Source of the DNA: an uncultured Flavobacteriales bacterium
GTDB taxonomy: Bacteria > Bacteroidota > Bacteroidia > Flavobacteriales > CAJXXR01
Direction: 5' to 3'
Assembly: GCA_913063375.1 (NCBI GenBank)
Contig: CAJXXR010000009.1
Coordinates: forward strand, 1 to 64,000
DNA: 64,000 nucleotides
Of the stretch, positions 1 to 64,000 are shown piece by piece. The notes below the pieces were generated by a model. That model made no database searches. It had not been told where the DNA came from and saw only the letters and a program-made list of their open reading frames with translations. The position numbers and the translations under genes were made by a program. Position 1 is the first letter of the stretch; each line of letters opens with the position of its first letter.

Positions 1-263
1 ATAGAGTAATTTTTTTCATAACAGGTATATATTGTGTTGTGTGTTTATCGTTGTTCTACACTACAAGAATACGGCAGATTTGAAAAGTAGAGCGCTTAGT
101 CTCGATGAGTGGAAGATATAAAGGGTTAAATGAAAAGATAAAGATGATATAGCGATAGTTTTTAGTAAAACAACGGATGAATGGCATCAAATATAAGGTA
201 GAGAGGCTTCGGGAGTAATTTCAAAATCATAACATTGGTAAATGGATTGATTTTGAGAAAAAT
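1..263. other. Non-coding left edge, nothing recognised
   Basis: No reading frame of useful length, RNA gene or repeat is visible here. The stretch is AT-rich and lies beyond the terminator of the leftward decarboxylase gene. It may be the flank of a gene outside the window. Confidence 0.4.
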
Positions 264-295
264 AAAAAGGGCGAAATATACATTTCGCCCTTTTT
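264..295. terminator. Intrinsic terminator after the PLP decarboxylase
   Basis: A perfect inverted repeat (AAAAAGGGCGAAAT, loop ATAC, ATTTCGCCCTTTTT) gives a GC-centred stem with a T-run in both directions. It lies 23 bp past the stop of the leftward decarboxylase gene and could also terminate rightward transcription. Confidence 0.85.
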
Positions 296-318
296 ATTAT
301 ATAGTACTTCTTATCGTA

Positions 319-1563
319 TTATTTTGTTCTTTCTATCTCCGCTTCTAGATCAACAAAGAATCGATCAATCAAGCCTCGCTTAACATGTGGCATAACCACA
401 ATTTTGTACCAGGATCTTTCTCCTTCATATTTATCAGCTACTAACATGTGTTTAGTCGCTAGTTCTGGACTTATGAAGTTTGCATCGATGGTAACAATAT
501 TAATATAGGGATTTCGGAAATAGGGAATGTTCAATGCGTCGAGCCTTTCGCAGATATCATCTGTTCTATGAATCAAGGTATCCATTTTGTACGTCCATCC
601 CTCAGATCCATGAATCATCATGATCATCCAAACTGAAATTGCATTTGCTCCAGATCTACTACCACAAATGGTATAGTCCTTCCCTTGCACATAGTTTGCT
701 TCTTCTGTTTTAGCATATTGCATCAGCCCTTTACGTATAAGGAATATTCCTGTTCCGTAAGGTGATTGTAACATCTTGTGTCCATCTATCGTAATAGAGG
801 AGATTTTATCATTTTGGAATTGATACCTACTTTCTTTGTTGGTGAAAGGATAGATATAGCCTCCAAATGCACCATCAATATGTAGTTTATAGTTTAGTTC
901 CTTTTCATCTAAGATGGTTGTAATACTATCTATATCGTCTACTGATCCGTACATTGTAGTAGCACAGTTGCAAATTACAATAAAGTATTTTTTACCATTC
1001 GCTTTGGCTTCATCCAGAATGGTATTTAGGGCATCTAAATCCCAGGTTCTATCTTTTTTATCTACCGGAACAATGGCTTGCTCAATATCCAAAATATTGG
1101 CTCCTTTTGGCATTGAGTAATGGCTATCCTCTGAGTAAATCATTAGAATTTCATCCCGAGTTGCCTTGTATTCTTTTCGGTATAAATTTCTGTAAATCCA
1201 CATGGCTTGGATATTGGCCTCTGTTCCTCCGGGAGCAACATAGCCATCAATGCTATTTTCATCTGCTCTGAACATTTGCTCCCCTATCAAAGCAATCAGT
1301 TCTCGTTCTACAGCTTGGGTTCCTCCAAAAATACTTTCGGACTCCCCACCCATAGTATGACACCCAATATGGTTTGGATTGGCAATTAAGGTAGAAAGGA
1401 ATGGCGCATCCTTAAGGAAAGGAGCGTCGTCATAAAACTCTTCAGCGTCCAGGTAGGTTCCTGGTACACCCAATATATTGTTACTTCTATAATTGATATT
1501 ATTGGCTAGGGCGCCAAATAATTTATCGTTGATTTTTTTTGGACTAAGTTTTTTCCAATACAT
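319..1563 (-). CDS. PLP-dependent group II amino acid decarboxylase
   Basis: 414-residue fold-type I pyridoxal-phosphate enzyme of the glutamate/histidine/tyrosine decarboxylase group. Visible landmarks are the phosphate-binding GGTEAN near residues 112-117, the ring-stacking His148 in SEDSHYS, Asp230 in HIDGAFGG, which contacts the pyridine nitrogen, and the Schiff-base lysine K263 in TIDGHKMLQSP. The length fits the short bacterial decarboxylases rather than the 460-residue glutamate decarboxylases. The substrate cannot be read from the sequence; aspartate, tyrosine, histidine or diaminobutyrate are all possible. The ATG start precedes a well-conserved N-terminus. The gene is monocistronic, with its own terminator, and is separated by about 130 bp from the cbb3 operon on the same strand. 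Confidence 0.85.
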   Translation of the reverse strand: MYWKKLSPKKINDKLFGALANNINYRSNNILGVPGTYLDAEEFYDDAPFLKDAPFLSTLIANPNHIGCHTMGGESESIFGGTQAVERELIALIGEQMFRADENSIDGYVAPGGTEANIQAMWIYRNLYRKEYKATRDEILMIYSEDSHYSMPKGANILDIEQAIVPVDKKDRTWDLDALNTILDEAKANGKKYFIVICNCATTMYGSVDDIDSITTILDEKELNYKLHIDGAFGGYIYPFTNKESRYQFQNDKISSITIDGHKMLQSPYGTGIFLIRKGLMQYAKTEEANYVQGKDYTICGSRSGANAISVWMIMMIHGSEGWTYKMDTLIHRTDDICERLDALNIPYFRNPYINIVTIDANFISPELATKHMLVADKYEGERSWYKIVVMPHVKRGLIDRFFVDLEAEIERTK

Positions 1564-1692
1564 AGGAATATGGTTTTATGCTTGTTGACTAATACGTACA
1601 ATTTTCTGATATAATTCGTTGTAGTATTAGGCAACAATGTCCTTTTTTACGAGCCGGTATTGCGACTCTTTTTTGTTTGGTAATAGGATCAT

Positions 1693-2406
1693 TTAGTAAC
1701 AAGCTTCACTGCCAAAAGTTAATACTCCATTAGCGGGACTGATATAAGGTATGTCAAGTCCTGCGCCTCTTAAAATGAAGAACAATGCTGCAAAGATCAT
1801 CAAAATGGGGAAGATGGAACGAATTTTTGCTGGAATTTTTGATTGAGTGAGCTGTGAAGCAAGCTGCAAGGAAGCTAAAGCCGGTATTGTTCCCAGTCCG
1901 AATGCAAGCATGAAGAGCGCGCCTTGAGGAAGGCTTCCAGTAGACAGGGCTCCCATTAAAGCTAGATAAATCAACCCGCAAGGTAGTAACCCGTTAAAAA
2001 AGCCTATTAATAGTAATGCAGGTAATCTATGTTGTTTCAATAGCTTGGCCATTTCTGCCTGTACAGGATTTAAAATTCTTCTATAGATGAATCCAATAAC
2101 AGCGTTATTCTTATGCTTTAAACTAGGAATAAGTACGGCAATTAAGATTAGAATCCCAGCGATAATGGAAACACGCTGTTGCATTCCTGCAAGGACAAGT
2201 CCTTTTCCTAGGCTTCCAAAAATTAGACCTAATAGTACGTACATCGTTAATTTTCCAATATGGTAGACTAAAATACCTATTGAACTATGTAGTTTACTTT
2301 TACGTGATACCGGCAAGGCTAGCGCCAAAGGACCGCACATTGCAACACAGTGAGCGCTCCCCAGAAAACCTATACTCAAGGCCGATATCCAGAGTGCTTG
2401 ATCCAT
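1693..2406 (-). CDS. Sulfite exporter TauE/SafE-like (DsbD-type) membrane protein of the cbb3 operon
   Basis: 237-residue polytopic membrane protein with about six hydrophobic segments. The first helix carries the diagnostic GSAHCVAMCGPLALALP signature (roughly residues 17-33), with two cysteines, as in the DsbD-like/UreH-type transmembrane family often encoded at the end of ccoGH gene clusters. In that context the family is thought to take part in copper handling or thiol delivery during cbb3 oxidase assembly. That role is inferred from position, not shown. Its ATG overlaps the ccoH stop codon by one base, so translation is probably coupled. It is the last gene of the operon. Confidence 0.8.
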   Translation of the reverse strand: MDQALWISALSIGFLGSAHCVAMCGPLALALPVSRKSKLHSSIGILVYHIGKLTMYVLLGLIFGSLGKGLVLAGMQQRVSIIAGILILIAVLIPSLKHKNNAVIGFIYRRILNPVQAEMAKLLKQHRLPALLLIGFFNGLLPCGLIYLALMGALSTGSLPQGALFMLAFGLGTIPALASLQLASQLTQSKIPAKIRSIFPILMIFAALFFILRGAGLDIPYISPANGVLTFGSEACY

Positions 2407-2846
2407 TATAAAAAGAGTATTTCTTCGTAATAGAAGCTTTTACCGCTATCTGTCCAGGAGATCTTTATTCTCCATTTGCCATTTAGCAATTGCTTGGCTG
2501 GCAAGTTTTGAATGTTTCCTTCATCGAAATGAATAACAGTGGTGAAGTCCTTTCTCGCATCGTTTGGACGATACATTAGAATTTCTCCTTTTATAGCGTC
2601 ACTTTGCCATTCTTCTGGAAATTGAATCTGTAATCCTTCTGCCAATGCTTTGAACAGAATTTTTCCTTGATAAGCGTCCCCTGCTTTGGTTTGGCTAATC
2701 TTTTCTTCAAATTTCAATTCCTCCTCATAGTAATTTGGTGTTACCAAATCTATGCTAGTATTAAAGCTTTTGATAAGTGCCCAACTGACTAGGCCGATAA
2801 AAATGATAAAAGCTAAAATAATTGATTTTCCCCATGACCAGTTCAT
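2406..2846 (-). CDS. ccoH: CcoH/FixH-like cbb3 oxidase assembly protein
   Basis: 146 residues with one N-terminal membrane anchor (about residues 8-28, IILAFIIFIGLVSWALI) and a periplasmic beta-rich domain beginning with the family-typical LVTPNYYEEELKFEEKI. CcoH proteins associate with cbb3 oxidase during maturation and stay as a small subunit in some species. The identification rests on the topology, the TPNYYxxEL motif and the position directly after ccoG (6-bp gap). The stop overlaps the start of the next gene by one base. Sequence conservation in this family is low, so the name leans partly on synteny. Confidence 0.85.
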   Translation of the reverse strand: MNWSWGKSIILAFIIFIGLVSWALIKSFNTSIDLVTPNYYEEELKFEEKISQTKAGDAYQGKILFKALAEGLQIQFPEEWQSDAIKGEILMYRPNDARKDFTTVIHFDEGNIQNLPAKQLLNGKWRIKISWTDSGKSFYYEEILFL

Positions 2847-2852
2847 AATGCT

Positions 2853-4271
2853 TTAGTTTCTTGGACCATTAAATTTGGTGTCTACCTCTTCCAGGAGTAC
2901 ATCTCCTTGATAAATTCCGAGGTCCACCTGGGTTTTTCTACCATCTAATTGATCCTTGTTGATGTAAATTAATAAAGTTCCTTCAGAGAATTCTTGTTTT
3001 TCCAGGGATATGGTGCTTTCAAAACCAATTACCTTAATTTCTCCTTCAGGAGAAATGAGCTCTATATGAAGGTCTTTATGTTCGTGTGACTTATTCAGGA
3101 TTTTATAATTATACATATTCATGATCTTATCACCTTCCTGTTTGTATAATGTTCCAGGAACCCTTAATACGGTTGATTCAATATCAGATCGCGATAAAAG
3201 GAAGGATGTTAAGGTTATGACTAGTACAACTAATACGGAGGAATAGGCTATCATACGTTTACTATAGGTAAACGGTTTCTTTTCTGCCACCATCTCTTCC
3301 GATGCATATCGTATTAGACCCAAAGGTAGGCTAACCTTCTCCATCACAGAATCACAGGCATCCATACAAGCAGTACAGTTGACGCATTCCATTTGAGAGC
3401 CGTTCCTAATATCAATTCCAGTAGGGCAGACTGCTACACAAAGGTTACAATCAATACAGTCTCCTTTTTCGAGGGCTTTGCGGTCTTCATTTTTTCTAAA
3501 TTTCCCTCTGTTCTCTCCACGCTTGTAGTCATAACTAACCTGAATAGATTTCTTGTCTAATAATACGCCTTGAAGTCTTCCATAAGGACATACTACAATA
3601 CATGCTTGCTCTCTAAACCAGCTAAAGACAAAGAAGAAGACAGTGGTGAAAATCAAAAGGGACATGAGTCCACCAACATGTTGAGCAGGCGGCTCACTAA
3701 TGATTTTAAATAATTCGTCTGTTCCAATAATATAACTGAGAAAGCAATTTGCAATTAAGAAGGAGATGAGATAGAATAGGGTCCATTTCAAAGATCGTTT
3801 TCTAATCTTTTCAATGTTCCATGGCATTTTGGCCAGTTTCTTTTGCTGACCATAATCTCCGTCAATTTTGTATTCTATTTTTCGGAAAACCATTTCCAAG
3901 AAAATGGTCTGTGGACACATCCATCCACACCAAATACGACCATATATTACGGTAAATAGGATGACACCTACTACAGCAGTAATTCCGGCTAATACAAATA
4001 GGATAAAGTCTTGAGGCCAAAATATTATACCAAATACAATAAATTTACGCTCAAGAATATTGAAGAGAAATAGGGGGTCTCCATTAAGTTTTAAGAAAGG
4101 GATTCCAAATAGTAGTATAAGTAGTGCGATAGAAACTTTAGTTCTTGCACTATAGAATTTCCCTTTTGGTTTTTTTGGGCGGATAAATACTCGTTTCCCA
4201 TCCTCTGATATTGTGGCGACAGAGTCTCTGAAACTTTCGGTATCCCTGTATAAATCCTCGTTGTTGCTCAT
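2853..4271 (-). CDS. ccoG: CcoG, cbb3 oxidase accessory protein with two [4Fe-4S] clusters
   Basis: 472-residue membrane iron-sulfur protein. It has membrane helices near residues 45-60, 85-110 (leading into RIWCGWMCPQ), 163-182 and 200-217. Two ferredoxin-type motifs follow, with Cys272/275/278/282 and Cys296/299/302/306, and then a C-terminal helix and an Ig-like FixG domain. CcoG/FixG is linked to copper reduction for cbb3 oxidase CuB assembly. The ATG start is preceded by an intergenic hairpin that separates it from ccoP, so its expression may be set apart from that of the structural genes. All cluster cysteines are intact. Confidence 0.95.
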   Translation of the reverse strand: MSNNEDLYRDTESFRDSVATISEDGKRVFIRPKKPKGKFYSARTKVSIALLILLFGIPFLKLNGDPLFLFNILERKFIVFGIIFWPQDFILFVLAGITAVVGVILFTVIYGRIWCGWMCPQTIFLEMVFRKIEYKIDGDYGQQKKLAKMPWNIEKIRKRSLKWTLFYLISFLIANCFLSYIIGTDELFKIISEPPAQHVGGLMSLLIFTTVFFFVFSWFREQACIVVCPYGRLQGVLLDKKSIQVSYDYKRGENRGKFRKNEDRKALEKGDCIDCNLCVAVCPTGIDIRNGSQMECVNCTACMDACDSVMEKVSLPLGLIRYASEEMVAEKKPFTYSKRMIAYSSVLVVLVITLTSFLLSRSDIESTVLRVPGTLYKQEGDKIMNMYNYKILNKSHEHKDLHIELISPEGEIKVIGFESTISLEKQEFSEGTLLIYINKDQLDGRKTQVDLGIYQGDVLLEEVDTKFNGPRN

Positions 4272-4295
4272 GGTGATGGTGTTAGGATTCTAATA

Positions 4296-4364
4296 AAAAA
4301 GGCCGCCTCAGAACGCTTGAAAGCTCGCAATTCTGATCTGGTCATAGGGATTGGCGGCCTTTTT
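4296..4364 (-). terminator. Large nested hairpin between ccoP and ccoG (terminator or attenuator)
   Basis: A perfect 12-base inverted repeat (AAAAAGGCCGCC at 4296-4307, GGCGGCCTTTTT at 4353-4364) encloses 45 bases. These contain a second repeat (TCAGAA/TTCTGA on the minus strand). Read leftward the outer stem ends in a U-run, as in an intrinsic terminator, but the loop is much longer than usual. It sits in the 117-bp gap between ccoP and ccoG, so it probably lowers ccoGH expression or stabilises the upstream mRNA. Confidence 0.7.
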
Positions 4365-4388
4365 AGACTGGATAATTAAATCCGTATT

Positions 4389-5426
4389 TTAATTTTCCGG
4401 AACCCACGCGTCCCCTTCCGGAGCCTTGGCATTAGCAGGATTGCTACCTTCAAGGCTGATGATATAACTTGATATTTTTTGAATTTGAGCAGGTTTCAAT
4501 TGCGATTTCCATGCGATCATACCTTTATCTGGAACACCGTATTTGATAGAAGAGAAGACATTTTTGATCCCTCCACCGTGTTTCCAAAATTCGTCAGTAA
4601 GGTTAGGTCCTACCAATCCTTCTCCATTCCCTCCATGACAGGCTGCACAAAGAGAAGTATATAATTTAGAACCTACTGTAAGATCAGATTCTCCAGTAAG
4701 AAGTTCAACAGAGGTTTCATCTATTAGGTTGGTAGCTGTAGCCTTGTAGGTTTCCATTGATTTTTTTGCAGCTTTTACTTCCATGGCATATTCCTGCTCT
4801 TGACCAGGAATATTATCAAATACATAGATATTTGCAAGATAAACTACACTCCATATTATGGTGATATAGAAAAAGGCTATCCACCAAGGTGGTAGATTGT
4901 TGTCCAATTCTCGGATTCCATCATATTCATGATCTAACATGATATCTCCTTCTTCTTCCAAAGGTTTTGCATCATCCAATTTTCGCATCATCTTCGATAC
5001 TAGTGTTGGCTTTGCTTTCTCTAGTGCCAATTCTTCTTCCGATTTAAGCATGTTTGAAAGCTTATTAATCGTTTTGAAGAGTGAATAGAAAGTAATGATA
5101 AGGATCATGCAGGCCAAGATCAATATGAATGCTGGAGCATCAATATTTTGAATGATTTCAGGTCCTATTAAAGATTCTCCTGCATGGGCTGTACCCATTC
5201 CAAGTCCAATCAATAGTAGCATTAAGTTTCCTTTGTTCTTTTTCTTTACTTGGTCAGCTAGAGTTTTGATAACTTTTGGTAAGGCCAATGCTAGAATCAA
5301 TAGTATGATAAACAGTACTAGAGTTAATAAATAATATGGATTATTTATAGATCCAGAGGCCTGTGCCCATGCTGGGGCAGACATTCCAAATATGGCAGCT
5401 AGACTAAGAGTGTATTTCTTTTTCAT
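4389..5426 (-). CDS. ccoP: Cytochrome c oxidase cbb3 subunit III, mono-haem CcoP
   Basis: 345 residues. There is a signal-peptide-like N-terminus ending near AQA (residue 22), two further hydrophobic segments (about 30-50 and 97-117), and a FixP-type N-terminal domain with EYDGIRELDNNLPPWW before a membrane helix (about 182-203). One cytochrome c domain follows, with haem motif C260-AACH264. Classical proteobacterial CcoP has two CxxCH motifs; only one is present here, as is usual in Bacteroidota. It transfers electrons to the CcoN-CcoO core. The extended membrane N-terminus precedes the FixP domain. The gene follows ccoQ by 39 bp. Confidence 0.93.
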   Translation of the reverse strand: MKKKYTLSLAAIFGMSAPAWAQASGSINNPYYLLTLVLFIILLILALALPKVIKTLADQVKKKNKGNLMLLLIGLGMGTAHAGESLIGPEIIQNIDAPAFILILACMILIITFYSLFKTINKLSNMLKSEEELALEKAKPTLVSKMMRKLDDAKPLEEEGDIMLDHEYDGIRELDNNLPPWWIAFFYITIIWSVVYLANIYVFDNIPGQEQEYAMEVKAAKKSMETYKATATNLIDETSVELLTGESDLTVGSKLYTSLCAACHGGNGEGLVGPNLTDEFWKHGGGIKNVFSSIKYGVPDKGMIAWKSQLKPAQIQKISSYIISLEGSNPANAKAPEGDAWVPEN

Positions 5427-5465
5427 GGTCTTTTATTTATTAGCGGAAGTAAACTTCCTAAAAGC

Positions 5466-5630
5466 TTAATCTAAAGGTAGCTGACTCATGCGGTCAGTAT
5501 GGGTTTTACTTGATTTCCAAACATAAATTCCGAGCCCTACAAAAAAGGTGAAGAAGATAAGGATGGATATAATGGGATATATTTCAATCCCATCTATAGT
5601 GGCCATGTGTGCCTTGATATACTTCAACAT
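5466..5630 (-). CDS. ccoQ: CcoQ-like small cbb3 oxidase subunit
   Basis: A 54-codon frame from the ATG at 5630 to the TAA at 5466. It encodes one central membrane helix (IISILIFFTFFVGLGIYVW) followed by a short basic tail (KSSKTHTDRM). CcoQ subunits are single-helix proteins of 50-70 residues that stabilise the oxidase. The frame fills the gap between the CcoO part of the fusion gene (4 bp away) and ccoP, which is the canonical position. The assignment is based on size, topology and position; such small subunits have little sequence conservation. Confidence 0.85.
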   Translation of the reverse strand: MLKYIKAHMATIDGIEIYPIISILIFFTFFVGLGIYVWKSSKTHTDRMSQLPLD

Positions 5631-5634
5631 AATC

Positions 5635-7755
5635 TTACTTATTAGCTGTTTTAATATCCGTACCCAGTCGTTGTAGATAAGCGATCATTGCGATAATCTC
5701 TTCGCTACCCTTTACTTCAATGTTTGGATCCTTATTCAATTCAGCAGCAATTTCACCCGCTTGTATTGCCATATCATTTTCTACATTGGCAACTTCCTGT
5801 TCTGTATATGGAACACCAAGCGCTACCATTGCTTCCAATTTAGCTTGTGTATGTGTGATGTCTAGATCATCTTCTATTAACCATGGGTATGGAGGCATGA
5901 TAGAACCTGGAGACATGCTTTCTGGAACGTCCATATGGTTGTAGTGCCAAGAATGAGGATACTTTCCACCAATTCTATGTAAATCTGGACCTGTTCTTTT
6001 TGATCCCCAAAGGAATGGGTGATCAAATACAAACTCCCCAGCTTTTGAGTATTCACCGTATCTTTCAGTTTCCGATCTAAATGGTCGAACCATCTGAGAG
6101 TGACAAGAATTACAACCTTCACGGATATACAAGTCTCTACCTTCTAGCTCTAATGCCGTATATGGGCGCACACTTTCAATTTTAGGTACATTATCTTCTG
6201 ATTTAATCATTGGAACAATTTCCATGACTCCACCAATAAGAATAACTACAGTACTCCAAAGTGTAAGTTGAAGTGGTCTTCTTTCAATCCATCTGTGCCA
6301 GTGTTCTCCACGGTGCTTCTTGTAGACCTTTTCCATAGCAGGCGCTTCCGCTGCTTCATTCGCAATAAGTTTACCTGTTTGAACCGTTTTATAGATATTG
6401 TATACAAGGATGAATAAACCAGAGATATACATTGCTCCACCTAATGCTCTAAGCATATACATCGGTAGGATTTGTGTTACAGTCTCCAAGAAGTTACCGT
6501 ACATCAATGTTCCATCTGGAGCAAACTCTTTCCACATCAAACTTTGCATAAATCCTGCGAAGTACATAGGAAGTGTCCAGAAAATGATACCTAATGTTCC
6601 AATCCAGAAGTGGGTATTCATCAATTTAACAGAGTACATTTTTGTGTCGAAGATTCTAGGAATCATCCAATACATAACAGCGAAAATCATAAACCCATTC
6701 CAACCTAAAGTTCCAACGTGAACGTGTGCAGGAATCCAGTCAGTATAATGTGCGATTGCATTAAGGCTCTTGATGGATAAAAGTGGCCCTTCTAAAGTAG
6801 CCATACCATAAGCTGTAATGGCAACAACCATGAATTTCAAAATAGGATTTTCTCGTACTCGATCCCAGGCTCCACGAAGCGTAAGTAAACCGTTGATCAT
6901 ACCTCCCCAAGATGGTGCAATCAGCATTATAGAGAAGATAGTCCCTAGTGTTTGTGCCCAATCAGGTAATGCTGTATATAAAAGGTGGTGCGGTCCAGCC
7001 CAGATATAAAGGAAGATCAAAGCCCAGAAGTGAATAATGGAAAGGCGGTAAGAGAATACCGGTCTGTTTGCAGCCTTAGGTAAGAAATAGTACATCAAAC
7101 CAAGTACTGGAGTCGTTAGGAAAAATGCTACTGCATTGTGTCCATACCACCATTGTACTAAGGCATCTTGTACCCCTGCATATACAGAGTAACTTTTCCA
7201 CATACTTACTGGGATCTCAATACTGTTCACAATATGTAATACTGCAACAGTAACCCAAGTAGCTAAGTAGAACCAGATCGCTACATATAAATGTTTTTCT
7301 CTTCTTCTTAATATAGTACCAATCATATTGATACCGAATACCACCCAGATAAGGGTAATAGCAATGTCAATTGGCCATTCTAACTCAGCATATTCTTTAC
7401 TAGTAGAGTATCCCAGAAATAGTGTGATTGCGGCAGCAACAATAATTAATTGCCATCCCCAAAAATGGATTTTTCCTAGCAGATCATTGAATAATCTTGC
7501 TTTAAGAAGCCTTTGTAAGGAGTAGTAAATCCCTGCAAAAATTGCGTTCCCCACAAAAGCAAAAATTACCGCATTTGTGTGAACTGGTCTCAATCGCCCA
7601 AATGATAGCCATGGTAACTCCAAATTTAATTGCGGAGCAAATAGCTGACATGCCAATAGTAAACCTACCAACATCCCGATGACACCCCAAAATATGGTAG
7701 CAAAGGCAAAGTTTCTAACGATTTTATTATCGTAATAAAATTTCTCTAGAGCCAT
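5635..7755 (-). CDS. ccoNO: Fused CcoN-CcoO: cbb3 cytochrome oxidase subunits I and II
   Basis: 706 residues joining two subunits that are separate in proteobacteria. Residues 1 to about 480 are the 12-helix haem-copper oxidase CcoN, with His59 in RPVHTNA, the QWWYGHNAVAFFLTTP CuB region and the WIPAHVHVGTLGWNG helix. Residues about 490-706 are CcoO: one membrane helix, the haem c motif C538-NSCH542 and the axial methionine region SIMPPYPW. The product is the catalytic core for high-affinity O2 reduction. This fusion is known in Bacteroidota. It lies between ccoS (12-bp gap) and ccoQ, within the FNR-box-driven operon. Confidence 0.96.
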   Translation of the reverse strand: MALEKFYYDNKIVRNFAFATIFWGVIGMLVGLLLACQLFAPQLNLELPWLSFGRLRPVHTNAVIFAFVGNAIFAGIYYSLQRLLKARLFNDLLGKIHFWGWQLIIVAAAITLFLGYSTSKEYAELEWPIDIAITLIWVVFGINMIGTILRRREKHLYVAIWFYLATWVTVAVLHIVNSIEIPVSMWKSYSVYAGVQDALVQWWYGHNAVAFFLTTPVLGLMYYFLPKAANRPVFSYRLSIIHFWALIFLYIWAGPHHLLYTALPDWAQTLGTIFSIMLIAPSWGGMINGLLTLRGAWDRVRENPILKFMVVAITAYGMATLEGPLLSIKSLNAIAHYTDWIPAHVHVGTLGWNGFMIFAVMYWMIPRIFDTKMYSVKLMNTHFWIGTLGIIFWTLPMYFAGFMQSLMWKEFAPDGTLMYGNFLETVTQILPMYMLRALGGAMYISGLFILVYNIYKTVQTGKLIANEAAEAPAMEKVYKKHRGEHWHRWIERRPLQLTLWSTVVILIGGVMEIVPMIKSEDNVPKIESVRPYTALELEGRDLYIREGCNSCHSQMVRPFRSETERYGEYSKAGEFVFDHPFLWGSKRTGPDLHRIGGKYPHSWHYNHMDVPESMSPGSIMPPYPWLIEDDLDITHTQAKLEAMVALGVPYTEQEVANVENDMAIQAGEIAAELNKDPNIEVKGSEEIIAMIAYLQRLGTDIKTANK

Positions 7756-7767
7756 AGTTGTAATAAC

Positions 7768-7923
7768 TTATGATTTTTGTTTTTGATTATTTTCAAAGAG
7801 GATACGGACGCTAGGAGTATAGTCGTCCTCGTATTGACCGTTTTTAACGGACCAAATGAAGGCTATTAAAAAAAATAACGCAACGATGAAGCTGACGAAA
7901 ATCAGCAGATATAAAATTTCCAT
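7768..7923 (-). CDS. ccoS: CcoS, cbb3 oxidase maturation protein
   Basis: 51 residues from the ATG at 7923 (MEILYLLIFVSF). One membrane helix is followed by the conserved segment FIWSVKNGQYEDDYTP. CcoS is needed for cofactor insertion into cbb3 oxidase. A longer in-frame version would start at a TTG at 7983, inside the candidate FNR box, and add 20 residues unlike the family; I prefer the ATG because family members begin MxxLyxLi. It is the first gene of the oxidase operon. Confidence 0.9.
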   Translation of the reverse strand: MEILYLLIFVSFIVALFFLIAFIWSVKNGQYEDDYTPSVRILFENNQKQKS

Positions 7924-7946
7924 ATGACCAGGATTATTTTGTAATC

Positions 7947-7996
7947 CAAAATTAGTATTATAGGTAAAGTAGGTAAATGACAATGATCAGTGTCAA
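7947..7996 (-). promoter_or_regulatory. cbb3 operon promoter with FNR/CRP-type operator
   Basis: On the minus strand TTGACACTGATCAT (7983-7996) matches the FNR consensus TTGAT-N4-ATCAA with one mismatch per half-site. About 29 bases downstream lies TAATTTTG (7947-7954), a full match to the Bacteroidota -7 box TAnnTTTG. The operator centre falls roughly 50 bp upstream of the expected transcription start. An FNR-family gene occurs at 45071, next to the oxidase copper pump. This is a consensus match only. Confidence 0.55.
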
Positions 7997-8180
7997 AACT
8001 GATTTATATCATATAAAATCTTCCCTATCCGAACGTTGTACTTGCGATCAGCAAGTTGATATGTTTTAATTGAGATAAATTGTGTACTTTTACGCCATTA
8101 ATTTTGACTGAAATTATTTTTCTAAAATGGAATATAGGAAAATTAATCCTCACCTTTAATTGTTAATTTGGAAAAACCGT

Positions 8181-9917
8181 ATGATTAATTTCAATTTTCG
8201 TGTATTAAGCTTCTTGTTTTGTACTCTTCTTTTTTCGTCCAAATCCAATTCTCAAACAGCACATACTGACTGGTTTAAATCAATCGGTGGTGTTTCAGAT
8301 CAAACTGGAGATGCCATAAAAGTGGATGGTAGTGGGAATGTATATTCTGCTGGATCCTTCCAAGGATTGGTGAATTTTAGTCCTGGTGAAAGTGCTACTT
8401 CCACAAGTGATTATGATGCTTACATCTGTAAGTTTGATACTTCAGGATTGTTTGATTGGGCCTATACTTATTCTGGTACCAACAATCAGAATATTTATGA
8501 TCTAGATATTGATGCTTCAGATAATCTGTACTTCAGTGGCGTTTTTCAAGGAGCTGTAGATTTTGACCCTTCTTCAGCTACCGTTTTATTGCAAGCTGAA
8601 TACTCAGAAGGTTTTGTAAGTAAATTAAATAGCCAAGGAGGTTTTGAATGGGCAAAGAAGTTTGAAAGTTCAGATACAAGTATTGTAAAGTCCATGATTT
8701 TGGATCCCTATGGGAACGTTTTTGTAGCAGGCTATTTTGATGGTACAACGGATTTTGATCCAGATACAGGAGTGTTTAATTTGACATCAGGTGAACATGG
8801 CGATTTATTTATTTGTAAGCTGGATGGCGATGGTGATTTTCTATGGGCAAACAGTTATCCGGGAAATGAAATGTATTCATCAGATATAAACTTAGCCATG
8901 GATAATCAAGGTTCAGTAATAGCTTCTGGTGAATTCTATGATACGGTTGATTTTAATGCAGGACCTGGAGTTTATGAATTTATTCCTTATAGTACTATTT
9001 CTTCAGATATTTTTGTTTTAAAACTGAAACCAAATGGCGATTTTAAATGGGCTAAACAAATTGGAGGTCCGCGTATTGACTTAGTTAGAGATGTAGTTGT
9101 TGATGATAATAATAATGTCTATTTAACAGGATCTTTTCAAGAGGAATGTGATTTTGATCCTAATGAGGGCATTGAATTGCTAGAGACTGAAAGTACTTTT
9201 GAGCAAGACATATTTCTATGTAAATTAAATTGGCTTGGTGACTTTGAATGGGTAAAGCATTTCAAAGGATTTGGTTTGCAACTAGGGACTGGACTTGCAT
9301 TGGATGATAGTACAAACATTTATATTACAGGTAATTTCTGGTCTTCTGTTGATTTTGATCCACATTTAACGCAAGGATATGCTGTTTCATCTGAAGGGAT
9401 GGACGATGTATTTGTTACCAAACTGGATGTAGACGGGAATTTTAGATGGTCAGACGGTTATGGTAGTACATTGCCAGATGTGCCTGGTGCGATAGCTATC
9501 GACGAAAACTATAATATATATACTACAGGTGTCTTTCAAGATACGATGTGGTCTAATATGGAAGATAGTGTTTCATTAGGATTCTCATTAGGTGGTAGAG
9601 ACGCATTTATTCATAAATTGTATCAAGGGCCTGAAATTATTGATGAAGATACCTCAGGCGTAGGAATGGGCGAAATTGAATGGGAACTGGCCTTATTTCC
9701 AAATCCAACAATGTGTAATTTCACAATAGACCTTGGTGCAGAAATGACCGATGTACAAATAGAAATTACCAATTCAATTGGACAATTGATTGAACGAAGA
9801 AATTGCGAAGATGGTGCCCTACATGAATTTAACCTTAGCGGTGGTTCAGGTTTATACTTTGTAAAAGTTAAAACTAGTATGGGATATGAAAAAAGATATA
9901 AGTTGGTCAAAATGTAA
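8181..9917 (+). CDS. T9SS-exported DFDP-repeat (SBBP-like) surface protein
   Basis: 578 residues from the ATG at 8181 (MINFNFRVLSFLFCTLLFSS, signal peptide). A TTG 21 bases upstream is possible but less likely. The body consists of about eight repeats of some 50 residues with VDFDP-type loops, GNVY/NNVYLTGSF strands and GDFxWAKxxGG strands, the pattern of SBBP beta-propeller repeats. The C-terminus (LALFPNPTMCNFTID ... GLYFVKVKT ... KLVKM) is a type A T9SS sorting domain, so the product is probably exported and cleaved at the cell surface. Paralogues lie at 10935-12779 and 35274-37328. The ligand is unknown. Confidence 0.85.
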   Translation: MINFNFRVLSFLFCTLLFSSKSNSQTAHTDWFKSIGGVSDQTGDAIKVDGSGNVYSAGSFQGLVNFSPGESATSTSDYDAYICKFDTSGLFDWAYTYSGTNNQNIYDLDIDASDNLYFSGVFQGAVDFDPSSATVLLQAEYSEGFVSKLNSQGGFEWAKKFESSDTSIVKSMILDPYGNVFVAGYFDGTTDFDPDTGVFNLTSGEHGDLFICKLDGDGDFLWANSYPGNEMYSSDINLAMDNQGSVIASGEFYDTVDFNAGPGVYEFIPYSTISSDIFVLKLKPNGDFKWAKQIGGPRIDLVRDVVVDDNNNVYLTGSFQEECDFDPNEGIELLETESTFEQDIFLCKLNWLGDFEWVKHFKGFGLQLGTGLALDDSTNIYITGNFWSSVDFDPHLTQGYAVSSEGMDDVFVTKLDVDGNFRWSDGYGSTLPDVPGAIAIDENYNIYTTGVFQDTMWSNMEDSVSLGFSLGGRDAFIHKLYQGPEIIDEDTSGVGMGEIEWELALFPNPTMCNFTIDLGAEMTDVQIEITNSIGQLIERRNCEDGALHEFNLSGGSGLYFVKVKTSMGYEKRYKLVKM

Positions 9918-9936
9918 TTCTGATCCAAAATTTATT

Positions 9937-9973
9937 AAAATCACTCAATATATTTATTGAGTGATTTTTTTTT
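9937..9973. terminator. Intrinsic terminator after the DFDP-repeat gene
   Basis: A perfect 14-base stem (AAAATCACTCAATA, loop TATT, TATTGAGTGATTTT) is followed by a run of T. It begins 20 bp after the stop codon and has T-runs in both directions. Confidence 0.88.
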
Positions 9974-10232
9974 GATTTTAAATTGATAGTCACGTGATTT
10001 TTGTCATTAATTAATGTTTTAATCGTTTGTAGTTTTGCTTTGAGGGTATAGTTTGAGGTTGGCAGTTCATTTATGTATCATGATTATTGTATGAAATGTC
10101 TTGGTTTACCAAGGTTTTAGAGGGCTTCACTAATAGGGTATTTAATAAATATAATGGCTTCATTGCTCCGTTTCTTAATCTATAATTTGGAAGAGAATAT
10201 GTAAGCTTTGGATGGATGAAAAATTAATTTAA
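9974..10232 (+). promoter_or_regulatory. Intergenic region with a possible -7 box
   Basis: No gene is seen. TAGTTTTG at 10030-10037 fits the Bacteroidota -7 element TAnnTTTG and faces the gene at 10233, but no well-spaced -33 element is evident, and it would leave a leader of about 190 bases. Confidence 0.3.
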
Positions 10233-10805
10233 TTGACAAAAAATATCGCCATTAAAATCTGGGGAACAGGTTTGGTCATATCAACGATGCCTTATCTATT
10301 TTCTCAAGATACTAATACAAGTTCCCATAGCTTGAGTATAGTCTTTCCTGAAGTTGCATTACTAGATATAGAATCGGAAAGTGGGGAAAATATCTCATTT
10401 ATATTGGATGGAGCAGCATTGGATGCCGGTGAAAATGTTGAATTTCATCAAGAAAGAAGCAGTCTTTGGTTAAATTATACCTCATTAATATCTACTATGG
10501 GTTCTGAGCGGAGCATAAGTGTAAAGGCAAGTAACCTTCCAGATATACCAGGTCTTATCATAAGCCTTGAGGCAGAAAATTATATAGGAACTGGAGAAGG
10601 GACTTACGGAATTCCCACAGCTACAATCATCCCTACTGAAATGGAAAAGCAATTGATAACTGGAATAGGAAGTGCCTATACAGGAGATGGTCCTTCAAAT
10701 GGGCATCGATTGAAATATTATCTGGATTATAGTGGAAGCTATGCTGACTTTAGCAAAGAAAAAGGGAGTCAAAATATTACGATTACCTATACCATCACCG
10801 ATTAA
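10233..10805 (+). CDS. Secreted beta-rich hypothetical protein, TTG start
   Basis: 190 residues with a signal peptide ending near SQ (about residue 25). The mature part has conserved-looking blocks: HSLSIVFPEVALLDIES, WLNYTS, a short Arg-Ser-Ile strand, IPG, and a C-terminal ITGIGSAYTGDGPSNGH-YYLDY-ITYTITD. I do not recognise a named family; the pattern suggests a single beta-sandwich domain. No ATG is available upstream of the signal peptide. The TTG-ACN-AAA start is repeated in the broken paralogue at 26489-27079, which supports it. There is no T9SS tail, so export is probably by Sec to the periplasm or outside. It stands alone between the two DFDP-repeat genes. Confidence 0.7.
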   Translation: MTKNIAIKIWGTGLVISTMPYLFSQDTNTSSHSLSIVFPEVALLDIESESGENISFILDGAALDAGENVEFHQERSSLWLNYTSLISTMGSERSISVKASNLPDIPGLIISLEAENYIGTGEGTYGIPTATIIPTEMEKQLITGIGSAYTGDGPSNGHRLKYYLDYSGSYADFSKEKGSQNITITYTITD

Positions 10806-10934
10806 TGTGAAATATTGATCCTGAGAATGTTGTATGTCATGGATTGATTAATAAATCCATCCAATAATATAATTAATCAACTTGTAGAAGGTGAAAATTT
10901 CGTTATCTTGAAGGCTAATAAAAATTAATAAACA

Positions 10935-12779
10935 ATGAACTCTCTAAATGGAATGAATTTTTGGATTCAAACCAAATTTCTGTTTTCTGTTTTTCTTTTA
11001 GTTAATTTCAATTTATATGCTCAAGACGAATCCTTCACTTGGGTAAAACAATTAACCGGAGAAAATGATGTAATAGCAAAGGTTGTCAAGACAGATATTG
11101 CTGGCAACGTATTTGTCTATGGACTTTTTGAAGATTCTGTAGATTTTGATCCTGGTATATCTGAGTATTTTATGGATGCCGACACTTTTGCTGATGGTTT
11201 TTTAGCAAAATACACAAGTAATGGTGGTTTCCTCTGGGCTAAGCAGTTTGTTACAGGGGTTCATCCTTGTACTGCACCATGGTGGGCAAATTGCTACACA
11301 ACCCCTTCTTGGGGTTTTCACCCTACTGATATGGTTATTGATAACGGACAAAATATCATAATCGTAGGATCATTTTATGAAGGAACTGATTTTGACCCAG
11401 GACCAGGTACTGAATTATTCCTCACTGAATTCGGAGATAATAATGGCTTTGTATGTAAGTTGACTAATTCCGGATCATTTGTTTGGGCAAACCAGTTGAT
11501 AAATGCAGCCCCAGTCATAATTACCGGAGTAGATGTAGATCAAAATAGTAATATCTACACCACAGGTAATTTTATAGGAGGTGTTGATTTTGATGCTGAT
11601 ACTACGGATTTGGTATCTACTTTCTTACACTCTGGAGGGTACTCAAATGCTGTTTTTGTCCGTAAACAAAGTCCAAATGGAGAGATAGAATGGGCAAAGC
11701 AGCTTGGTGGAATAACAATGTATTTTGAAAGCGATTGTTATCCAACTAGTATACATGTGGACAATGAAGGAAATGTCCTAACTACTGGAACATTCACAGG
11801 GATTTTGGATATGAGTCCAGATTTAGCAAATTTTGATACTGTTTCATCGAATGGATGGGGGGACATATTTATAAGTAAATTAGATACCATTGGAGAGTTC
11901 GTCTGGGGGAAAACCGTAGGTGGTAGCTATTGGGAAAAAGCATCGGATATTGTAACGGACTCTATGAGGAATGTATTTATAGGAGGTAGTTTCGGTTATG
12001 AAGCTGATTTCGATCCAGGTCCTTCTACTACAAATTTGGATGCCGTTGGGACTTCAGATTTATATATATTGAAGCTTAATGAATTTGGTTTATTTGAATG
12101 GGTAAACCAAATCGGAGGGCCTGCTGGTGGACACATTACCGCTATTGATATAGATTTTCAGGATAATATATATGCTACTGGTCACTTTGGTAATACAGTA
12201 GATTTTGATCCTGGTCCTGCCGTTTTATCATTGTCATCCTACCTTAAAGATGCTTTTATTGCTAAATACAATGATGACGGAGACCTGAAATGGGCACATC
12301 CCCTAGGCGCAGTGGAAAATAGTAACGTACAGGGGAATAGTATTCATATAAATTCAAACTTAGATGTTTATTCTACCGGTGTATTCGAAAATGTAGGCTA
12401 TTTTGGGATGGGGACTCCAAACCAGACCTTGTTCTCATTGAGTGATCAAGATAGCTATATTCACAAGGTTACTCAGCCAGTTGAGATAGAGCCAGAAGAG
12501 CCAATCGATACGATTGGTATAGATGAATTTCAAGTGAAACACAAATTTATTATTGTGAAGAATCCAGCACAGAGTGTCCTTAACTTACAAATAGGAGCGC
12601 AATCGGAAGGGGTCATTCAGATGGAAAATATCCTCGGAAAATCTTTACTTCAGTTTGACCTTGCCTATAAAGGAAAAAATTTCTCTATCGATGTAAGTCA
12701 TTTTAATAAAGGCTTATATATGGTATCTTGGTATAAAAAAGGTGTGTTAGTACAAAATGAAAAATTTATATTAAAATAG
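10935..12779 (+). CDS. T9SS-exported DFDP-repeat (SBBP-like) surface protein
   Basis: 614 residues from an ATG. The signal peptide ends near YAQ (about residue 30). The body is built of repeated blades carrying FDPGP/DFDPG loops, GNVFVYG or NIYATGHF strands and FxWAKQ strands. The C-terminal about 75 residues (FIIVKNPAQSVLNLQI ... GLYMVSWYKKGVLVQNEKFILK) match a type A T9SS sorting domain, although the usual YPNP is KNP here. It is a paralogue of the gene at 8181 with the same architecture. It ends 5 bp before a lipoprotein gene, so the two are probably co-transcribed. Confidence 0.85.
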   Translation: MNSLNGMNFWIQTKFLFSVFLLVNFNLYAQDESFTWVKQLTGENDVIAKVVKTDIAGNVFVYGLFEDSVDFDPGISEYFMDADTFADGFLAKYTSNGGFLWAKQFVTGVHPCTAPWWANCYTTPSWGFHPTDMVIDNGQNIIIVGSFYEGTDFDPGPGTELFLTEFGDNNGFVCKLTNSGSFVWANQLINAAPVIITGVDVDQNSNIYTTGNFIGGVDFDADTTDLVSTFLHSGGYSNAVFVRKQSPNGEIEWAKQLGGITMYFESDCYPTSIHVDNEGNVLTTGTFTGILDMSPDLANFDTVSSNGWGDIFISKLDTIGEFVWGKTVGGSYWEKASDIVTDSMRNVFIGGSFGYEADFDPGPSTTNLDAVGTSDLYILKLNEFGLFEWVNQIGGPAGGHITAIDIDFQDNIYATGHFGNTVDFDPGPAVLSLSSYLKDAFIAKYNDDGDLKWAHPLGAVENSNVQGNSIHINSNLDVYSTGVFENVGYFGMGTPNQTLFSLSDQDSYIHKVTQPVEIEPEEPIDTIGIDEFQVKHKFIIVKNPAQSVLNLQIGAQSEGVIQMENILGKSLLQFDLAYKGKNFSIDVSHFNKGLYMVSWYKKGVLVQNEKFILK

Positions 12780-12784
12780 GAAAA

Positions 12785-13195
12785 ATGAACAAAATTATAT
12801 GTTGCCTTACCGTTGCCTTATCAGTCCTATCTTGTTCAGATCAAAAAAGTGCAGTTCCTGAGAACTTATATGGAACCTGGCAACTGGAAACTAGGGTTTG
12901 GACACATACTGGTCCTTATACAGGGCTTGGACATCCAGATGGAAGCGATTACATTATTGAGAAAGAATATGAAGAAGGGCAGATTCTACATGTCTTCGAA
13001 TCCAATTTGGCACAATTTGAAGTGAATGATATTTCTTCTGAACAATATCCGCTAAGTTATAAGTATAATACGCTTTTGGTAGATGATCTTTTTTATATGA
13101 AGGTGGATAGCCTTAATGGAAAAAGAATGGTTGGTACAATGAAAGATTTGGGTAGTGGCTTATATGGTGAATTTACCTTTAGGAAGGTTGATTAA
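12785..13195 (+). CDS. Small lipoprotein, unknown function
   Basis: 136 residues. The N-terminus MNKIICCLTVALSVLSCSD is a lipoprotein signal with lipobox LSVLSC, so the mature protein would begin at Cys17. The remainder has a GTWQLET strand near residue 30 and a final LYGEFTFRKVD, the layout of the lipocalin-like small lipoproteins common in Bacteroidota. No catalytic motif is visible. It starts 5 bp after the upstream T9SS gene. A weak inverted repeat (AAATCG / CGATTT then T-run, 13194-13221) follows and may terminate the pair. Confidence 0.7.
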   Translation: MNKIICCLTVALSVLSCSDQKSAVPENLYGTWQLETRVWTHTGPYTGLGHPDGSDYIIEKEYEEGQILHVFESNLAQFEVNDISSEQYPLSYKYNTLLVDDLFYMKVDSLNGKRMVGTMKDLGSGLYGEFTFRKVD

Positions 13196-13249
13196 ATCGC
13201 CTTTTTAAAAACGATTTTTTATAGGGTAGATAGAATAATTAGCGTGCCA

Positions 13250-13285
13250 GCTAAAAAAATGAGCAGAAGAAATTACTTCTTCTGC
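13250..13285 (-). terminator. Terminator overlapping the end of the ATP-grasp-like gene
   Basis: A 9-bp perfect stem (GCAGAAGAA at 13263-13271, TTCTTCTGC at 13277-13285) is followed on the minus strand by TCA and seven T. The stem overlaps the last codons of the leftward gene. Confidence 0.75.
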
Positions 13286-14178
13286 CTACTAGTTATAAAA
13301 TTCTTTTTAAAGTAATGTTGAAGATCAGCATATACTATTTTCTGCTCTTGTTCTGTGAATCTTTTGATAGTCATAGTTGGCGTCTTATTAACATCAACTA
13401 TGTAAATTTTTCCATCCTTGTTGTCTCGGAGAATATCCATTTCACCATAGTCCAAGCCCATGCGTTTAGCCATTTCAATGACATTAGCCTGTTCCTCTTT
13501 GGAAAGGACGTCTTTGGTGGCTTTACGGTGATATTTGTAGTCTAAGGTGGTTGAGGTAGGTTTTTTATAACGGCGCACTTTAGGAATCCATTTGTCAATG
13601 ATAAATGGGATATCTGTACCAAAGATAAGCACACGTAAATCTGCTATATAATCCTCATTGACCGTATTGTCAATTATTTTCTGGTATACAAAACCAGGTT
13701 TCGCGGCTGGAAGAGGACATTCTACTTCATCGATCTCGCCAAGTGCATTTTCATCACACTTTTGCACACACCTACCTTCATGTTTTAAAGGATCTACCGT
13801 AATACTATAGCCAAATACTTCTTCAAAAACCTTGTCGACTTTTGTTTTACTAATGTCTAAACAGTCCTGATTAAAGGCCTTATAGTTGAGGTTTAATGGT
13901 TGAAGAATCTTATCAACATTTACCGTTTCTGTTTCATCAATCCAGAAAAAGACGAAGTCATAGCCCTCTGCAGGGTTGTTGGTGATATTGATATTCATAG
14001 AACGTAAAGTTCTAGCAGCTGTAGATCCCGATTTAGGATATTCTGGATAGAATAACGCGTTCATATGGCGGCCATGTACTTTATAATTCTGGTATTTATA
14101 AAATTGGTAGCGTAGGTTCTTATAAATTCCTTCCAAAAACGAAACGCGGTCCTTAGGGTATGTATTTAAAAATAACAT
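13273..14178 (-). CDS. ATP-grasp-like protein, unknown substrate
   Basis: 301 residues, soluble. The C-terminal third contains DYGEMDILRDNKDGKIYIVDVNKTPTM, which resembles the metal-binding E/D...N core of ATP-grasp ligases (an acidic residue, then DVN). Upstream lie lysine-rich strands and a Cys-containing segment (CVQKCDENALG ... VECPLP, about residues 138-155). The family fold is inferred from this one block, and the substrate is unknown. The gene is transcribed alone and has its own terminator. It lies 166 bp downstream of the end of the aspartokinase fusion gene, with no sign of co-transcription. Confidence 0.55.
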   Translation of the reverse strand: MLFLNTYPKDRVSFLEGIYKNLRYQFYKYQNYKVHGRHMNALFYPEYPKSGSTAARTLRSMNINITNNPAEGYDFVFFWIDETETVNVDKILQPLNLNYKAFNQDCLDISKTKVDKVFEEVFGYSITVDPLKHEGRCVQKCDENALGEIDEVECPLPAAKPGFVYQKIIDNTVNEDYIADLRVLIFGTDIPFIIDKWIPKVRRYKKPTSTTLDYKYHRKATKDVLSKEEQANVIEMAKRMGLDYGEMDILRDNKDGKIYIVDVNKTPTMTIKRFTEQEQKIVYADLQHYFKKNFITSRQKK

Positions 14179-14299
14179 GGCTGATGATTAATTATAATTC
14201 TATTCTTCCCTGCGAATATACTAGTTTTTTAAGGGATTCATGAACAATAAATTTTGATATATGGCATTGACGTGTAGGCTATGTTCAGGAAGAAATTGA

Positions 14300-14328
14300 G
14301 GGAACTACCTTTTGAATTAGTAGTTCCC
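14300..14328 (-). terminator. Probable terminator of the aspartokinase fusion gene
   Basis: Inverted repeat GGGAACTAC (14300-14308) / GTAGTTCCC (14320-14328), starting 16 bp past the stop codon. The following minus-strand sequence is T-rich but has no long uninterrupted T-run. Confidence 0.5.
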
Positions 14329-14343
14329 ATATCAATATTCTTC

Positions 14344-17300
14344 TTAATCATTGTATTTGGCTAATCTCAAGATATCACCAAAAACCCCTCTAGCAGTTAC
14401 CTTGGCTCCGGCTCCAGCGCCTTGTATTACGATGGGTTGTTCTCCATAAGACTCGGTATAAATTTCAAATATAGCATCAGACCCTTTTAGGCTACCTAGG
14501 GGAGAGCTAGCTGGTACCGAGACCAGTTTAACATCTAATTGACCTTTCGATTTGGAAAGATCTCCATGAAGGTCTCCAATATACCTTAGCACTTGTTCGG
14601 GTTCCTGATTGTCTTTTGTTGACTGGAAATTGGCATCTAGATTTTCCAAATTTGGCAAGAATTCATCCAGTGGACTATTTCTATAGGCAGCAGGAATCAG
14701 GTTTTCGATTTGGACATCCTCAAACTCATTTTCTAAGTCCAATTCCCTAGCTAGAATTAATAGTTTTCGTGCAACATCATTTCCACAGAGGTCCTCTCTA
14801 GGGTCTGGTTCAGTAAACCCTTTGTCAATAGCTTTTTGTAAAACTTCAGAAAAAGGAATGTTTTCAGCTGAGAAACGATTGAAGATATAACTTAAAGAAC
14901 CAGAAAAGACACCTCGGATTCTAGTAATGTTTTCTCCGGAGTCGTGTAACAATTTTATAGTGTCTATCAGTGGAAGACCGGCGCCAACATTCGTTTCATA
15001 CAAATAAGACTTGCTGTTAGTCTCCAGGCATTCTCTCAATTCATTGTAAAAGGAGAAGGATAAGGTATTGGCAATTTTATTTGAGGATATTAAGTCAAAT
15101 CCAGCCTCTACCAATGGAATATAGTTATTAGTAAATTCACCACTTGCAGTATTGTCTATGGCGATCAAATTTTCAAGGTGATGCACGTTGGCATATTCTA
15201 CTACCTCTTTTGTAAGTTGAGAATGGTTCTCAGCCTTATTGAGATCTGCCTCCCAACTTTTGTTGATGCCTTCTTTTTTGAGCAGTACTTTCTTGGAGTT
15301 CGCAATTGCAAAAATGTTCAATTGAATTTTTCGCTTATCTAAAACAGATTGAGTGCTTTCTAATATTTGTTCAATTAAAGTCCCACCAACGAGTCCTTTC
15401 CCAAAGATGGCGATATTGATCTTTTTAGCTACACCGAATATCTGACCATGAATTACATTTAACGCCTTATGGAGTTGTTCCTTCTTTACCACCAAACTTA
15501 CATTCTTTCCAGTAATTGTATTATTGAACAATAATGGAACAATCTGGTTTTTAATAAGGGCATTATAGGGTTGATGAAACTCACTCAGGTCTTGGCCAAT
15601 GATGGAGATTACTGAGATTGTTTTGAGCACCGTAATTTGATTGACATCCTTGGTGTAAATGTCATGTTCAAATTCTTGTTTCAACGCCTTTACAGCTTCT
15701 TCAACTTGCTTTTTCTTTACTACCAGTCCTATTCCCCGTTCAGAAGATCCTTGAGAAATAATGCTGACACTAATGTCTCTATTGCTAAGCACTTTGAAAA
15801 TTCGGGCATCTACGCCAGATTTCCCTAACAAGCCTCTACCTTCAAAATTTATCAAGGCAACATCATCCAACACAGAAATAGAACGTATGCCTTTTGCCTT
15901 AGAATTTGCAGTTATCAAGGTCCCCTTATCTGTTGGTTTGAAAGTATTCAGAATACGAAGGTTTATATTCTTTTCTAATAAGGGTATGATGGTTTTTGCA
16001 TGCAAAATATTGGCGCCAAAATTGGCTAGTTCATTTGCCTCAGAAAAAGAGAGTTCATCAATTTTTTTGGCATCAGATACTAGGTCTGGATTAGCGGTGA
16101 AAATTCCGTCTACATGGGTGTAGTTTTGGAGTTCATCAGCATCCAAATAGTTGGCAAGTAGGGAGGCTGTGTAGTTGCTACCATTTCTCCCTAAGGTAGT
16201 GGTTTCATCTTTTAAGTTGGAGGCAATGAAGCCTGTGACTACATTTACAGTATCACCATTGAATTGATTAAAGTGTTCTACAACATTTTCTTTGGATAGC
16301 TGATTGATAGGCTGTGCATCTCCAAATCGCTCGTCAGTTTTTAGTAGACTTCGGGAATCCGTCGCTTGTACTTTAATACCTTTTTCTTGTAGCAAGGCAG
16401 TAATCGTTTTTACAGAGAGAAGTTCTCCTTGCGCAAGTACTTCATCCTTTATTTTCTGACTGTAATCACCCAATAATTGTACACCTTGGAAAAGCCTGTC
16501 TAGTTTTGAAAATTCAGCGGAAAAATCTACAGCAATAGAAGGTGATTTCTGATATTTCTTGAATTGTTCAAGTTGATTTGTATAGTCTAATTTCTGAGCT
16601 GCATTATCTAGAATTTCTTCCAGGTTGTCTGTGGCATTTCCTCTTGCAGAAACTACAACAGCAATTTTCTCTTTCGCTAGTACTTTCTTTTCAATGATGG
16701 TGATCACCTTGTCCAAACCTTCGTTTGATAATGATTTTCCTCCAAATTTTAATATTTTCATCTTTCTGCTGTTTGTGTGTTTGTTAAAAATGGGTTCAAT
16801 CAATCTTTCAAGTTGAGCATGCTCTATTAAAAAGGCATCATGCCCATGAAGGGAATTGATTTCGTTATAGGTGATATTTGAATGACTTGTGGCTAGTTGC
16901 CTTTGTGTTTCACGATTTTCCTCTGCGGTAAAAAACAAATCAGAATCCACCCCTATTAAATGGATATTTGCTTGGATAGCTTCCAAGCAATTTTTATGCT
17001 TTCGTCCTTTGGTTGCATCAATGGTTTTTAGCAACTGATTCATCAACTTATAAGAGGACAGTTGATAGCGCTCTTGTAACTTCTTACCGTGGTGTAGTAA
17101 CCAGCTTTCCACATTGAATACCTTTAATGCTTCATTTTTCGTTCTATTAAAACGATTTTTAAAGGATGCTGGGGTGCGGTAACAAAGCATTGCGTGCATT
17201 CTGGCATCCTGTAGTGGTTGGCTGGAATTGTTAAGAAGTTGTGCTTGAATTTGGCAATTTGCAATCAACCAGTCTGTGGATTTCCAATCGCTTGCTACTG

Positions 17301-17742
17301 GGATTAGATGTTTGGTAATTGTAGGATTTATCACGGCCATTTCCCAAGCGATTCCACCTCCTAGTGAGCCACCAATTATTGCAAACAACTCCTGGATGCC
17401 CAGCTTTTGTAAGCCAATAAGGAATAGTTTGGCGATATCTCTAGCGATAAATTTTTGATACGCATCTATCAAAAAACCATCATAACCATTCCCGGGAATG
17501 TTAAAGGCTAAAACAGTGTAGTGGTCTGTATCGATGACCATTTTTTGCCCTATCAATTCTTTCCACCAGCCCGAAGGGCCAGTAACCTGGCTATTTCCAG
17601 TTAAGGCATGATTTACCAGTACAATTGGCGCCGTCCCTATTTTGGGGCCAAAGCATTGGTAACTTATCGGCGTATTGGTTAATTCAAATCTACTCTCCGT
17701 GTAAAATTGAGGGATAATTATCTTTTGTAAAGAACAGTTCAT
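14344..17742 (-). CDS. thrA: Trifunctional MetX-like acyltransferase / aspartokinase / homoserine dehydrogenase
   Basis: 1132 residues in three parts. Residues 1 to about 325 are an alpha/beta-hydrolase of the homoserine O-acetyltransferase type: HALTGN oxyanion region, nucleophile Ser126 in GGSLGGG, Asp268 in GVDSDLFF and His301 in LHGHDAFL, so the triad is intact. Residues 328-765 are aspartokinase (MKILKFGGKSL, then FNGDTVNVVTGFI and GRNGSNYTA) with ACT-type regulatory domains. Residues 774-1132 are homoserine dehydrogenase (IAIFGKGLVGG, SSNKIANT, GLPLIDTI). One chain would make O-acetylhomoserine, apart from aspartate-semialdehyde dehydrogenase, for methionine synthesis. It is preceded by a SAM-I riboswitch, which fits this role. 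Confidence 0.92.
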   Translation of the reverse strand: MNCSLQKIIIPQFYTESRFELTNTPISYQCFGPKIGTAPIVLVNHALTGNSQVTGPSGWWKELIGQKMVIDTDHYTVLAFNIPGNGYDGFLIDAYQKFIARDIAKLFLIGLQKLGIQELFAIIGGSLGGGIAWEMAVINPTITKHLIPVASDWKSTDWLIANCQIQAQLLNNSSQPLQDARMHAMLCYRTPASFKNRFNRTKNEALKVFNVESWLLHHGKKLQERYQLSSYKLMNQLLKTIDATKGRKHKNCLEAIQANIHLIGVDSDLFFTAEENRETQRQLATSHSNITYNEINSLHGHDAFLIEHAQLERLIEPIFNKHTNSRKMKILKFGGKSLSNEGLDKVITIIEKKVLAKEKIAVVVSARGNATDNLEEILDNAAQKLDYTNQLEQFKKYQKSPSIAVDFSAEFSKLDRLFQGVQLLGDYSQKIKDEVLAQGELLSVKTITALLQEKGIKVQATDSRSLLKTDERFGDAQPINQLSKENVVEHFNQFNGDTVNVVTGFIASNLKDETTTLGRNGSNYTASLLANYLDADELQNYTHVDGIFTANPDLVSDAKKIDELSFSEANELANFGANILHAKTIIPLLEKNINLRILNTFKPTDKGTLITANSKAKGIRSISVLDDVALINFEGRGLLGKSGVDARIFKVLSNRDISVSIISQGSSERGIGLVVKKKQVEEAVKALKQEFEHDIYTKDVNQITVLKTISVISIIGQDLSEFHQPYNALIKNQIVPLLFNNTITGKNVSLVVKKEQLHKALNVIHGQIFGVAKKINIAIFGKGLVGGTLIEQILESTQSVLDKRKIQLNIFAIANSKKVLLKKEGINKSWEADLNKAENHSQLTKEVVEYANVHHLENLIAIDNTASGEFTNNYIPLVEAGFDLISSNKIANTLSFSFYNELRECLETNSKSYLYETNVGAGLPLIDTIKLLHDSGENITRIRGVFSGSLSYIFNRFSAENIPFSEVLQKAIDKGFTEPDPREDLCGNDVARKLLILARELDLENEFEDVQIENLIPAAYRNSPLDEFLPNLENLDANFQSTKDNQEPEQVLRYIGDLHGDLSKSKGQLDVKLVSVPASSPLGSLKGSDAIFEIYTESYGEQPIVIQGAGAGAKVTARGVFGDILRLAKYND

Positions 17743-17808
17743 AGCTTGTTCGTTTTCTTCAGAATGTTACAGTTTTCTTCAGTAGGATTGAGCTATAATA
17801 AACTCATG

Positions 17809-17847
17809 AAAAATTGCTGGATGTGTTGGGGTACAACCTAATCCAGC
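17809..17847 (-). terminator. Attenuator-like terminator in the leader of the fusion gene
   Basis: On the minus strand GCTGGAT (17841-17847), an imperfect middle (TAGGTTG/CCAACAC) and ATCCAGC (17816-17822) form a long stem, followed by AATTTTTC. It lies 66 bp before the ATG of the MetX-AK-HSD gene and directly after the stop of a 49-codon leader ORF. This is the expected place for a riboswitch- or translation-controlled terminator. Confidence 0.65.
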
Positions 17848-17997
17848 CTATAGCATCGAAATAGAACTCTTGAAAAAATGAAAGAATAAGCCACTAAATA
17901 GAAGGGTCAAGCAGCTATTGGTAAAGACAATAGCCTTTCCTGTAGTGGAGGTCGCCTCTAAAGAATAAGAAGCGTTAAAAGAAATAAACGTAGTCAT
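17848..17997 (-). CDS. Candidate 49-residue leader peptide
   Basis: ATG at 17997 to TAG at 17848, within the long leader between the SAM-I aptamer and the MetX-AK-HSD gene. The peptide begins MTTFISFNASYSLEATSTTG and is rich in Thr, Ser and Phe (seven Thr in 49), with a hydrophobic C-terminal half. Its stop codon abuts the 5' arm of the attenuator hairpin. It also contains a 7-bp hairpin (GCTATTG/CAATAGC, 17914-17934). No strong Shine-Dalgarno sequence is seen, which is normal in Bacteroidota. It may be a regulatory uORF or a chance frame. Confidence 0.4.
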   Translation of the reverse strand: MTTFISFNASYSLEATSTTGKAIVFTNSCLTLLFSGLFFHFFKSSISML

Positions 17998-18117
17998 TTT
18001 TCTACTTTTTGAGTTAATGAAAAATTAAATCAAAAGTCAAATCACACAGTATTTGTGCGGCTTACTAGAAAAATGTTAAAAAGAATAGACGACAATTACG
18101 GGTAGTAATTTCGTTCC

Positions 18118-18227
18118 GTTATCTATCTCAAGCAAATATGCTCTTGTAGAAGTTAGCACCTTCTTTGTATAGAACAAAGGGTTGCTAAGGTTTCCTTGGG
18201 TCTAATCCCTCCACCTTTCTTGATAAC
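18118..18227 (-). ncRNA. SAM-I (S-box) riboswitch aptamer
   Basis: The minus strand carries the S-box landmarks in order: GTTATC (P1 5' arm, 18222-18227), AAGAAAGGTGGAGGGA, GAAACCTTAGCAACC, AAGGTGCTAACTTC, a P4-like hairpin (CAAGAGCATATTTGCTTG) and GATAAC (P1 3' arm, 18118-18123). The P1 arms are perfectly complementary. SAM-I aptamers bind S-adenosylmethionine and repress methionine genes. The downstream gene encodes MetX-aspartokinase-homoserine dehydrogenase, which agrees. The aptamer ends 375 bp before that start codon, an unusually long expression platform. Confidence 0.92.
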
Positions 18228-18256
18228 ATCTCAATAAGTATTGAACTTTATGAGTG

Positions 18257-18264
18257 CAAATATT
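18257..18264 (-). promoter_or_regulatory. Possible -7 box ahead of the SAM-I leader
   Basis: AATATTTG on the minus strand matches TAnnTTTG at 7 of 8 positions, about 30 bp upstream of the aptamer. No clear -33 element is visible. The rest of 18265-18421 is AT-rich and holds nothing recognisable. Confidence 0.3.
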
Positions 18265-18421
18265 CAATAAGAAAAGTTGAATTTCCTAACATTTTTGGAA
18301 AAAAATGAGAAAAAAAACACAAAACAGATACTTTAATTCTATTTATAACCACTTAAAGTACTGTCTTATAGGGTAGGTTGTATAGCTAATCAATTTTTAA
18401 TGAATAGAGCCTGTGAATAAT

Positions 18422-18455
18422 AAAAGGCTTCAAGTATTGTTGAAGCCTTTTATAT
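18422..18455 (-). terminator. Terminator of the ECF42-YCII-YHS cluster
   Basis: A perfect stem AAAAGGCTTCAA (18422-18433) / TTGAAGCCTTTT (18440-18451) with a 6-base loop lies 7 bp after the stop of the YHS-like gene, with a T-rich tail on the minus strand. Confidence 0.85.
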
Positions 18456-18458
18456 TCG

Positions 18459-18665
18459 TTACTGTTCCCAATTCGTATGTGCTTTCTGCATTTGATTTGG
18501 GAGGATTCTAAACAATAGTTTCGCTATCGGATTCGAAAATAGGTAGGTCTTATTGTTGATTATTGCGGATTGGTTACCTCCTTTAACATCCATTTTTCCA
18601 ACACTCATTGCAAATGCACAGTGACCGTCAAATTGAACTGGGGCTTGTGTGTTTTTAGTTATCAT
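18459..18665 (-). CDS. YHS-like small domain protein
   Basis: 68 residues with FDGHCAFAMSVGK near the N-terminus, followed by NQSAIINNKTYLFSNPIAKLLF, the layout of YHS domains (a D-G-C-xxA start and a G-K-x-Y-x-F-ss central strand), which usually bind metal. Only one of the typical cysteines is present (Cys16). It lies 27 bp downstream of the YCII gene and shares its strand and terminator, so it probably belongs to the ECF sigma factor cluster. Its partner and substrate are unknown. Confidence 0.6.
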   Translation of the reverse strand: MITKNTQAPVQFDGHCAFAMSVGKMDVKGGNQSAIINNKTYLFSNPIAKLLFRILPNQMQKAHTNWEQ

Positions 18666-18692
18666 ATCTTTCTGTTTGCATCAATGGATAGC

Positions 18693-19049
18693 CTAGTTGA
18701 TTCCTTCTACTTGCTTGATGGGTCTTATTTCCATGCTTGCGTCCATATCTTCGAAAATTGGATTGGCTTTAGCTATCTCAACTGCCTCTTCAAGGCTGTC
18801 CGCTACAAGGTGAAAATACCCAACAATTACTTCCTTAGATTCGTTAAAAGGTCCGTCTTTAAATACTCCCTTATTCCCATGTAAAACTGCACCCTCCATT
18901 TCCAGAGGTTGGGCTCCTTTTAATTTCCCTGCCTGTATAAGTCCTCCAATATAAACACCTACTTTTTGAATATGAGCTTGTTGTTGCTCAGGAGACAAAC
19001 TTTCCAAATGATCCCCTTTGGTCTTGATAAATAACATGAATTCTTGCAT
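18693..19049 (-). CDS. YCII-related (DGPF) protein of an ECF42 locus
   Basis: 118 residues from the ATG at 19049 (MQEFMLFIKTKGDH). A GTG 33 bases upstream would add an unlikely basic extension. The signature FKDGPFNESKEVIVGYFHL (about residues 67-85) and the C-terminal MEIRPIKQ define the DGPF/YCII family, small dimeric alpha-beta proteins. Members are the standard neighbours of ECF42 sigma factors, and such a gene lies immediately upstream here (91-bp gap). The biochemical role is unknown; they are thought to be part of the sigma factor's regulatory circuit or its target. Confidence 0.88.
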   Translation of the reverse strand: MQEFMLFIKTKGDHLESLSPEQQQAHIQKVGVYIGGLIQAGKLKGAQPLEMEGAVLHGNKGVFKDGPFNESKEVIVGYFHLVADSLEEAVEIAKANPIFEDMDASMEIRPIKQVEGIN

Positions 19050-19139
19050 AACAATTTTTTTAGTGGTTCGTGTTTTAATCACCTTCTATATAAGAGTCAA
19101 TTGAATTCCTTAAAAGGGGACATGATAATAGAAATAATT

Positions 19140-20408
19140 TTAATTATTCTCAGAATACAAATCTATCTTACTGTTTATGAGGTGTTTAATATTTTCTCTT
19201 TTAGTTATCTTCAAAGCCTCTTTTAGTACATTAATAGCCAGTTCTAGTTCATTATTTTGGAAATGAAGTTCTGCCCGAGTAGTGAAATACGGTAAATAGG
19301 ACTGTAGTTGTGATTTGTCTTCGATCTGATCCAATGCCTGAAGTGCGAATGTAGCATCTTCTACTTTAGCTAAAATTATGGCTCTATTTAATTGTATTAT
19401 TGGAGAGTTGTCAATTTCCATTAAATGGTTGTAGAGATTTAGAATATCCAACCATTGGATGGAATCAAAATCTGGGGCAGTACAATAATGAGCAGATATA
19501 GTTGCTAATATATGATAGATGGAAACCTCTCCCTGCTCAGTGGCTAATTCCAGGTAAACAATTCCCTTTTGAATAAGTTTTTGATCCCAGTTGGCTCTTG
19601 CCTGATTCTCTAGGTCTATAATTGTATCATGGGGTCCTAACCTCGATTTAAACCTCGAAACATTCAATACCATTAAAGCTAAAAGGGCGTAAACATTCGA
19701 TTTTTTTGTAATGACTTCACTTGCTGCTATTATTTCAGCAAGCCGTATACTTTCTTCACACAATTCGTACCGGATGATATCGTTCCCTTTTGATGGGTAA
19801 TATCCTTCATTAAATAGTAAATATAGCGACTCCAAAACAGCAGTTAGCCTTTTGTCTAAGGCCTTGCCTTGAGGTACTTCAAAGGGAATCTCAGCATCAC
19901 GAATATTTTTCCGCGCCCGAATCAATCGCTTGCGTATATTTTCTTCCGTCGTTAGAAAAGCTTTGGAAATTTCGGGGATGCTAAAACCACACAATGTTTT
20001 AAGAGTCAACGCCACTTGAGAGTCTAGGGAAACTTTTGGATGGCAGCAGGTGAACATCATCCGTAATTGATCATCTGCAATCTCCTTATCACTGAATATA
20101 TGATCCAGCATTGGTGCGGCCGTCCATTGGGACTGTAAGTGATTAGCTATTTCAGATTGGTAATTTCGTTTGTGCTTTTCTCTATTGACAACGTTTAGGG
20201 CCTTATTTTTGGCCACCTTATAGATCCATCCAACGGGATTGTCAGGAAGTCCTTTTTCTTCCCATTGCTTTAGGGCTTCTAGCATAGCCTCCTGCACTAC
20301 ATCTTCGGCAAGTTCGATATTTGAGGCTCCAAATGTTTTCGTTAATACGGATATCAACTTCCCGTATTCTTCCTTAAACAAGCGATTTATTTCTTCTTTA
20401 ATATTCAT
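19140..20408 (-). CDS. ECF42-type RNA polymerase sigma factor with C-terminal TPR-like extension
   Basis: 422 residues. Sigma region 2 (about 8-75, LAEDVVQEAMLEALKQWEEKG and NPVGWIYKVAKNKALN) and region 4 (about 110-170, LTLKTLCGFSIPEISKAFLTTEENIRKRL) are followed by a 240-residue helical domain with RLTAVLESLYLLFNEGYYPS, the DUF6596/TPR-like extension of ECF42 factors. These factors lack an anti-sigma factor, and the extension is held to control activity. The neighbouring YCII gene matches the known ECF42 arrangement. The ATG start is clear. The regulon is not known from this window, but probably includes the cluster itself. Confidence 0.9.
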   Translation of the reverse strand: MNIKEEINRLFKEEYGKLISVLTKTFGASNIELAEDVVQEAMLEALKQWEEKGLPDNPVGWIYKVAKNKALNVVNREKHKRNYQSEIANHLQSQWTAAPMLDHIFSDKEIADDQLRMMFTCCHPKVSLDSQVALTLKTLCGFSIPEISKAFLTTEENIRKRLIRARKNIRDAEIPFEVPQGKALDKRLTAVLESLYLLFNEGYYPSKGNDIIRYELCEESIRLAEIIAASEVITKKSNVYALLALMVLNVSRFKSRLGPHDTIIDLENQARANWDQKLIQKGIVYLELATEQGEVSIYHILATISAHYCTAPDFDSIQWLDILNLYNHLMEIDNSPIIQLNRAIILAKVEDATFALQALDQIEDKSQLQSYLPYFTTRAELHFQNNELELAINVLKEALKITKRENIKHLINSKIDLYSENN

Positions 20409-20607
20409 TTTAGCACTAGTAAATTATTTTGGTGGATGTGTAAAAAAGGATAATAGTCGAGTTATGCCTTTCCTAGTCCAAGATAAGCATCATTTTTTAT
20501 TTAGGCTATTTGTTTCTCACCACAATAAGTTTTAGTGTGCCTTAAAAGCTACTTTAAGGATTGTTTGATTGGTCAATTTTCTATGTATATTGAGTGAAAT
20601 TAATCAG

Positions 20608-21282
20608 ATGAAATATTTAATAATAATCATTTTACTCTTTGGACTTTTCAGCTGTAATAATGCTACCACAATTCGTCAAAATGAAGAATTAAGTTGTTTT
20701 AATGATACCATAGGGGTAAAAGAAGCAATGATTTTTGAAGCAATGACGGAGTCATTTGATCAATTCCTTAGGCTTAACTTTTCTAATCAGTCAAATCAAC
20801 AAGATAGAATGGTTGCTTTCCTGAAACATATTCAAAAAGTAGATAATTGGTATAATCCAAATTGGATTGTAGATACTGAGCAAAACCAGAAGTTGCTGAC
20901 TAAATTTGAAGCTATTGGATTGAGGAAAGAGATTAGGTATTATGGTTATGAAGAGGTTGAATTATTTGGAGAGCCCGATGAAGAATATCAATTCGGAGGG
21001 ATTCCAAAAATGGACGATTGTAAAGATAGCTCTAGCCATTTTAATCAGATAGGCTTATTCCTATATGCTTTATCAACATGTGGTTCTTCGGACTCATTGA
21101 TTAAGGCGTATTTTAGAGTTAGAAATGGTGTTGGAAATATAGAATACCAATCGCTTGCTGGAGGACTCCTTGAAAAGAATATAAGGTATGATCACCCCAT
21201 TCATAGAAGGATTCTTATTGTAGACTTTTATCTAGATATTATGTATGGGGATTTGGAGCGGAAAAGTTTGAAATACCGTTAA
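20608..21282 (+). CDS. Lipoprotein of unknown function
   Basis: 224 residues from the ATG at 20608 (MKYLIIIILLFGLFSCNN), chosen because it gives a clean lipoprotein signal with lipobox LFSC; a TTG 39 bases earlier would bury it. The mature part is soluble, with a Trp-rich stretch (DNWYNPNWIVD) and two Cys-containing segments (MDDCKDSSS, STCGSSD). I recognise no domain. It is the first of a run of short rightward genes that fill the accessory island. Twenty bases separate it from the next lipoprotein gene, so the two are probably one operon. Confidence 0.6.
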   Translation: MKYLIIIILLFGLFSCNNATTIRQNEELSCFNDTIGVKEAMIFEAMTESFDQFLRLNFSNQSNQQDRMVAFLKHIQKVDNWYNPNWIVDTEQNQKLLTKFEAIGLRKEIRYYGYEEVELFGEPDEEYQFGGIPKMDDCKDSSSHFNQIGLFLYALSTCGSSDSLIKAYFRVRNGVGNIEYQSLAGGLLEKNIRYDHPIHRRILIVDFYLDIMYGDLERKSLKYR

Positions 21283-21302
21283 CTGAATTATAAATTAATT
21301 TC

Positions 21303-21896
21303 ATGAGATATTTTTTGTTAATTTTTTTGTTCTACGGGTGTAGGAGTAATCGAGCTATCCAACTGGATGATATCGTAGGGGTTTACCATTGTGAAGATGG
21401 ATCATACTTTGAACTATCGGCAGATAGTACATTCATTTATGGTTGGGATGTGGGGCAAAATGTCATGAAGGGGACCTGGTTAAAAAAATGGAATTCATTG
21501 TCTCTAGAGCAGCCACCTCAGCCTAAATATATGCGGAATGATTCCGTTAAAATGAAAAGCCTGGACTTGGGGTTTATAAAAGTAAATGTGTTTGATACAG
21601 TTGGTGAGCCTATTCCCTTTGTAAGTGTTGTTTTTAAAAAAGCAGATAAAATGGTTTTGTATGGAACTGTAGATTATGAAGGTGAAATTATTTTCCCAAA
21701 GGTATCAGTGGATAGTTTATTTGTGGATTATATGGGCTTCAAATCAATTAGAAAAGCCATAGGAAATGAAGATGAGATAGCGGTATATTTAAAAGAATCT
21801 AAGGAAGTGTTTGGGTTTCATTCATTCAAATTGAAAATTAAGGCTGGAGATCTTTATGATCCTGTCTACAAGAAAATTTATTGTAAGAGTAGGTAG
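21303..21896 (+). CDS. Lipoprotein with carboxypeptidase-regulatory-like domain
   Basis: 197 residues. The N-terminus MRYFLLIFLFYGCRSN has a lipobox-like FYGC. Residues about 25-60 form a small beta module (DIVGVYHCEDGSYFELSADS), a pattern seen in many small Bacteroidota lipoproteins. Residues about 97-165 (VNVFDTVGEPIPFVSVVFKK ... GTVDYEGEIIFPKVSVDSLFVDYMGFKS) look like a CarboxypepD_reg-like beta-sandwich, a domain frequent in Bacteroidota envelope proteins. No enzyme motif is seen. It is probably co-transcribed with the lipoprotein gene 20 bp upstream. Confidence 0.6.
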   Translation: MRYFLLIFLFYGCRSNRAIQLDDIVGVYHCEDGSYFELSADSTFIYGWDVGQNVMKGTWLKKWNSLSLEQPPQPKYMRNDSVKMKSLDLGFIKVNVFDTVGEPIPFVSVVFKKADKMVLYGTVDYEGEIIFPKVSVDSLFVDYMGFKSIRKAIGNEDEIAVYLKESKEVFGFHSFKLKIKAGDLYDPVYKKIYCKSR

Positions 21897-22100
21897 ATAA
21901 CTAAGGATCTATCTGAACACTACTGTCTGCTTGATATATTTTGGAGGCTACATTTTTGGCTAGGAAGTCAGTTCAAAATTTGTTGTAATATTATTTATAG
22001 CTGGTTGTTACAACTTATCTAAGTTGGACTTATAATTTATTCCATGCTTGAATGAACTCATTTTTATAGAAAGTCTTAACTTTATAGTATAATAGAAAAA

Positions 22101-22478
22101 ATGAAGTATTCAGTAAGGCACGAATATATTCAAGATGATACAATCTTGTTAAGGACATTTAAAGGGAGTCTTAGTTTACTTGATATAGCGCATTGTATTG
22201 ATGATGATGTCAATCAAGGGAGAATACATAGTGGATTGATAGGTGTAATTAACGATTATCTAGATTCCAATATTAAAGTTGAAATTGACGATCTGGATAA
22301 CGTTTTAGCTGCTTTTGATAAACACGAGGATGTACTTATTCCTATGAAATGGGCTGTTATTGTTGATTTTTCCCTAGCAGCTGTTCCTTCTATTTTTAGA
22401 GAAAAAAATCCTAAGTACAATTTGCAGAGTTTTACTGAGTTCTCATCTGCCCTACGCTGGGTAGAAGGAGTTAGTTGA
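22101..22478 (+). CDS. Small STAS/SpoIIAA-like hypothetical protein, copy 1
   Basis: 125 residues, soluble, no signal peptide. It opens with alternating beta strands (EYIQDDTILLRTFKGSLSLLDI) and ends with FTEFSSALRWVEG. The layout (strand-strand-helix, GLIGVIND, then a KWAVIVDF strand) recalls STAS/SpoIIAA-like single-domain proteins, but I cannot assign a family firmly. A clear paralogue of identical length lies at 23420-23797, roughly half identical, and the 40 bases upstream of both ATGs are also alike, so the duplication included the promoter. No partner gene is evident. Confidence 0.6.
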   Translation: MKYSVRHEYIQDDTILLRTFKGSLSLLDIAHCIDDDVNQGRIHSGLIGVINDYLDSNIKVEIDDLDNVLAAFDKHEDVLIPMKWAVIVDFSLAAVPSIFREKNPKYNLQSFTEFSSALRWVEGVS

Positions 22479-22526
22479 TGCCCCTTTGAAGGGGGGATCG
22501 TATAGGTAAATGATGAGTTTCCAAGA

Positions 22527-23108
22527 TCATCTTGATAACATGTAGAAGGTTATAATCAAAGCAATTATTACAAATAAGGAACCAATGATCGCCAGTCCTA
22601 TGTTGGTGTTTTCTGCTGTGTCTACTCCCCATTTATAAGAATAGGGGATATGGTACTTTTTAGATAGGTATTTTAGGAAAGATTGAGCAACATAGTATCC
22701 ATTTGTTTTATTATCCATCTCTACCTCTGTGTTATAGGTTGTGAAATTGAAGAATTCTTGGGCAAATTTTTGATCCTTATTAAGGACATATAGAGTAGTA
22801 TGTTCAATTACCGATTCCGTATCCATTACAGTTTCTGATCTTTTACCCCAGGATGTCTGATTTACGACGAATAGGAATTCTTGAATATCTTTTATTGAGA
22901 ATTTTTTTTCAATTTCTCCTTCTTTGAAGTGTATTTCATCTGTCAGAAGTAAGGTCCACTTTTGGAATTCCTCATATTCACCTCTTCCAAGCTTTCGTTT
23001 AAAGTGAATACAATTTTGGTAAATTTTCAACTCACAGTAGCGCCCAAAATTCTTTTTTTCTATAAGTGGGTTGGTTTCTTCTGAATGCGTGAAAAAGTCT
23101 GGATCCAA
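22527..23108 (-). CDS. Hypothetical protein with C-terminal membrane anchor, TTG start
   Basis: 193 residues. A soluble N-terminal part rich in charged beta strands (CELKIYQNCIHFKRKLGRGE, about residues 25-44) is followed by a single hydrophobic helix at the C-terminus (NIGLAIIGSLFVIIALIITF), suggesting a tail-anchored topology facing the cytoplasm. No ATG is available in frame near the beginning, and a stop lies a few codons upstream, so the TTG at 23108 is the likely start. It is the only leftward gene between the two 125-residue paralogues and interrupts that duplication. Function unknown. Confidence 0.55.
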   Translation of the reverse strand: MDPDFFTHSEETNPLIEKKNFGRYCELKIYQNCIHFKRKLGRGEYEEFQKWTLLLTDEIHFKEGEIEKKFSIKDIQEFLFVVNQTSWGKRSETVMDTESVIEHTTLYVLNKDQKFAQEFFNFTTYNTEVEMDNKTNGYYVAQSFLKYLSKKYHIPYSYKWGVDTAENTNIGLAIIGSLFVIIALIITFYMLSR

Positions 23109-23419
23109 ATGGTATGGTTTAAGGTGTGAGATGTATTTTCAAATATACTGTATTCTCACAAATCATATTTGTTTTATTCTAAGCGAACTCATTTTGAGTT
23201 ATGGGAGCTTCTAAAGCGTATGCTGCTATTTGGTCTATGGTATACGGATTGAAATTCTACACGTGAAGACGCTACTTTGGTCCAACAATACAAAAAGGAC
23301 ATAGTCCCTTGCTCATGTATTGTTTTATTGCGTTCGTTTTTACTGATAATTACTTTTACTATGTACTTGATTGACTTCATTGTAATAGAAAGAATTACCT
23401 TTAATAGATAATAGATAAA
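23109..23419. other. Intergenic region with a nested hairpin
   Basis: No gene is seen. TGTGAGA (23125-23131) and TCTCACA (23154-23160) enclose a second repeat GTAT/ATAC, just upstream of the leftward gene at 22527-23108. The right end carries the upstream block shared with the paralogue at 22101. Nothing else is recognised. Confidence 0.35.
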
Positions 23420-23797
23420 ATGAAGCATTCCATAACATACGAATATATCGCAGACGGGAAGATTTTGGTAAGAACATTTACAGGAAGTCTGAGTTTGAGG
23501 GAAGTTGCAACAAGTATGGATGATGATATAGAAAAAGGGACGATCCACAAAGGGTTGATAGGTATAATCAACCATCATGTTGATACAGATATAAATATTG
23601 AAGATGGTGATATGGAATTTGTGGTATCTGTCTATAAAAAGCATCTGGATTTATTGATAGATATTAAGTGGGCCACGGTCATTGATTTTTCGATGGTAGC
23701 ACTACCTGCCCTTTTGAAGGGAAAAAACCCTAGTTTTAATGTACAGAGTTTTACAAATTTTTCGTCTGCCCTACGTTGGGTCGAGAGTGAAAGTTAA
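23420..23797 (+). CDS. Small STAS/SpoIIAA-like hypothetical protein, copy 2
   Basis: 125 residues, same length and layout as the protein at 22101-22478: MKHSITYEYIADGKILVRTF at the start, GLIGIIN in the middle, FTNFSSALRWVES at the end. The most conserved blocks are the GSLSL turn, the DDD helix start, GLIG-IN and the final SSALRWVE, so these probably define the fold or binding surface. Divergence is concentrated between residues 50 and 80. The upstream 40 bases match those of copy 1. Function unknown. Confidence 0.6.
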   Translation: MKHSITYEYIADGKILVRTFTGSLSLREVATSMDDDIEKGTIHKGLIGIINHHVDTDINIEDGDMEFVVSVYKKHLDLLIDIKWATVIDFSMVALPALLKGKNPSFNVQSFTNFSSALRWVESES

Positions 23798-23868
23798 AGA
23801 CAATATGGACAATTTGGCCAGTTAGGTATATCAAGAGTTTCTGTATATTGGAATCATAATTTAGAAGT

Positions 23869-24387
23869 ATGAAAGTCAAATGGGCATTATCAATAATAGT
23901 TGTTTTACTACTTTCAATGAATGTAAAAGCTCAACCTGAAGCAAGGGCTGATGAAGTACAAATGATAATCTATGGTAATGATGAGTTGTCTGGTTGTACT
24001 TTATGGAATGGAGTAAGTCCTAATTTCATTCAAGGAGACTTCTTTGGAGACGGGATAGAAGATTTTGTTGTATTAGTTAAGGATAGTTCCAGGGTTAAGA
24101 TTGCAATCATCAATAAGGGAGTCAAAAATGAAATTTTTTTCATTGGAGGAGAGAAAGAGATGTTCCATATGTTTGATTATAGTTGGATAGGGGTGTTTAA
24201 AAAAATTCCTGCAGGAGATGTTCTTTGGTCTAATTATGAAGATGATTTCAGAACCCTAGAAGAGACCCCTGATGATGAGAAAGTGTATCTAAATTATGAT
24301 GCTTTGTATGTCCATGCTATTGAATCTTGTGGTGGTGGATTTATTTTCTGGAAGGATGACAAATGGAATTGGTTACAGCAGGAGTAA
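23869..24387 (+). CDS. Secreted hypothetical protein
   Basis: 172 residues with a signal peptide (MKVKWALSIIVVLLLSMNVKA, cleavage near residue 21). The mature part contains FIQGDFFGDGIEDFVVLVKD, which resembles an FG-GAP or VCBS-like calcium-binding loop (D-x-x-G-D-x-x-x-D) found in many secreted proteins, and a closing SCGGGFIFWKDDKWNWLQQE. This suggests a periplasmic or secreted protein, but no function can be named. It lies 71 bp after the second 125-residue paralogue on the same strand. Confidence 0.55.
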   Translation: MKVKWALSIIVVLLLSMNVKAQPEARADEVQMIIYGNDELSGCTLWNGVSPNFIQGDFFGDGIEDFVVLVKDSSRVKIAIINKGVKNEIFFIGGEKEMFHMFDYSWIGVFKKIPAGDVLWSNYEDDFRTLEETPDDEKVYLNYDALYVHAIESCGGGFIFWKDDKWNWLQQE

Positions 24388-24500
24388 AGACCCGATGGAT
24401 GTGGTCCAACTGTCCTTTTTAGGGTTATAGTCTGTTTGTATTAGGGACCAGAGATTAATATATTTAAATTTACTGCCACAGATTATTTGAATTAATTATT

Positions 24501-24974
24501 ATGTTAGGATATTATTATAGGAGGTTAGACTCTTTAGAGATAGGGATATTGATTCTTGGGTTCATTTTATTTATTAGTTCATGTTATGAATTTAACTCAA
24601 GCCTAATATTGGTTTATATACTTGGTTTTGGGCTTTGCTATACTCCCGTAAATACTGAAATTTCAGAACGATTTACAAATCTTTTATTTACTACTCTTTG
24701 GTTAATATTGGTCATCTTATTCTTGGCCTTTCATGAGAATACAATAGGCTATTCAGCTTTATTTCTCTTCTTATACAGTCATCTATGTAGAACTACCTTC
24801 TGGTTAATGTATAAGGTAGAGCCTATACCCTTTGGATTTGGAAAATATGGTATCATTAGCCGAGAAAATGACGCTGGGGTTAGACTAGGTGAATCACGGG
24901 ATAAATGGTTTTCTGGAATTAGATTATTCTCTTCAATATTCTTAGTTATTCTATTGGCTTTTTTGTTGAGATAA
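24501..24974 (+). CDS. Integral membrane hypothetical protein
   Basis: 157 residues with about five hydrophobic helices (near 15-30, 32-47, 60-76, 80-97 and 136-156). Between the last two lies a hydrophilic loop with FGFGKYGIISRENDAGVRLGES. No family is recognised, and no catalytic residues stand out. It belongs to the run of short rightward genes of the island. It is followed directly by degenerate repeat material (25007-25232) rather than by an operon partner. Confidence 0.5.
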   Translation: MLGYYYRRLDSLEIGILILGFILFISSCYEFNSSLILVYILGFGLCYTPVNTEISERFTNLLFTTLWLILVILFLAFHENTIGYSALFLFLYSHLCRTTFWLMYKVEPIPFGFGKYGIISRENDAGVRLGESRDKWFSGIRLFSSIFLVILLAFLLR

Positions 24975-25006
24975 ATTGGGAAATAGCTCCCACTAAAATG
25001 TCTAGG

Positions 25007-25232
25007 CAAAAGTCAATTTAATCTCCTTTACTTCAAGTCCACAATAGTAGAACTTCACCTTACCAATATACTTGTAAGAATCTCATCCTTTATACTTGAC
25101 TGGGGTGGTTTTTCAATCCAAAATTAAACCTAAGATTAAGTCCATAAGGCATACAAAATGGCTAATTCTATCCTTCTACATTGTCTATAGCTCTAGAGGT
25201 TTCATTAAAAGAACTAGTTGATATTGATATGA
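25007..25232 (+). pseudogene. Decayed XRE regulator and divergent partner fragment, copy 1
   Basis: The segment aligns over most of its length with 28627-28908. The left part, on the minus strand, still reads SYKYIGKVKFYYCGLEVKEI but has an in-frame stop. The right part carries KIKSIR-like codons and the end KELVDID of an XRE helix-turn-helix protein, with several stops and deletions. It is clearly non-functional and more eroded than copy 2. It sits immediately upstream of the small membrane protein gene at 25246. Confidence 0.6.
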
Positions 25233-25245
25233 GTTAATATTAGGA

Positions 25246-25683
25246 ATGATTAAATTAGGTCAAAATTTAAAACCAATGCTTATAAGACATAAACATCTAT
25301 TGTGGGCTTCATTGTTTATTGCAGTCCCATATTTCATTTATATCACTTGGGTATTTTTATATCAAAAATTAATCTGTTCCTCCTGTTTTTTCTTATTTGA
25401 AGTACAGTACGGATATTATGTTATCTCATGGCTATTGTCAATAATTACAATTTTTGCTGGAGTACAGTATTATAATGATTCAAATTATCTATTGGCTCTA
25501 AAGGTTGTTTATGGTGGATTGATGGTAGAGGCTATTGTAAATTATTTCTTATATGATGGCGGAGCATCTGATTTTTCAATTTGTATTCTTCTACCTATAA
25601 TAATGTCTTTGCTTGGATTCTCAGCTTTATTCCTAATATCTGTTCTAAAGAGAAGATTTGATAAAATAGGAGACTTTTCCTAA
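25246..25683 (+). CDS. Small membrane protein, unknown function
   Basis: 145 residues with four hydrophobic helices (about 20-40, 50-70, 80-100 and 112-132) and short polar loops. One loop holds a CSSC pair (KLICSSCFF, about residues 43-51), which may be redox- or metal-active, although no family is recognised. It lies between a decayed XRE copy and an intergenic block that recurs after the gene at 29023-29565. The two proteins so bracketed are not alike. Confidence 0.5.
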   Translation: MIKLGQNLKPMLIRHKHLLWASLFIAVPYFIYITWVFLYQKLICSSCFFLFEVQYGYYVISWLLSIITIFAGVQYYNDSNYLLALKVVYGGLMVEAIVNYFLYDGGASDFSICILLPIIMSLLGFSALFLISVLKRRFDKIGDFS

Positions 25684-25819
25684 CCATGTAAAAAGCCAAA
25701 CCGCTATGTATATGTGTATGGGACATTTTGGTAATGAGTCAAATAGATCAAAAAGGCCTGTGTGGACACTATTACGTGTACTTAGAAAATAAAGACTGCA
25801 ATGTCAAAACTTAGTAAAT

Positions 25820-26176
25820 ATGAGATTGAAAATAGTGTTGTTGATTATAGGAGTGGTAATGTTTCTTACTTTTCTTTTTGGTGTTTATTTTTTATCCAAT
25901 TTTGACCTTTTTGAGGATGAGATAATTTTAATTGAAGAGATTCAAATTCCTAACAAAAATTATAGTCTAAAAATGTATAATATTCCCTCTAACGCTACTT
26001 TAGAATCCAGTATTCAAATTAGGAAGATTTGTAATGGTAAGGAAGAAGTTTTAAATAATTATACTCGGTATAACACTTTGGTAGATTATAGTTTATTAGA
26101 GGGAGATACCCTTAGTTTGGTATTAAAGGATTCTCTTCGAGCAAAATCTTTAGAATTGAAAATAGGACTTCCTTAA
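25820..26176 (+). CDS. Membrane-anchored hypothetical protein
   Basis: 118 residues with one N-terminal hydrophobic helix (about residues 5-26, IVLLIIGVVMFLTFLFGVYF), followed by a mostly beta extracytoplasmic domain (ILIEEIQIPNKNYSLKMYN ... LVLKDSLRAKSLELKIGLP). No lipobox or known motif. It may be a small periplasmic anchored protein. It precedes a degenerate tRNA-Asn copy. Confidence 0.45.
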   Translation: MRLKIVLLIIGVVMFLTFLFGVYFLSNFDLFEDEIILIEEIQIPNKNYSLKMYNIPSNATLESSIQIRKICNGKEEVLNNYTRYNTLVDYSLLEGDTLSLVLKDSLRAKSLELKIGLP

Positions 26177-26208
26177 GTTAGGGTTATGAGATTAGGGCCA
26201 AAAGGTCT

Positions 26209-26362
26209 AAAAAGCCACTACTAGCATAACGACTTCTGGGAGTTCCCGCTCAAGGACTTCCCGCATGCGTGGAAGACCTTGTGATTTTCCCTGGATGTCT
26301 GTGGCTCTAGCCGAAATATTCAGGAGGAACACTCTGATTTCTAGAATAAGGTGTTCCTTATT
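26209..26362 (-). pseudogene. Degenerate tRNA-Asn locus, relic A
   Basis: The plus strand aligns with the intact tRNA-Asn region at 37522-37665. It has the terminator side (AAAGCCACTACTAGCATAAC versus AAAGCCGCTACTTGCGTAAC), the acceptor/T-arm segment (CCCGCTCAAGGACT), remnants of the anticodon arm, the 5' acceptor AGGAGGA and the upstream flank (ATAAGGTGTTCCTTA). The cloverleaf is destroyed. It includes both flanks, so a whole tRNA locus was once duplicated, as happens at attachment sites of integrative elements. Confidence 0.75.
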
Positions 26363-26488
26363 GACGGGTAATTGCACTATTTGTGCATCTTGGAATTAAT
26401 GTTTATATTAAAAACTAAATCGTATTTTATAACAAATGGTTTTTGTAATGATAAGTATCATGACCTAAAGATCATTTGATGAATATTT

Positions 26489-27079
26489 TTGACTAAAATT
26501 TCTTTTATGAATAGAAATTTAATAATATTTATTGGCTCCACAATCATTGCATTAGTTACCATTCCTATGATTTGGTCGCAGGATAAAAGTTCAGCCAGTC
26601 ATAGCTTGACTATAGTGTTTCCTGAAATAGCACTTTTGGATATTGAATCAGAGGAAGGGAATAATTTAACATTTGTAATGGATGCAACGCTTTTAGAAGC
26701 TGGTGAAAAATTGGAGGTGCATGAGGAGAATGATGCTCTATGGTTAAATTATACCTCAGTTGTAGGAAGTGGTAATACGTAAAGGACAATTAGTGTTCAA
26801 ACAAATCATGTCCCTGAAGTTCCTGGATTAACTATTAGGGTTGTTGCTAAAGAATATTCAGGAAATGGAAATGGAGACTATGGAATTCCTACTACAGAAG
26901 TTATCCCCTGTAACACATCCTTAGATATTATTTCTGGAATAGGTTCTTCTTTTACTGGAGAAGGAGTAAATAATGGACATCAATTAATTTATTATCTTGA
27001 CTATCTTGGTGAAGTTGAAGATTTAAATGTAGAAGCAGGGAATAGTACTATTACTTTGACCTATACTATTTCAGATTAG
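26489..27079 (+). pseudogene. Nonsense-mutated paralogue of the 10233 secreted protein
   Basis: The frame from the TTG at 26489 shows a signal peptide and HSLTIVFPEIALLDIES, then an in-frame TAA at 26780-26782, and continues without a shift as RTISVQTNHVPEVPGLTIRV to ISGIGSSFTGEGVNNGH and TYTISD with a TAG at 27077. It aligns end to end with the intact 190-residue protein at 10233-10805; the stop replaces a glutamate codon there. A single GAA-to-TAA change is enough to explain it. The fragment upstream of the stop would be 97 residues. Confidence 0.85.
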
Positions 27080-27112
27080 TTTTGAATTATAGATCGAGCC
27101 TCAACTAATAGG

Positions 27113-27142
27113 GCCAATTCAAAGGTCAATTCAGTCTTCCTT
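27113..27142 (-). repeat. Third short copy of the XRE-partner repeat
   Basis: Thirty bases match 28621-28650 at 25 positions. On the minus strand they encode an ELTFEL-like piece of the partner fragment. It is probably the residue of another copy. Confidence 0.4.
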
Positions 27143-27260
27143 AAGGGGTGCGAAAATTTTATACTTCCTTGTTACTTAGGGTAATACATTGTGGTTAGTT
27201 AGGTAATTTCTGAATAAATATTTTTGTAGATTGGATCAATCCGTATTAAATAATTATGAC

Positions 27261-27749
27261 ATGAAGTATTTAATAACATTTGTACTATTTTTTGTTACAA
27301 CAGCATTGACTATTGCTTGTAGTTGCATGTCTCCAAAAAAAATAACCATAAAGGACGTCGAAAATGCACATTCCATCTTTAAAGGTGTTGTGCAATCCAT
27401 TGAACAAACCAGTGATGGGAGATATAAGAGAGTTATGTTTAAAGTTCAAGAAATGTATAAAGGAAATGAAACAAAAAAGGAGATTGAAATATATACAAGA
27501 GAGAGCACAGGATCTTGTGGACTGGATATAGAATTAAACGAAGTTTGGTATATATATTCTTACAGTGGAGATGAAATGTTAGTTACAAGTAGGTGTGACA
27601 GAAATGTAAAGTTTCATGAGCCTGTGTACAGAGGAAGTGACTTGCGTAGAAATTTTCAAAAAGAACGTTATGAAAAAGCTCTTGCTAGGTTTGAAGAAGA
27701 TTTAAAATTTATTCAGAATTATATGGATTCATTGGGTATTCCACAATAG
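27261..27749 (+). CDS. Secreted TIMP/NTR-like OB-fold protein
   Basis: 162 residues from the ATG at 27261. The signal peptide ends at IACSC, so Cys residues stand at the mature N-terminus (ACSCMSP), the hallmark of tissue-inhibitor-of-metalloproteinase/netrin-like domains. It continues with AHSIFKGVVQSIE, EIEIYTRESTGSCGLDI and VTSRCDRN, cysteines placed as in bacterial NTR-like proteins. Inhibitory activity is not implied; bacterial members are uncharacterised. The first Cys could also be a lipobox cysteine (TIAC). A charged helical C-terminus of about 45 residues follows. The gene lies in the accessory island. Confidence 0.65.
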   Translation: MKYLITFVLFFVTTALTIACSCMSPKKITIKDVENAHSIFKGVVQSIEQTSDGRYKRVMFKVQEMYKGNETKKEIEIYTRESTGSCGLDIELNEVWYIYSYSGDEMLVTSRCDRNVKFHEPVYRGSDLRRNFQKERYEKALARFEEDLKFIQNYMDSLGIPQ

Positions 27750-27839
27750 TTTTTATGGCTGCTTAGTTTTCATCTAAGCACATCTGTCTTATCTGTCCTT
27801 TTGAGCACTATGGTCCCTAAACCTAATAACATTTCACCT

Positions 27840-28580
27840 ATGGCTAGCAGAGTTTTAATATTTATTTTATTGATTTCAGGTCCGTGTTTTTCTCAGGGGA
27901 ATTGTGAAAAATACCTCAATGATTATATACCTAGGGATTTAGATGAGGCTATAGAATATTTTGAATGTAATTGGAGTGATTCATCTCTAACAGAATTTAA
28001 AAATAAAGAAGAAAGAGAAGCTGTTACACCACTTCATTTTGGAACAGGATTATATATAAGGAATAATTGGGGATTGTGGAGTGGTAGGTCAGATCTAGCC
28101 AAATATTTTTCTAAGTTAGGTGTTTTTCATGCAGATGATAGATCTGGTATTATACTAACTTCATTATATAGACATGTAAATAATAAAGAAATACGATTAA
28201 ATGAACAAGTAGAATTCTGTAAAGCATACTGGGCTAGGAGTGAAAAGAGAGAATTTGAAAGAAAAGTAACTGAATTTGGTAAATATAATATTGGCGATAG
28301 TGTTGAGTTCTTTTATCCCTATGGTTATGTTTCAAAGAGGCAAGATTATATTGCAGGTGATTGCTATCCTATGGGTATAGTAATAGGTTTGGACTCTATT
28401 AATTTTAAATTGAATATAAAACTGAAAAAGAGCTGTTCTAGAAAGGGAGTTATAGTTAGGAAATATGATGTTTTAGAAAAAAAGAATGGTAGGTATATCT
28501 ATATAGAGAGAGACAAAATAGAAATTTTAAAGCGAGGTAAATCAACTTGGGTTTATTATGATGATTGGGAATTATTCTAG
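27840..28580 (+). CDS. Secreted DUF6794-like hypothetical protein
   Basis: 246 residues from the ATG at 27840 (MASRVLIFILLISGPCFSQG), chosen for its clean signal peptide; ATG 27810 and TTG 27801 are in-frame alternatives. Residues about 25-120 (IPRDLDEAIEYFECNWSDSS ... HFGTGLYIRNNWGLW ... SLYRHVNNKEIRLNEQV) resemble the DUF6794 domain, an uncharacterised helical module of Bacteroidota. The remaining 120 residues form a charged beta-rich domain. The last bases overlap a minus-strand coding-like fragment of the adjacent decayed element. Confidence 0.6.
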   Translation: MASRVLIFILLISGPCFSQGNCEKYLNDYIPRDLDEAIEYFECNWSDSSLTEFKNKEEREAVTPLHFGTGLYIRNNWGLWSGRSDLAKYFSKLGVFHADDRSGIILTSLYRHVNNKEIRLNEQVEFCKAYWARSEKREFERKVTEFGKYNIGDSVEFFYPYGYVSKRQDYIAGDCYPMGIVIGLDSINFKLNIKLKKSCSRKGVIVRKYDVLEKKNGRYIYIERDKIEILKRGKSTWVYYDDWELF

Positions 28581-28735
28581 ACGTTGGACGGAATTTTTAT
28601 AGATCTCTCAGTTAGAATATCCAATTCAAAAGTCAATTCAATTTCCTTTACTTCAATTCCATAATAGTAGAACTTTTCCTTACCAAAATACTTATAAGAA
28701 TGGCTGCCTCCATACTTGTCTGGTGTGGTTCTAAA
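28577..28735 (-). pseudogene. Coding-like fragment divergent from the XRE relic, copy 2
   Basis: The minus strand reads without stops for about 55 codons, containing TTPDKYGGSHSYKYFGKEKF, then YGIEVKEIELTFELD, and ends at a TAG at 28577. There is no ATG, and a stop lies shortly upstream. Related degenerate copies occur at 25007-25115 and 27113-27142. I do not recognise the family. The clean frame suggests recent loss of its start. Confidence 0.5.
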
Positions 28736-28908
28736 TCGAACAAAAGAGTAAGGCAAAGATTAAGTCCATTAGACAAGTAAAGGACTTATCTTTAATGGAT
28801 GTAGTAGGTAAAATAGAAGCTGGTAGGACTAATCCTACTCTTCATACATTGTATAGACTAGCGAGTTGCTTTGGTGTACCACTTAAGGAACTAGTTGATA
28901 TAGATTAG
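28735..28908 (+). pseudogene. XRE helix-turn-helix regulator remnant, copy 2
   Basis: The frame reads KIKSIRQVKDLSLMDVVGKI, then EAGRTNPTLHTLYRLASCFG and VPLKELVDID with a TAG at 28906. This is the core of an XRE/Cro-type repressor, but the usual turn between SLMDV and VGKIEAG is missing about 12 residues, and the frame has no start codon after an upstream TAA. It is therefore broken by an internal deletion and loss of the 5' end. It is closely related to the more eroded copy at 25120-25232. Confidence 0.75.
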
Positions 28909-29022
28909 CCTTGCAATAATTGTAGATTCTATATAGGGGTGATTATTTCTGCAAGGATTTTTAACATTTTGTAATGTTCATACCACCTAGGTGTTTGTAA
29001 TTAAGGATCATATAAATGGATA

Positions 29023-29565
29023 ATGATAAGTATGTTCAATAAATTGAGTCAAAATCAAATAAGTGCATTTCTAAGGTTGAGTGTTGGGCTGTTTTTTTGT
29101 GCATTAATAGCAAAAGAATTTGATCATAAATTTGAAACACCATTTTTTATGTCAGCAATGGGAGGATTGCTATTGTTTTATCCTGTTCGTTTTTTCCTAA
29201 AACTCCAAAAGAAATCAATTGACTATGCCCGTTTAATATTTGTATTGATGTATTCCCTAATTGGTATATTAGTCATGGAAAGTGTTTTGATAGGGGAGGA
29301 TGTCCATGTTGTTTGGGGTGTAACTCTTATGATTTGGATGATTTTAGAAGGGAGGGAAAGAGCATTAAATTTTGATACTTGGAAATTTAGTCATTTAAAT
29401 TCAGCCAACTATACTAAGGTAATTTGGGGGATAATTCTATTGATCATTCTTGGGGAAATTCTAACAATGTCAGGGGTATCCTGGGGAATTTATATTCTTG
29501 TTCCTGGCTATGTTTTAGCATTATTCAAGGTTTTTAAGAAAATTCCATTTTTGATCAATAACTAA
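29023..29565 (+). CDS. Integral membrane hypothetical protein
   Basis: 180 residues with five or six hydrophobic helices (about 17-32, 40-55, 68-88, 93-108, 131-148 and 150-168). The sequence has few charged residues inside helices and no recognisable motif. It occupies the same place relative to the XRE relic copy 2 as the unrelated gene 25246-25683 does to copy 1. A related intergenic block (GTAAAAAG ... AAAAAGG..TGTGTGGA) follows both. Confidence 0.5.
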   Translation: MISMFNKLSQNQISAFLRLSVGLFFCALIAKEFDHKFETPFFMSAMGGLLLFYPVRFFLKLQKKSIDYARLIFVLMYSLIGILVMESVLIGEDVHVVWGVTLMIWMILEGRERALNFDTWKFSHLNSANYTKVIWGIILLIILGEILTMSGVSWGIYILVPGYVLALFKVFKKIPFLINN

Positions 29566-29678
29566 CTTTGTAAAAAGGCTATATAGTAATATGGTGTACA
29601 TAAATATAAAGTTCCAAAAAGGTCAAAAAGGAGTGTGTGGATGCACTTGTGTATGTTCAAGGAAAAAATAATTATAGA

Positions 29679-30035
29679 ATGGGAATATGGAATTTAAACT
29701 TACGGTTAGTCTTTGGTTTTTTTACAGGTATGATGGCATATCATCTAATAAATCCAGTTTATGCGGATAAACCAGTTTTTGACATATTGGAAAGTCTATT
29801 GATGCACTTTAGGTATCGATGGCTATTTCTTTTTATTATCATTTTGTCTATCTTTAATGTAGTACTGATCTTAAAGAATGGAATTTCATTTTTTAAAAAG
29901 AGGTTTATTTATCTTGAATCAATAGTGATGATTCTCCTTTGGATTTCCTTTACTATTTTAACAGAAGATTTGTATTTACTGATTCCTGCTTTTTTAATGA
30001 TATTCTTTATTAATTTCAAAAGAATTGGGGTATAG
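29679..30035 (+). CDS. Small membrane protein, unknown function
   Basis: 118 residues from the ATG at 29679 (MGIWNLNLRLVFGFFTG), preferred over a GTG at 29637 that lies inside a repeated intergenic block. Four hydrophobic helices are visible (about 8-24, 44-66, 78-92 and 95-112). No family recognised. It is the last intact small gene of the rightward run. Confidence 0.45.
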   Translation: MGIWNLNLRLVFGFFTGMMAYHLINPVYADKPVFDILESLLMHFRYRWLFLFIIILSIFNVVLILKNGISFFKKRFIYLESIVMILLWISFTILTEDLYLLIPAFLMIFFINFKRIGV

Positions 30036-30066
30036 ATACTTCTTAATCTAATAACTCTCTTATGAA

Positions 30067-30261
30067 TTACTTTCCATCTCTAAAACTATAATACCCATCT
30101 CTAGTGATTATCAAATGATCCAATAATTCAATAACCATCTGCTTAGCACAACTGTCCATTCTGTCCGTAATGTCCTTATCAGCCTTACTAGGAGATAATC
30201 TTCCACTAGATTGATTATGTACTCCTTTATGTGTACCTCGATAGGCTAAATAGGGGCGCAA
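30067..30261 (-). pseudogene. RadC (JAB/MPN domain) C-terminal remnant
   Basis: 64 codons encoding GVHNQSSGRLSPSKADKDI, then MVIELLDHLIITRDGYYSFR, the C-terminal half of RadC proteins. The JAMM metal motif HNHPSG-x-x-x-PS-x-x-D is altered to HNQSSG, losing one metal-ligand histidine and the proline, and the N-terminal two-thirds are missing. RadC-type genes are common passengers of Bacteroidota integrative elements. Apparent start codons (TTG) are within the remnant, so expression as a working protein is unlikely. Confidence 0.75.
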
Positions 30262-30316
30262 TTGGATGAATTGATATCCCGTAAGGAAAATAGAAAAGTA
30301 CTGCAGCCCCTGATAA

Positions 30317-30455
30317 ACAAGAAAAAAACAGCTACTTGCGTAACGACTTTTTAAAAGCTCCCCTTTGTGGACTAATCTCGAACCGCATTTTGCAGTTGTT
30401 TATGAGTTTTTTAAACCCTTCGTGGACTTCGAACAGGTTGATTTTTAAAATGCTC
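30317..30455 (-). pseudogene. Degenerate tRNA-Asn locus, relic B
   Basis: GCTACTTGCGTAACG (30331-30345) is identical to 37528-37542 in the terminator of the intact tRNA-Asn. It is followed by AGCTCCCC, eroded T-arm-like pieces (TGTGGACTAATCTCGAAC and CGTGGACTTCGAAC) and AATGCTCTGTGC, which matches the 5' flank AATGCTCTGTTC. The middle is scrambled and has an internal imperfect repeat. This appears to be a second, more decayed tRNA locus copy. The remaining 30456-30666 holds nothing recognised. Confidence 0.6.
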
Positions 30456-30666
30456 TGTGCGACATTAAATTATAAGTTTAACGGGTATAATAGCCATTTG
30501 CAGATTATATCTATAACGCTCTCTTCTACATGTCTAGGTCATGGTAGCAACTCCAGGTTTTTTGTGATTGAAATTTTATGAGGTGAAATTAACTTGGTGA
30601 TTTGTAGAATGTTGTATTTGTTGTATATTCAGCACAAATAATTAGAATAGTTAATAAATATAAGTT

Positions 30667-33600
30667 ATGAAATGGTTGTTTTTTTCTCTTTTTTCATTTT
30701 TTCTCTTTTTACAGTTATCGGCACACGATGATGATAAATCCGCAGGACATTTTATTCCAAATCAAGGTCAATGGGAATCACATATTGACTTCAAAGTACG
30801 AATGAAGGCAATGGATGTCTTTCTAGAAGATGCAACATGGACATTTAATCTATTTGATATCGATAAATTTGAAGTTCTTCATCATAAAACCGTTGAAGGA
30901 AAGGAAATTAAAGATGATAAGATAGATGCATTCGCATATAGAGTTCATTTTGTTGGGGCTGATTTTTCAAGAGTGTCCCAATCAGAAAAAAGTTCTTTTT
31001 ACAACAATTATTTTTTAGGTCAAGATAGAAGTAAATGGGCTTCGAAGGTATATGGATATGGAGAGGTTTATTATTCCAATATTTGGAATAAAATCGATTT
31101 AAAAATCTATTTCGATGAACAGAACAATATCAAATATGATTTTGTCTTACATCCGGGATCTGATTATAGAGATATTCAGTTGGAATATGAGGGAGCAGAG
31201 TGTCAAAGTTTAATAGATGGGAATATTGAGGTCTCTGCATCCTTGTTTGACATTGTAGAACAAGCACCTTATTCCTATGTCGAAAATTCTCAAAAGGAAA
31301 TTCCTTCAAAGTATATTTTGAATGGGAATCGATTGACATTTGACCTAGCAAAACAGCCTAAAAATAAAACGATAATTATAGATCCAACTTTGATTGCTTC
31401 AACAGCTTCGGGATCTACAGCTTCATGTTATGGTCATTCTGCTACTTACGATTATGATGAGAATATCTTTACTGGAGCTATTTGTTTTGGTATTGGGTAT
31501 CCAACATTAATTGGAGCATATCAAACAAGTTATGGTGGAGGTGGAACAGATATCGCAATCAGTAAATTGAATCCTACTGGAACAAACCTTATTTGGGCAA
31601 GTTATATAGGTGGATCTCAAGGAGATTATCCACATAGTTTAATTTGTAATAATGACAATGAAATAATTGTTTACGGTTCTACCAATTCTACAGATTATCC
31701 AGTAGGAATAGGAGCTATACAATCTATATATGGTGGAGGGAACTCTGATATTTGCGTAACAAAACTATCTCAAAATGGAACGACACTAGAAGGTTCAACC
31801 TATTTGGGAGGTTCTGATACTGATGGTAGATTGGTAGGGGGAGCGAATGGGTCTATGTATGGACATGATAATTATAAGGGAGAAGTATATTGTAATGATC
31901 TTGGAGAAATATATGTATCATCTACATCCGGTTCAACCAATTTCCCTGTAACAACTGGAGCATATCAGACGACTATGCAAGGAACTGGAGACGCAGTTGT
32001 TTGTATTTTAAATGAGGATCTTACAACGAATATAGCTAGTACATTTTTTGGCGGTAATTCGGGTGAATTGGGATTGGGAATAAAGATAAAATCGACCAAC
32101 GAAGTTGTAGTAACTGGGAATACCGAAAGTACTGATTTGCCAACAACAGTAGATTCTTATCAGTCTGGAGGGTCAACAGGGTCCGTAGATGGATATGTAG
32201 CCATTTTTAGCAGCGATTTATCCGCTTTGAATAAGAGTACTTATTTATCAACGACAGATGACGATGGAGCTTATTTTGTGCAGTTAACACCGAATGATGA
32301 AGTATTTGTTCTTGGAGGATCAGCAGGAGGTGCTTTTCCAACTACTCCAGGAGTATATACGAATACTTTGGGTAAGACTTTTATCGCTAAATTGGATGAA
32401 GATTTAACCACATTGGAGTTGTCTACTGTGATAGATAGTGCAGGATTCCTAGGTGCTGAATTAGCAGCATTCTTGGTAGATGAATGTGGGAAAGTCTACT
32501 ACTCTTGTTATGGTTCATTGGCTTTATTAACAACCGCAGATGCGGTATATCCAACATCGGCTTCTTTTGCTGATAATTTTTATGTGGGAGTATTCGATGC
32601 TTCACTTACAAGCTTGCTTTATGGAACTTTCTATACGGGGAATCACGTAGATGGTGGAACTAGTAGATTCGACTCTCGCGGAGCAATTTATCAAGGGGTT
32701 TGTCATACCGCAGGATTTAATATCATGCCTGGAGCCTGGTCAAATAATACAACAGGAGGGTATGATGTAAACGTATTTAAGATTGATGTAGAAATGTTTG
32801 ATCCAGTTTTGACCACCTCCAATCAATCTTCTGAATACCAATTTAGTGATTCAATAATTATAGAAGGTTGCTATGATGGTGTTCTTGTATTTGAATTGGA
32901 CTCTTATTCAGATGTGAATTCTACAGTAGTCCATTTTGGAGTTGGAGGAACAGCAACAGAGGGATTTGATTATGCTGAAATTCCTGATTCTATAATTGTA
33001 CCACCTGGAGATTCTACTTTCACAATCACGATAGCTCCAATTGTAGATTATTTAGCAGAAGGTGATGAAACAGTTATCATTTTCATTTATACATTCGCTT
33101 GTGAAGATACGGTGGTTTCTGCAACAACATATTTGATTCAAGATCCTGAACCCATTGAGCTTGTTCTTTCGGCTGAGGATACTACAGTATGTGCGAATAC
33201 TCCTGATGCTATTTCTGTGACGGCAACAGCTACAAATGGATATGTACCATATACATATAGATGGTATTATGAAGGAGCTTTAGAATTTAATACGGCAACC
33301 GTAGCTATTGATCCTGAAGATGTGGGATTGCATATTGTTGAGGTTGAAGGAGATTGTGGATATACATATACGGATACGTTTGAGATAGTCAATTTCCCTT
33401 CAACAGCTACAGCTGAATATGATTCACCATTTAATCTGGAGACTTCGTCTATTGTAGAGGGGTGTGAGTATTTGGTGCTAAATGTAACACTTCCTGTACC
33501 TGCGCAAAACGATACAGTTTTGCAAATTGATATCATAGGTGGCGATGCTGTTGAAGGAATAGATTTTTATCCGATCCCTAGAGATTTACACATTGCGGCT

Positions 33601-34527
33601 GGAGATAGTACTGTTTCAATCAATATTGAGGCAATCGTGGATGGGGAATTTGAGGGAAATGAAACATTGGAAATTTTCTACGATTTCTACGATGAGTGTT
33701 TTGATGGGCCAAATTCTGAGATAATAACGATACATAATAATCCATTGCTGAATGTTGAAATTGACGATGTAATGGAATTGTGTAAGGGTGAAGATTTCAT
33801 GTTGGGTGCTCAGGCTATCGGTGGAATAGGATCTTATGTATATACCTGGACGAAGGCAGATGCTATTTGGACTGGAGATGAGGTTGATCTTGTTGCTGAG
33901 GATAGCGCTATGTTCTATTTGACGGTAAGAGATGCTTGTGGTTATGAAACTTTCGACAGTATTTTTGTTGAAGTACCTCAATATGAACCTTTAGTAGTAA
34001 GTTCTGACTTGCAATTGGATATGGGTATTTGTAAAGGTGATGCATTGCCGTTAGAGTACGCGGTTACTGGTGGATCTGGAGATTTTACATATAAATGGTC
34101 GCTTGATGGTATTCCGGTTTCTTATGAGCAGGAATATACTGTACAAAACATGGATTTAAGCTACAATGAATATAACCTTGTAGTCACAGATCACTGTGGA
34201 AATTCTTCCACAAGAAAGTTCAATGTTAAGGTTGAACATTGCGAAATTCCAAATATTATGACCCCAAATGGAGATGGTAATAATGATTATTTCTTCATTG
34301 ATTTCAGGGATGCTGCATTTAATATTCAAATGCATATTTATGATCGCTGGGGGAAATTAGTTTATGAGTCTTTCAATTATGAGAGCTGTAGTTTATCTCA
34401 AGCTGAATTTTGTTGGGATGGAGTAAGCCAAAGTTCAGGAAAGTCTTGTGAAGAAGGGGTTTACTTCTACATTATGGAATACATGGATGGGAAAATATTC
34501 AAAGGAACATTTAGCCTGAAAAAATAG
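30667..34527 (+). CDS. Giant T9SS type B secreted protein with SBBP repeats
   Basis: 1286 residues. Signal peptide (about 1-20), then FIPNQGQWESHIDFKVRMKA, the N-terminal domain found before SBBP repeats in flavobacterial exoproteins (about 25-230). SBBP-type blades follow (GGGGTDIAISKLNPTGTNL, DYPVGIGAIQSIYGGG; about 240-690), then two Calx-beta-like domains (AEGDETVIIFIY; FEGNETLEIFYDF) alternating with Ig/PKD-like domains. The gliding-motility-associated C-terminal domain closes it (IPNIMTPNGDGNNDYFFIDF ... YDRWGKLVYES ... GVYFYIMEY ... GTFSLKK), the type B T9SS signal. It is probably a cell-surface or secreted adhesin-like protein. Confidence 0.9.
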   Translation: MKWLFFSLFSFFLFLQLSAHDDDKSAGHFIPNQGQWESHIDFKVRMKAMDVFLEDATWTFNLFDIDKFEVLHHKTVEGKEIKDDKIDAFAYRVHFVGADFSRVSQSEKSSFYNNYFLGQDRSKWASKVYGYGEVYYSNIWNKIDLKIYFDEQNNIKYDFVLHPGSDYRDIQLEYEGAECQSLIDGNIEVSASLFDIVEQAPYSYVENSQKEIPSKYILNGNRLTFDLAKQPKNKTIIIDPTLIASTASGSTASCYGHSATYDYDENIFTGAICFGIGYPTLIGAYQTSYGGGGTDIAISKLNPTGTNLIWASYIGGSQGDYPHSLICNNDNEIIVYGSTNSTDYPVGIGAIQSIYGGGNSDICVTKLSQNGTTLEGSTYLGGSDTDGRLVGGANGSMYGHDNYKGEVYCNDLGEIYVSSTSGSTNFPVTTGAYQTTMQGTGDAVVCILNEDLTTNIASTFFGGNSGELGLGIKIKSTNEVVVTGNTESTDLPTTVDSYQSGGSTGSVDGYVAIFSSDLSALNKSTYLSTTDDDGAYFVQLTPNDEVFVLGGSAGGAFPTTPGVYTNTLGKTFIAKLDEDLTTLELSTVIDSAGFLGAELAAFLVDECGKVYYSCYGSLALLTTADAVYPTSASFADNFYVGVFDASLTSLLYGTFYTGNHVDGGTSRFDSRGAIYQGVCHTAGFNIMPGAWSNNTTGGYDVNVFKIDVEMFDPVLTTSNQSSEYQFSDSIIIEGCYDGVLVFELDSYSDVNSTVVHFGVGGTATEGFDYAEIPDSIIVPPGDSTFTITIAPIVDYLAEGDETVIIFIYTFACEDTVVSATTYLIQDPEPIELVLSAEDTTVCANTPDAISVTATATNGYVPYTYRWYYEGALEFNTATVAIDPEDVGLHIVEVEGDCGYTYTDTFEIVNFPSTATAEYDSPFNLETSSIVEGCEYLVLNVTLPVPAQNDTVLQIDIIGGDAVEGIDFYPIPRDLHIAAGDSTVSINIEAIVDGEFEGNETLEIFYDFYDECFDGPNSEIITIHNNPLLNVEIDDVMELCKGEDFMLGAQAIGGIGSYVYTWTKADAIWTGDEVDLVAEDSAMFYLTVRDACGYETFDSIFVEVPQYEPLVVSSDLQLDMGICKGDALPLEYAVTGGSGDFTYKWSLDGIPVSYEQEYTVQNMDLSYNEYNLVVTDHCGNSSTRKFNVKVEHCEIPNIMTPNGDGNNDYFFIDFRDAAFNIQMHIYDRWGKLVYESFNYESCSLSQAEFCWDGVSQSSGKSCEEGVYFYIMEYMDGKIFKGTFSLKK

Positions 34528-34533
34528 GCACGA

Positions 34534-34974
34534 TTATAAATGGGAACATACCCCGCTGCCGCGAGCAAGGTAGGTGCTGTGAGCATATTCCTTTCCTATG
34601 AGTCGTTTCATTCTGTCATTGTGTGTGGAGAAGACCTATAGTACAGTATTTTTAATCTTTGCTGGTACTCCGAGGTATTGGTCATAGATATCCTGAGCTG
34701 AAAGATCTTCTTCTTGTACCTGTAGAAACAAAAAAGCCTGATTAAGTTTGGTCTCAATCAGGCTTAGCTGGGTGTTGGTTTGTATGTTCTTTTCTGAACT
34801 GGGAGTGGCTCTCTGCTTATCTGAGTTCCAATCATCAGGTGAGATGAAGTTCCCTGTGGCAAATTCCTTCCTAGAAGAGGTATAGGTCATTCTGCACCTA
34901 ATAGGGCATAAGCCTTGCTTGTTCATCCTACTTTTTTTCAAGTAGAACAAAGTGAATAGTTGTTTGGTTTTCAT
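34534..34974 (-). pseudogene. Truncated tyrosine recombinase (integrase) with a nonsense codon
   Basis: From the ATG at 34974: MKTKQLFTLFYLKKSRMNKQ, then GLCPIRCRMT and EFATGNFISPDDWNSDKQ, the arm-binding domain of Bacteroidota tyrosine integrases. An in-frame TAG at 34636-34638 interrupts it. The same frame then continues with VFSTHNDRMKRLIGKEYAHS, the start of the core-binding domain, and stops at 34534. The whole catalytic domain (R...HxxR...Y) is gone. The relic lies beside a copy of the tRNA-Asn terminator flank (35107), so it is probably the old integrase of an element inserted at that tRNA. Confidence 0.82.
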
Positions 34975-35106
34975 GTGTAGGTAGTGTTGCTGAGTTGAAG
35001 TATGTAACCCTCCATGTAATCCTTGAGAGGTCAATTTAGGGTGTATGTTACGAATTGTAGGAAAGTGGATGAAAGGAGGAGAAATGAGCTGTAAGCTCAG
35101 TATTTA

Positions 35107-35160
35107 CAAGACACAAAAAAAGCCGTTCCCGAAGCTTTGGGAACGGCTTTTTAAAAGCTC
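35107..35160. repeat. tRNA-Asn 3'-flank copy with strong terminator
   Basis: CAAGACACAAAAAAAGCCG (35107-35125) is identical over 19 bases to 37510-37528, the terminator side of tRNA-Asn. The hairpin itself differs (AAAAAAAGCCGTTCCC / GGGAACGGCTTTTT, 35115-35152) and is a near-perfect bidirectional terminator. The following TTTTTAAAAGCTC is shared with relic B (30348-30360). It is probably an attachment-site remnant. Confidence 0.65.
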
Positions 35161-35273
35161 TTTTTATAGTCCGTGAACTCGATAATTATTGAATGTTCTT
35201 GGAACTAGTCAAATGCAAATTATAGCAAGGGTGTAGTTGTAAAGTACACCAACTGAGGCAGGATATGATATAT

Positions 35274-37328
35274 TTATTCCTGAACAATCAATTTGTAATT
35301 CTTTCTGATGCTATTGGAATATACTTCGAGTATATAAATACCTGGTTTTGCATCAAACACTAATTTGTGATACTTAGACTTTATATTTGGTATTTCCAGA
35401 ATAGTTTCTCCAGCGAGGTTGTATAATTTTATTTGAGTGCCTGAATCATTGAGATTATTCAGTTCAAGAATTCCAGATGTTGGATTGGGACTTACTGAAA
35501 TCTCTGTAGTATAGAATTCGTCGGTTAGCCCAATTGAACTGATCGTGTAGCAACCTGAAGTGTCTATGCATCCATTTTGTGTTATCTCAACGGCATAATT
35601 GCCACTTTGAGTAGGTGTAAAAAATTGGTTTTCCTCATTTGGAATGGCAGCATAATTATTTGAGCAATCTAACCATTGAAATTGTGCTGAATCTATGACT
35701 GCAAATAAAGTGGTGTCATTTGAAACAACTGAATCATTGAGAGTCTCGATTGTTAAATTTAGATTTACAATAGAATCACAGTTGAAGTCGGATCCGTTTT
35801 GTATTGCAAAGGATGTAATTGTACTTTCCGTATAAGTAATACCATTAGTCCAAGTATAGGAGTTACATGCAGTAATGACGTCAGTGTTAATGCTTGATTG
35901 GTATTGATCAAGTTTCATTAGAAGTAATTCCCAATCCCCATTGGCCGATATTAAATATTCATCGGAGCCTGTAAAAGCATCCATGGTGTCAACTAAAGTA
36001 CCAGAAATGGTAATGTTATCCGCGTCATCAATGATAATATTGCTTCCATAGCTAAAATTAGTGCTGGGAAAAGTGTTTACCCAAATAAATTGCCCCATGC
36101 TGTCTAGCTTTTGAATAAAGAAATCTTCCATGACAGAGCATATTGCTTCATGAACGTTTGGACCAGGGTCAAAGTCAACAGTATCCCTAAATTCCCCCAA
36201 AACGTACAGATCTCCATTGGAGTCTACATTGATGTCGTAGTTCCGTTCATAAAGTTCTCCCCCAGTTGAAGTGGCCCATTTGAAATCTCCGTTAGTATTG
36301 TATTTCAAGACATAGAAATCCTCTTGTCCGTTTGATGCAAATTGATATGTGCTGTCGGTGTAATTAAACCCTACAGTATCTTCAAACAACCCGGTTAAGT
36401 AAATGTTCTCATTATCATCGATGACTAAATTACTAACATTTATTCTGGCAGTTGAGCTTGGCTTTACATCTTTAACCCAAATAAAATTCCCTAGACTGTC
36501 TAGTTTTTGAATGAAAATATCAGAATATCCACTGCTTAAAACGGTACTGATTCCAGAGCCCATATTGAGATCCTGGTTGTTATGAAATTGACCGGCGATG
36601 ATGATTTCATTTGCGGCATTGGTGGCGATATTATGTATGTTGGCCCATGCTGATGGATTATCAATATATTTGGCAAAATCAAAATCCCCATTTGAGTTCA
36701 ACTTCATTAGATAAGAGAATTGACCATTTCCATTTACTATAAAAGTTCCAGAATTTGGGTTTAGGTCTACCGTACCGGAACCCTTTCCAGTTATAAAGAT
36801 ATCATCATTTTCACTGACGAATAAATCTGATGACTGGGATGAAAAGCTTCCTCCAATTTTCTTAACCCAAATGAAATTTCCATCTGAATTTAGCTTTAAG
36901 AGGAAAGCGCCATTAGATCCGCTGGAAATCAATTCAAATGTTGAAGTATCGGGATCAAAATCAACAGTGTCACTGAATTTACCAAGAACATATAGGTTAT
37001 TTTGACTATCTGACTGGACTCTATATCCCAGGTCTTCGTTGATACTACCAAAAGAATGCGCCCATAAATGATTTCCTAAACTGTCCCATTTTTCGACGTA
37101 AATGTCATTGTACCCGTTAGATGTCAAGATATTTGTTGCTAAACATGGAGCGAAGTCGGCAGTACCAGAAAAGTAACCAACAGTATAAATGTTTCCTTCA
37201 GTATCCAATGTGTGGTCCATATTTAAGACATGAAGTGTTCCTCCTACTGATTTGACCCAGGCCGGATTTATGTCTTGTGCATAAAGACTGATATTTATTA
37301 ATATCGCAAGGATTCTAATTACTTTCAT
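35274..37328 (-). CDS. T9SS-exported DFDP-repeat (SBBP-like) surface protein
   Basis: 684 residues from the ATG at 37328 (MKVIRILAILINISLYAQ, signal peptide); a longer frame upstream lacks a sensible N-terminus. About eight blades follow with DFDPD/DFDPG loops, NNLYVLGKF strands and GNFIWVKKIGG strands, paralogous to the genes at 8181 and 10935. A Ser/Thr-rich linker (about 490-600, ITACNSYTWTNGITYTES, QNGCIDTSGCYTI) precedes a type A T9SS tail (ISVSPNPTSGILELNNL ... GIYILEVYSNSIRKNYKLIV). It lies between two copies of the tRNA-Asn flank, so it may have arrived with an element. Confidence 0.85.
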   Translation of the reverse strand: MKVIRILAILINISLYAQDINPAWVKSVGGTLHVLNMDHTLDTEGNIYTVGYFSGTADFAPCLATNILTSNGYNDIYVEKWDSLGNHLWAHSFGSINEDLGYRVQSDSQNNLYVLGKFSDTVDFDPDTSTFELISSGSNGAFLLKLNSDGNFIWVKKIGGSFSSQSSDLFVSENDDIFITGKGSGTVDLNPNSGTFIVNGNGQFSYLMKLNSNGDFDFAKYIDNPSAWANIHNIATNAANEIIIAGQFHNNQDLNMGSGISTVLSSGYSDIFIQKLDSLGNFIWVKDVKPSSTARINVSNLVIDDNENIYLTGLFEDTVGFNYTDSTYQFASNGQEDFYVLKYNTNGDFKWATSTGGELYERNYDINVDSNGDLYVLGEFRDTVDFDPGPNVHEAICSVMEDFFIQKLDSMGQFIWVNTFPSTNFSYGSNIIIDDADNITISGTLVDTMDAFTGSDEYLISANGDWELLLMKLDQYQSSINTDVITACNSYTWTNGITYTESTITSFAIQNGSDFNCDSIVNLNLTIETLNDSVVSNDTTLFAVIDSAQFQWLDCSNNYAAIPNEENQFFTPTQSGNYAVEITQNGCIDTSGCYTISSIGLTDEFYTTEISVSPNPTSGILELNNLNDSGTQIKLYNLAGETILEIPNIKSKYHKLVFDAKPGIYILEVYSNSIRKNYKLIVQE

Positions 37329-37516
37329 TAGTGATGTATTAATATTAGTTGATAGTTGCAAATATCGTTTATTCCAGATTTTTAAATCAAATATATGGAG
37401 CGTTTTGTTTTCAAAATTTGAATTATTTATGGTTGTCATCCATCTATTCTCGCTACTGGGAGTATGCTGCTCGTGGTTTGGAAGTATTTTCATCAAAACT
37501 AAAAAAAAACAAGACA

Positions 37517-37544
37517 CAAAAAAAGCCGCTACTTGCGTAACGGC
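37517..37544 (-). terminator. Terminator of tRNA-Asn
   Basis: On the minus strand GCCGTTAC, loop GCAA, GTAGCGGC (37525-37544) pairs fully with one G-U and is followed by seven T. It begins 10 bases after the tRNA 3' end. Confidence 0.85.
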
Positions 37545-37553
37545 TTCTCTGGG

Positions 37554-37627
37554 CTCCCCCTCAAGGACTCGAACCTTGGACCCTCTGATTAACAGTCAGA
37601 TGCTCTAACCAACTGAGCTAAGGAGGA
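37554..37627 (-). tRNA. tRNA-Asn (anticodon GUU)
   Basis: The minus strand folds into a full cloverleaf: acceptor TCCTCCT / AGGGGGA with one G-U, D-arm TTAGCTCAGTTGGTTAGAGC, anticodon stem TCTGA/TCAGA with loop CTGTTAA (anticodon GTT), and T-arm CAAGG-TTCGAGT-CCTTG. The discriminator is G and no CCA is encoded. Degenerate copies at 26209, 30317 and 35107 show that the locus has repeatedly served as an integration target. Confidence 0.96.
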
Positions 37628-37676
37628 ATGCTCTGTTCTCTAGAAATAAGGTGTTCCTTACTGCTCTAAAGCGATG

Positions 37677-37708
37677 CAAATCTAAGAAAAAAAGCTTTTT
37701 CAAAACAA
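37677..37708 (-). promoter_or_regulatory. tRNA-Asn promoter
   Basis: TAGATTTG (37677-37684) is an exact TAnnTTTG -7 box on the minus strand. TTG (37706-37708) lies 21 bases upstream, with TTTTG (37701-37705) adjacent, near the Bacteroidota -33 spacing. The start point would be about 40 bases before the tRNA, across a small TAAGG/CCTTA hairpin. Confidence 0.6.
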
Positions 37709-37880
37709 GTAAAATCAGAAAAAAAACTGAATAATTTTTTACTGAAACCCTATCTCTCTGAAAATGACCAAGTATGAGGTGATTAATGTAACAATGATTT
37801 AATTGTTAAATGAGAAAAGAGTCAAAGATTCCTATCTTGCGGGGACTCCGAGTATATTTTAAATTGGAAAAAAGATAATC

Positions 37881-38390
37881 ATGGCTTCACAGCTTCAGCG
37901 AATCAAAGAATTAATTACGGCTTATGAAGAATTTCTGGAGGGGCAGCCAGAAGAGGATTCTATTGCTGCATTTTTGAATCAGTCTGGTGGGAAGGAGGTA
38001 GATGTCAATATGGGCTCTCTAGGGAGAGATAACGCCATGGACTACCTACGGAGTCAGAATAGGCAGTCTTTGCGTGTAAAGAGAGCGTTAAAGCCCCTTG
38101 TGCAGGTTTCTCCCTTCAGTAGTCTAGATGATTATTATTTATTGCTGGAAATCCAAGAAAATCCAAGTATGCTAAAAAAGGAGCTGATAGGATTAGTAGG
38201 CTTAGAATACTCCACAGGAGTGGAAGTCATCTTACGGCTTAAGAAGCGATCTATAGTAAAAGAGTCACTTGCGCCTGGAGATAAGCGGGCAAGAATTGTG
38301 CAGTTAACCGCTAAAGGATCTTCAGCGGTACTTGCATTTACGGCAGAGTTTGAAAAAATTGCTTCAGATCTTATTTCTTCTTTGAGATAA
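37881..38390 (+). CDS. MarR-like winged-helix transcriptional regulator
   Basis: 169 residues. The central part (LDDYYLLLEIQENPSMLKKELIGLVGLEYSTGVEVILRLKKRSIV, about 81-125) is a MarR-type winged helix-turn-helix, followed by the wing SLAPGDKRARIVQLTAKG and a C-terminal dimerisation helix. MarR proteins are repressors released by small ligands; the ligand and target are unknown. The N-terminal helix is longer than usual and contains an acidic stretch (EGQPEEDS). The 3' end overlaps the convergent ispD gene by 20 bp. Confidence 0.85.
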   Translation: MASQLQRIKELITAYEEFLEGQPEEDSIAAFLNQSGGKEVDVNMGSLGRDNAMDYLRSQNRQSLRVKRALKPLVQVSPFSSLDDYYLLLEIQENPSMLKKELIGLVGLEYSTGVEVILRLKKRSIVKESLAPGDKRARIVQLTAKGSSAVLAFTAEFEKIASDLISSLR

Positions 38391-39054
38391 TATATTCGGC
38401 AAATTCTAAATCTTCAGGGCTGGTAATTTTAAAGTTCAATTCATTCCCTTTAAATAGCTCTATTTTTTCACCCATCTTTTCTACCACGGAGGCATCGTCT
38501 GTAAAGCTTTCCGAAAAATCTTGTTTGTAGGCGTTCAATAAGGTATTTGCATCAAAAACTTGTGGAGTCTGAACATGAAGGATTGTGTTCCTGTCTACCG
38601 ATTTGGAATAGCTTTCTGCGGGCTCAAATACACGAATTGAATCTTTAGATGGAATAACAGGTATCGCAGCGTGTCCACCATTTATACAATCGAAACCTCT
38701 TCGAATAAGATCGCTGGAGATAAAAGGACGCACACCGTCATGAACTGCAATTTTTTCACATTTTGGAGAAACAGCCTTCAAAGCATTTTTAACAGAATAA
38801 AAACGTTCTGTACCCCCTTTTACTACTTGAACCTTATTGGCATAAGGCCAAGAGGTTGTAAGTTCTTTCCAGTAGTCCATCTGGTCTTCTGGAAGGGCTA
38901 GGATAACTTGCATTTCTGGGTCAAAGTGGATGAAGTTTTCCAAAGTTCTCAATAGAATGGCTTTTCCACCTATTTCGAGAAATTGTTTAGGAATGCTGGC
39001 TCCCATTCTTTGACCGCTTCCTCCTGCTACTACTATTACGGTTTTTTTGTTCAT
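38371..39054 (-). CDS. ispD: 2-C-methyl-D-erythritol 4-phosphate cytidylyltransferase
   Basis: 227 residues. IspD transfers CMP to methylerythritol phosphate in the non-mevalonate isoprenoid pathway; dxs of the same pathway lies at 56234. The CTP-binding loop VVAGGSGQRMGASIPKQFLE (residues 8-27) includes the conserved Arg and Lys, and VHDGVRPFIS and RNTILHVQTPQVF are typical family blocks, ending with DDASVVEKMG and FKITSPEDLEFAE. The length and motifs are complete. The ATG start is unambiguous. It is transcribed toward MarR, with overlapping 3' ends. Confidence 0.96.
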   Translation of the reverse strand: MNKKTVIVVAGGSGQRMGASIPKQFLEIGGKAILLRTLENFIHFDPEMQVILALPEDQMDYWKELTTSWPYANKVQVVKGGTERFYSVKNALKAVSPKCEKIAVHDGVRPFISSDLIRRGFDCINGGHAAIPVIPSKDSIRVFEPAESYSKSVDRNTILHVQTPQVFDANTLLNAYKQDFSESFTDDASVVEKMGEKIELFKGNELNFKITSPEDLEFAEYIISKKK

Positions 39055-39104
39055 ATTCCTTTTGTATTAGATTTACTCAAATATTCTAGGTTTGACTGAA
39101 TAAT

Positions 39105-41510
39105 TTAATGAGGGTTTGGTAAAGATTTCGATTCTTTTTTTATTAATTCCATAATTTGATCGATGTTCATTCCAGATTCATTCTGGTTGTATAGAACATC
39201 AATTCTTAAGGCTTTCAATCCTGAAATTCCTTGAAGGTCCTCCAGGTCTAAATCCTCCAGGTTTTTACCCAAATAATTCATCGATTGCAAAAATTCAATA
39301 TATCTTTTGTATTCCGTGGCATCCTTGTCTTGAGAGTATACAATGACTAATTTTCCTGGTTGGGTAATCCTTTCTTTAGTATCTTTTATAAAAGCCTTGT
39401 CAATTCGTTTTTTTAAGATTTCATACCGGATATTATAAGCACCATCTACATCAAATTGCTTTTCATCCATTCTGAATTTTATGGCTAAATCGTTGCTATG
39501 TACTAAAATCAAAGAAGCGATCTCCAAAGGATAGTGCATCTCACTTTTTAAGTTGTGTGCGATGTTTTCCAACTGACACATTAACTGAAGTTGCCACAAC
39601 CTTAGATTGTACAAATAGAGCGGTTTGAATTCCCTATTTTTCACCAATGATTGACCGATATACATATTGAATTCAATTCCGTCCGTTTTGAAGCGTTCGA
39701 AATAATGTGGAAACATATCTTGAGCTAACTCCTGCTCTTTATCAATATGTTGAGCCATTCTTTCGTTGAGAAGGGTCACACTATCTTCATAGTCCTTCCG
39801 CTTTTTATAGACAACTTCTAGATTTTCATCTATCTGAGCCATATAGTTGTTCACCGCCTCTTCTAAGGATGGGCTAATGGCCTTTATGTGTTGAAAAACA
39901 GGGTATACATCACGTTTGAAGAATTCAGTAATGCCAATTTCGTCACCGGTTTTTAAGCCTTTTTTTATAGTTTGGTAGTATTGGTCAATTCTAAAATTGA
40001 GCTCACTATAAATAGGTAAGTTCTCAATTTTAAGGGCTTTAGACATTACCATTTTTGCCTCGGATAGCTGATGACTGAGATCCGACTGAATGGAATTGTT
40101 CCTTGCCATTGAGGAACCCTTAATATCGCATTGCCCATATAGTGGATAGACCTTTTTGAAAACGATATCTTCTAGTTGGTTTATTTTCCCTTTTTCCATT
40201 AATTGGCCAGAATAGCGTTCTACAGCGTCATAGAAACGCCACTTTACACTAGGGTGAATTGCCGTGTAATTTTCCTGGATAATGGATTCCAGATTTGTCG
40301 CATATTCTTTGAATACTCTTTGAATGGAGACCGTGAAAACAGGGATAACATCCTTAAGTTTATTTGCGTTTAGAGAATTCAGGTCGAACTTATTGGTGGA
40401 AACCAATTCTAATATGCCAATGAAATCATCATTAATAGGTATTGGGACAAGGATAAAACTTTCTATCTTATTACTTTTTAAGCTTTTGTATAAGTTGTTG
40501 AAGTTGGTATGCTCTCCATAGCGTTCTATATCAGAAACTGCTAAAAAATTATGTTGGTCTACTACTTTTTGATTGATGCCCTCACAGACCATATTATTAC
40601 AGTCTAGGTATTCATCACAGGAAAGAATAAAGCTTGTTCCCGCTTTGTATTTTGGAATCTCAAATTTTTTCTCATTCAAATTGAATTTAGAAAAACCGAG
40701 TTTTAAATTTGGCAAACCAAAAAGCTTAACTAGGTTTTTTTCCAACTTTAATTGAGCATCTCCACCTATAGACAATAGATCCTCTTTTATGGACGATAAG
40801 ATTTCGTCGGAAGTAACGTCAAATAGGTTTAGAATACCAAAACCTTTAAAAATATAACTATTGGGAGGAAATTTTTCTTTCCACAACTCCAATTTATCCG
40901 GTTGGTCGAAGTTGTCTATTAAAATTTTAATATCGTCTTCTGAGATGTCTGGAGCCAGATCTGTTTTAATTATTTCAGAAAAATCACTGTTAAACATCAC
41001 TCTATAATGATTCATCCCGCCTGTTTTTTGATTTGGAATATCAAAGAAGAACGGTCGTTTAAAGTCAATTTTTATATCGTAATAGAAGGCTAGAATAAAC
41101 GTACAAGCCATTACATAGAAACTGGAATCGTCAATGTTTCTGATTTGAAAATCATAATCGGTACCGGCATTTTCAAGAATGCGTTCAAACCGTCTAGAAA
41201 ATTTAAACGTGGTGAAGTTGAAAGGGACACTGACCGCTTTGATTTCATTTTCTTGAAGTGCTTCAGGAAATATAAAGTCCATCAGATAGTCGATTTCCTT
41301 ATTGTAGTCGTCTAGTTTTGAAAAATCAGAAAACCCCTCTCTTAATATCGAATGTTGAGCATATTTTTCCAACAATTCAATGGAAGAGCTTTGCAGTGGA
41401 CTATTCGAGTTTTTAGCTTGCTTTTCAATCTGTTTAAAAACACCATCGAAACTTATTTGCAATTCAAATGGCAGCTCACTATTGGTATTACTAGAAGGGA
41501 TTATTTTCAT
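39105..41510 (-). CDS. Large GAF-domain protein, unknown function
   Basis: 801 residues, soluble. The N-terminal about 280 residues have no recognised domain. Residues about 300-410 (INQKVVDQHNFLAVSDIERY ... ESFILVPIPINDDFIGILEL) fit a GAF sensor domain. The rest is helical with coiled-coil-prone stretches (YKKRKDYEDSVTLLNERMAQ) and a C-terminal segment ending LRIDVLYNQNESGMNIDQIM. No kinase or cyclase domain is attached, so it may sense a ligand and act through protein contact. It is separated from ispD by 50 bp and could be its operon leader. Confidence 0.6.
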   Translation of the reverse strand: MKIIPSSNTNSELPFELQISFDGVFKQIEKQAKNSNSPLQSSSIELLEKYAQHSILREGFSDFSKLDDYNKEIDYLMDFIFPEALQENEIKAVSVPFNFTTFKFSRRFERILENAGTDYDFQIRNIDDSSFYVMACTFILAFYYDIKIDFKRPFFFDIPNQKTGGMNHYRVMFNSDFSEIIKTDLAPDISEDDIKILIDNFDQPDKLELWKEKFPPNSYIFKGFGILNLFDVTSDEILSSIKEDLLSIGGDAQLKLEKNLVKLFGLPNLKLGFSKFNLNEKKFEIPKYKAGTSFILSCDEYLDCNNMVCEGINQKVVDQHNFLAVSDIERYGEHTNFNNLYKSLKSNKIESFILVPIPINDDFIGILELVSTNKFDLNSLNANKLKDVIPVFTVSIQRVFKEYATNLESIIQENYTAIHPSVKWRFYDAVERYSGQLMEKGKINQLEDIVFKKVYPLYGQCDIKGSSMARNNSIQSDLSHQLSEAKMVMSKALKIENLPIYSELNFRIDQYYQTIKKGLKTGDEIGITEFFKRDVYPVFQHIKAISPSLEEAVNNYMAQIDENLEVVYKKRKDYEDSVTLLNERMAQHIDKEQELAQDMFPHYFERFKTDGIEFNMYIGQSLVKNREFKPLYLYNLRLWQLQLMCQLENIAHNLKSEMHYPLEIASLILVHSNDLAIKFRMDEKQFDVDGAYNIRYEILKKRIDKAFIKDTKERITQPGKLVIVYSQDKDATEYKRYIEFLQSMNYLGKNLEDLDLEDLQGISGLKALRIDVLYNQNESGMNIDQIMELIKKESKSLPNPH

Positions 41511-41752
41511 GGTTCATTGGTTATCTGATCGCTTACAATAGAAGCTAAAAGCACTACAGCCCTATTAAGATACAAAAATTTAAATAGGCATTTTTCAATT
41601 GGGCAAACAAATTTAACCAAAAAAATGTCTGATTGTTTATTTATGTTCCATGCCTATATTAAAAATGGTGAATTATTAACGAAATATCTTAAATGGGGTA
41701 CAAGACCATAGAATCTATTATATTTGGCTATCCTTTTAATTCATGATAGAGC

Positions 41753-42490
41753 ATGCCTGAGAATTTTTATTCCATTATTATCCCCTGTTACAATGAGTCT
41801 GAGCGACTAGCTCAGGAGGTGTTTTATAATTTTGTTGAGAAGCACCCTGAGGTGGATATTTTCTTTGCGAATGATGGGAGTTCAGATGACACTAAATTAG
41901 TTCTTGAAAGGCTATGTTCGCAGCATTCACAGCTGTTTTTATTAGACTATCCAGAGAATCAAGGAAAGGGAGAAGTCATTCGGCAATCAGCAAAGCATAT
42001 TGTTGAGAAAGAGCGTAAAGAATATCAATGGATTGGATTTTTGGATGCAGATTTAGCTACTCCACTAGAGGAAATGATGCGTTTGCTAGATTCTCAATCA
42101 ATGGAAATCCAGCTTTTGATGGGGACAAGATTTGCTAGGATGGGGTCGGAAATCCAGCGTAAATGGTATAGACATTACCCTGGCAGAATCATCGCTACCA
42201 TTATCAGTCTATTGTTAGGATTGGCAGTCTACGATACCCAATGTGGTGCTAAATGGATTAGAAGAGGTTTTATAGAATCAGATTTTGAAGAGCCTTTTAT
42301 AACCCCTTGGCTATTTGATGTTGAAATGATCAAACGCTTGGTTAAGAAAAATGGTGTAGTAAGTGCAAAAAAGCAAATTTTGGAGATACCACTAAATACA
42401 TGGGTGGAAATGGGAGGATCCAAAATTACGTTACTTGATTTTCTGAAGACACCAATAGAGTTGGTGAAAATATATTTTCACTACCGTTAG
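41753..42490 (+). CDS. GT2 glycosyltransferase, dolichyl-phosphate glucosyltransferase-like
   Basis: 245 residues. GT-A fold family 2: YSIIIPCYNESERL at the start, FANDGSSDDT, then the DxD-type FLDADLATPLEEM (about residues 94-106), MGTRFARMGS and TQCGAKWIRR. This resembles ALG5/DPM1-like polyprenyl-phosphate glycosyltransferases, which charge a lipid carrier from a nucleotide sugar. There are no membrane helices beyond a hydrophobic segment near 145-155. A membrane glycosyltransferase that may use such donors lies at 45775-47307. The start ATG is clear. Confidence 0.85.
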   Translation: MPENFYSIIIPCYNESERLAQEVFYNFVEKHPEVDIFFANDGSSDDTKLVLERLCSQHSQLFLLDYPENQGKGEVIRQSAKHIVEKERKEYQWIGFLDADLATPLEEMMRLLDSQSMEIQLLMGTRFARMGSEIQRKWYRHYPGRIIATIISLLLGLAVYDTQCGAKWIRRGFIESDFEEPFITPWLFDVEMIKRLVKKNGVVSAKKQILEIPLNTWVEMGGSKITLLDFLKTPIELVKIYFHYR

Positions 42491-42491
42491 T

Positions 42492-44861
42492 TTATTTGGC
42501 TTTTGTGAATATCCTTTTGGCAGCTAGATTGCTGTAAAGCGTAACGAATAAAACTACAGAAATAGAACTCAAAGGCATCAATATTGCCGAAATCAGAGGG
42601 GATAATTTTCCTGCAACAGCAAAGCTAAGCCCTACAATATTATAGGCAAATGAGAAGGCAAAGCTCCAATAGATAATGGTTTTTGTCTTTCTGGAATACA
42701 ATAGGAACTTGTCCAATAAACTAAGCTGGTCAGCTTGAAGAATCACATCGCAGGCAGGAGAGAAGCTATTGATGTTTTCGCTAATACTAAGTCCAACTTC
42801 ACTTTGTTGTAGTGCTCCAGCATCATTTAATCCATCTCCTATCATCAAGACCTTATTATGATTGGATTGAATTTGTTGAACAAAATCCAATTTATCATGT
42901 GGGCTGGCATTAAAAACCATTGGGGTTTGTTGCCCGAAGATTTCCTGTAATCTTGTTTTTTCACCTGAGTTATCACCAGAAAGTAGGGATAGTTTATACT
43001 CTTTTTGAAGTAAATTTATCAAACCCTTCACCCCAGATCGATATTGATTCTTGATCAAGAAGTATCCCTTGATTTCATCATTAACAGACCAATATAACCT
43101 TGTTTGTTTGTCGGTATCCATGGGTAAGCCAACAAATGGAGCTATTCCAATTTTATAGAGCTTATTATTGATGAGGGCAGAAGCACCTAGGTTGGTTTCT
43201 TCCTTAAACCCACTCAGTTCACATTTTTCTGTTGTAGGGAGTGCATCATATATCATCCTACTTATAGGATGGTTAGATTGTTGACTCAGGCATTTTATAC
43301 TGGTCAAATGATCAGCTGTTAGCTGAGCTTGGTTTAAGTCTACGTCAGAGCTATTTGAAATAGTTAGCGTACCCGTTTTGTCGAAGATAATGCTGTCTAC
43401 CTCACTCATTCTTTCAAGACTCATAGCGTCTTTAATAAAGAAACCTTTGGAGGCTAGTATTCTTAAAGCGTTACCATGTGTAAACGGTGCAGCCAAAGCA
43501 AGTGCACATGGGCATGCAACAATCAGTACTGCTGCGAATACCTGAATGGCAATTTCTGGACGCGTAATTTGCCAGTAAGTGAAAGATAACAATGCAATGG
43601 TAGTGATCGTCAAGGTGAAATGTTTACTGATTCGATCTGTAAAGCTTTTTATTTGCTTTGAGCTATTTTTTTGGAAGCTGTCGTGGCTCCATAGCTTGGT
43701 CAAATAACTCTGGTCTGTTTTTCGAATCACTTCCAATTCCAAAGCGGCTCCTTTTTGTTTTCCACCAGCGAAAATTTTGTCACCTTCCCGGTAGTTAATC
43801 AATCTTGATTCACCTGTGACAAAGCTATTGTCGATAAGCCCATCACCACTGATTAGTACACTGTCAGCAGGTATTAATTCCTCATTTCTGATTAATATTC
43901 TATCTCCTTTTTTTAGCTCTTTCAGTGGGATATTTTCTTCACTATCACCATTTAGGCGAGTGATGGAGATAGGGAAATAGGATTTATAATCTCTCTCAAA
44001 TGACAGGAAATTATAGGTTTTATCTTGGAACATTTTCCCTAGTAATAGGAAGAAAACGAGTGCCGTAAGGCTGTCAAAATAACCTGACTCTTCTAGGAAG
44101 AGTACATCTCTCCAGCTACTTAGGAATAGAACCATAAGGCCTAAGGCAATAGGTACGTCCATGTTGAAGTACCGATTCTTGATGCCTTTCCAGGCTGACT
44201 TGAAATAGTCGGAACCACTGTAAAGTAATACGGGTAGTGAGAATAGGCCGCCAACAAGTCCAAAGAATTCACGAAGGCCCTCGTGTTCCCAAGAATTTGT
44301 AAAGTAATCTGGGAAGGATATGAACATGGTGTTTCCCCAGAAGAATCCTGCAACGGCTAATTTGTATAGTTTATGTTTTGTTGATTTTTTGGTGCCTTCA
44401 TCTTGGTCGTCTAAACTGATATAAGGTGCATAACCTAATTTTTCTAGAAGTAGCGCCAATTCATAAAGCGGTAATTCTCCATGTTTAAATTGGATGAGTG
44501 CCTTTTTCTTTGGGAAATTTACTCTAATCCAATCGATGTGTTCATTCAGTAGGTAGAGGTTTTCCAATAACCAGATGCAAGAACTGCAATGAATACTTGG
44601 AATATAGAACTCTATTTGGGTGTACAAATCGTCCTTAAATTGAATGAGATCTTCTTCAATGGAAGGGTTCTGTAAGAAGGTAAAGTTGTTCTTTTCAGAG
44701 AAATTGGTCTTTACGCCAGGACGTTCTTCCAAGTCGTAGAACCCACTAAGCGGGCTATTGTTTAGGATAGTGTATACGGATATACACCCATTACAACAGA
44801 AATTAAACCCTTCTTTCGGAATTATTTCTTCGCAGTCTGAACCACAGTGGTGACATTTCAT
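42492..44861 (-). CDS. ccoI: CcoI/FixI-type copper-translocating P1B ATPase
   Basis: 789 residues from the ATG at 44861 (MKCHHCGSDC); a TTG 24 bases upstream is less likely. The N-terminal Cys-rich domain MKCHHCGSDC...FCCNGCISVY is diagnostic of CcoI/FixI pumps that supply copper to cbb3 oxidase. Then come an HMA-like domain with HCSSCIW, eight membrane helices, TGES, the ion-binding CPCAL in the sixth helix, phosphorylation site DKTGTLT, HP (SNHPISRM) and GDGLNDAGAL. All catalytic motifs are intact. It is divergent from the FNR-type regulator at 45071, and the oxidase genes lie at 1.7-7.9 kb. Confidence 0.93.
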   Translation of the reverse strand: MKCHHCGSDCEEIIPKEGFNFCCNGCISVYTILNNSPLSGFYDLEERPGVKTNFSEKNNFTFLQNPSIEEDLIQFKDDLYTQIEFYIPSIHCSSCIWLLENLYLLNEHIDWIRVNFPKKKALIQFKHGELPLYELALLLEKLGYAPYISLDDQDEGTKKSTKHKLYKLAVAGFFWGNTMFISFPDYFTNSWEHEGLREFFGLVGGLFSLPVLLYSGSDYFKSAWKGIKNRYFNMDVPIALGLMVLFLSSWRDVLFLEESGYFDSLTALVFFLLLGKMFQDKTYNFLSFERDYKSYFPISITRLNGDSEENIPLKELKKGDRILIRNEELIPADSVLISGDGLIDNSFVTGESRLINYREGDKIFAGGKQKGAALELEVIRKTDQSYLTKLWSHDSFQKNSSKQIKSFTDRISKHFTLTITTIALLSFTYWQITRPEIAIQVFAAVLIVACPCALALAAPFTHGNALRILASKGFFIKDAMSLERMSEVDSIIFDKTGTLTISNSSDVDLNQAQLTADHLTSIKCLSQQSNHPISRMIYDALPTTEKCELSGFKEETNLGASALINNKLYKIGIAPFVGLPMDTDKQTRLYWSVNDEIKGYFLIKNQYRSGVKGLINLLQKEYKLSLLSGDNSGEKTRLQEIFGQQTPMVFNASPHDKLDFVQQIQSNHNKVLMIGDGLNDAGALQQSEVGLSISENINSFSPACDVILQADQLSLLDKFLLYSRKTKTIIYWSFAFSFAYNIVGLSFAVAGKLSPLISAILMPLSSISVVLFVTLYSNLAAKRIFTKAK

Positions 44862-44956
44862 TTTATGCAAGCTTTCGTTGTGCAAGGTCAGGATAATTTC
44901 TAGTATAAAAAATGATAAAGGTCAGACTTGAAGAAGGCTAAGTGACCTAAAATGAG

Positions 44957-44971
44957 TATTTTTGCTGGGAA
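44957..44971 (+). promoter_or_regulatory. Candidate promoter of the FNR/CRP gene
   Basis: TATTTTTG (44957-44964) matches the -7 consensus TAnnTTTG exactly. The 15-mer TATTTTTGCTGGGAA also occurs upstream of dxs at 56200-56214, in the same orientation. It implies a leader of about 100 bases before the regulator start. Confidence 0.45.
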
Positions 44972-45070
44972 GTAGTGTTATTCCTTGAATTATTTGTTTA
45001 TAAAGCAGATTATATAAGCAAAATTTACGCTTATTTTGTAACTTGGAATTAGCTAAAATAACCAATTACC

Positions 45071-45778
45071 GTGAAGAAGAAATTTGAAATGCCTTCCTGT
45101 TCAAATTGTGATCACAGGAGTAAATCTATCTTTTCTCAGCTTAAACCTGAGGAAATAGAAAGCCTTGATGACTCTAAGGGATGTAATGTCTTTAAAAAAG
45201 GTCAGATTGTTTTTCAAGAAGGAAATAGACTGTCTGGTATTTTCTGTATTTTCAAAGGTAAATTGAAAATGTATAAGACAGGTCCTGAAGGAAAGGAACA
45301 AATTATTCGTTTCGCTAAAGAAGGGGATATCATTGGATATCGTGCTGCACTTAGTGATGAACCACTTTCGGTTTCTGCGGCAACATTGGAAGAAACTTCA
45401 GCTTGCTTTATTCCAAAAAGAGTTCTTTTTGAAGCGCTCGCTTCGAATCAAAAATTTTCATTTAAGATGATGGAGATGGCTTGTCATGAAATTGGTGAAG
45501 CCAACAAAATTATTACCAACCTAGCACAAAAATCTGTTCGTGAACGTCTAGCGGAAGTGTTATTGATACTTCAAACTACTTTTGGTGAAGATGAAGACGG
45601 TAACCTTGATGTTAAACTTACTCGTGAAGAAATTTCAAGTGTAGTTGGAACGGCAACGGAATCTGTCATTAGATTGCTGTCAGAGTTTAAAAAGGATCAG
45701 CTTATTGAGTTGAATGGAAAGAAAATCCACATTTTGGAGCACCGTAAGTTGGCTGAAATTGGAAATGTCTACGATTAA
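45071..45778 (+). CDS. FNR/CRP-family transcription regulator
   Basis: 235 residues from a GTG (an ATG six codons later is an alternative). The N-terminal region has cysteines at 10, 13, 39 and 57 (SCSNC, GCNVF, FCIF), followed by a cyclic-nucleotide-type beta barrel (VFKKGQIVFQEGN ... EGDIIGYRAALSDEP), a dimer helix and a helix-turn-helix (LTREEISSVVGTATESVIRL) with the Glu and Arg used by FNR and CRP to read TTGA/TCAA. The cysteine spacing could support an Fe-S cluster but is not the classical pattern. The neighbouring divergent ccoI and the FNR-type box at the cbb3 operon suggest control of microaerobic respiration. Confidence 0.88.
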   Translation: MKKKFEMPSCSNCDHRSKSIFSQLKPEEIESLDDSKGCNVFKKGQIVFQEGNRLSGIFCIFKGKLKMYKTGPEGKEQIIRFAKEGDIIGYRAALSDEPLSVSAATLEETSACFIPKRVLFEALASNQKFSFKMMEMACHEIGEANKIITNLAQKSVRERLAEVLLILQTTFGEDEDGNLDVKLTREEISSVVGTATESVIRLLSEFKKDQLIELNGKKIHILEHRKLAEIGNVYD

Positions 45779-47307
45779 TTTTTAAAACTACTTAAGTCAT
45801 AAATTTTAAGCCCATTGTATTCTGCTTTTACTTTAGAGCAGTACACATTTAGATAGGGCCTCTCAGTAAGGAATCGATCGTTCAATACAACGAGATATTG
45901 TAATTCCTTGTTGTCAATTAACTGTTGGATTTTTTCGACAGAATCTCCATTTCCATATAAATCAGACCAGCCTTGTTGATTCAGTCTATAAAGCGCTGTG
46001 TTAGGGGTCGGATCCCCTGCAATTAAGAACTTATCCTCCTGAGCAATATCATGTGCCCTTAAAAAGGGTTGAATACCATCTAAAGCTGTGTAAAGGTGCA
46101 TGTCGTTCTGCCAGCCGGTATAGCGTTTTTCTAATTGATCTTTCCCGTATTTTAAGTTAAATAAGACGAATATAGTAAGTGCAAATTTCCATTTTCGAGA
46201 CTGAAAGATGCTATGATTCGTTTGTTTATAATAATCCAATATAGCAATCATTAGCAGTACTGGAATAATATATAGGTTAATGGTATAGTAGTCGTGATTC
46301 ATCAGATTTAAGAAGAATAAATAACCAAAGGCTATAAATCCGATACTTAAACTTCCCAATAAATATATCCAAAATACAGCTTGTCTTTTCAAGTATCTCA
46401 AGAAAATAGCGACCAAAATAAGTAGGAATATATAGGTAGCGGGGTAGAAATAATCATCTCCCCAAAGATGAATAATATTGTACCATACTTTGGAGATCAT
46501 TTCTTCACTGAGACTGTTGTATGGCCAGGTATGGGTTGAAAAATAGCTTGTACCATGATTGTCATTATAAGCAATAGCCCAATTATACCATAAGAAATTT
46601 AACAAAATGGTACTTAGATAGGCTATTGTTGCCTGTATGCTATGCTGAAAGTAGCGCCACCTTTTAAAAGGTAAAAGACCAAGAATTGCCAAGCCTAAAA
46701 GTGGAAAAAAGCTGATAAGTGCTGTGATTTTTAGTAGACCTGCTAAGGTGAAAAATAGAGCGCTAAACCATACACTACTGTTTTTCTTATAGATATCGTA
46801 TTGGCCTATATGGTACCAGGCAATGCAGACAAAGGCTAACGCTGAGGTGTTTGGAAGGTAGTTGTTTGAATAATATACAATTACCGGACTAGCAGCCAGT
46901 ATTGTGGGGATGAATAAGGCCCAGAATAGACTTTTGAAGCGTTGATATACTGCTTTATAAAGGTAGAATAGACCTAGAAAGAAAAGTAGGGTGTTGAGAA
47001 GTCTTATGATAGAAGAATGGACACCAAACTGTTGATACAATCCTGCAGAGATATAATATAGAATAGGGAATTCTCCAACACCATATCCTTGGCTGTTTTC
47101 ATCAGCACTTTGGAAATGGATTTCTGGTTGAAAGAAATCCATTCCATGCTGATAATAGTTTAATGCTATTGAAGCACCATCAGATTGTCTCCAATGATGA
47201 ATAGATTGTGGTTCCTTTACGATATAATCTTGAAAGTCAAAAAAAGCAAAAAATAGGACCAGGACATATAGAATAAATCCCGGAAGGTACGACTTTCGAT
47301 TTCGCAT
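45775..47307 (-). CDS. GT-C type membrane glycosyltransferase (PMT/ArnT-like)
   Basis: 510 residues with about eleven membrane helices. An N-terminal extracytoplasmic loop after the first helix carries QSIHHWRQSDGASIALNYYQ, matching the acidic catalytic loop position of GT-C enzymes, and YGVGEFPILYYISAGLYQQFG, a pattern of ArnT/PMT-like transferases (PF13231-type). These move sugar from a polyprenyl-phosphate carrier to a lipid or protein. The acceptor is unknown. The 3' end overlaps the FNR-type gene by 4 bp (convergent). It starts 2 bp after lspA, so it is probably co-transcribed with lspA and the dksA-like gene. Confidence 0.8.
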   Translation of the reverse strand: MRNRKSYLPGFILYVLVLFFAFFDFQDYIVKEPQSIHHWRQSDGASIALNYYQHGMDFFQPEIHFQSADENSQGYGVGEFPILYYISAGLYQQFGVHSSIIRLLNTLLFFLGLFYLYKAVYQRFKSLFWALFIPTILAASPVIVYYSNNYLPNTSALAFVCIAWYHIGQYDIYKKNSSVWFSALFFTLAGLLKITALISFFPLLGLAILGLLPFKRWRYFQHSIQATIAYLSTILLNFLWYNWAIAYNDNHGTSYFSTHTWPYNSLSEEMISKVWYNIIHLWGDDYFYPATYIFLLILVAIFLRYLKRQAVFWIYLLGSLSIGFIAFGYLFFLNLMNHDYYTINLYIIPVLLMIAILDYYKQTNHSIFQSRKWKFALTIFVLFNLKYGKDQLEKRYTGWQNDMHLYTALDGIQPFLRAHDIAQEDKFLIAGDPTPNTALYRLNQQGWSDLYGNGDSVEKIQQLIDNKELQYLVVLNDRFLTERPYLNVYCSKVKAEYNGLKIYDLSSFKN

Positions 47308-47309
47308 GA

Positions 47310-47951
47310 TTAGGCAATTTCTTGATTCACTTCAGAATCTGTATTAGTAGATTTTTTCGGTAGAGGTTGAAACGCCAAGGATAATGATTTGTTGTAAAGG
47401 ATAAGGATAAATACACCTATGCTAATAGCAGAATCAGCTAAATTGAATACCGGTCTGAAGTGACTAAAATAGTCTCCGCCATAAAAGGGCAACCAGGTAG
47501 GATAATACCCTTCAATTAAATTTAGATGAATCATGTCTACTACCTTTCCATATAGAATTGGAGCATAGCCGCCATCTTCAGGCATGAAAGTACTTATCTG
47601 ACCCATGCTATGCTCAAATATATAACCATAAAAGGCACTATCAACCATATTTCCAATAGCGCCTGCCAGAATTAGGGAAAAGGCAATATGGATAACAGGT
47701 TTTACCTTCTTTTTCACCATTCCATTGATGAAATAGAAGAGGTAGCCAATGGCAATTATTCTAAAAAGGCTTAGGAATAGTTTACCGAAAATCTCGATCC
47801 CAAACGCCATTCCGTTATTTTCAACGAAATGGATAGTGAGCCAAGGAAGTACTTCTATTTCATCAAGCAGCATCATATTGGTTTTAACCCAAACTTTGGT
47901 TACTTGATCAAGTAGAAGTACTATGAATATAATCCAAAAAGTCTTTTTCAA
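47310..47951 (-). CDS. lspA: Lipoprotein signal peptidase II, TTG start
   Basis: 213 residues, the aspartic protease of the inner membrane that cleaves prolipoproteins. LDQVTKVWVKTNM in helix 1, ENNGMAFGIE, GAIGNMVDSAFYGYIF (first catalytic Asp) and FNLADSAISIGV (second Asp) are all present. It is longer than the 160-residue proteobacterial form because of an insertion (EHSMGQISTFMPEDGGYAPI, about 128-147), common in Bacteroidota. Translation starts at a TTG one base after the preceding stop; any later ATG would remove helix 1. It serves the many lipoproteins in this window. Confidence 0.95.
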   Translation of the reverse strand: MKKTFWIIFIVLLLDQVTKVWVKTNMMLLDEIEVLPWLTIHFVENNGMAFGIEIFGKLFLSLFRIIAIGYLFYFINGMVKKKVKPVIHIAFSLILAGAIGNMVDSAFYGYIFEHSMGQISTFMPEDGGYAPILYGKVVDMIHLNLIEGYYPTWLPFYGGDYFSHFRPVFNLADSAISIGVFILILYNKSLSLAFQPLPKKSTNTDSEVNQEIA

Positions 47952-47952
47952 A

Positions 47953-48333
47953 CTATCTTTTGCTTTGCATTTGTTTAGCTTCGATACTCATAGTAGCATG
48001 AGGAACCAGCTTTAAACGCTCTTTTTGAATAAGTTTACCAGTGATACGACAGATACCGTAGGTTCTGTTTTCGATTCGAATCAATGCATTTTTTAGGTCG
48101 CGAATAAATTTTTCTTGACGCGTAATAAGCATGGTGTTCGATTCTTTAGAAAGGGTTTCAGATCCTTCTTCAAACGCCTTAAAGGCAGAATAAGTATCAT
48201 CCGTTCCGTTATCAGCTCCAATATTATTTCGTAAAACTTCAATGTCTTTTTCAGCAGACTCTATTTTTTCTGAAATAAGAGTCTTGAAACTTTCTAATTC
48301 TTCGTCTGAATATCTTGATGCAATTTTGTCCAT
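47953..48333 (-). CDS. DksA/TraR-like protein lacking zinc ligands
   Basis: 126 residues: an N-terminal coiled coil (ELESFKTLISEKIESAEKDI and onward) followed by the DksA-type C-terminal segment YGICRITGKLIQKERLKLVP. In DksA this segment is GxCxxCGxxIxxxRLxAxPxxxxCxxC. Here only the first Cys remains and the others are Thr, Ser or Ala, so a zinc finger cannot form. DksA-like proteins bind in the RNA polymerase secondary channel. The gene order ileS - dksA-like - lspA is widespread in Bacteroidota and supports the assignment. It lies 13 bp after ileS. Confidence 0.85.
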   Translation of the reverse strand: MDKIASRYSDEELESFKTLISEKIESAEKDIEVLRNNIGADNGTDDTYSAFKAFEEGSETLSKESNTMLITRQEKFIRDLKNALIRIENRTYGICRITGKLIQKERLKLVPHATMSIEAKQMQSKR

Positions 48334-48346
48334 AATTCAATTCTTT

Positions 48347-51300
48347 TTAATTAATGGCAATATAGGTTTTCACTTCATCAAATTCAACAAGTGTCCCTCT
48401 TTCAGGGATATCATCTGTTAAAACGATATCCGTTGCCAATGTTTCGCTTTTTATATATTCCCCTCTTAATTCAAGGGCTCTTATAATATGATCATCTTTA
48501 ACAATCTTTAGAGCAATTGTGTCTGTCAGATCTAGTCCAGATTCTTTTCTCAAGTTTTGAATTCTGTTGACTAATTCTCTAGCGATTCCTTCATCTATTA
48601 GCTCTTCCGATAATTGAATATCTAAGGCTACAGTTAAATCATCTTGACTAGCAACCAACCATCCGGGGATATCTTTTGAATTGATTTCGAAATCTTCTCT
48701 ATCTAAAAGTAAGTTTTCATCATCAATTACCATTTCATATTTACCCTCTGTTTCAATTTGAGAGATGGTTTCTTGATCGAATTGCGCCACTACAGAAGCA
48801 ATGCTCTTCATAAATTTACCATATTTAGGGCCTAAAGTCCTAAAGTTTGGCTTAATATTTTTTACTAAGATACCTGAAGTGTCCTCTAAGTATTCTAGTT
48901 CCTTGACGTTTACCTCCGATAAAATTAATTCTCTAAGGTCGTCTAAATGTAATTTGATTTGTTCGTTAAGAACAGGAACCATAATACGTTGAAGAGGTTG
49001 TCTTACCTTAATTTTCTCCTTTTTTCTTAAAGATAAGACTAACGAGCTCAATTTTTGTGCCAGTTGCATCTTAGCCTCTAAATCATTGTCAATCTTAGTC
49101 TTATCTGCTTCTGGGAATAGGCTTAAATGGACAGATTCCGCTTGATCTTTACCCGTGATTGCGTTCAAATCATTGAAAAGTCTATCGGTAAAGAACGGCG
49201 CGATAGGAGATGATAACTGAGCTACTGTCAATAAACAGTTGTATAAGGTTTGGTACGCAGAGATCTTATCTTGCGCATACTCACCTTTCCAGAAACGTCT
49301 TCTACACAGTCTTACATACCAGTTGCTCATCTTATCGTTTACAAAGGACTGTATAAGTCTACCGGCTTTGGTAGGTTCATAGGAGTCGTATGCTTCTTCA
49401 ACTAGAAGAATAAGCGTATTAAGTTCAGATAAGATCCATCGATCTATTTCTGGTCTATCTTTCCAGGCTACATCATCTTCAGCATAGGTGAAACCATCAA
49501 GGTTAGCATATAATGAGAAGAATGAATAGGTATTGTAAAGTGTTCCAAAGAATCTTCTTTGCACTTCCGTGATACCGTCTAGGTCAAATTTTAAGTTATC
49601 CCATGGTTGTGCATTGGTCACCATATACCAACGTGTAGCATCTGGTCCGTAGGTGTCCAATGTGGTGAAAGGATCAATCGTATTCCCTTTACTTTTGGAC
49701 ATTTTCTGACCTGACTTGTCCAGTACCAATCCGTTTGAAATAACATTTTTATACGCTACAGAATCGAAACACATGGTTCCAATAGCATGTAAAGTATAGA
49801 ACCAACCTCTAGTTTGGTCAACACCCTCAGCAATAAAATCTGCAGGGAATGCCTTGTTGTTGTCTATTGCTTCTTTGTTTTCAAATGGGTAGTGCTGCTG
49901 CGCATACGGCATAGAACCAGAGTCAAACCAAACATCAATAAGGTCAGATTCTCTTGTCATTGGAGCTCCAGATGCCGAAACCAATGTGATGTCGTCAACA
50001 AAATGTTTATGTAAATCAAAAGAATCGTAATTCTCCTTAGTCATATTTCCAACTTCGAAATCAGCCAAAGGATTCGTTTCCATCAATCCAGCTGTAACAG
50101 CCTTGTCGCATTCTGCTTTTAGTTGTTCAACAGAACTGATACACAATTCTTCCTCTCCATCTTCAGTCCTCCAAATTGGAATTGGTATACCCCAGAATCT
50201 TGAACGAGAAAGGTTCCAGTCTGAAGCGTCTTTTAGCCAGTTACCAAATCTACCTTCTCCAGTACTTTTTGGTTTCCAGTTAATCGTATCATTCAATTCA
50301 GCCATTCGTTCACGTACACGTGTAGCACGGATGAACCAAGAATCCAATGGGTAATAAATTACGGGCTTATGTGTTCTCCAACAATGTGGATAGTTGTGTT
50401 CGTATTTTTCAACCTTGAATGCTTGACTCAATCCTTTTAGATGAATTGCGATCTCAACATCCAAAGATCTTTCAGGCGCTTGTCCAGCGTCGTAATATTC
50501 GTTTTTGACATATAGGCCACCCCATTCACCCATCTGAGGGATATAACGCCCTTGTAGGTCAACGATAGGGCTTTCTTTGTCGTCCCCCATATCTACCATC
50601 ATACCTGGAACGTCATACTTAGCTGCAACACGTGCATCATCTGCTCCAAAAGTAGGCGCGATATGAACAATTCCTGTACCGTCTTCCGTAGTTACGAAAT
50701 GGTCTGCTATGATTTTAAAAGCGTGCTCTACACCATCGGCTGGTTGAACCAATGGGATAAGTTGCTCGTAAGATTGCCCTACAAGTTCTTCTCCTTTATA
50801 GCTATTCGCTACGAAATATGGAATTTTCTTGTCTCCGAAGTTATATCCAGCTAAATCATCTTGTGATTCTACCGCTTGATATTTTCCATTAAATTGGCTA
50901 GTAAGTAATGGCTTTGCCAAGATTACGTTCATAGCCTTCCCCGTGTACTGGTTAAAAGATTTTACCACTACATAGTCTATCTTAGCATTTACACAAAGCG
51001 CAGTATTTGCTGCCAGTGTCCATGGGGTAGTAGTCCAAGCCATGAAGAATACTTCATCCTCATTAAAGAAAGCTGGATTACTAGCTCTAAATTGGGCAAC
51101 TAGGGTAGTATCCTTTACAGGCTTATAACTTCCTTCTTGACCTAATTCATGTGAGCTCAATCCTGTTCCTGCAGCTGGAGAATACGGTTGGATGGTATAT
51201 CCTTTGTACATCAAATCCTTATTGTAGATCTGAGAAAGTAACCACCATACAGATTCAATGTATTTGTTTTCATAGGTAACATAAGGATCACTCATGTCTA

Positions 51301-51730
51301 CCCAGTAACCCATTTGTTCCGTCAAGCTATTCCACTTATCTGTGAAACGCAAAACAGAAGCTTTACAGGCGTCGTTATATTCAGTAACGCTTATCGTTTT
51401 ACCGATATCTTCCTTTTTAATACCAAGATTTTTTTCAACCCCTAACTCAATTGGAAGTCCGTGTGTATCCCATCCTGCCTTACGGTTTACTCTATATCCT
51501 TTCAATGTTTTATAACGGCAAAAAATATCTTTGATACTTCTCCCCATTACATGGTGGATACCAGGCATTCCATTTGCTGAAGGTGGTCCTTCAAAAAACA
51601 CGAATGGTTTATTTTCATCACGACTCTCAAGACTCTTTTTAAAGATGTCTTTTTCTTCCCAGGTCTTAAGGACTTCTTGCGTTAGATTAGGCAAATTCAG
51701 TCCTTTATATTCTTGATATTTTTTCTTCAT
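48347..51730 (-). CDS. ileS: Isoleucyl-tRNA synthetase
   Basis: 1127 residues, class I aminoacyl-tRNA synthetase. The HIGH-like motif is in GPPSANGMPGIHHVMGR (about 48-64), with the KRK loop, an editing domain containing WTTTPWTLAANTAL and GTGIVHIAPTFGADD, and KMSKS in GQKMSKSKGNTIDP. The C-terminal anticodon-binding domain is of the long (eukaryote-like, type 2) form, without the terminal zinc finger. This form occurs in Bacteroidota and in mupirocin-resistant enzymes; resistance itself is not shown. The ATG start is clear, and it begins the operon with the dksA-like gene and lspA. Confidence 0.97.
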   Translation of the reverse strand: MKKKYQEYKGLNLPNLTQEVLKTWEEKDIFKKSLESRDENKPFVFFEGPPSANGMPGIHHVMGRSIKDIFCRYKTLKGYRVNRKAGWDTHGLPIELGVEKNLGIKKEDIGKTISVTEYNDACKASVLRFTDKWNSLTEQMGYWVDMSDPYVTYENKYIESVWWLLSQIYNKDLMYKGYTIQPYSPAAGTGLSSHELGQEGSYKPVKDTTLVAQFRASNPAFFNEDEVFFMAWTTTPWTLAANTALCVNAKIDYVVVKSFNQYTGKAMNVILAKPLLTSQFNGKYQAVESQDDLAGYNFGDKKIPYFVANSYKGEELVGQSYEQLIPLVQPADGVEHAFKIIADHFVTTEDGTGIVHIAPTFGADDARVAAKYDVPGMMVDMGDDKESPIVDLQGRYIPQMGEWGGLYVKNEYYDAGQAPERSLDVEIAIHLKGLSQAFKVEKYEHNYPHCWRTHKPVIYYPLDSWFIRATRVRERMAELNDTINWKPKSTGEGRFGNWLKDASDWNLSRSRFWGIPIPIWRTEDGEEELCISSVEQLKAECDKAVTAGLMETNPLADFEVGNMTKENYDSFDLHKHFVDDITLVSASGAPMTRESDLIDVWFDSGSMPYAQQHYPFENKEAIDNNKAFPADFIAEGVDQTRGWFYTLHAIGTMCFDSVAYKNVISNGLVLDKSGQKMSKSKGNTIDPFTTLDTYGPDATRWYMVTNAQPWDNLKFDLDGITEVQRRFFGTLYNTYSFFSLYANLDGFTYAEDDVAWKDRPEIDRWILSELNTLILLVEEAYDSYEPTKAGRLIQSFVNDKMSNWYVRLCRRRFWKGEYAQDKISAYQTLYNCLLTVAQLSSPIAPFFTDRLFNDLNAITGKDQAESVHLSLFPEADKTKIDNDLEAKMQLAQKLSSLVLSLRKKEKIKVRQPLQRIMVPVLNEQIKLHLDDLRELILSEVNVKELEYLEDTSGILVKNIKPNFRTLGPKYGKFMKSIASVVAQFDQETISQIETEGKYEMVIDDENLLLDREDFEINSKDIPGWLVASQDDLTVALDIQLSEELIDEGIARELVNRIQNLRKESGLDLTDTIALKIVKDDHIIRALELRGEYIKSETLATDIVLTDDIPERGTLVEFDEVKTYIAIN

Positions 51731-51840
51731 TGTTGAGCTTGTCTTACAAGAGTTGCGAAAATAATAAATTATTGCTGAAAACGCGACAATATCTTCGTCA
51801 ATCCCTTTGTTTCTAGATGGCTATTGTGAAAATTAGACAA

Positions 51841-52287
51841 TTATAGGCGTAAACGTCCTGAATTGAATTTTTTAACGAAATGGAATCCTAAAATTTTAAA
51901 GCCTAAATTATAGTAGAACTTATGCGATTTTGTATTCCCTGTATAGGTATTTAGCTCCAAACATTGATAGTCGTTTTCGATAGCATAGGCCTCCAAAAAA
52001 TCAAAGAGTTTTTTGCCAATTCCCTGGCCTTGTAAATCCGATTCGATATAGATATGATCGGGCTCTATAGATTTTCCACTATAGTGTCTGGTCATGTGCC
52101 AAAGACCACAAATCCCGATAAGGTTTTCCTCCATGAAAACACCAATACATCTGTAGTCAGCATGATCTGCCATACCCATAATTCGTTCTTTTAGAATTTC
52201 TGTTGAGGTATAGTCATTTACCTTTCTAAGTAATGGGAAAATGCTTGGTATCTCTTCCCTTTCTAAAAATCTAAAATGTACTTGCAT
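51841..52287 (-). CDS. GNAT-family N-acetyltransferase
   Basis: 148 residues. The acetyl-CoA binding motif A is IESDLQGQGIGKKLFDFLEAYA (about residues 88-109), with the Q/R-x-x-G-x-G/A loop, followed by LELNTYTGNTKSHKFYYNLGFK, the typical motif B with an aromatic pair. The substrate is unknown; this general pattern fits enzymes acetylating small amines or protein N-termini. It lies between ileS and tyrS on the same strand, with a terminator upstream, so it is probably transcribed separately. Confidence 0.85.
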   Translation of the reverse strand: MQVHFRFLEREEIPSIFPLLRKVNDYTSTEILKERIMGMADHADYRCIGVFMEENLIGICGLWHMTRHYSGKSIEPDHIYIESDLQGQGIGKKLFDFLEAYAIENDYQCLELNTYTGNTKSHKFYYNLGFKILGFHFVKKFNSGRLRL

Positions 52288-52305
52288 AGCGTGCTGCCTT
52301 TAAAC

Positions 52306-52335
52306 AAAAAAAGCTACCCGAGGGTAGCTTTTAAA
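52306..52335 (-). terminator. Terminator of tyrS
   Basis: Stem AAAAGCTACC / GGTAGCTTTT with loop CGAG (52309-52332), flanked by an A-run that becomes a T-run on the minus strand. It abuts the tyrS stop codon and precedes the GNAT gene. Confidence 0.8.
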
Positions 52336-52337
52336 AA

Positions 52338-53615
52338 TTAAACAAATCTTATCAGATAGTAATTTTTCTTTCCCTTTTGTACGATCAGGTATTTATCCTT
52401 AATCAAAATTTCCTTTTGAATAATGAACTCATCCTGTACCTTAATTTTGTTAATGCTAATGGCATTTCCTTTCAATGATCTCCTAGCGTCTCCGTTTGAA
52501 GATGCAATATCTGTTTTGTCGGCCAGAAGGTCCACAATAGGAATAGATCCATTCAAAGCATCCATTGTCAATTCATACTGAGGTACTCCCTCAAATACAG
52601 CCAACAAAGTATCTTCATCTATATTGACAAGTTGGTCTGCGGTATTTTTACCAAAAAGAATGGCAGAAGCTTCAATAGCTTTGTCATATGCCTCTCTAGA
52701 GTGTACTCTCACTGTGATATCTTCAGCCAAAGTTTTTTGAAGCGTACGCAAATGTGGAGCTTCATCATGCTCTTTTTCTAATGCTTCAATCTCCTCTTGA
52801 CTCATTAATGTAAAGATACGTATGAATCGTTTGGCATCTGCATCATCGGTATTGATCCAGTATTGGTAGAATTTATATGGGCTGGTTCTTTTTGGATCCA
52901 ACCATACATTTCCTCCTTCAGATTTCCCGAATTTAGAACCGTCCGCTTTTGTTAAAAGGGGAGTAGTGATAGCCCATCCTTCTCCACCACCCATTCTTCG
53001 GATTAATTCGGTACCTGAAGTAATATTACCCCATTGGTCTGAACCTCCCAATTGGATGATGCAATTTTTCTCTTTATATAGATGATAGAAATCGTAACCT
53101 TGAATTAATTGATACGAGAATTCAGTAAATGAGATCCCTGTTTCAATTCTTTTCTTAACAGATTCCTTAGACATCATATAGTTTACAGTCAGGTGTTTCC
53201 CCGCCTCACGTAAAAAGTCTAATATATTGATGTTTTTAAACCAATCGTAATTGTTTACCAATTCAGCTGAATTGTCACCACAATCGAAGTTTAAAAACTT
53301 TTCTAGTTGTACCTTTTGTCCTGCTAGATTCTTTAGCAGTACATCTTCGGACAATAGATTTCTTTCAGCGGATTTTCCACTCGGATCACCAATCATTCCA
53401 GTTGCACCACCCAAAAGAGCGATCGGCTTATGCCCACAACGTTGGAAATGTACTAGCAACATAATAGGTACTAGGTTCCCGATATGTAAAGAATCTGCTG
53501 TAGGATCGAAACCGATATAGCCAGAAGAAACACCCTTCATAAGTTCTTCTTCAGCACCGGGCATGATATCATGTATCAGGCCTCTCCATTCCAGTTCTTT
53601 AACGAAATTCTTCAT
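52338..53615 (-). CDS. tyrS: Tyrosyl-tRNA synthetase
   Basis: 425 residues, class I synthetase. [14 protein letters not shown] places HIGN at residues 44-47; [10 protein letters not shown] and KFGKS at 228-232 complete the catalytic core, and an S4 RNA-binding domain ends the protein ([14 protein letters not shown]). It matches the TyrRS family length and order throughout. The ATG start gives the usual N-terminus [13 protein letters not shown]. It is divergent from the SDR gene at 53781 with a 165-bp gap that should contain both promoters. Confidence 0.97.
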
Positions 53616-53780
53616 GTTAAATCCTCTATTTTTGATTTTGACTTACAAATGTAACAGATTTGATTCATTTGAGATTGAAATAGCTTTAGAAAATTACAAA
53701 TTACTACTTCAGCTTTTAACTTTCGTCATTCGCTTTTATCTCTAAAGTATTTTTCGCAAATTACTCCCAAATTAATCGGC

Positions 53781-54794
53781 ATGAATATTCTGGTAACAGG
53801 AGGAACAGGATTGGTAGGTGGTCATTTATTGTACAACCTAACCAAATCGGGGGAAAAGGTAAGAGCTATAAGGCGTGATTCAAGTGATCTGTCTGCCGTT
53901 CGGTGTCTTTTTGAGAGTCTTGGTGCTCCTAGGAGTCAGTGGGAATGTATAGAATGGTTTGAAGCAGATATTCTGGATTTACCGATTCTAGAGGATGCTA
54001 TGATTGGAATAGATTACGTTTACCATGCAGCTGCCATGGTTTCCTTCTTGCCGAAGGATAAACATGTCATGTATGCCATAAATGTTCAGGGTACAGAAAA
54101 TCTTGTGAATCTATGTTTGTCTCATAAGGTGAAGAAATTGGTGCATGTAAGTTCCATTGCTTCTCTGGGGAGAACCGATAAAGAAGAGACGATATCCGAA
54201 ACTAACTATTGGAAAGATAGCAAGCACAATTCCAATTATGCAATCAGTAAATACAATGCAGAGTTAGAGGTTTGGAGAGGGATTGAAGAAGGTCTTGATG
54301 CTGCTATTGTAAATCCAGGTGTGATCTTAGGACCCTGTTTTTGGGAGAAAGGCTCTTCAGCAATTTTCGATAAGGCTTGGGATGAATTTCCATTTTACAC
54401 CAATGGGGAGAATGCATTTGTTGATGTAAGAGATGTGGCTACAGCCATGGAGATGTTGATGAAAAGCGATATAACGAGAGAGCGATATATCTTAGCAGCG
54501 GACAATTATAGCTTTAGAGAGGTTTTATGGTCCATGGCAGATAAGATGGGCAAGAAAAGAGCAGGGTATGAAGCAGGACCAAAATTGAGGCAATTGGCCT
54601 TTTACATAGATTGGTTGAAAGCTTTTCTGAAATTGGGAGCACAGACCCTTACAAAAGAAACGGCTAGAAGTGCTGGATCCAAATATCACTACTCCTCAGA
54701 AAAGGCGGCCAAGGAATTGGGTATCGTCTTCAAGTCCTTAGACGAGATGTTGGATTACAGTGTACCCAAATATATAGCCTTCAGAAATAAATAA
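53781..54794 (+). CDS. NAD-dependent epimerase/dehydratase (extended SDR)
   Basis: 337 residues. The Rossmann motif TGGTGLVGGHLLYNL (residues 6-20) and active-site Tyr-x3-Lys in NYAISKYNAE (about 150-159), with Ser in VHVSSIASLG, define an extended short-chain dehydrogenase. The substrate region (FYTNGENAFVDVRDVATAME) is like NAD-dependent sugar epimerases or dihydroflavonol reductase-like enzymes. The natural substrate is unknown. It is transcribed alone; its 3' end faces, 2 bp away, the convergent anti-sigma-like gene. Confidence 0.85.
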   Translation: MNILVTGGTGLVGGHLLYNLTKSGEKVRAIRRDSSDLSAVRCLFESLGAPRSQWECIEWFEADILDLPILEDAMIGIDYVYHAAAMVSFLPKDKHVMYAINVQGTENLVNLCLSHKVKKLVHVSSIASLGRTDKEETISETNYWKDSKHNSNYAISKYNAELEVWRGIEEGLDAAIVNPGVILGPCFWEKGSSAIFDKAWDEFPFYTNGENAFVDVRDVATAMEMLMKSDITRERYILAADNYSFREVLWSMADKMGKKRAGYEAGPKLRQLAFYIDWLKAFLKLGAQTLTKETARSAGSKYHYSSEKAAKELGIVFKSLDEMLDYSVPKYIAFRNK

Positions 54795-54795
54795 A

Positions 54796-55527
54796 TTAGT
54801 TGGGTTTCATTTCCTGAATGATCTTCTGTGCTTCTTGTTGATTGTATTCAACGCGCATTAAAAGGTTACGAGCTTGTTGATATTGTTCATCCAAGAGGTA
54901 ACTCAAACCGAGGTACCATTGCGAGATGGCAGTGTATTTTGAATTGGTTGGAATATTTGACAATAACTCTATCGCTCTTTCGGTGTTACTCATTCCTAAA
55001 TAAGCGATCCCCATATAAAATTGCAGGTCAATATTATTCTTGTGGAGGTTTTTTTCAGATTCGAATAGTCTGGTAGCAGATGCAAAGTCTCCATTTTCAT
55101 AATAGTCCATGATCACCTTAATTTCTTTGTCTTTATGAGGCGTATTGGATCTTAAATTCAGGCTGTATAGATTTTCGTAGGCCTTAAAATTTTGGCTAAA
55201 CAACGTTTTATGATCGACCTGTTTAGGGGTGAAGAAAAATATGCTGGCAAGGATAATTAAGACACTTGCGACCGCTGTCCACTTGGTATAGACGCTTTTC
55301 ATCCAATTACTGGATTTGGATTCCATTGCTGCCTCCGCATTTTTCAATTGAGCTCTCAAACTCTCATCAGCAAGAACCTGAAAGGCTTCTGTACACAATT
55401 TATGTGCTAAGAAATCTTCTTTTAATTTAGGATTTATCTCCAATTCTTGTAAGAATTGTTCTTTTTCTGATTCATTTAAATCGCCATCAAAATAACGATT
55501 CAGCTGTAGGTCGAAATTATGCTCCAT
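54796..55527 (-). CDS. Anti-sigma-like membrane protein with TPR-type C-terminus
   Basis: 243 residues. The N-terminus (LQLNRYFDGDLNESEKEQFL ... NPKLKEDFLAHK) resembles the helical anti-sigma/zf-HC2-like segments of Bacteroidota but without the zinc-binding His-Cys. One membrane helix follows (about 93-112, WTAVASVLIILASIFFFTP), then a periplasmic TPR-like region (FYMGIAYLGMSNTERAIELL, QWYLGLSYLLDEQYQQARNL). It starts 14 bp after the ECF sigma factor gene. The arrangement suggests it holds or reads out that sigma factor, which is an inference. Confidence 0.7.
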   Translation of the reverse strand: MEHNFDLQLNRYFDGDLNESEKEQFLQELEINPKLKEDFLAHKLCTEAFQVLADESLRAQLKNAEAAMESKSSNWMKSVYTKWTAVASVLIILASIFFFTPKQVDHKTLFSQNFKAYENLYSLNLRSNTPHKDKEIKVIMDYYENGDFASATRLFESEKNLHKNNIDLQFYMGIAYLGMSNTERAIELLSNIPTNSKYTAISQWYLGLSYLLDEQYQQARNLLMRVEYNQQEAQKIIQEMKPN

Positions 55528-55541
55528 AATTTTTTAGGATG

Positions 55542-56081
55542 CTAATTAATGCTCTTTTTTACATGGTCTCTTAAGGATTTCATGCATCTATTTTTGGTTG
55601 CTTTGGCTGTGTCGGCATTTTTTAAGGATAATATTTGAGCGATACTATCCATTCTTTTACCTTCTATATAATACAGACTTAGCAATTGCTTGCACTTTCC
55701 CTTCATCTTGTCAATAATAGAGAGTACTAAGGCTATTTTTTCTTGGTGCTTAGCGTCATAAGGATCCTCCTCAATAGGAATGTCTGGTTGATGGTAATCT
55801 TTCCATTCAATCTCCCCTTTATGCTTACGCATCCAAGCTCTGCAAACATTCTTACCTATTGCAAATAGGTATGTTTTGATGCTTGCTTTTTCACTGTCGT
55901 ACTCATTGGCTAAATGCTTTCTTCTGAAAATAAGGATGCTTTCTTGAAAAATATCCTTGGCATCTTCATCGGAAATGGCATACAGTTTTTTTATCCACAA
56001 CAAAAATTCATCTCTATAGTCAGTATAAAGCTGTGTGTAAAATAAACTGTCATCTGCATTCAGTTTGTCAGAAGGACTCAT
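55542..56081 (-). CDS. ECF-family RNA polymerase sigma factor
   Basis: 179 residues with sigma-70 region 2 (YRDEFLLWIKKLYAISDEDA ... DIFQESILIFRRKH, and KTYLFAIGKNVCRAWMRKH; about 20-90) and region 4 (LLSLYYIEGKRMDSIAQILS ... TAKATKNRCMKSL; about 137-172). This is the size of a typical extracytoplasmic-function factor. The membrane protein gene 14 bp downstream is the likely regulator. It is unlike the ECF42 factor at 19140. The start ATG is followed by a short acidic stretch. It is divergent from dxs. Confidence 0.88.
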   Translation of the reverse strand: MSPSDKLNADDSLFYTQLYTDYRDEFLLWIKKLYAISDEDAKDIFQESILIFRRKHLANEYDSEKASIKTYLFAIGKNVCRAWMRKHKGEIEWKDYHQPDIPIEEDPYDAKHQEKIALVLSIIDKMKGKCKQLLSLYYIEGKRMDSIAQILSLKNADTAKATKNRCMKSLRDHVKKSIN

Positions 56082-56199
56082 ATTGACTGACTTCGTTATT
56101 TATTGTTATAAAGACAATAAAAGTAAACATTTTTGCGCTCTAATATTTTACTTAAATTGGGATTTAAACCGTTAACAGGAAATTATATGATTTAATTCG

Positions 56200-56214
56200 T
56201 ATTTTTGCTGGGAA
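56200..56214 (+). promoter_or_regulatory. Candidate dxs promoter
   Basis: TATTTTTG (56200-56207) is an exact TAnnTTTG -7 box about 27 bp before the dxs ATG. The surrounding 15-mer is identical to one upstream of the FNR-type gene (44957-44971). No convincing -33 element is seen. Confidence 0.45.
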
Positions 56215-56233
56215 TACTAAAATTGGAAGTTCA

Positions 56234-58150
56234 ATGGAGTTCATACCGGGGCCGTTGTTGAAGGATGTAGATAGTCCAAAAGATTTAAAAAAATTGACGA
56301 TAAGTCAATTGCCACAGTTATCAGATGAATTACGTCAATTTATAGTTGATATAGTCTCTGTGAAGGGTGGTCATTTTGGAGCTAGTTTGGGAGTTGTTGA
56401 GCTTACTGTGGCCTTGCACTATGTATTTAATACACCAGTCGATCAGTTAGTGTGGGACGTAGGCCATCAGGCTTATGGTCACAAAATACTGACGGGTAGA
56501 AAGGATGTATTTCATACGAATAGAGAATACAAGGGGATTAGTGGTTTCCCAAAAAGATCGGAAAGTGAATACGATACTTTTGGAGTAGGTCATTCATCTA
56601 CCTCTATTGGTGGTGCTTTGGGAATGGCTATAGCTTCTAAATATAAGAAAGAAGAGAAACAGCATATTGCCGTGATTGGTGATGGATCCATGACTGCAGG
56701 TCAGGCTTTTGAAGCATTGAACCATGCGGGTGCTGCAAATTCCAATTTGTTAGTTGTCTTGAATGATAACTGTATGAGTATTGACCCTAATGTAGGGGCA
56801 CTAAAAGAATACCTTACTGATATTACCACTTCACATACTTATAATAAAGTAAAAGATGAAATCTGGGACCTTTTAGGTAAGGTGAGTAAGTTTGGGCCAA
56901 ATGCCCAAAAAATAGCACAGAATATTGAAAATGCATTCAAAAGCTTCGTACTTAAGCAAAGCAATTATTTTGAATCATTGAACTTTAGATATTTCGGTCC
57001 TGTAGATGGACATGATGTGGTCCACTTGACGCGCATCATGGAAGATCTAAAGGATATCCCTGGTCCTAAAATTCTTCATGTTGTAACGGAGAAAGGGAAA
57101 GGGTATAAGCCAGCTGAAGAAGGCGATACTACTAAATGGCATGCGCCAGGTGTTTTTGATAAAACTACGGGTGAGATCGTAAGTGTTCCAAAGAAGGCCA
57201 AAGATACCATGAAGTATCAGGATGTTTTTGGACATACCATCATTGAGTTGGCAGAAAAGAATGACAAAATTATGGGGGTTACCCCAGCTATGCCTACTGG
57301 ATCTTCTTTGAAGTTCATGATGGATGCAATGCCAGATAGAGCTTTTGATGTTGGGATTGCAGAACAACATGCAGTGACTTTCTCTGCAGGTTTGGCAACA
57401 CAAGGAATGGTGCCTTTCTGTAATATCTACTCGTCATTTATGCAACGTGCATTTGATCAGGTAGTACATGATGTTGCCATACAAAATCTAAACGTTGTAA
57501 TGTGTTTAGATAGAGCCGGATTGGTTGGGGCAGATGGTCCTACGCATCACGGTGTATATGATATTGCATTTTTTAGATGTATTCCAAATATGATTATCTC
57601 TGCTCCGATGGATGAATGGGAGTTGAGAAATCTGATGTATACTTCTCAATTGGAAAACCAAGGTCCTTTTGTGATCCGTTATCCAAGAGGGAAAGGCGTA
57701 CATGTGGATTGGAAGAATGACATGGTTGAACTTCCAATAGGTAAAGGAAGATGTTTGACTGAAGGGGATGAAATTGCAGTACTATCTATAGGGCATGTAG
57801 GAAATATGGTCCAAGATGCTTGTGCTGAACTATTGGGAAAAGGAACAAAAGTAGGTCATTACGATATGCGATTTGTAAAGCCAATAGATGAAAATCTATT
57901 GCATCAAGTTTGTCGTAAATACAAAAAGATTATCACCATAGAAGACGGTTGCCTTCAGGGTGGAATGGGTTCTGCCTTATTAGAATTTATGGCAGATAAT
58001 GGATATGCTATTCCTGTGAAAAGATTGGGTATTCCTGATAAATTTATAGAGCATGGAACCCAGCAACAGTTGTATAAAGAATGTGGCTATGATAAAGCAG
58101 ATCTAATGGAGGTGATTGAAAAACATAGCCTTGTGAAGAATGCTATATAA
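56234..58150 (+). CDS. dxs: 1-Deoxy-D-xylulose-5-phosphate synthase
   Basis: 638 residues, thiamine-diphosphate transketolase-type enzyme that starts the methylerythritol phosphate pathway. Visible are GHQAYGHKILTGR, the ThDP/Mg motif GDGSMTAGQAFEALNHAG...NDN, the pyrimidine-domain VGIAEQHAVTFSAGLA and DRAGLVGADGPTHHG, and the C-terminal transketolase domain (EDGCLQGGMGSALLEFMADN). The length is standard. The ATG start lies behind a candidate TAnnTTTG promoter, and the gene is monocistronic with a terminator shared with accC. Confidence 0.97.
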   Translation: MEFIPGPLLKDVDSPKDLKKLTISQLPQLSDELRQFIVDIVSVKGGHFGASLGVVELTVALHYVFNTPVDQLVWDVGHQAYGHKILTGRKDVFHTNREYKGISGFPKRSESEYDTFGVGHSSTSIGGALGMAIASKYKKEEKQHIAVIGDGSMTAGQAFEALNHAGAANSNLLVVLNDNCMSIDPNVGALKEYLTDITTSHTYNKVKDEIWDLLGKVSKFGPNAQKIAQNIENAFKSFVLKQSNYFESLNFRYFGPVDGHDVVHLTRIMEDLKDIPGPKILHVVTEKGKGYKPAEEGDTTKWHAPGVFDKTTGEIVSVPKKAKDTMKYQDVFGHTIIELAEKNDKIMGVTPAMPTGSSLKFMMDAMPDRAFDVGIAEQHAVTFSAGLATQGMVPFCNIYSSFMQRAFDQVVHDVAIQNLNVVMCLDRAGLVGADGPTHHGVYDIAFFRCIPNMIISAPMDEWELRNLMYTSQLENQGPFVIRYPRGKGVHVDWKNDMVELPIGKGRCLTEGDEIAVLSIGHVGNMVQDACAELLGKGTKVGHYDMRFVKPIDENLLHQVCRKYKKIITIEDGCLQGGMGSALLEFMADNGYAIPVKRLGIPDKFIEHGTQQQLYKECGYDKADLMEVIEKHSLVKNAI

Positions 58151-58173
58151 GTAGATTCTGAAATAATTTACAT

Positions 58174-58204
58174 AAAAAAGGGAAGCTAAATGCTTCCCTT
58201 TTTT
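58174..58204. terminator. Bidirectional terminator between dxs and accC
   Basis: AAAAAAGGGAAGC (58174-58186) / GCTTCCCTTTTTT (58192-58204) with a 5-base loop. T-runs on both strands fit the convergent stops at 58150 and 58208. Confidence 0.9.
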
Positions 58205-58207
58205 GTT

Positions 58208-59542
58208 TTACATAGAATAATCTTCCATGAATTTTGTAGTATAGTTTCCTGATTTGAAATCTTCGTTATCCATCAATCCAAGATGGAAAGGAATAGTGGT
58301 TTTTACACCTTCTATTACGAATTCGTTCAGGGCTCTTTTCATTTTAGCAATAGCCTCTTCTCTTGTTTGCGCCACAGTAATAAGTTTTGCAATCATAGAG
58401 TCATAATGTGGAGGTATTGTGTATCCAGCGTATACATGAGTATCAATTCTAATTCCGTGTCCACCTGGGGCATGGAAGCTAGTGATTTTACCTGGTGATG
58501 GACGGAATCCATTAGCAGGGTCTTCAGCATTGATACGACATTCTATAGCGCATAAATTTGGAAGGTAATTTAACCCAGTGATCTGTATACCAGCAGCAAC
58601 TTTAATTTGCTCAGCGATCAGATCATAGTTGATTACTTCTTCCGTTACTGGATGCTCAACTTGGATCCGCGTATTCATTTCCATGAAATAGAAGTTACGG
58701 TCTTTATCCACAAGGAATTCTACCGTACCTGCTCCTTCATATTTTACAGCTTCAGCCGCTTTAATTGCAGCTTTACCCATACGTTCACGCAATTCGTCAG
58801 TCATGAATGGAGAAGGTGATTCTTCCACTAATTTCTGATGTCTACGTTGAATAGAGCAATCTCTTTCTGAAAGGTGACATGCTTTTCCTGAGGAGTCTCC
58901 TACAATTTGGATTTCAATATGACGAGGTTCAAGGATCAATTTCTCCATGTACATTTCATCATTTCCAAATGCAGCTTTAGCCTCCATTCTTGCACCATCC
59001 CATGCACCAAGCAGGTCTTCGGCTTTTTGAACAGCACGCATTCCTTTACCACCACCACCGGCAGTAGCTTTTAGCATTACAGGGTATCCCATTCCATCTG
59101 CCAAACTAACAGCTTCTTCAAAGTCTGCTATAAGACCTTCAGAACCTGGAATAGTAGGTACTCCAGCATTTTTCATGGTCTCTTTGGCCATGGCCTTGTC
59201 TCCCATTCCGTTGATCATTTCTGCAGATGCACCGATAAATTTAATATCGTGCTCAGAACATATCTTCGAGAAATTGGCATTTTCCGCTAAGAACCCATAT
59301 CCTGGGTGAATTGCATCAGCATTTGTAATCTCCGCAGCAGCCATGATGTTAGGGATCTTAAGATAAGATTCAGAACTAGGTGCTGGACCAATACAAACTG
59401 CTTCATCTGCAAAACGTACATGAAGACTTTCTGTATCGGCAGTTGAATGCACGGCTACAGTCTTAATGCCCATTTCACGGCATGTGCGAATGATGCGCAA
59501 GGCAATTTCACCTCTATTTGCGATGAGTATTTTCTTGAACAT
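58208..59542 (-). CDS. accC: Acetyl-CoA carboxylase, biotin carboxylase subunit
   Basis: 444 residues, ATP-grasp biotin carboxylase. The N-terminal [20 protein letters not shown], the glycine-rich [12 protein letters not shown] (about 155-170), the [17 protein letters not shown] metal region and the [14 protein letters not shown] active-site segment are complete. It carboxylates the biotin of AccB with bicarbonate and ATP to begin fatty acid synthesis. It lies 61 bp after accB in the cluster fabH-accB-accC. The carboxyltransferase subunits are not in this window. Confidence 0.96.
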
Positions 59543-59603
59543 AAGCTTATGTTTAATGAAAAAGACCCTGGTAATGAATTATCAGGATCTTTCAATATTT
59601 TAA

Positions 59604-60089
59604 TTACGACGGATCAACCAAGAATAATGGTTGGTCATATTCAACTGGTGACATATCGTCAACCAATACTTTTACAATTTTACCAGAAATCTCAGATTCG
59701 ATTTCATTAAATAGTTTCATTGCTTCGATAATACAAACAACAGAACCAACTTCAACATCATCACCTACTTTAGCAAAATCAGGTTTGTCTGGAGAAGGTT
59801 TTCTATAGAAAGTTCCAATGATTGGAGACTTAATAGTTATGTATTTTGAAGATTCATCTTCCTCAGCGGCGGCAACGGGAGCAGCAGCAACAGCAGCAAC
59901 AGGAGCAACAGCATGTGCTACAGGAATAGTTTGCTCAGTCAAAGTAACAGGAATCTGTTGCATAACAGTAGTTCCTTTCTTTGCTTCGGTTTTGATGGTC
60001 AATTTGATATCCCCTGTTTCCAGAGATACTTCAGTAGCCCCTGACTTGGATACAAACTTGATAAGATCTTGTATTTCTTTTACAGTCAT
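59604..60089 (-). CDS. accB: Acetyl-CoA carboxylase biotin carboxyl carrier protein
   Basis: 161 residues. A helical N-terminus ([17 protein letters not shown]), an Ala/Val/Pro-rich swinging linker (about residues 57-76, [20 protein letters not shown]) and a C-terminal biotinyl domain with the biotinylated Lys125 in EAMKLFNE. AccB carries carboxybiotin between AccC and the carboxyltransferase. The arrangement fabH-accB-accC is typical. The short gap to accC indicates co-transcription. Confidence 0.96.
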
Positions 60090-60170
60090 GTTAGTTTTTT
60101 TTAATTCTCAAGCTCTTTTCGTCTCGTAAAGTTATCGAAAAGCATGTGTTAAGTCAAGCTCTTAAATTTC

Positions 60171-61169
60171 CTATTTTTTATCGTATGCCCATTTAAGGTA
60201 AACAGATCCCCATGTGAATCCACCACCAAAAGCAGATAAGATGATATTATCTCCTTTTTTCAATTGATCTTCCCATTCTAGTAGGCACAAAGGAATAGTT
60301 CCTGATGTCGTATTCCCGTACTTTTGAATGTTGATCATAACCTTACTTGGGTCAAGTTCCATTCTTCTTGCCGTCGCATCAATGATACGAAGGTTAGCTT
60401 GATGTGGTACCAACCATGCAACGTCGTCAGCAGACAAGTTGTTTCTTTCCATGATTTCGGCAGATACATCAGCCATATTGGTAACAGCAAATTTAAATAC
60501 TGTTTTCCCTTCTTGCGTGATAAAGTGATCTTTATTTGCCACTGTCTCAGCTGTTGCAGGATAAGCAGAACCACCCGCTTTTTGGTATAGGTAGTGTCTT
60601 CCAGATCCATCACTTTTAAGTATTGAATCTTGAATCCCTAAACCTTCCTCGTTAGGCTCTAGTAAAACAGAAGAACACCCGTCACCAAATATGATGCAGG
60701 TTTCACGATCTGTATAGTCTACAATTGAAGACATTTTGTCTCCACCTACGATGACTACTTTTTTATAGGAACCTGTTTCAATAAATTTTGAACCAGTTGC
60801 TAAAGCAAATAGGAATCCTGAGCATGCAGCATTGATATCATATCCAAATGCATTTTTTGCTCCAATTTTATCAGCAATGATATTTGCTGTAGCTGGAAAC
60901 ATCATGTCAGGAGTAACTGTAGCACAGATGATCAAGTCAATTTCTTCTGGAGAAATCCCTCTTTTTTCACAAAGGCTTTTTACTGCTTCAGCTCCCATAT
61001 GGGAAGTACCCATACCTTCACCCTTTAGGATGCGCCTCTCTTCAATTCCTGTTCTGGTACGGATCCACTCATCGTTGGTGTCCACCATTTTCTCTAGATC
61101 AGCGTTTGAAAGAATGTCTTTAGGGACAAATCCTCCTACTGCTGTAATCGCTGCAGTTATCTTTTTCAT
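60171..61169 (-). CDS. fabH: 3-Oxoacyl-ACP synthase III
   Basis: 332 residues, thiolase-fold condensing enzyme that begins fatty acid elongation from acetyl-CoA and malonyl-ACP. The catalytic triad is visible: Cys116 in NAACSGFL, His in VPHQANLRI (about 257) and Asn in [10 protein letters not shown] (about 287). The C-terminal GAGFTWGS-like [10 protein letters not shown] is present. Its ATG overlaps the plsX stop by four bases (ATGA), so the two are translationally coupled. The length is standard. Confidence 0.97.
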
Positions 61170-62116
61170 ACTAGAAATGCTTCTTTAATTTTCTCCACAA
61201 GATTAGCATCGGTAACCTCAAATGCATGCAGTATCATATTCTTGATAGCTCTTGTATTTGAAATTCCGTGACCAATAATTACATTGGAATTCATCCCAAG
61301 AACTGGGGTTCCTCCGTAATTTTCATAATTGAACTTGTCGAGATAAGGGTGTTTGAAGTCAAGTTTGTTTGTTAATTCAAACATCCCTTCAAACTGTTTG
61401 AGTACTACATTACCGGTAAATCCATCCGTAACAATTACATCGGCTTCAGTAAATAATATATCTCTACCCTCAATGTTTCCAATGAAGTCGAAATCTTTAC
61501 TGTCCTTAAGTAATGGGTAGGCTGCTTGTACCAGCATATTTCCTTTTCCTTCTTCCTCTCCAATATTTAGTAAAGCAACCTTAGGTTTCTCAATGCCATA
61601 TACATGTTTTGCATATAGAGAACCCAAAATTCCAAACTGTAATAAGACATCAGGCTTGCAGTCGGCATTTACGCCAACGTCCAAAAGTAGTCCCCGTCTA
61701 CCGTCGTACAAGGGAAGTTGTGCTGTAATACATGGACGTATTACACCAGGAATCGCCTTGACAGTATAGAAACCACCAACTAGCATAGCGCCGGAATTTC
61801 CTACGCTTGCAAATGCTTGAATATCGTTTTTTTGGAGTAGACCAAAACCAACAGCAATGCTGGAGTTTGGTTTGCGGCTGAAAGCCTTAGTAGGATGCTC
61901 TGCCATCTCAATGATGTCTGGAGCATGCACTATATCAAAGGAAGAAGAATCTGCGTTGTTTGTAGATAATACATCATGAATCGCGTCTCGATCCCCAATA
62001 AGGACAAGGCGAACATGATCTGGGAGCTCTTTTAATGCTTCAATGGCACCTGTTACAGTAGCCTTAGGGGCATAGTCGCCTCCCATTGCATCAATTCCAA
62101 TTCGAATTGTAGTCAT
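61166..62116 (-). CDS. plsX: Phosphate acyltransferase PlsX
   Basis: 316 residues. [20 protein letters not shown] at the start, [12 protein letters not shown], the [13 protein letters not shown] loop and [16 protein letters not shown] are characteristic. PlsX makes acyl-phosphate from acyl-ACP for phospholipid synthesis. It follows rpmF (95-bp gap) after a hairpin with a T-run that ends next to its start codon, and overlaps fabH by four bases. The order rpmF-plsX-fabH is conserved across many bacteria. Confidence 0.96.
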
Positions 62117-62118
62117 AA

Positions 62119-62159
62119 ATAAAAAGTAGATTTAAACCTTTTTGAAGGTCTAAATCTAC
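62119..62159 (-). terminator. Hairpin between rpmF and plsX
   Basis: GTAGATTTAAACC (62126-62138) and GGTCTAAATCTAC (62147-62159) pair with one mismatch. On the minus strand CTTTTTATTT follows and runs straight into the plsX ATG at 62116. It may terminate the DUF177-rpmF transcript or attenuate plsX-fabH. Confidence 0.6.
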
Positions 62160-62210
62160 AAAATTATTTTCTAAGCAGTACGCTTATTGTAAAATCAAGT
62201 TAATAAAGGC

Positions 62211-62390
62211 TTATGCCTCCATTACTACTTGACCTTTATAATACATTTTACCTTCGTGCCAGTAAGCTCTGTGCATCAAGTGATTTTCACCTGTTGTTGG
62301 GCATGTAGCAATAGTTGGAGCTGTTGCTTTGTAGTGAGTTCTTCTCTTATCACGTCTCGTTTTCGAAATCTTTCGTTTAGGATGCGCCAT
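62211..62390 (-). CDS. rpmF: Ribosomal protein bL32
   Basis: 59 residues from the ATG at 62390 ([20 protein letters not shown]), the classical basic N-terminus. It continues with [20 protein letters not shown]. The four zinc Cys of some L32 proteins are not present (only one Cys), as in the Cys-poor form. It begins 2 bp after the DUF177 stop, as in the widespread DUF177-rpmF-plsX order. A longer upstream frame exists but belongs to the DUF177 gene region. Confidence 0.96.
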
Positions 62391-62392
62391 GA

Positions 62393-62935
62393 TTATAGTT
62401 CTTTGTCTGTTAATAAATCCTTTAAAGCAGACCAACGATCGTCTATCTGCTCATCTTTTATATCAGAATCTCCATGAAGGAGTAGTTCTAGTTTTTTTAG
62501 TTTTTCTGGGTCACAAGTGGGTTCCTCGTCCTCATCTAATGGGTGAACTCGGCTCATCGGTATACTCAGAATAACAAATTCATAAAAAGGATGGCTAAGG
62601 TCAACTTTATAAGCGTCGTTACTTAATACTATCACTTCCTCTGAATCCTCAAAGTCTTCTTGATTAAATTTTATCCATAACTTATCTTTATAGGAAATAG
62701 GAATTTCTAAATCTCCCCCACATCGATCACAGCTCACAGTAATAGTACCGCTTATTGTAATCAATAATTCCATAAAGTTATCATGCTTATCCAAGTCTAC
62801 TTTCGCCGTTAAATTCGACTTAAGTATCTCGTCATTACCACGATCTATGAACAAATCTTCATCAATATCAAATGAAAAATCATGCATTCCCAGCTTTAAC
62901 CCACTGAACTTTAATGTATAATCATTTTTCTCCAC
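62393..62935 (-). CDS. DUF177/YceD-family protein
   Basis: 180 residues from a GTG. The family pattern is visible: a beta-rich N-terminus ([20 protein letters not shown]), [14 protein letters not shown] in the middle (CxxC at about 91-94), [15 protein letters not shown], then a C-terminal [13 protein letters not shown] and [11 protein letters not shown]-like [11 protein letters not shown]. Proteins of this family sit upstream of rpmF in most bacteria and are implicated in 23S rRNA processing or ribosome assembly in some. Zinc binding through the CxxC is possible. Co-transcribed with rpmF. Confidence 0.92.
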
Positions 62936-62989
62936 TCGACTTTTGACTTTTAAGTCTGCAAAGATAGAAAATCTTTTTTAATATCACGG

Positions 62990-63013
62990 GCTTAAAACTA
63001 GTTGGTTTTAAGC
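62990..63013. other. Inverted repeat between DUF177 and pdxA
   Basis: GCTTAAAAC (62990-62998) / GTTTTAAGC (63005-63013), a 9-bp perfect stem with a 6-base loop. No long T-run follows on either strand. Role unknown; it may stabilise a 3' end. Confidence 0.4.
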
Positions 63014-63103
63014 TTTATTGTCAGATATTTTCTTTCTCAAGTCTTTAAACGCAGCTAAGGCATCTGTTATACGTACATTCCTGAGTGGTATTGACCAAAA
63101 AAA
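63008..63103 (-). pseudogene. Possible gene remnant without a start codon
   Basis: The minus strand reads as an uninterrupted 30-codon tail ending IPLRNVRITDALAAFKDLRK-KISDNKA with a TAA at 63008. Its composition looks like protein, but there is no ATG or GTG, and the frame begins inside the T-run of the pdxA terminator. It may be the 3' end of a lost gene. I cannot name the family. Confidence 0.3.
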
Positions 63104-63131
63104 AAGCCGATCAATTTGATCGGCTTTTTTT
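63097..63131. terminator. Terminator of pdxA
   Basis: GCCGATCA (63106-63113) / TGATCGGC (63117-63124) flanked by nine A and seven T. This is a strong bidirectional intrinsic terminator directly after the pdxA stop (63133). Confidence 0.9.
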
Positions 63132-63132
63132 A

Positions 63133-64000
63133 TTAATCTTTATCAGATTGCTCTATTGGAGCACTTTCTGAATCGCTTTGTTTTTGCGGTTTCTCTTCTT
63201 TCTTTGGACTAGGCGCTTTTTCAATCTCCTCTTCCTTACTAGTAGAAGTTGCTAGGTCTTTTCTAGGCCTAGGCGTAGGTTTGTTCGGTTGCTCTTCCTT
63301 TGGACCCCTAGGTGAGCTAGGACGCTTACCATCATTCGGACGACCTTTTGTTGCTTTAGCCAGTGCCTTAGACTCTGGTTTAAGTACATTGGATTCCAGT
63401 TCAATTTGCTCCTCCCTTTGGTAGAACAAATCTATTGCAGCATAGACCGCTTGTCTGAATGAATTTTCACTGGCTTGGTTTGTGCCAGCAATTTCATGTG
63501 CAGAGCCATGGTCTGGCGAGGTGCGAATAATGGGAAGTCCAGCAGTGAAATTAACACCTGAATTGAAGGTTAAAGTCTTAAATGGAATAAGTCCTTGGTC
63601 ATGGTACATGGCCAATACCCCATCGAAGTTTTTGTAATGCCCGTTACCAAAGAAGCTATCAGCAGAATATGGGCCGAAAACTAATTTCCCGTCGTCCATT
63701 GCTTTTGCGATGGTTGGTTTTACAATATCATCATCCTCTTTGCCTATCAGTCCTTGATCTCCTGCATGCGGATTCAGCGATAAAACGGCGATTTTTGGCT
63801 TATTGATCATAAAGTCTTTTTTAAGACTCTGCTCCATAAGGTCCAATTTCTCGCGAATCAGCTTTGCACTGATCTTTGTTGCGATTTCCGTTACCGGAAT
63901 ATGCCCTGTAACAACTCCAATCTTCAAATCGTCAGAAACCATAAACATCAAACTTTCTTTTGATTCGAAGTAGTCCTGTAGGTATTCTGTATGTCCCGGA
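63133..64000 (-). CDS. pdxA: 4-Hydroxythreonine-4-phosphate dehydrogenase, partial, with charged tail
   Basis: The 5' end lies beyond the window; the frame stays open to base 64000 (PGHTEYLQDYFESKESLMFM before the first internal Met). PdxA oxidises 4-phosphohydroxy-threonine in pyridoxal phosphate synthesis. The metal-binding His in LNPHAGDQGLIG and the C-terminal AMYHDQGLIPFK and RTSPDHGSAHEIAG are typical. The domain should end near LFYQREEQ. About 95 further residues follow, rich in Lys, Glu, Pro and Ser (RPNDGKRPSSPRGPKEEQPN, KAPSPKKEEKPQKQ), which are not part of the normal enzyme and look disordered. Confidence 0.92.
   Translation of the reverse strand, partial: PGHTEYLQDYFESKESLMFMVSDDLKIGVVTGHIPVTEIATKISAKLIREKLDLMEQSLKKDFMINKPKIAVLSLNPHAGDQGLIGKEDDDIVKPTIAKAMDDGKLVFGPYSADSFFGNGHYKNFDGVLAMYHDQGLIPFKTLTFNSGVNFTAGLPIIRTSPDHGSAHEIAGTNQASENSFRQAVYAAIDLFYQREEQIELESNVLKPESKALAKATKGRPNDGKRPSSPRGPKEEQPNKPTPRPRKDLATSTSKEEEIEKAPSPKKEEKPQKQSDSESAPIEQSDKD

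Follow-up and report, generated by a model that had tools for sequence, protein, structure and literature searches.

A SAM-I riboswitch ahead of metX-thrA with a start-sequestering platform that probably outlived metY

Why should a SAM-I riboswitch lie several hundred nucleotides from the gene that it precedes? The question arises in a 64,000-nucleotide stretch of DNA from an uncultured Flavobacteriales bacterium (the window), in which all features of the leader and its gene are read from the minus strand. The initial annotation had placed a SAM-I aptamer at 18118-18227, 375 bp ahead of a trifunctional methionine-branch gene, and had proposed a search with the Rfam model RF00162. This covariance-model search returned a minus-strand match over the full model (18229-18116; model positions 1-108) at 76.9 bits against a curated threshold of 44.4 (E = 2.5e-16), which extends the first-drawn boundaries by two bases at either end. 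The gene (metX-thrA; 17742-14344, 1132 aa) is indeed trifunctional, with a MetX-like acetyltransferase domain (residues 12-317), an aspartokinase domain (327-769), and a homoserine dehydrogenase domain (773-1130) assigned by NCBIfam and Pfam. Judged by its sequence, the aptamer is a typical representative of SAM-I, and its location fits, with the methionine-pathway gene metX-thrA downstream. A block upstream of the aptamer (ATATTTGCA, 18263-18255) resembles the Bacteroidetes TAnnTTTG -7 element, is invariant in an alignment with three metY leaders, and is a candidate promoter. Further upstream, a strong bidirectional terminator hairpin (18423-18458; -21.6 and -13.3 kcal/mol) ends the preceding gene; transcription of the riboswitch therefore very likely begins at a promoter of its own. 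In the literature we found nothing specific on Flavobacteria SAM-I platforms or on the MetX-aspartokinase-homoserine dehydrogenase fusion.

The leader is long by any standard of the order. Its aptamer-to-ATG gap, 373 nt by the refined boundaries, is the longest resolved aptamer-gene gap among the ~90 Flavobacteriales SAM-I leaders inspected (L098 set aside). Nearly all of these have their first gene at a distance of ~25-240 nt, mostly 25-190 nt, with a few at 206-297 nt, the largest value being that of L090 (297 nt), which makes the leader of the window exceptionally long. Other large raw gaps in the leader table were discounted as TTG or GTG starts overlooked by automatic calling.

Where, then, is the expression platform? 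The initial annotation had pointed to a hairpin at 17809-17847 as the only terminator-like structure and as part of an unusual, distant platform. The hairpin exists (-13.8 kcal/mol, with an AAUUUUU tail), and a weaker terminator-like one lies at 18059-18043. Counting both strands, the 64 kb contain about 100 hairpins that are at least as stable as -10 kcal/mol and carry a T-rich tail, and two As part the 17847-17809 stem from its U run; for these reasons, the hairpin is not strong evidence alone. Within 125 nt of the aptamer there is only a weak hairpin (-6.8 kcal/mol), and 268 nt separate the aptamer from the strong one; this is not the arrangement of a transcription attenuator. SAM-dependent attenuation at the distant hairpin would require a long-range antiterminator. 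Such control would draw on a fairly stable hairpin with a U run, and families f6 and f15 of the order do have classical terminator-like hairpins with U runs close to the aptamer. However, no pairing partner is evident in the aptamer, 228 nt including a 49-codon open reading frame (ORF) separate the platform described below from the end of the hairpin, such hairpins are common in the window, and aptamer-proximal elements explain switching without it. We therefore consider attenuation at the distant hairpin improbable. The platform appears to begin immediately past the aptamer. A search of the leader for a second RNA family found none.

Two elements directly after the aptamer suggest a translational platform instead. 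The first, UUCUUNNUAAC, is common to the window and 23 metY leaders and lies about 20-40 nt past the aptamer, with conservation at 20-37 nt in the metY leaders; in the window, it forms the putative antisequestor UUCUUUUUAAC (18085-18075). The element complements the P1 5' strand and the adjoining junction (GUUAUCAAGAA), and its alternative partner in the window, AUGUUAUCAAGAAAG (18230-18215), is predicted to pair with it when P1 is open. With P1 open, this pairing has a predicted probability of 0.78-0.99 in 23 of 24 leaders, the exception being one in which the wrong element was selected automatically. At the second aptamer base, 14 of the 24 leaders have a T-A pair and nine have A-T, one two-sided change. 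Compared with shuffled leaders, the set of 24 stands out; the window leader taken singly does not, being matched by 24 of 200 shuffles.

The second element is a sequestor strand, CAUUUUUCUA (18075-18066), that can form 10 bp with UAGAAAAAUG (18004-17995). The latter region holds the start codon at 17997 and, by alignment with metY leaders, corresponds to the metY start. In one clade of metY leaders the same two strands pair over 9-11 bp at the metY start, and in a second clade UGAUUUU pairs with AAAAUCA. Between sequestor and start lies the small linker hairpin (18059-18043, from the terminator-like scan), at a place where metY leaders carry hairpins of different sequence. The 10-bp helix of the window is by itself only mildly exceptional (94 of 2000 shuffles), yet its fit is specific for one start: -10.8 kcal/mol at 17997 versus -4.1 kcal/mol at the metX start. 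Hence, the window has both a P1-complementary element and a start-complementary strand, but the sequestered start belongs to the 49-codon ORF and not to metX. The start that the switch would control is predicted to be 17997 rather than that of metX. In equilibrium folding of the whole leader, this start is paired whether P1 is forced or excluded, and P1 likewise has no effect in most leaders; switching must therefore rest on the order of co-transcriptional folding. Across the Flavobacteriales, the pairings suggest that SAM-I switches act mostly by sequestering the start codon of the first gene.

Relatives in which metX-thrA directly follows the aptamer bear on this model. In these, the sequestor strand is altered together with the start codon, be it AUG, GUG, or UUG. 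The sequestor/start pairs are CACUUUUCU/AGAAAAGUG in genome G094, CAAUUUCU/AGAAAUUG in two metagenome-derived genomes, AACUUUUCU/AGAAAAGUU in G327, CAUAUCUUUCU/AGAAAGAUAUG in G101, and UUUCCA/UUGGAAA in g4 genomes. The strongest argument for a platform that would hide a start codon comes from such compensatory changes. The sequestor of the window, unlike those of these relatives, does not look refitted to metX. In several loci (L148, xL023/L023, L024-L031, L040, L041, and L044), metX-thrA has no in-frame ATG near its N-terminus. There, UUG or GUG appears to serve as the start codon, as the matching sequestor strand supports; such starts may be overlooked by automatic annotation.

If the platform was not built for metX, for which gene was it built? 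The region from the promoter-like block to the start (18263-17989) aligns as a homolog of the metY leaders of family f3, and leader pieces outside the aptamer match the sequence just upstream of metY with E values down to 2.7e-8. In the f3 relatives, the gene order is aptamer-metY-metX-thrA. From its sequence and position, this metY probably encodes O-acetylhomoserine sulfhydrylase, and f3 is probably Flavobacteriaceae, since the named relatives that carry the fusion (Wenyingzhuangia, Ochrovirga, and Christiangramia) belong there. Similarity between the window and the metY leaders stops about three codons past the start at 17997. From that start runs the 49-codon ORF (17997-17848), whose first three codons are metY-like and the rest unrelated; neither tblastn nor local alignment revealed a metY remnant in it at a level better than shuffles. 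The metX-thrA start follows 255 bases past 17997 and 105 nt after the ORF stop. A search of 298 genomes of the order for the origin of the segment 17990-17743 gave just short AT-rich matches. An insertion of mobile or repeated DNA in the leader was rejected, as the genome holds no second copy. The absence of metY between the switch and metX-thrA explains the length of the leader.

A close metY was not found in the assembly, which is 83% complete, and the organism may carry one elsewhere. The assembly does encode three members of the metY enzyme family, each only 30-35% identical to an f3 metY, one of which lies downstream of a MetX-homoserine dehydrogenase fusion in a second SAM-I locus. In a quick maximum-likelihood protein tree of metX-thrA, the window groups with five f3 genomes (SH-aLRT 99), and G001, the sole other genome of the window's family, lies far off (39% identity to the window protein). 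For IleS from the same contig, the identities are 67% (f15), 66% (f14), 65% (G029, an f3 genome), and 62% (G001), so this protein is not f3-like. Together, these two placements make horizontal acquisition of the metX-thrA operon probable, and a misbinned contig as the source of the odd tree position was rejected because of IleS. Alternatively, the assembly may have dropped metY from an organism that has it, or the contig may be wrongly joined; in favor of this, the assembly is in 34 contigs, and the homology ends sharply. Such an artefact is nevertheless improbable: estimated contamination is 0.1%, metX-thrA is intact, IleS on the contig fits a separate lineage, and the intervening 240 nt are unique and not a collapsed repeat.

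We suggest that the window probably carries a SAM-I OFF switch with a start-sequestering platform that was built for metY, has outlived it, and may now affect metX-thrA indirectly. A Flavobacteriaceae-type operon of aptamer, metY, and metX-thrA would have been acquired and metY then lost; the homology is plain from the alignment, and the order of events is what we infer. The loss would have left the whole switch and the first codons of metY in front of unrelated sequence. Without SAM, UUCUUNNUAACAUU would pair with the 5' strand of P1 and hold the sequestor off the start; with SAM, P1 would close and the sequestor would mask the start region. These steps are suggested by the conserved pairing and the compensatory changes. 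At low SAM, a ribosome would then read the 49-codon ORF and halt at the foot of the hairpin at 17847-17809, hindering termination or polarity. Since the ORF stops at the base before the hairpin, a terminating ribosome could cover the hairpin's 5' arm. At high SAM, the ORF would stay silent, and transcription would fail more often before metX. Some relatives (L012 and L017) have an intercistronic metY-metX hairpin at this place and others do not. The relay from the switch via the ORF to metX-thrA is the weakest step, and even granting the rest we lean slightly against it. The full two-step device, in which a gene-less SAM switch licenses a short meaningless ORF and a ribosome at the hairpin foot prevents termination before metX-thrA, seems doubtful to us. 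Only in the form of such a relay could the suggestion of the initial annotation that the leader combines two signals survive.

The same ORF permits two other interpretations. In one, the switch is orphaned: the start at 17997 is still controlled, the signal is not passed on, and metX-thrA is made irrespective of SAM. The ORF looks non-coding, with a codon usage that resembles non-coding frames, and the platform is unadapted to metX, unlike those of the relatives; moreover, the genome has its second SAM-I-controlled metX-homoserine dehydrogenase locus. All three points suit an orphaned switch, whereas an intact 10-bp platform and an intact metX-thrA frame do not, and some selection therefore probably persists. 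We give orphaning a real if minority chance, nearly as likely as the relay via ORF and hairpin. In the other interpretation, the ORF encodes an amino-acid leader peptide, for example for threonine, that attenuates metX-thrA and is stacked behind the riboswitch. The ORF ends right before the hairpin and seven of its 49 codons are Thr, but these form no regulatory codon run, the codon usage is that of non-coding sequence, no set of mutually exclusive hairpins was recognized, and no homolog of the ORF was found in 298 genomes of the order. A leader-peptide attenuator is thus very improbable, and a threonine leader peptide in particular was rejected for want of a codon run and a coding signature. 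We return to a metY platform that outlived its gene as the preferred reading.

Further loci of the order show related arrangements. The second SAM-I riboswitch of the same genome (L038, 3167-2840, minus strand; G000:C2) lies 221 nt before the MetX-homoserine dehydrogenase fusion. A 29-codon ORF begins 7 nt after its aptamer, and its stop directly precedes a long-loop GUGGUG...CACCAC hairpin with ACUUUU, a layout similar to the ORF-hairpin-metX arrangement of the window. In family f15 (L159-L162), the SAM-I aptamer is immediately followed by a terminator-like hairpin of the classical kind with a U run. Between this hairpin and metX lies a short ORF whose start is conserved (MKK.. at the N-terminus); in G036, its last residues are MCCCCC, which recalls polycysteine leader ORFs. 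In L024, L029, and L031, a conserved short ORF ending MC[IP].VC (e.g., MNNLKFQFTNNSTVNKMIAAKAIMCIYVC) lies ~690-890 nt upstream of metX on the same strand and precedes a conserved 64-69-codon ORF; it is a possible cysteine leader peptide. Lastly, in L040 (4549-4667, minus strand, and 4820-4921, plus strand), a SAM-II riboswitch before metK divergently adjoins the SAM-I riboswitch of a metX-thrA or metY-metX-thrA operon, and a similar arrangement occurs in L024, L029, L031, L041, L044, and L133. In a 2007 survey, SAM-I and SAM-II were not found together in any species (PMC2258182).

These results offer a concrete platform model for Flavobacteriales SAM-I switches. The apparently strange leader becomes a traceable event, in which the switch would have gone on targeting a start codon that had lost its gene, and the relatives provide a record of riboswitches re-addressed by rewriting the sequestor strand to a new start codon. 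Gene loss beneath a riboswitch becomes directly testable through the match between sequestor and start. The locus also cautions that a large aptamer-to-gene distance is no proof of an unusual platform.

How does the locus compare with known systems? SAM-I attenuators of the Firmicutes type have an aptamer-proximal terminator with an antiterminator built on P1. The window shares the aptamer family and the OFF logic with these but lacks a proximal terminator, its only strong hairpin lying 268 nt after the aptamer. Translational control is the commonest platform outside Firmicutes (PMC2258182), and the translational SAM-I leaders of metY, metX, and metH in Flavobacteriales (L133, L077, L112, L057, and others) have the same element order and spacing as the window. 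What those relatives sequester is the start codon of an actual gene (metY or metX), whereas the start sequestered in the window opens the 49-codon ORF, with the gene 105 nt past the stop. The principle of an ORF relay would not be new, as ppe2 of Mycobacterium tuberculosis has a B12 riboswitch with a translated upstream ORF, and the main gene was experimentally shown to need translation of this ORF, mostly through termination-reinitiation (PMC11260477). There, a translational OFF switch precedes the upstream ORF and the main gene comes next, a plan that the window would share; ppe2 differs in ligand and riboswitch class. Recently orphaned "pseudo-regulatory" riboswitches have been raised as a possibility (PMC2258182), and the window resembles these in having a functional-looking aptamer that no longer stands before its former target gene. 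It differs in that the next gene still belongs to the methionine pathway and the lost target, metY, can be named.
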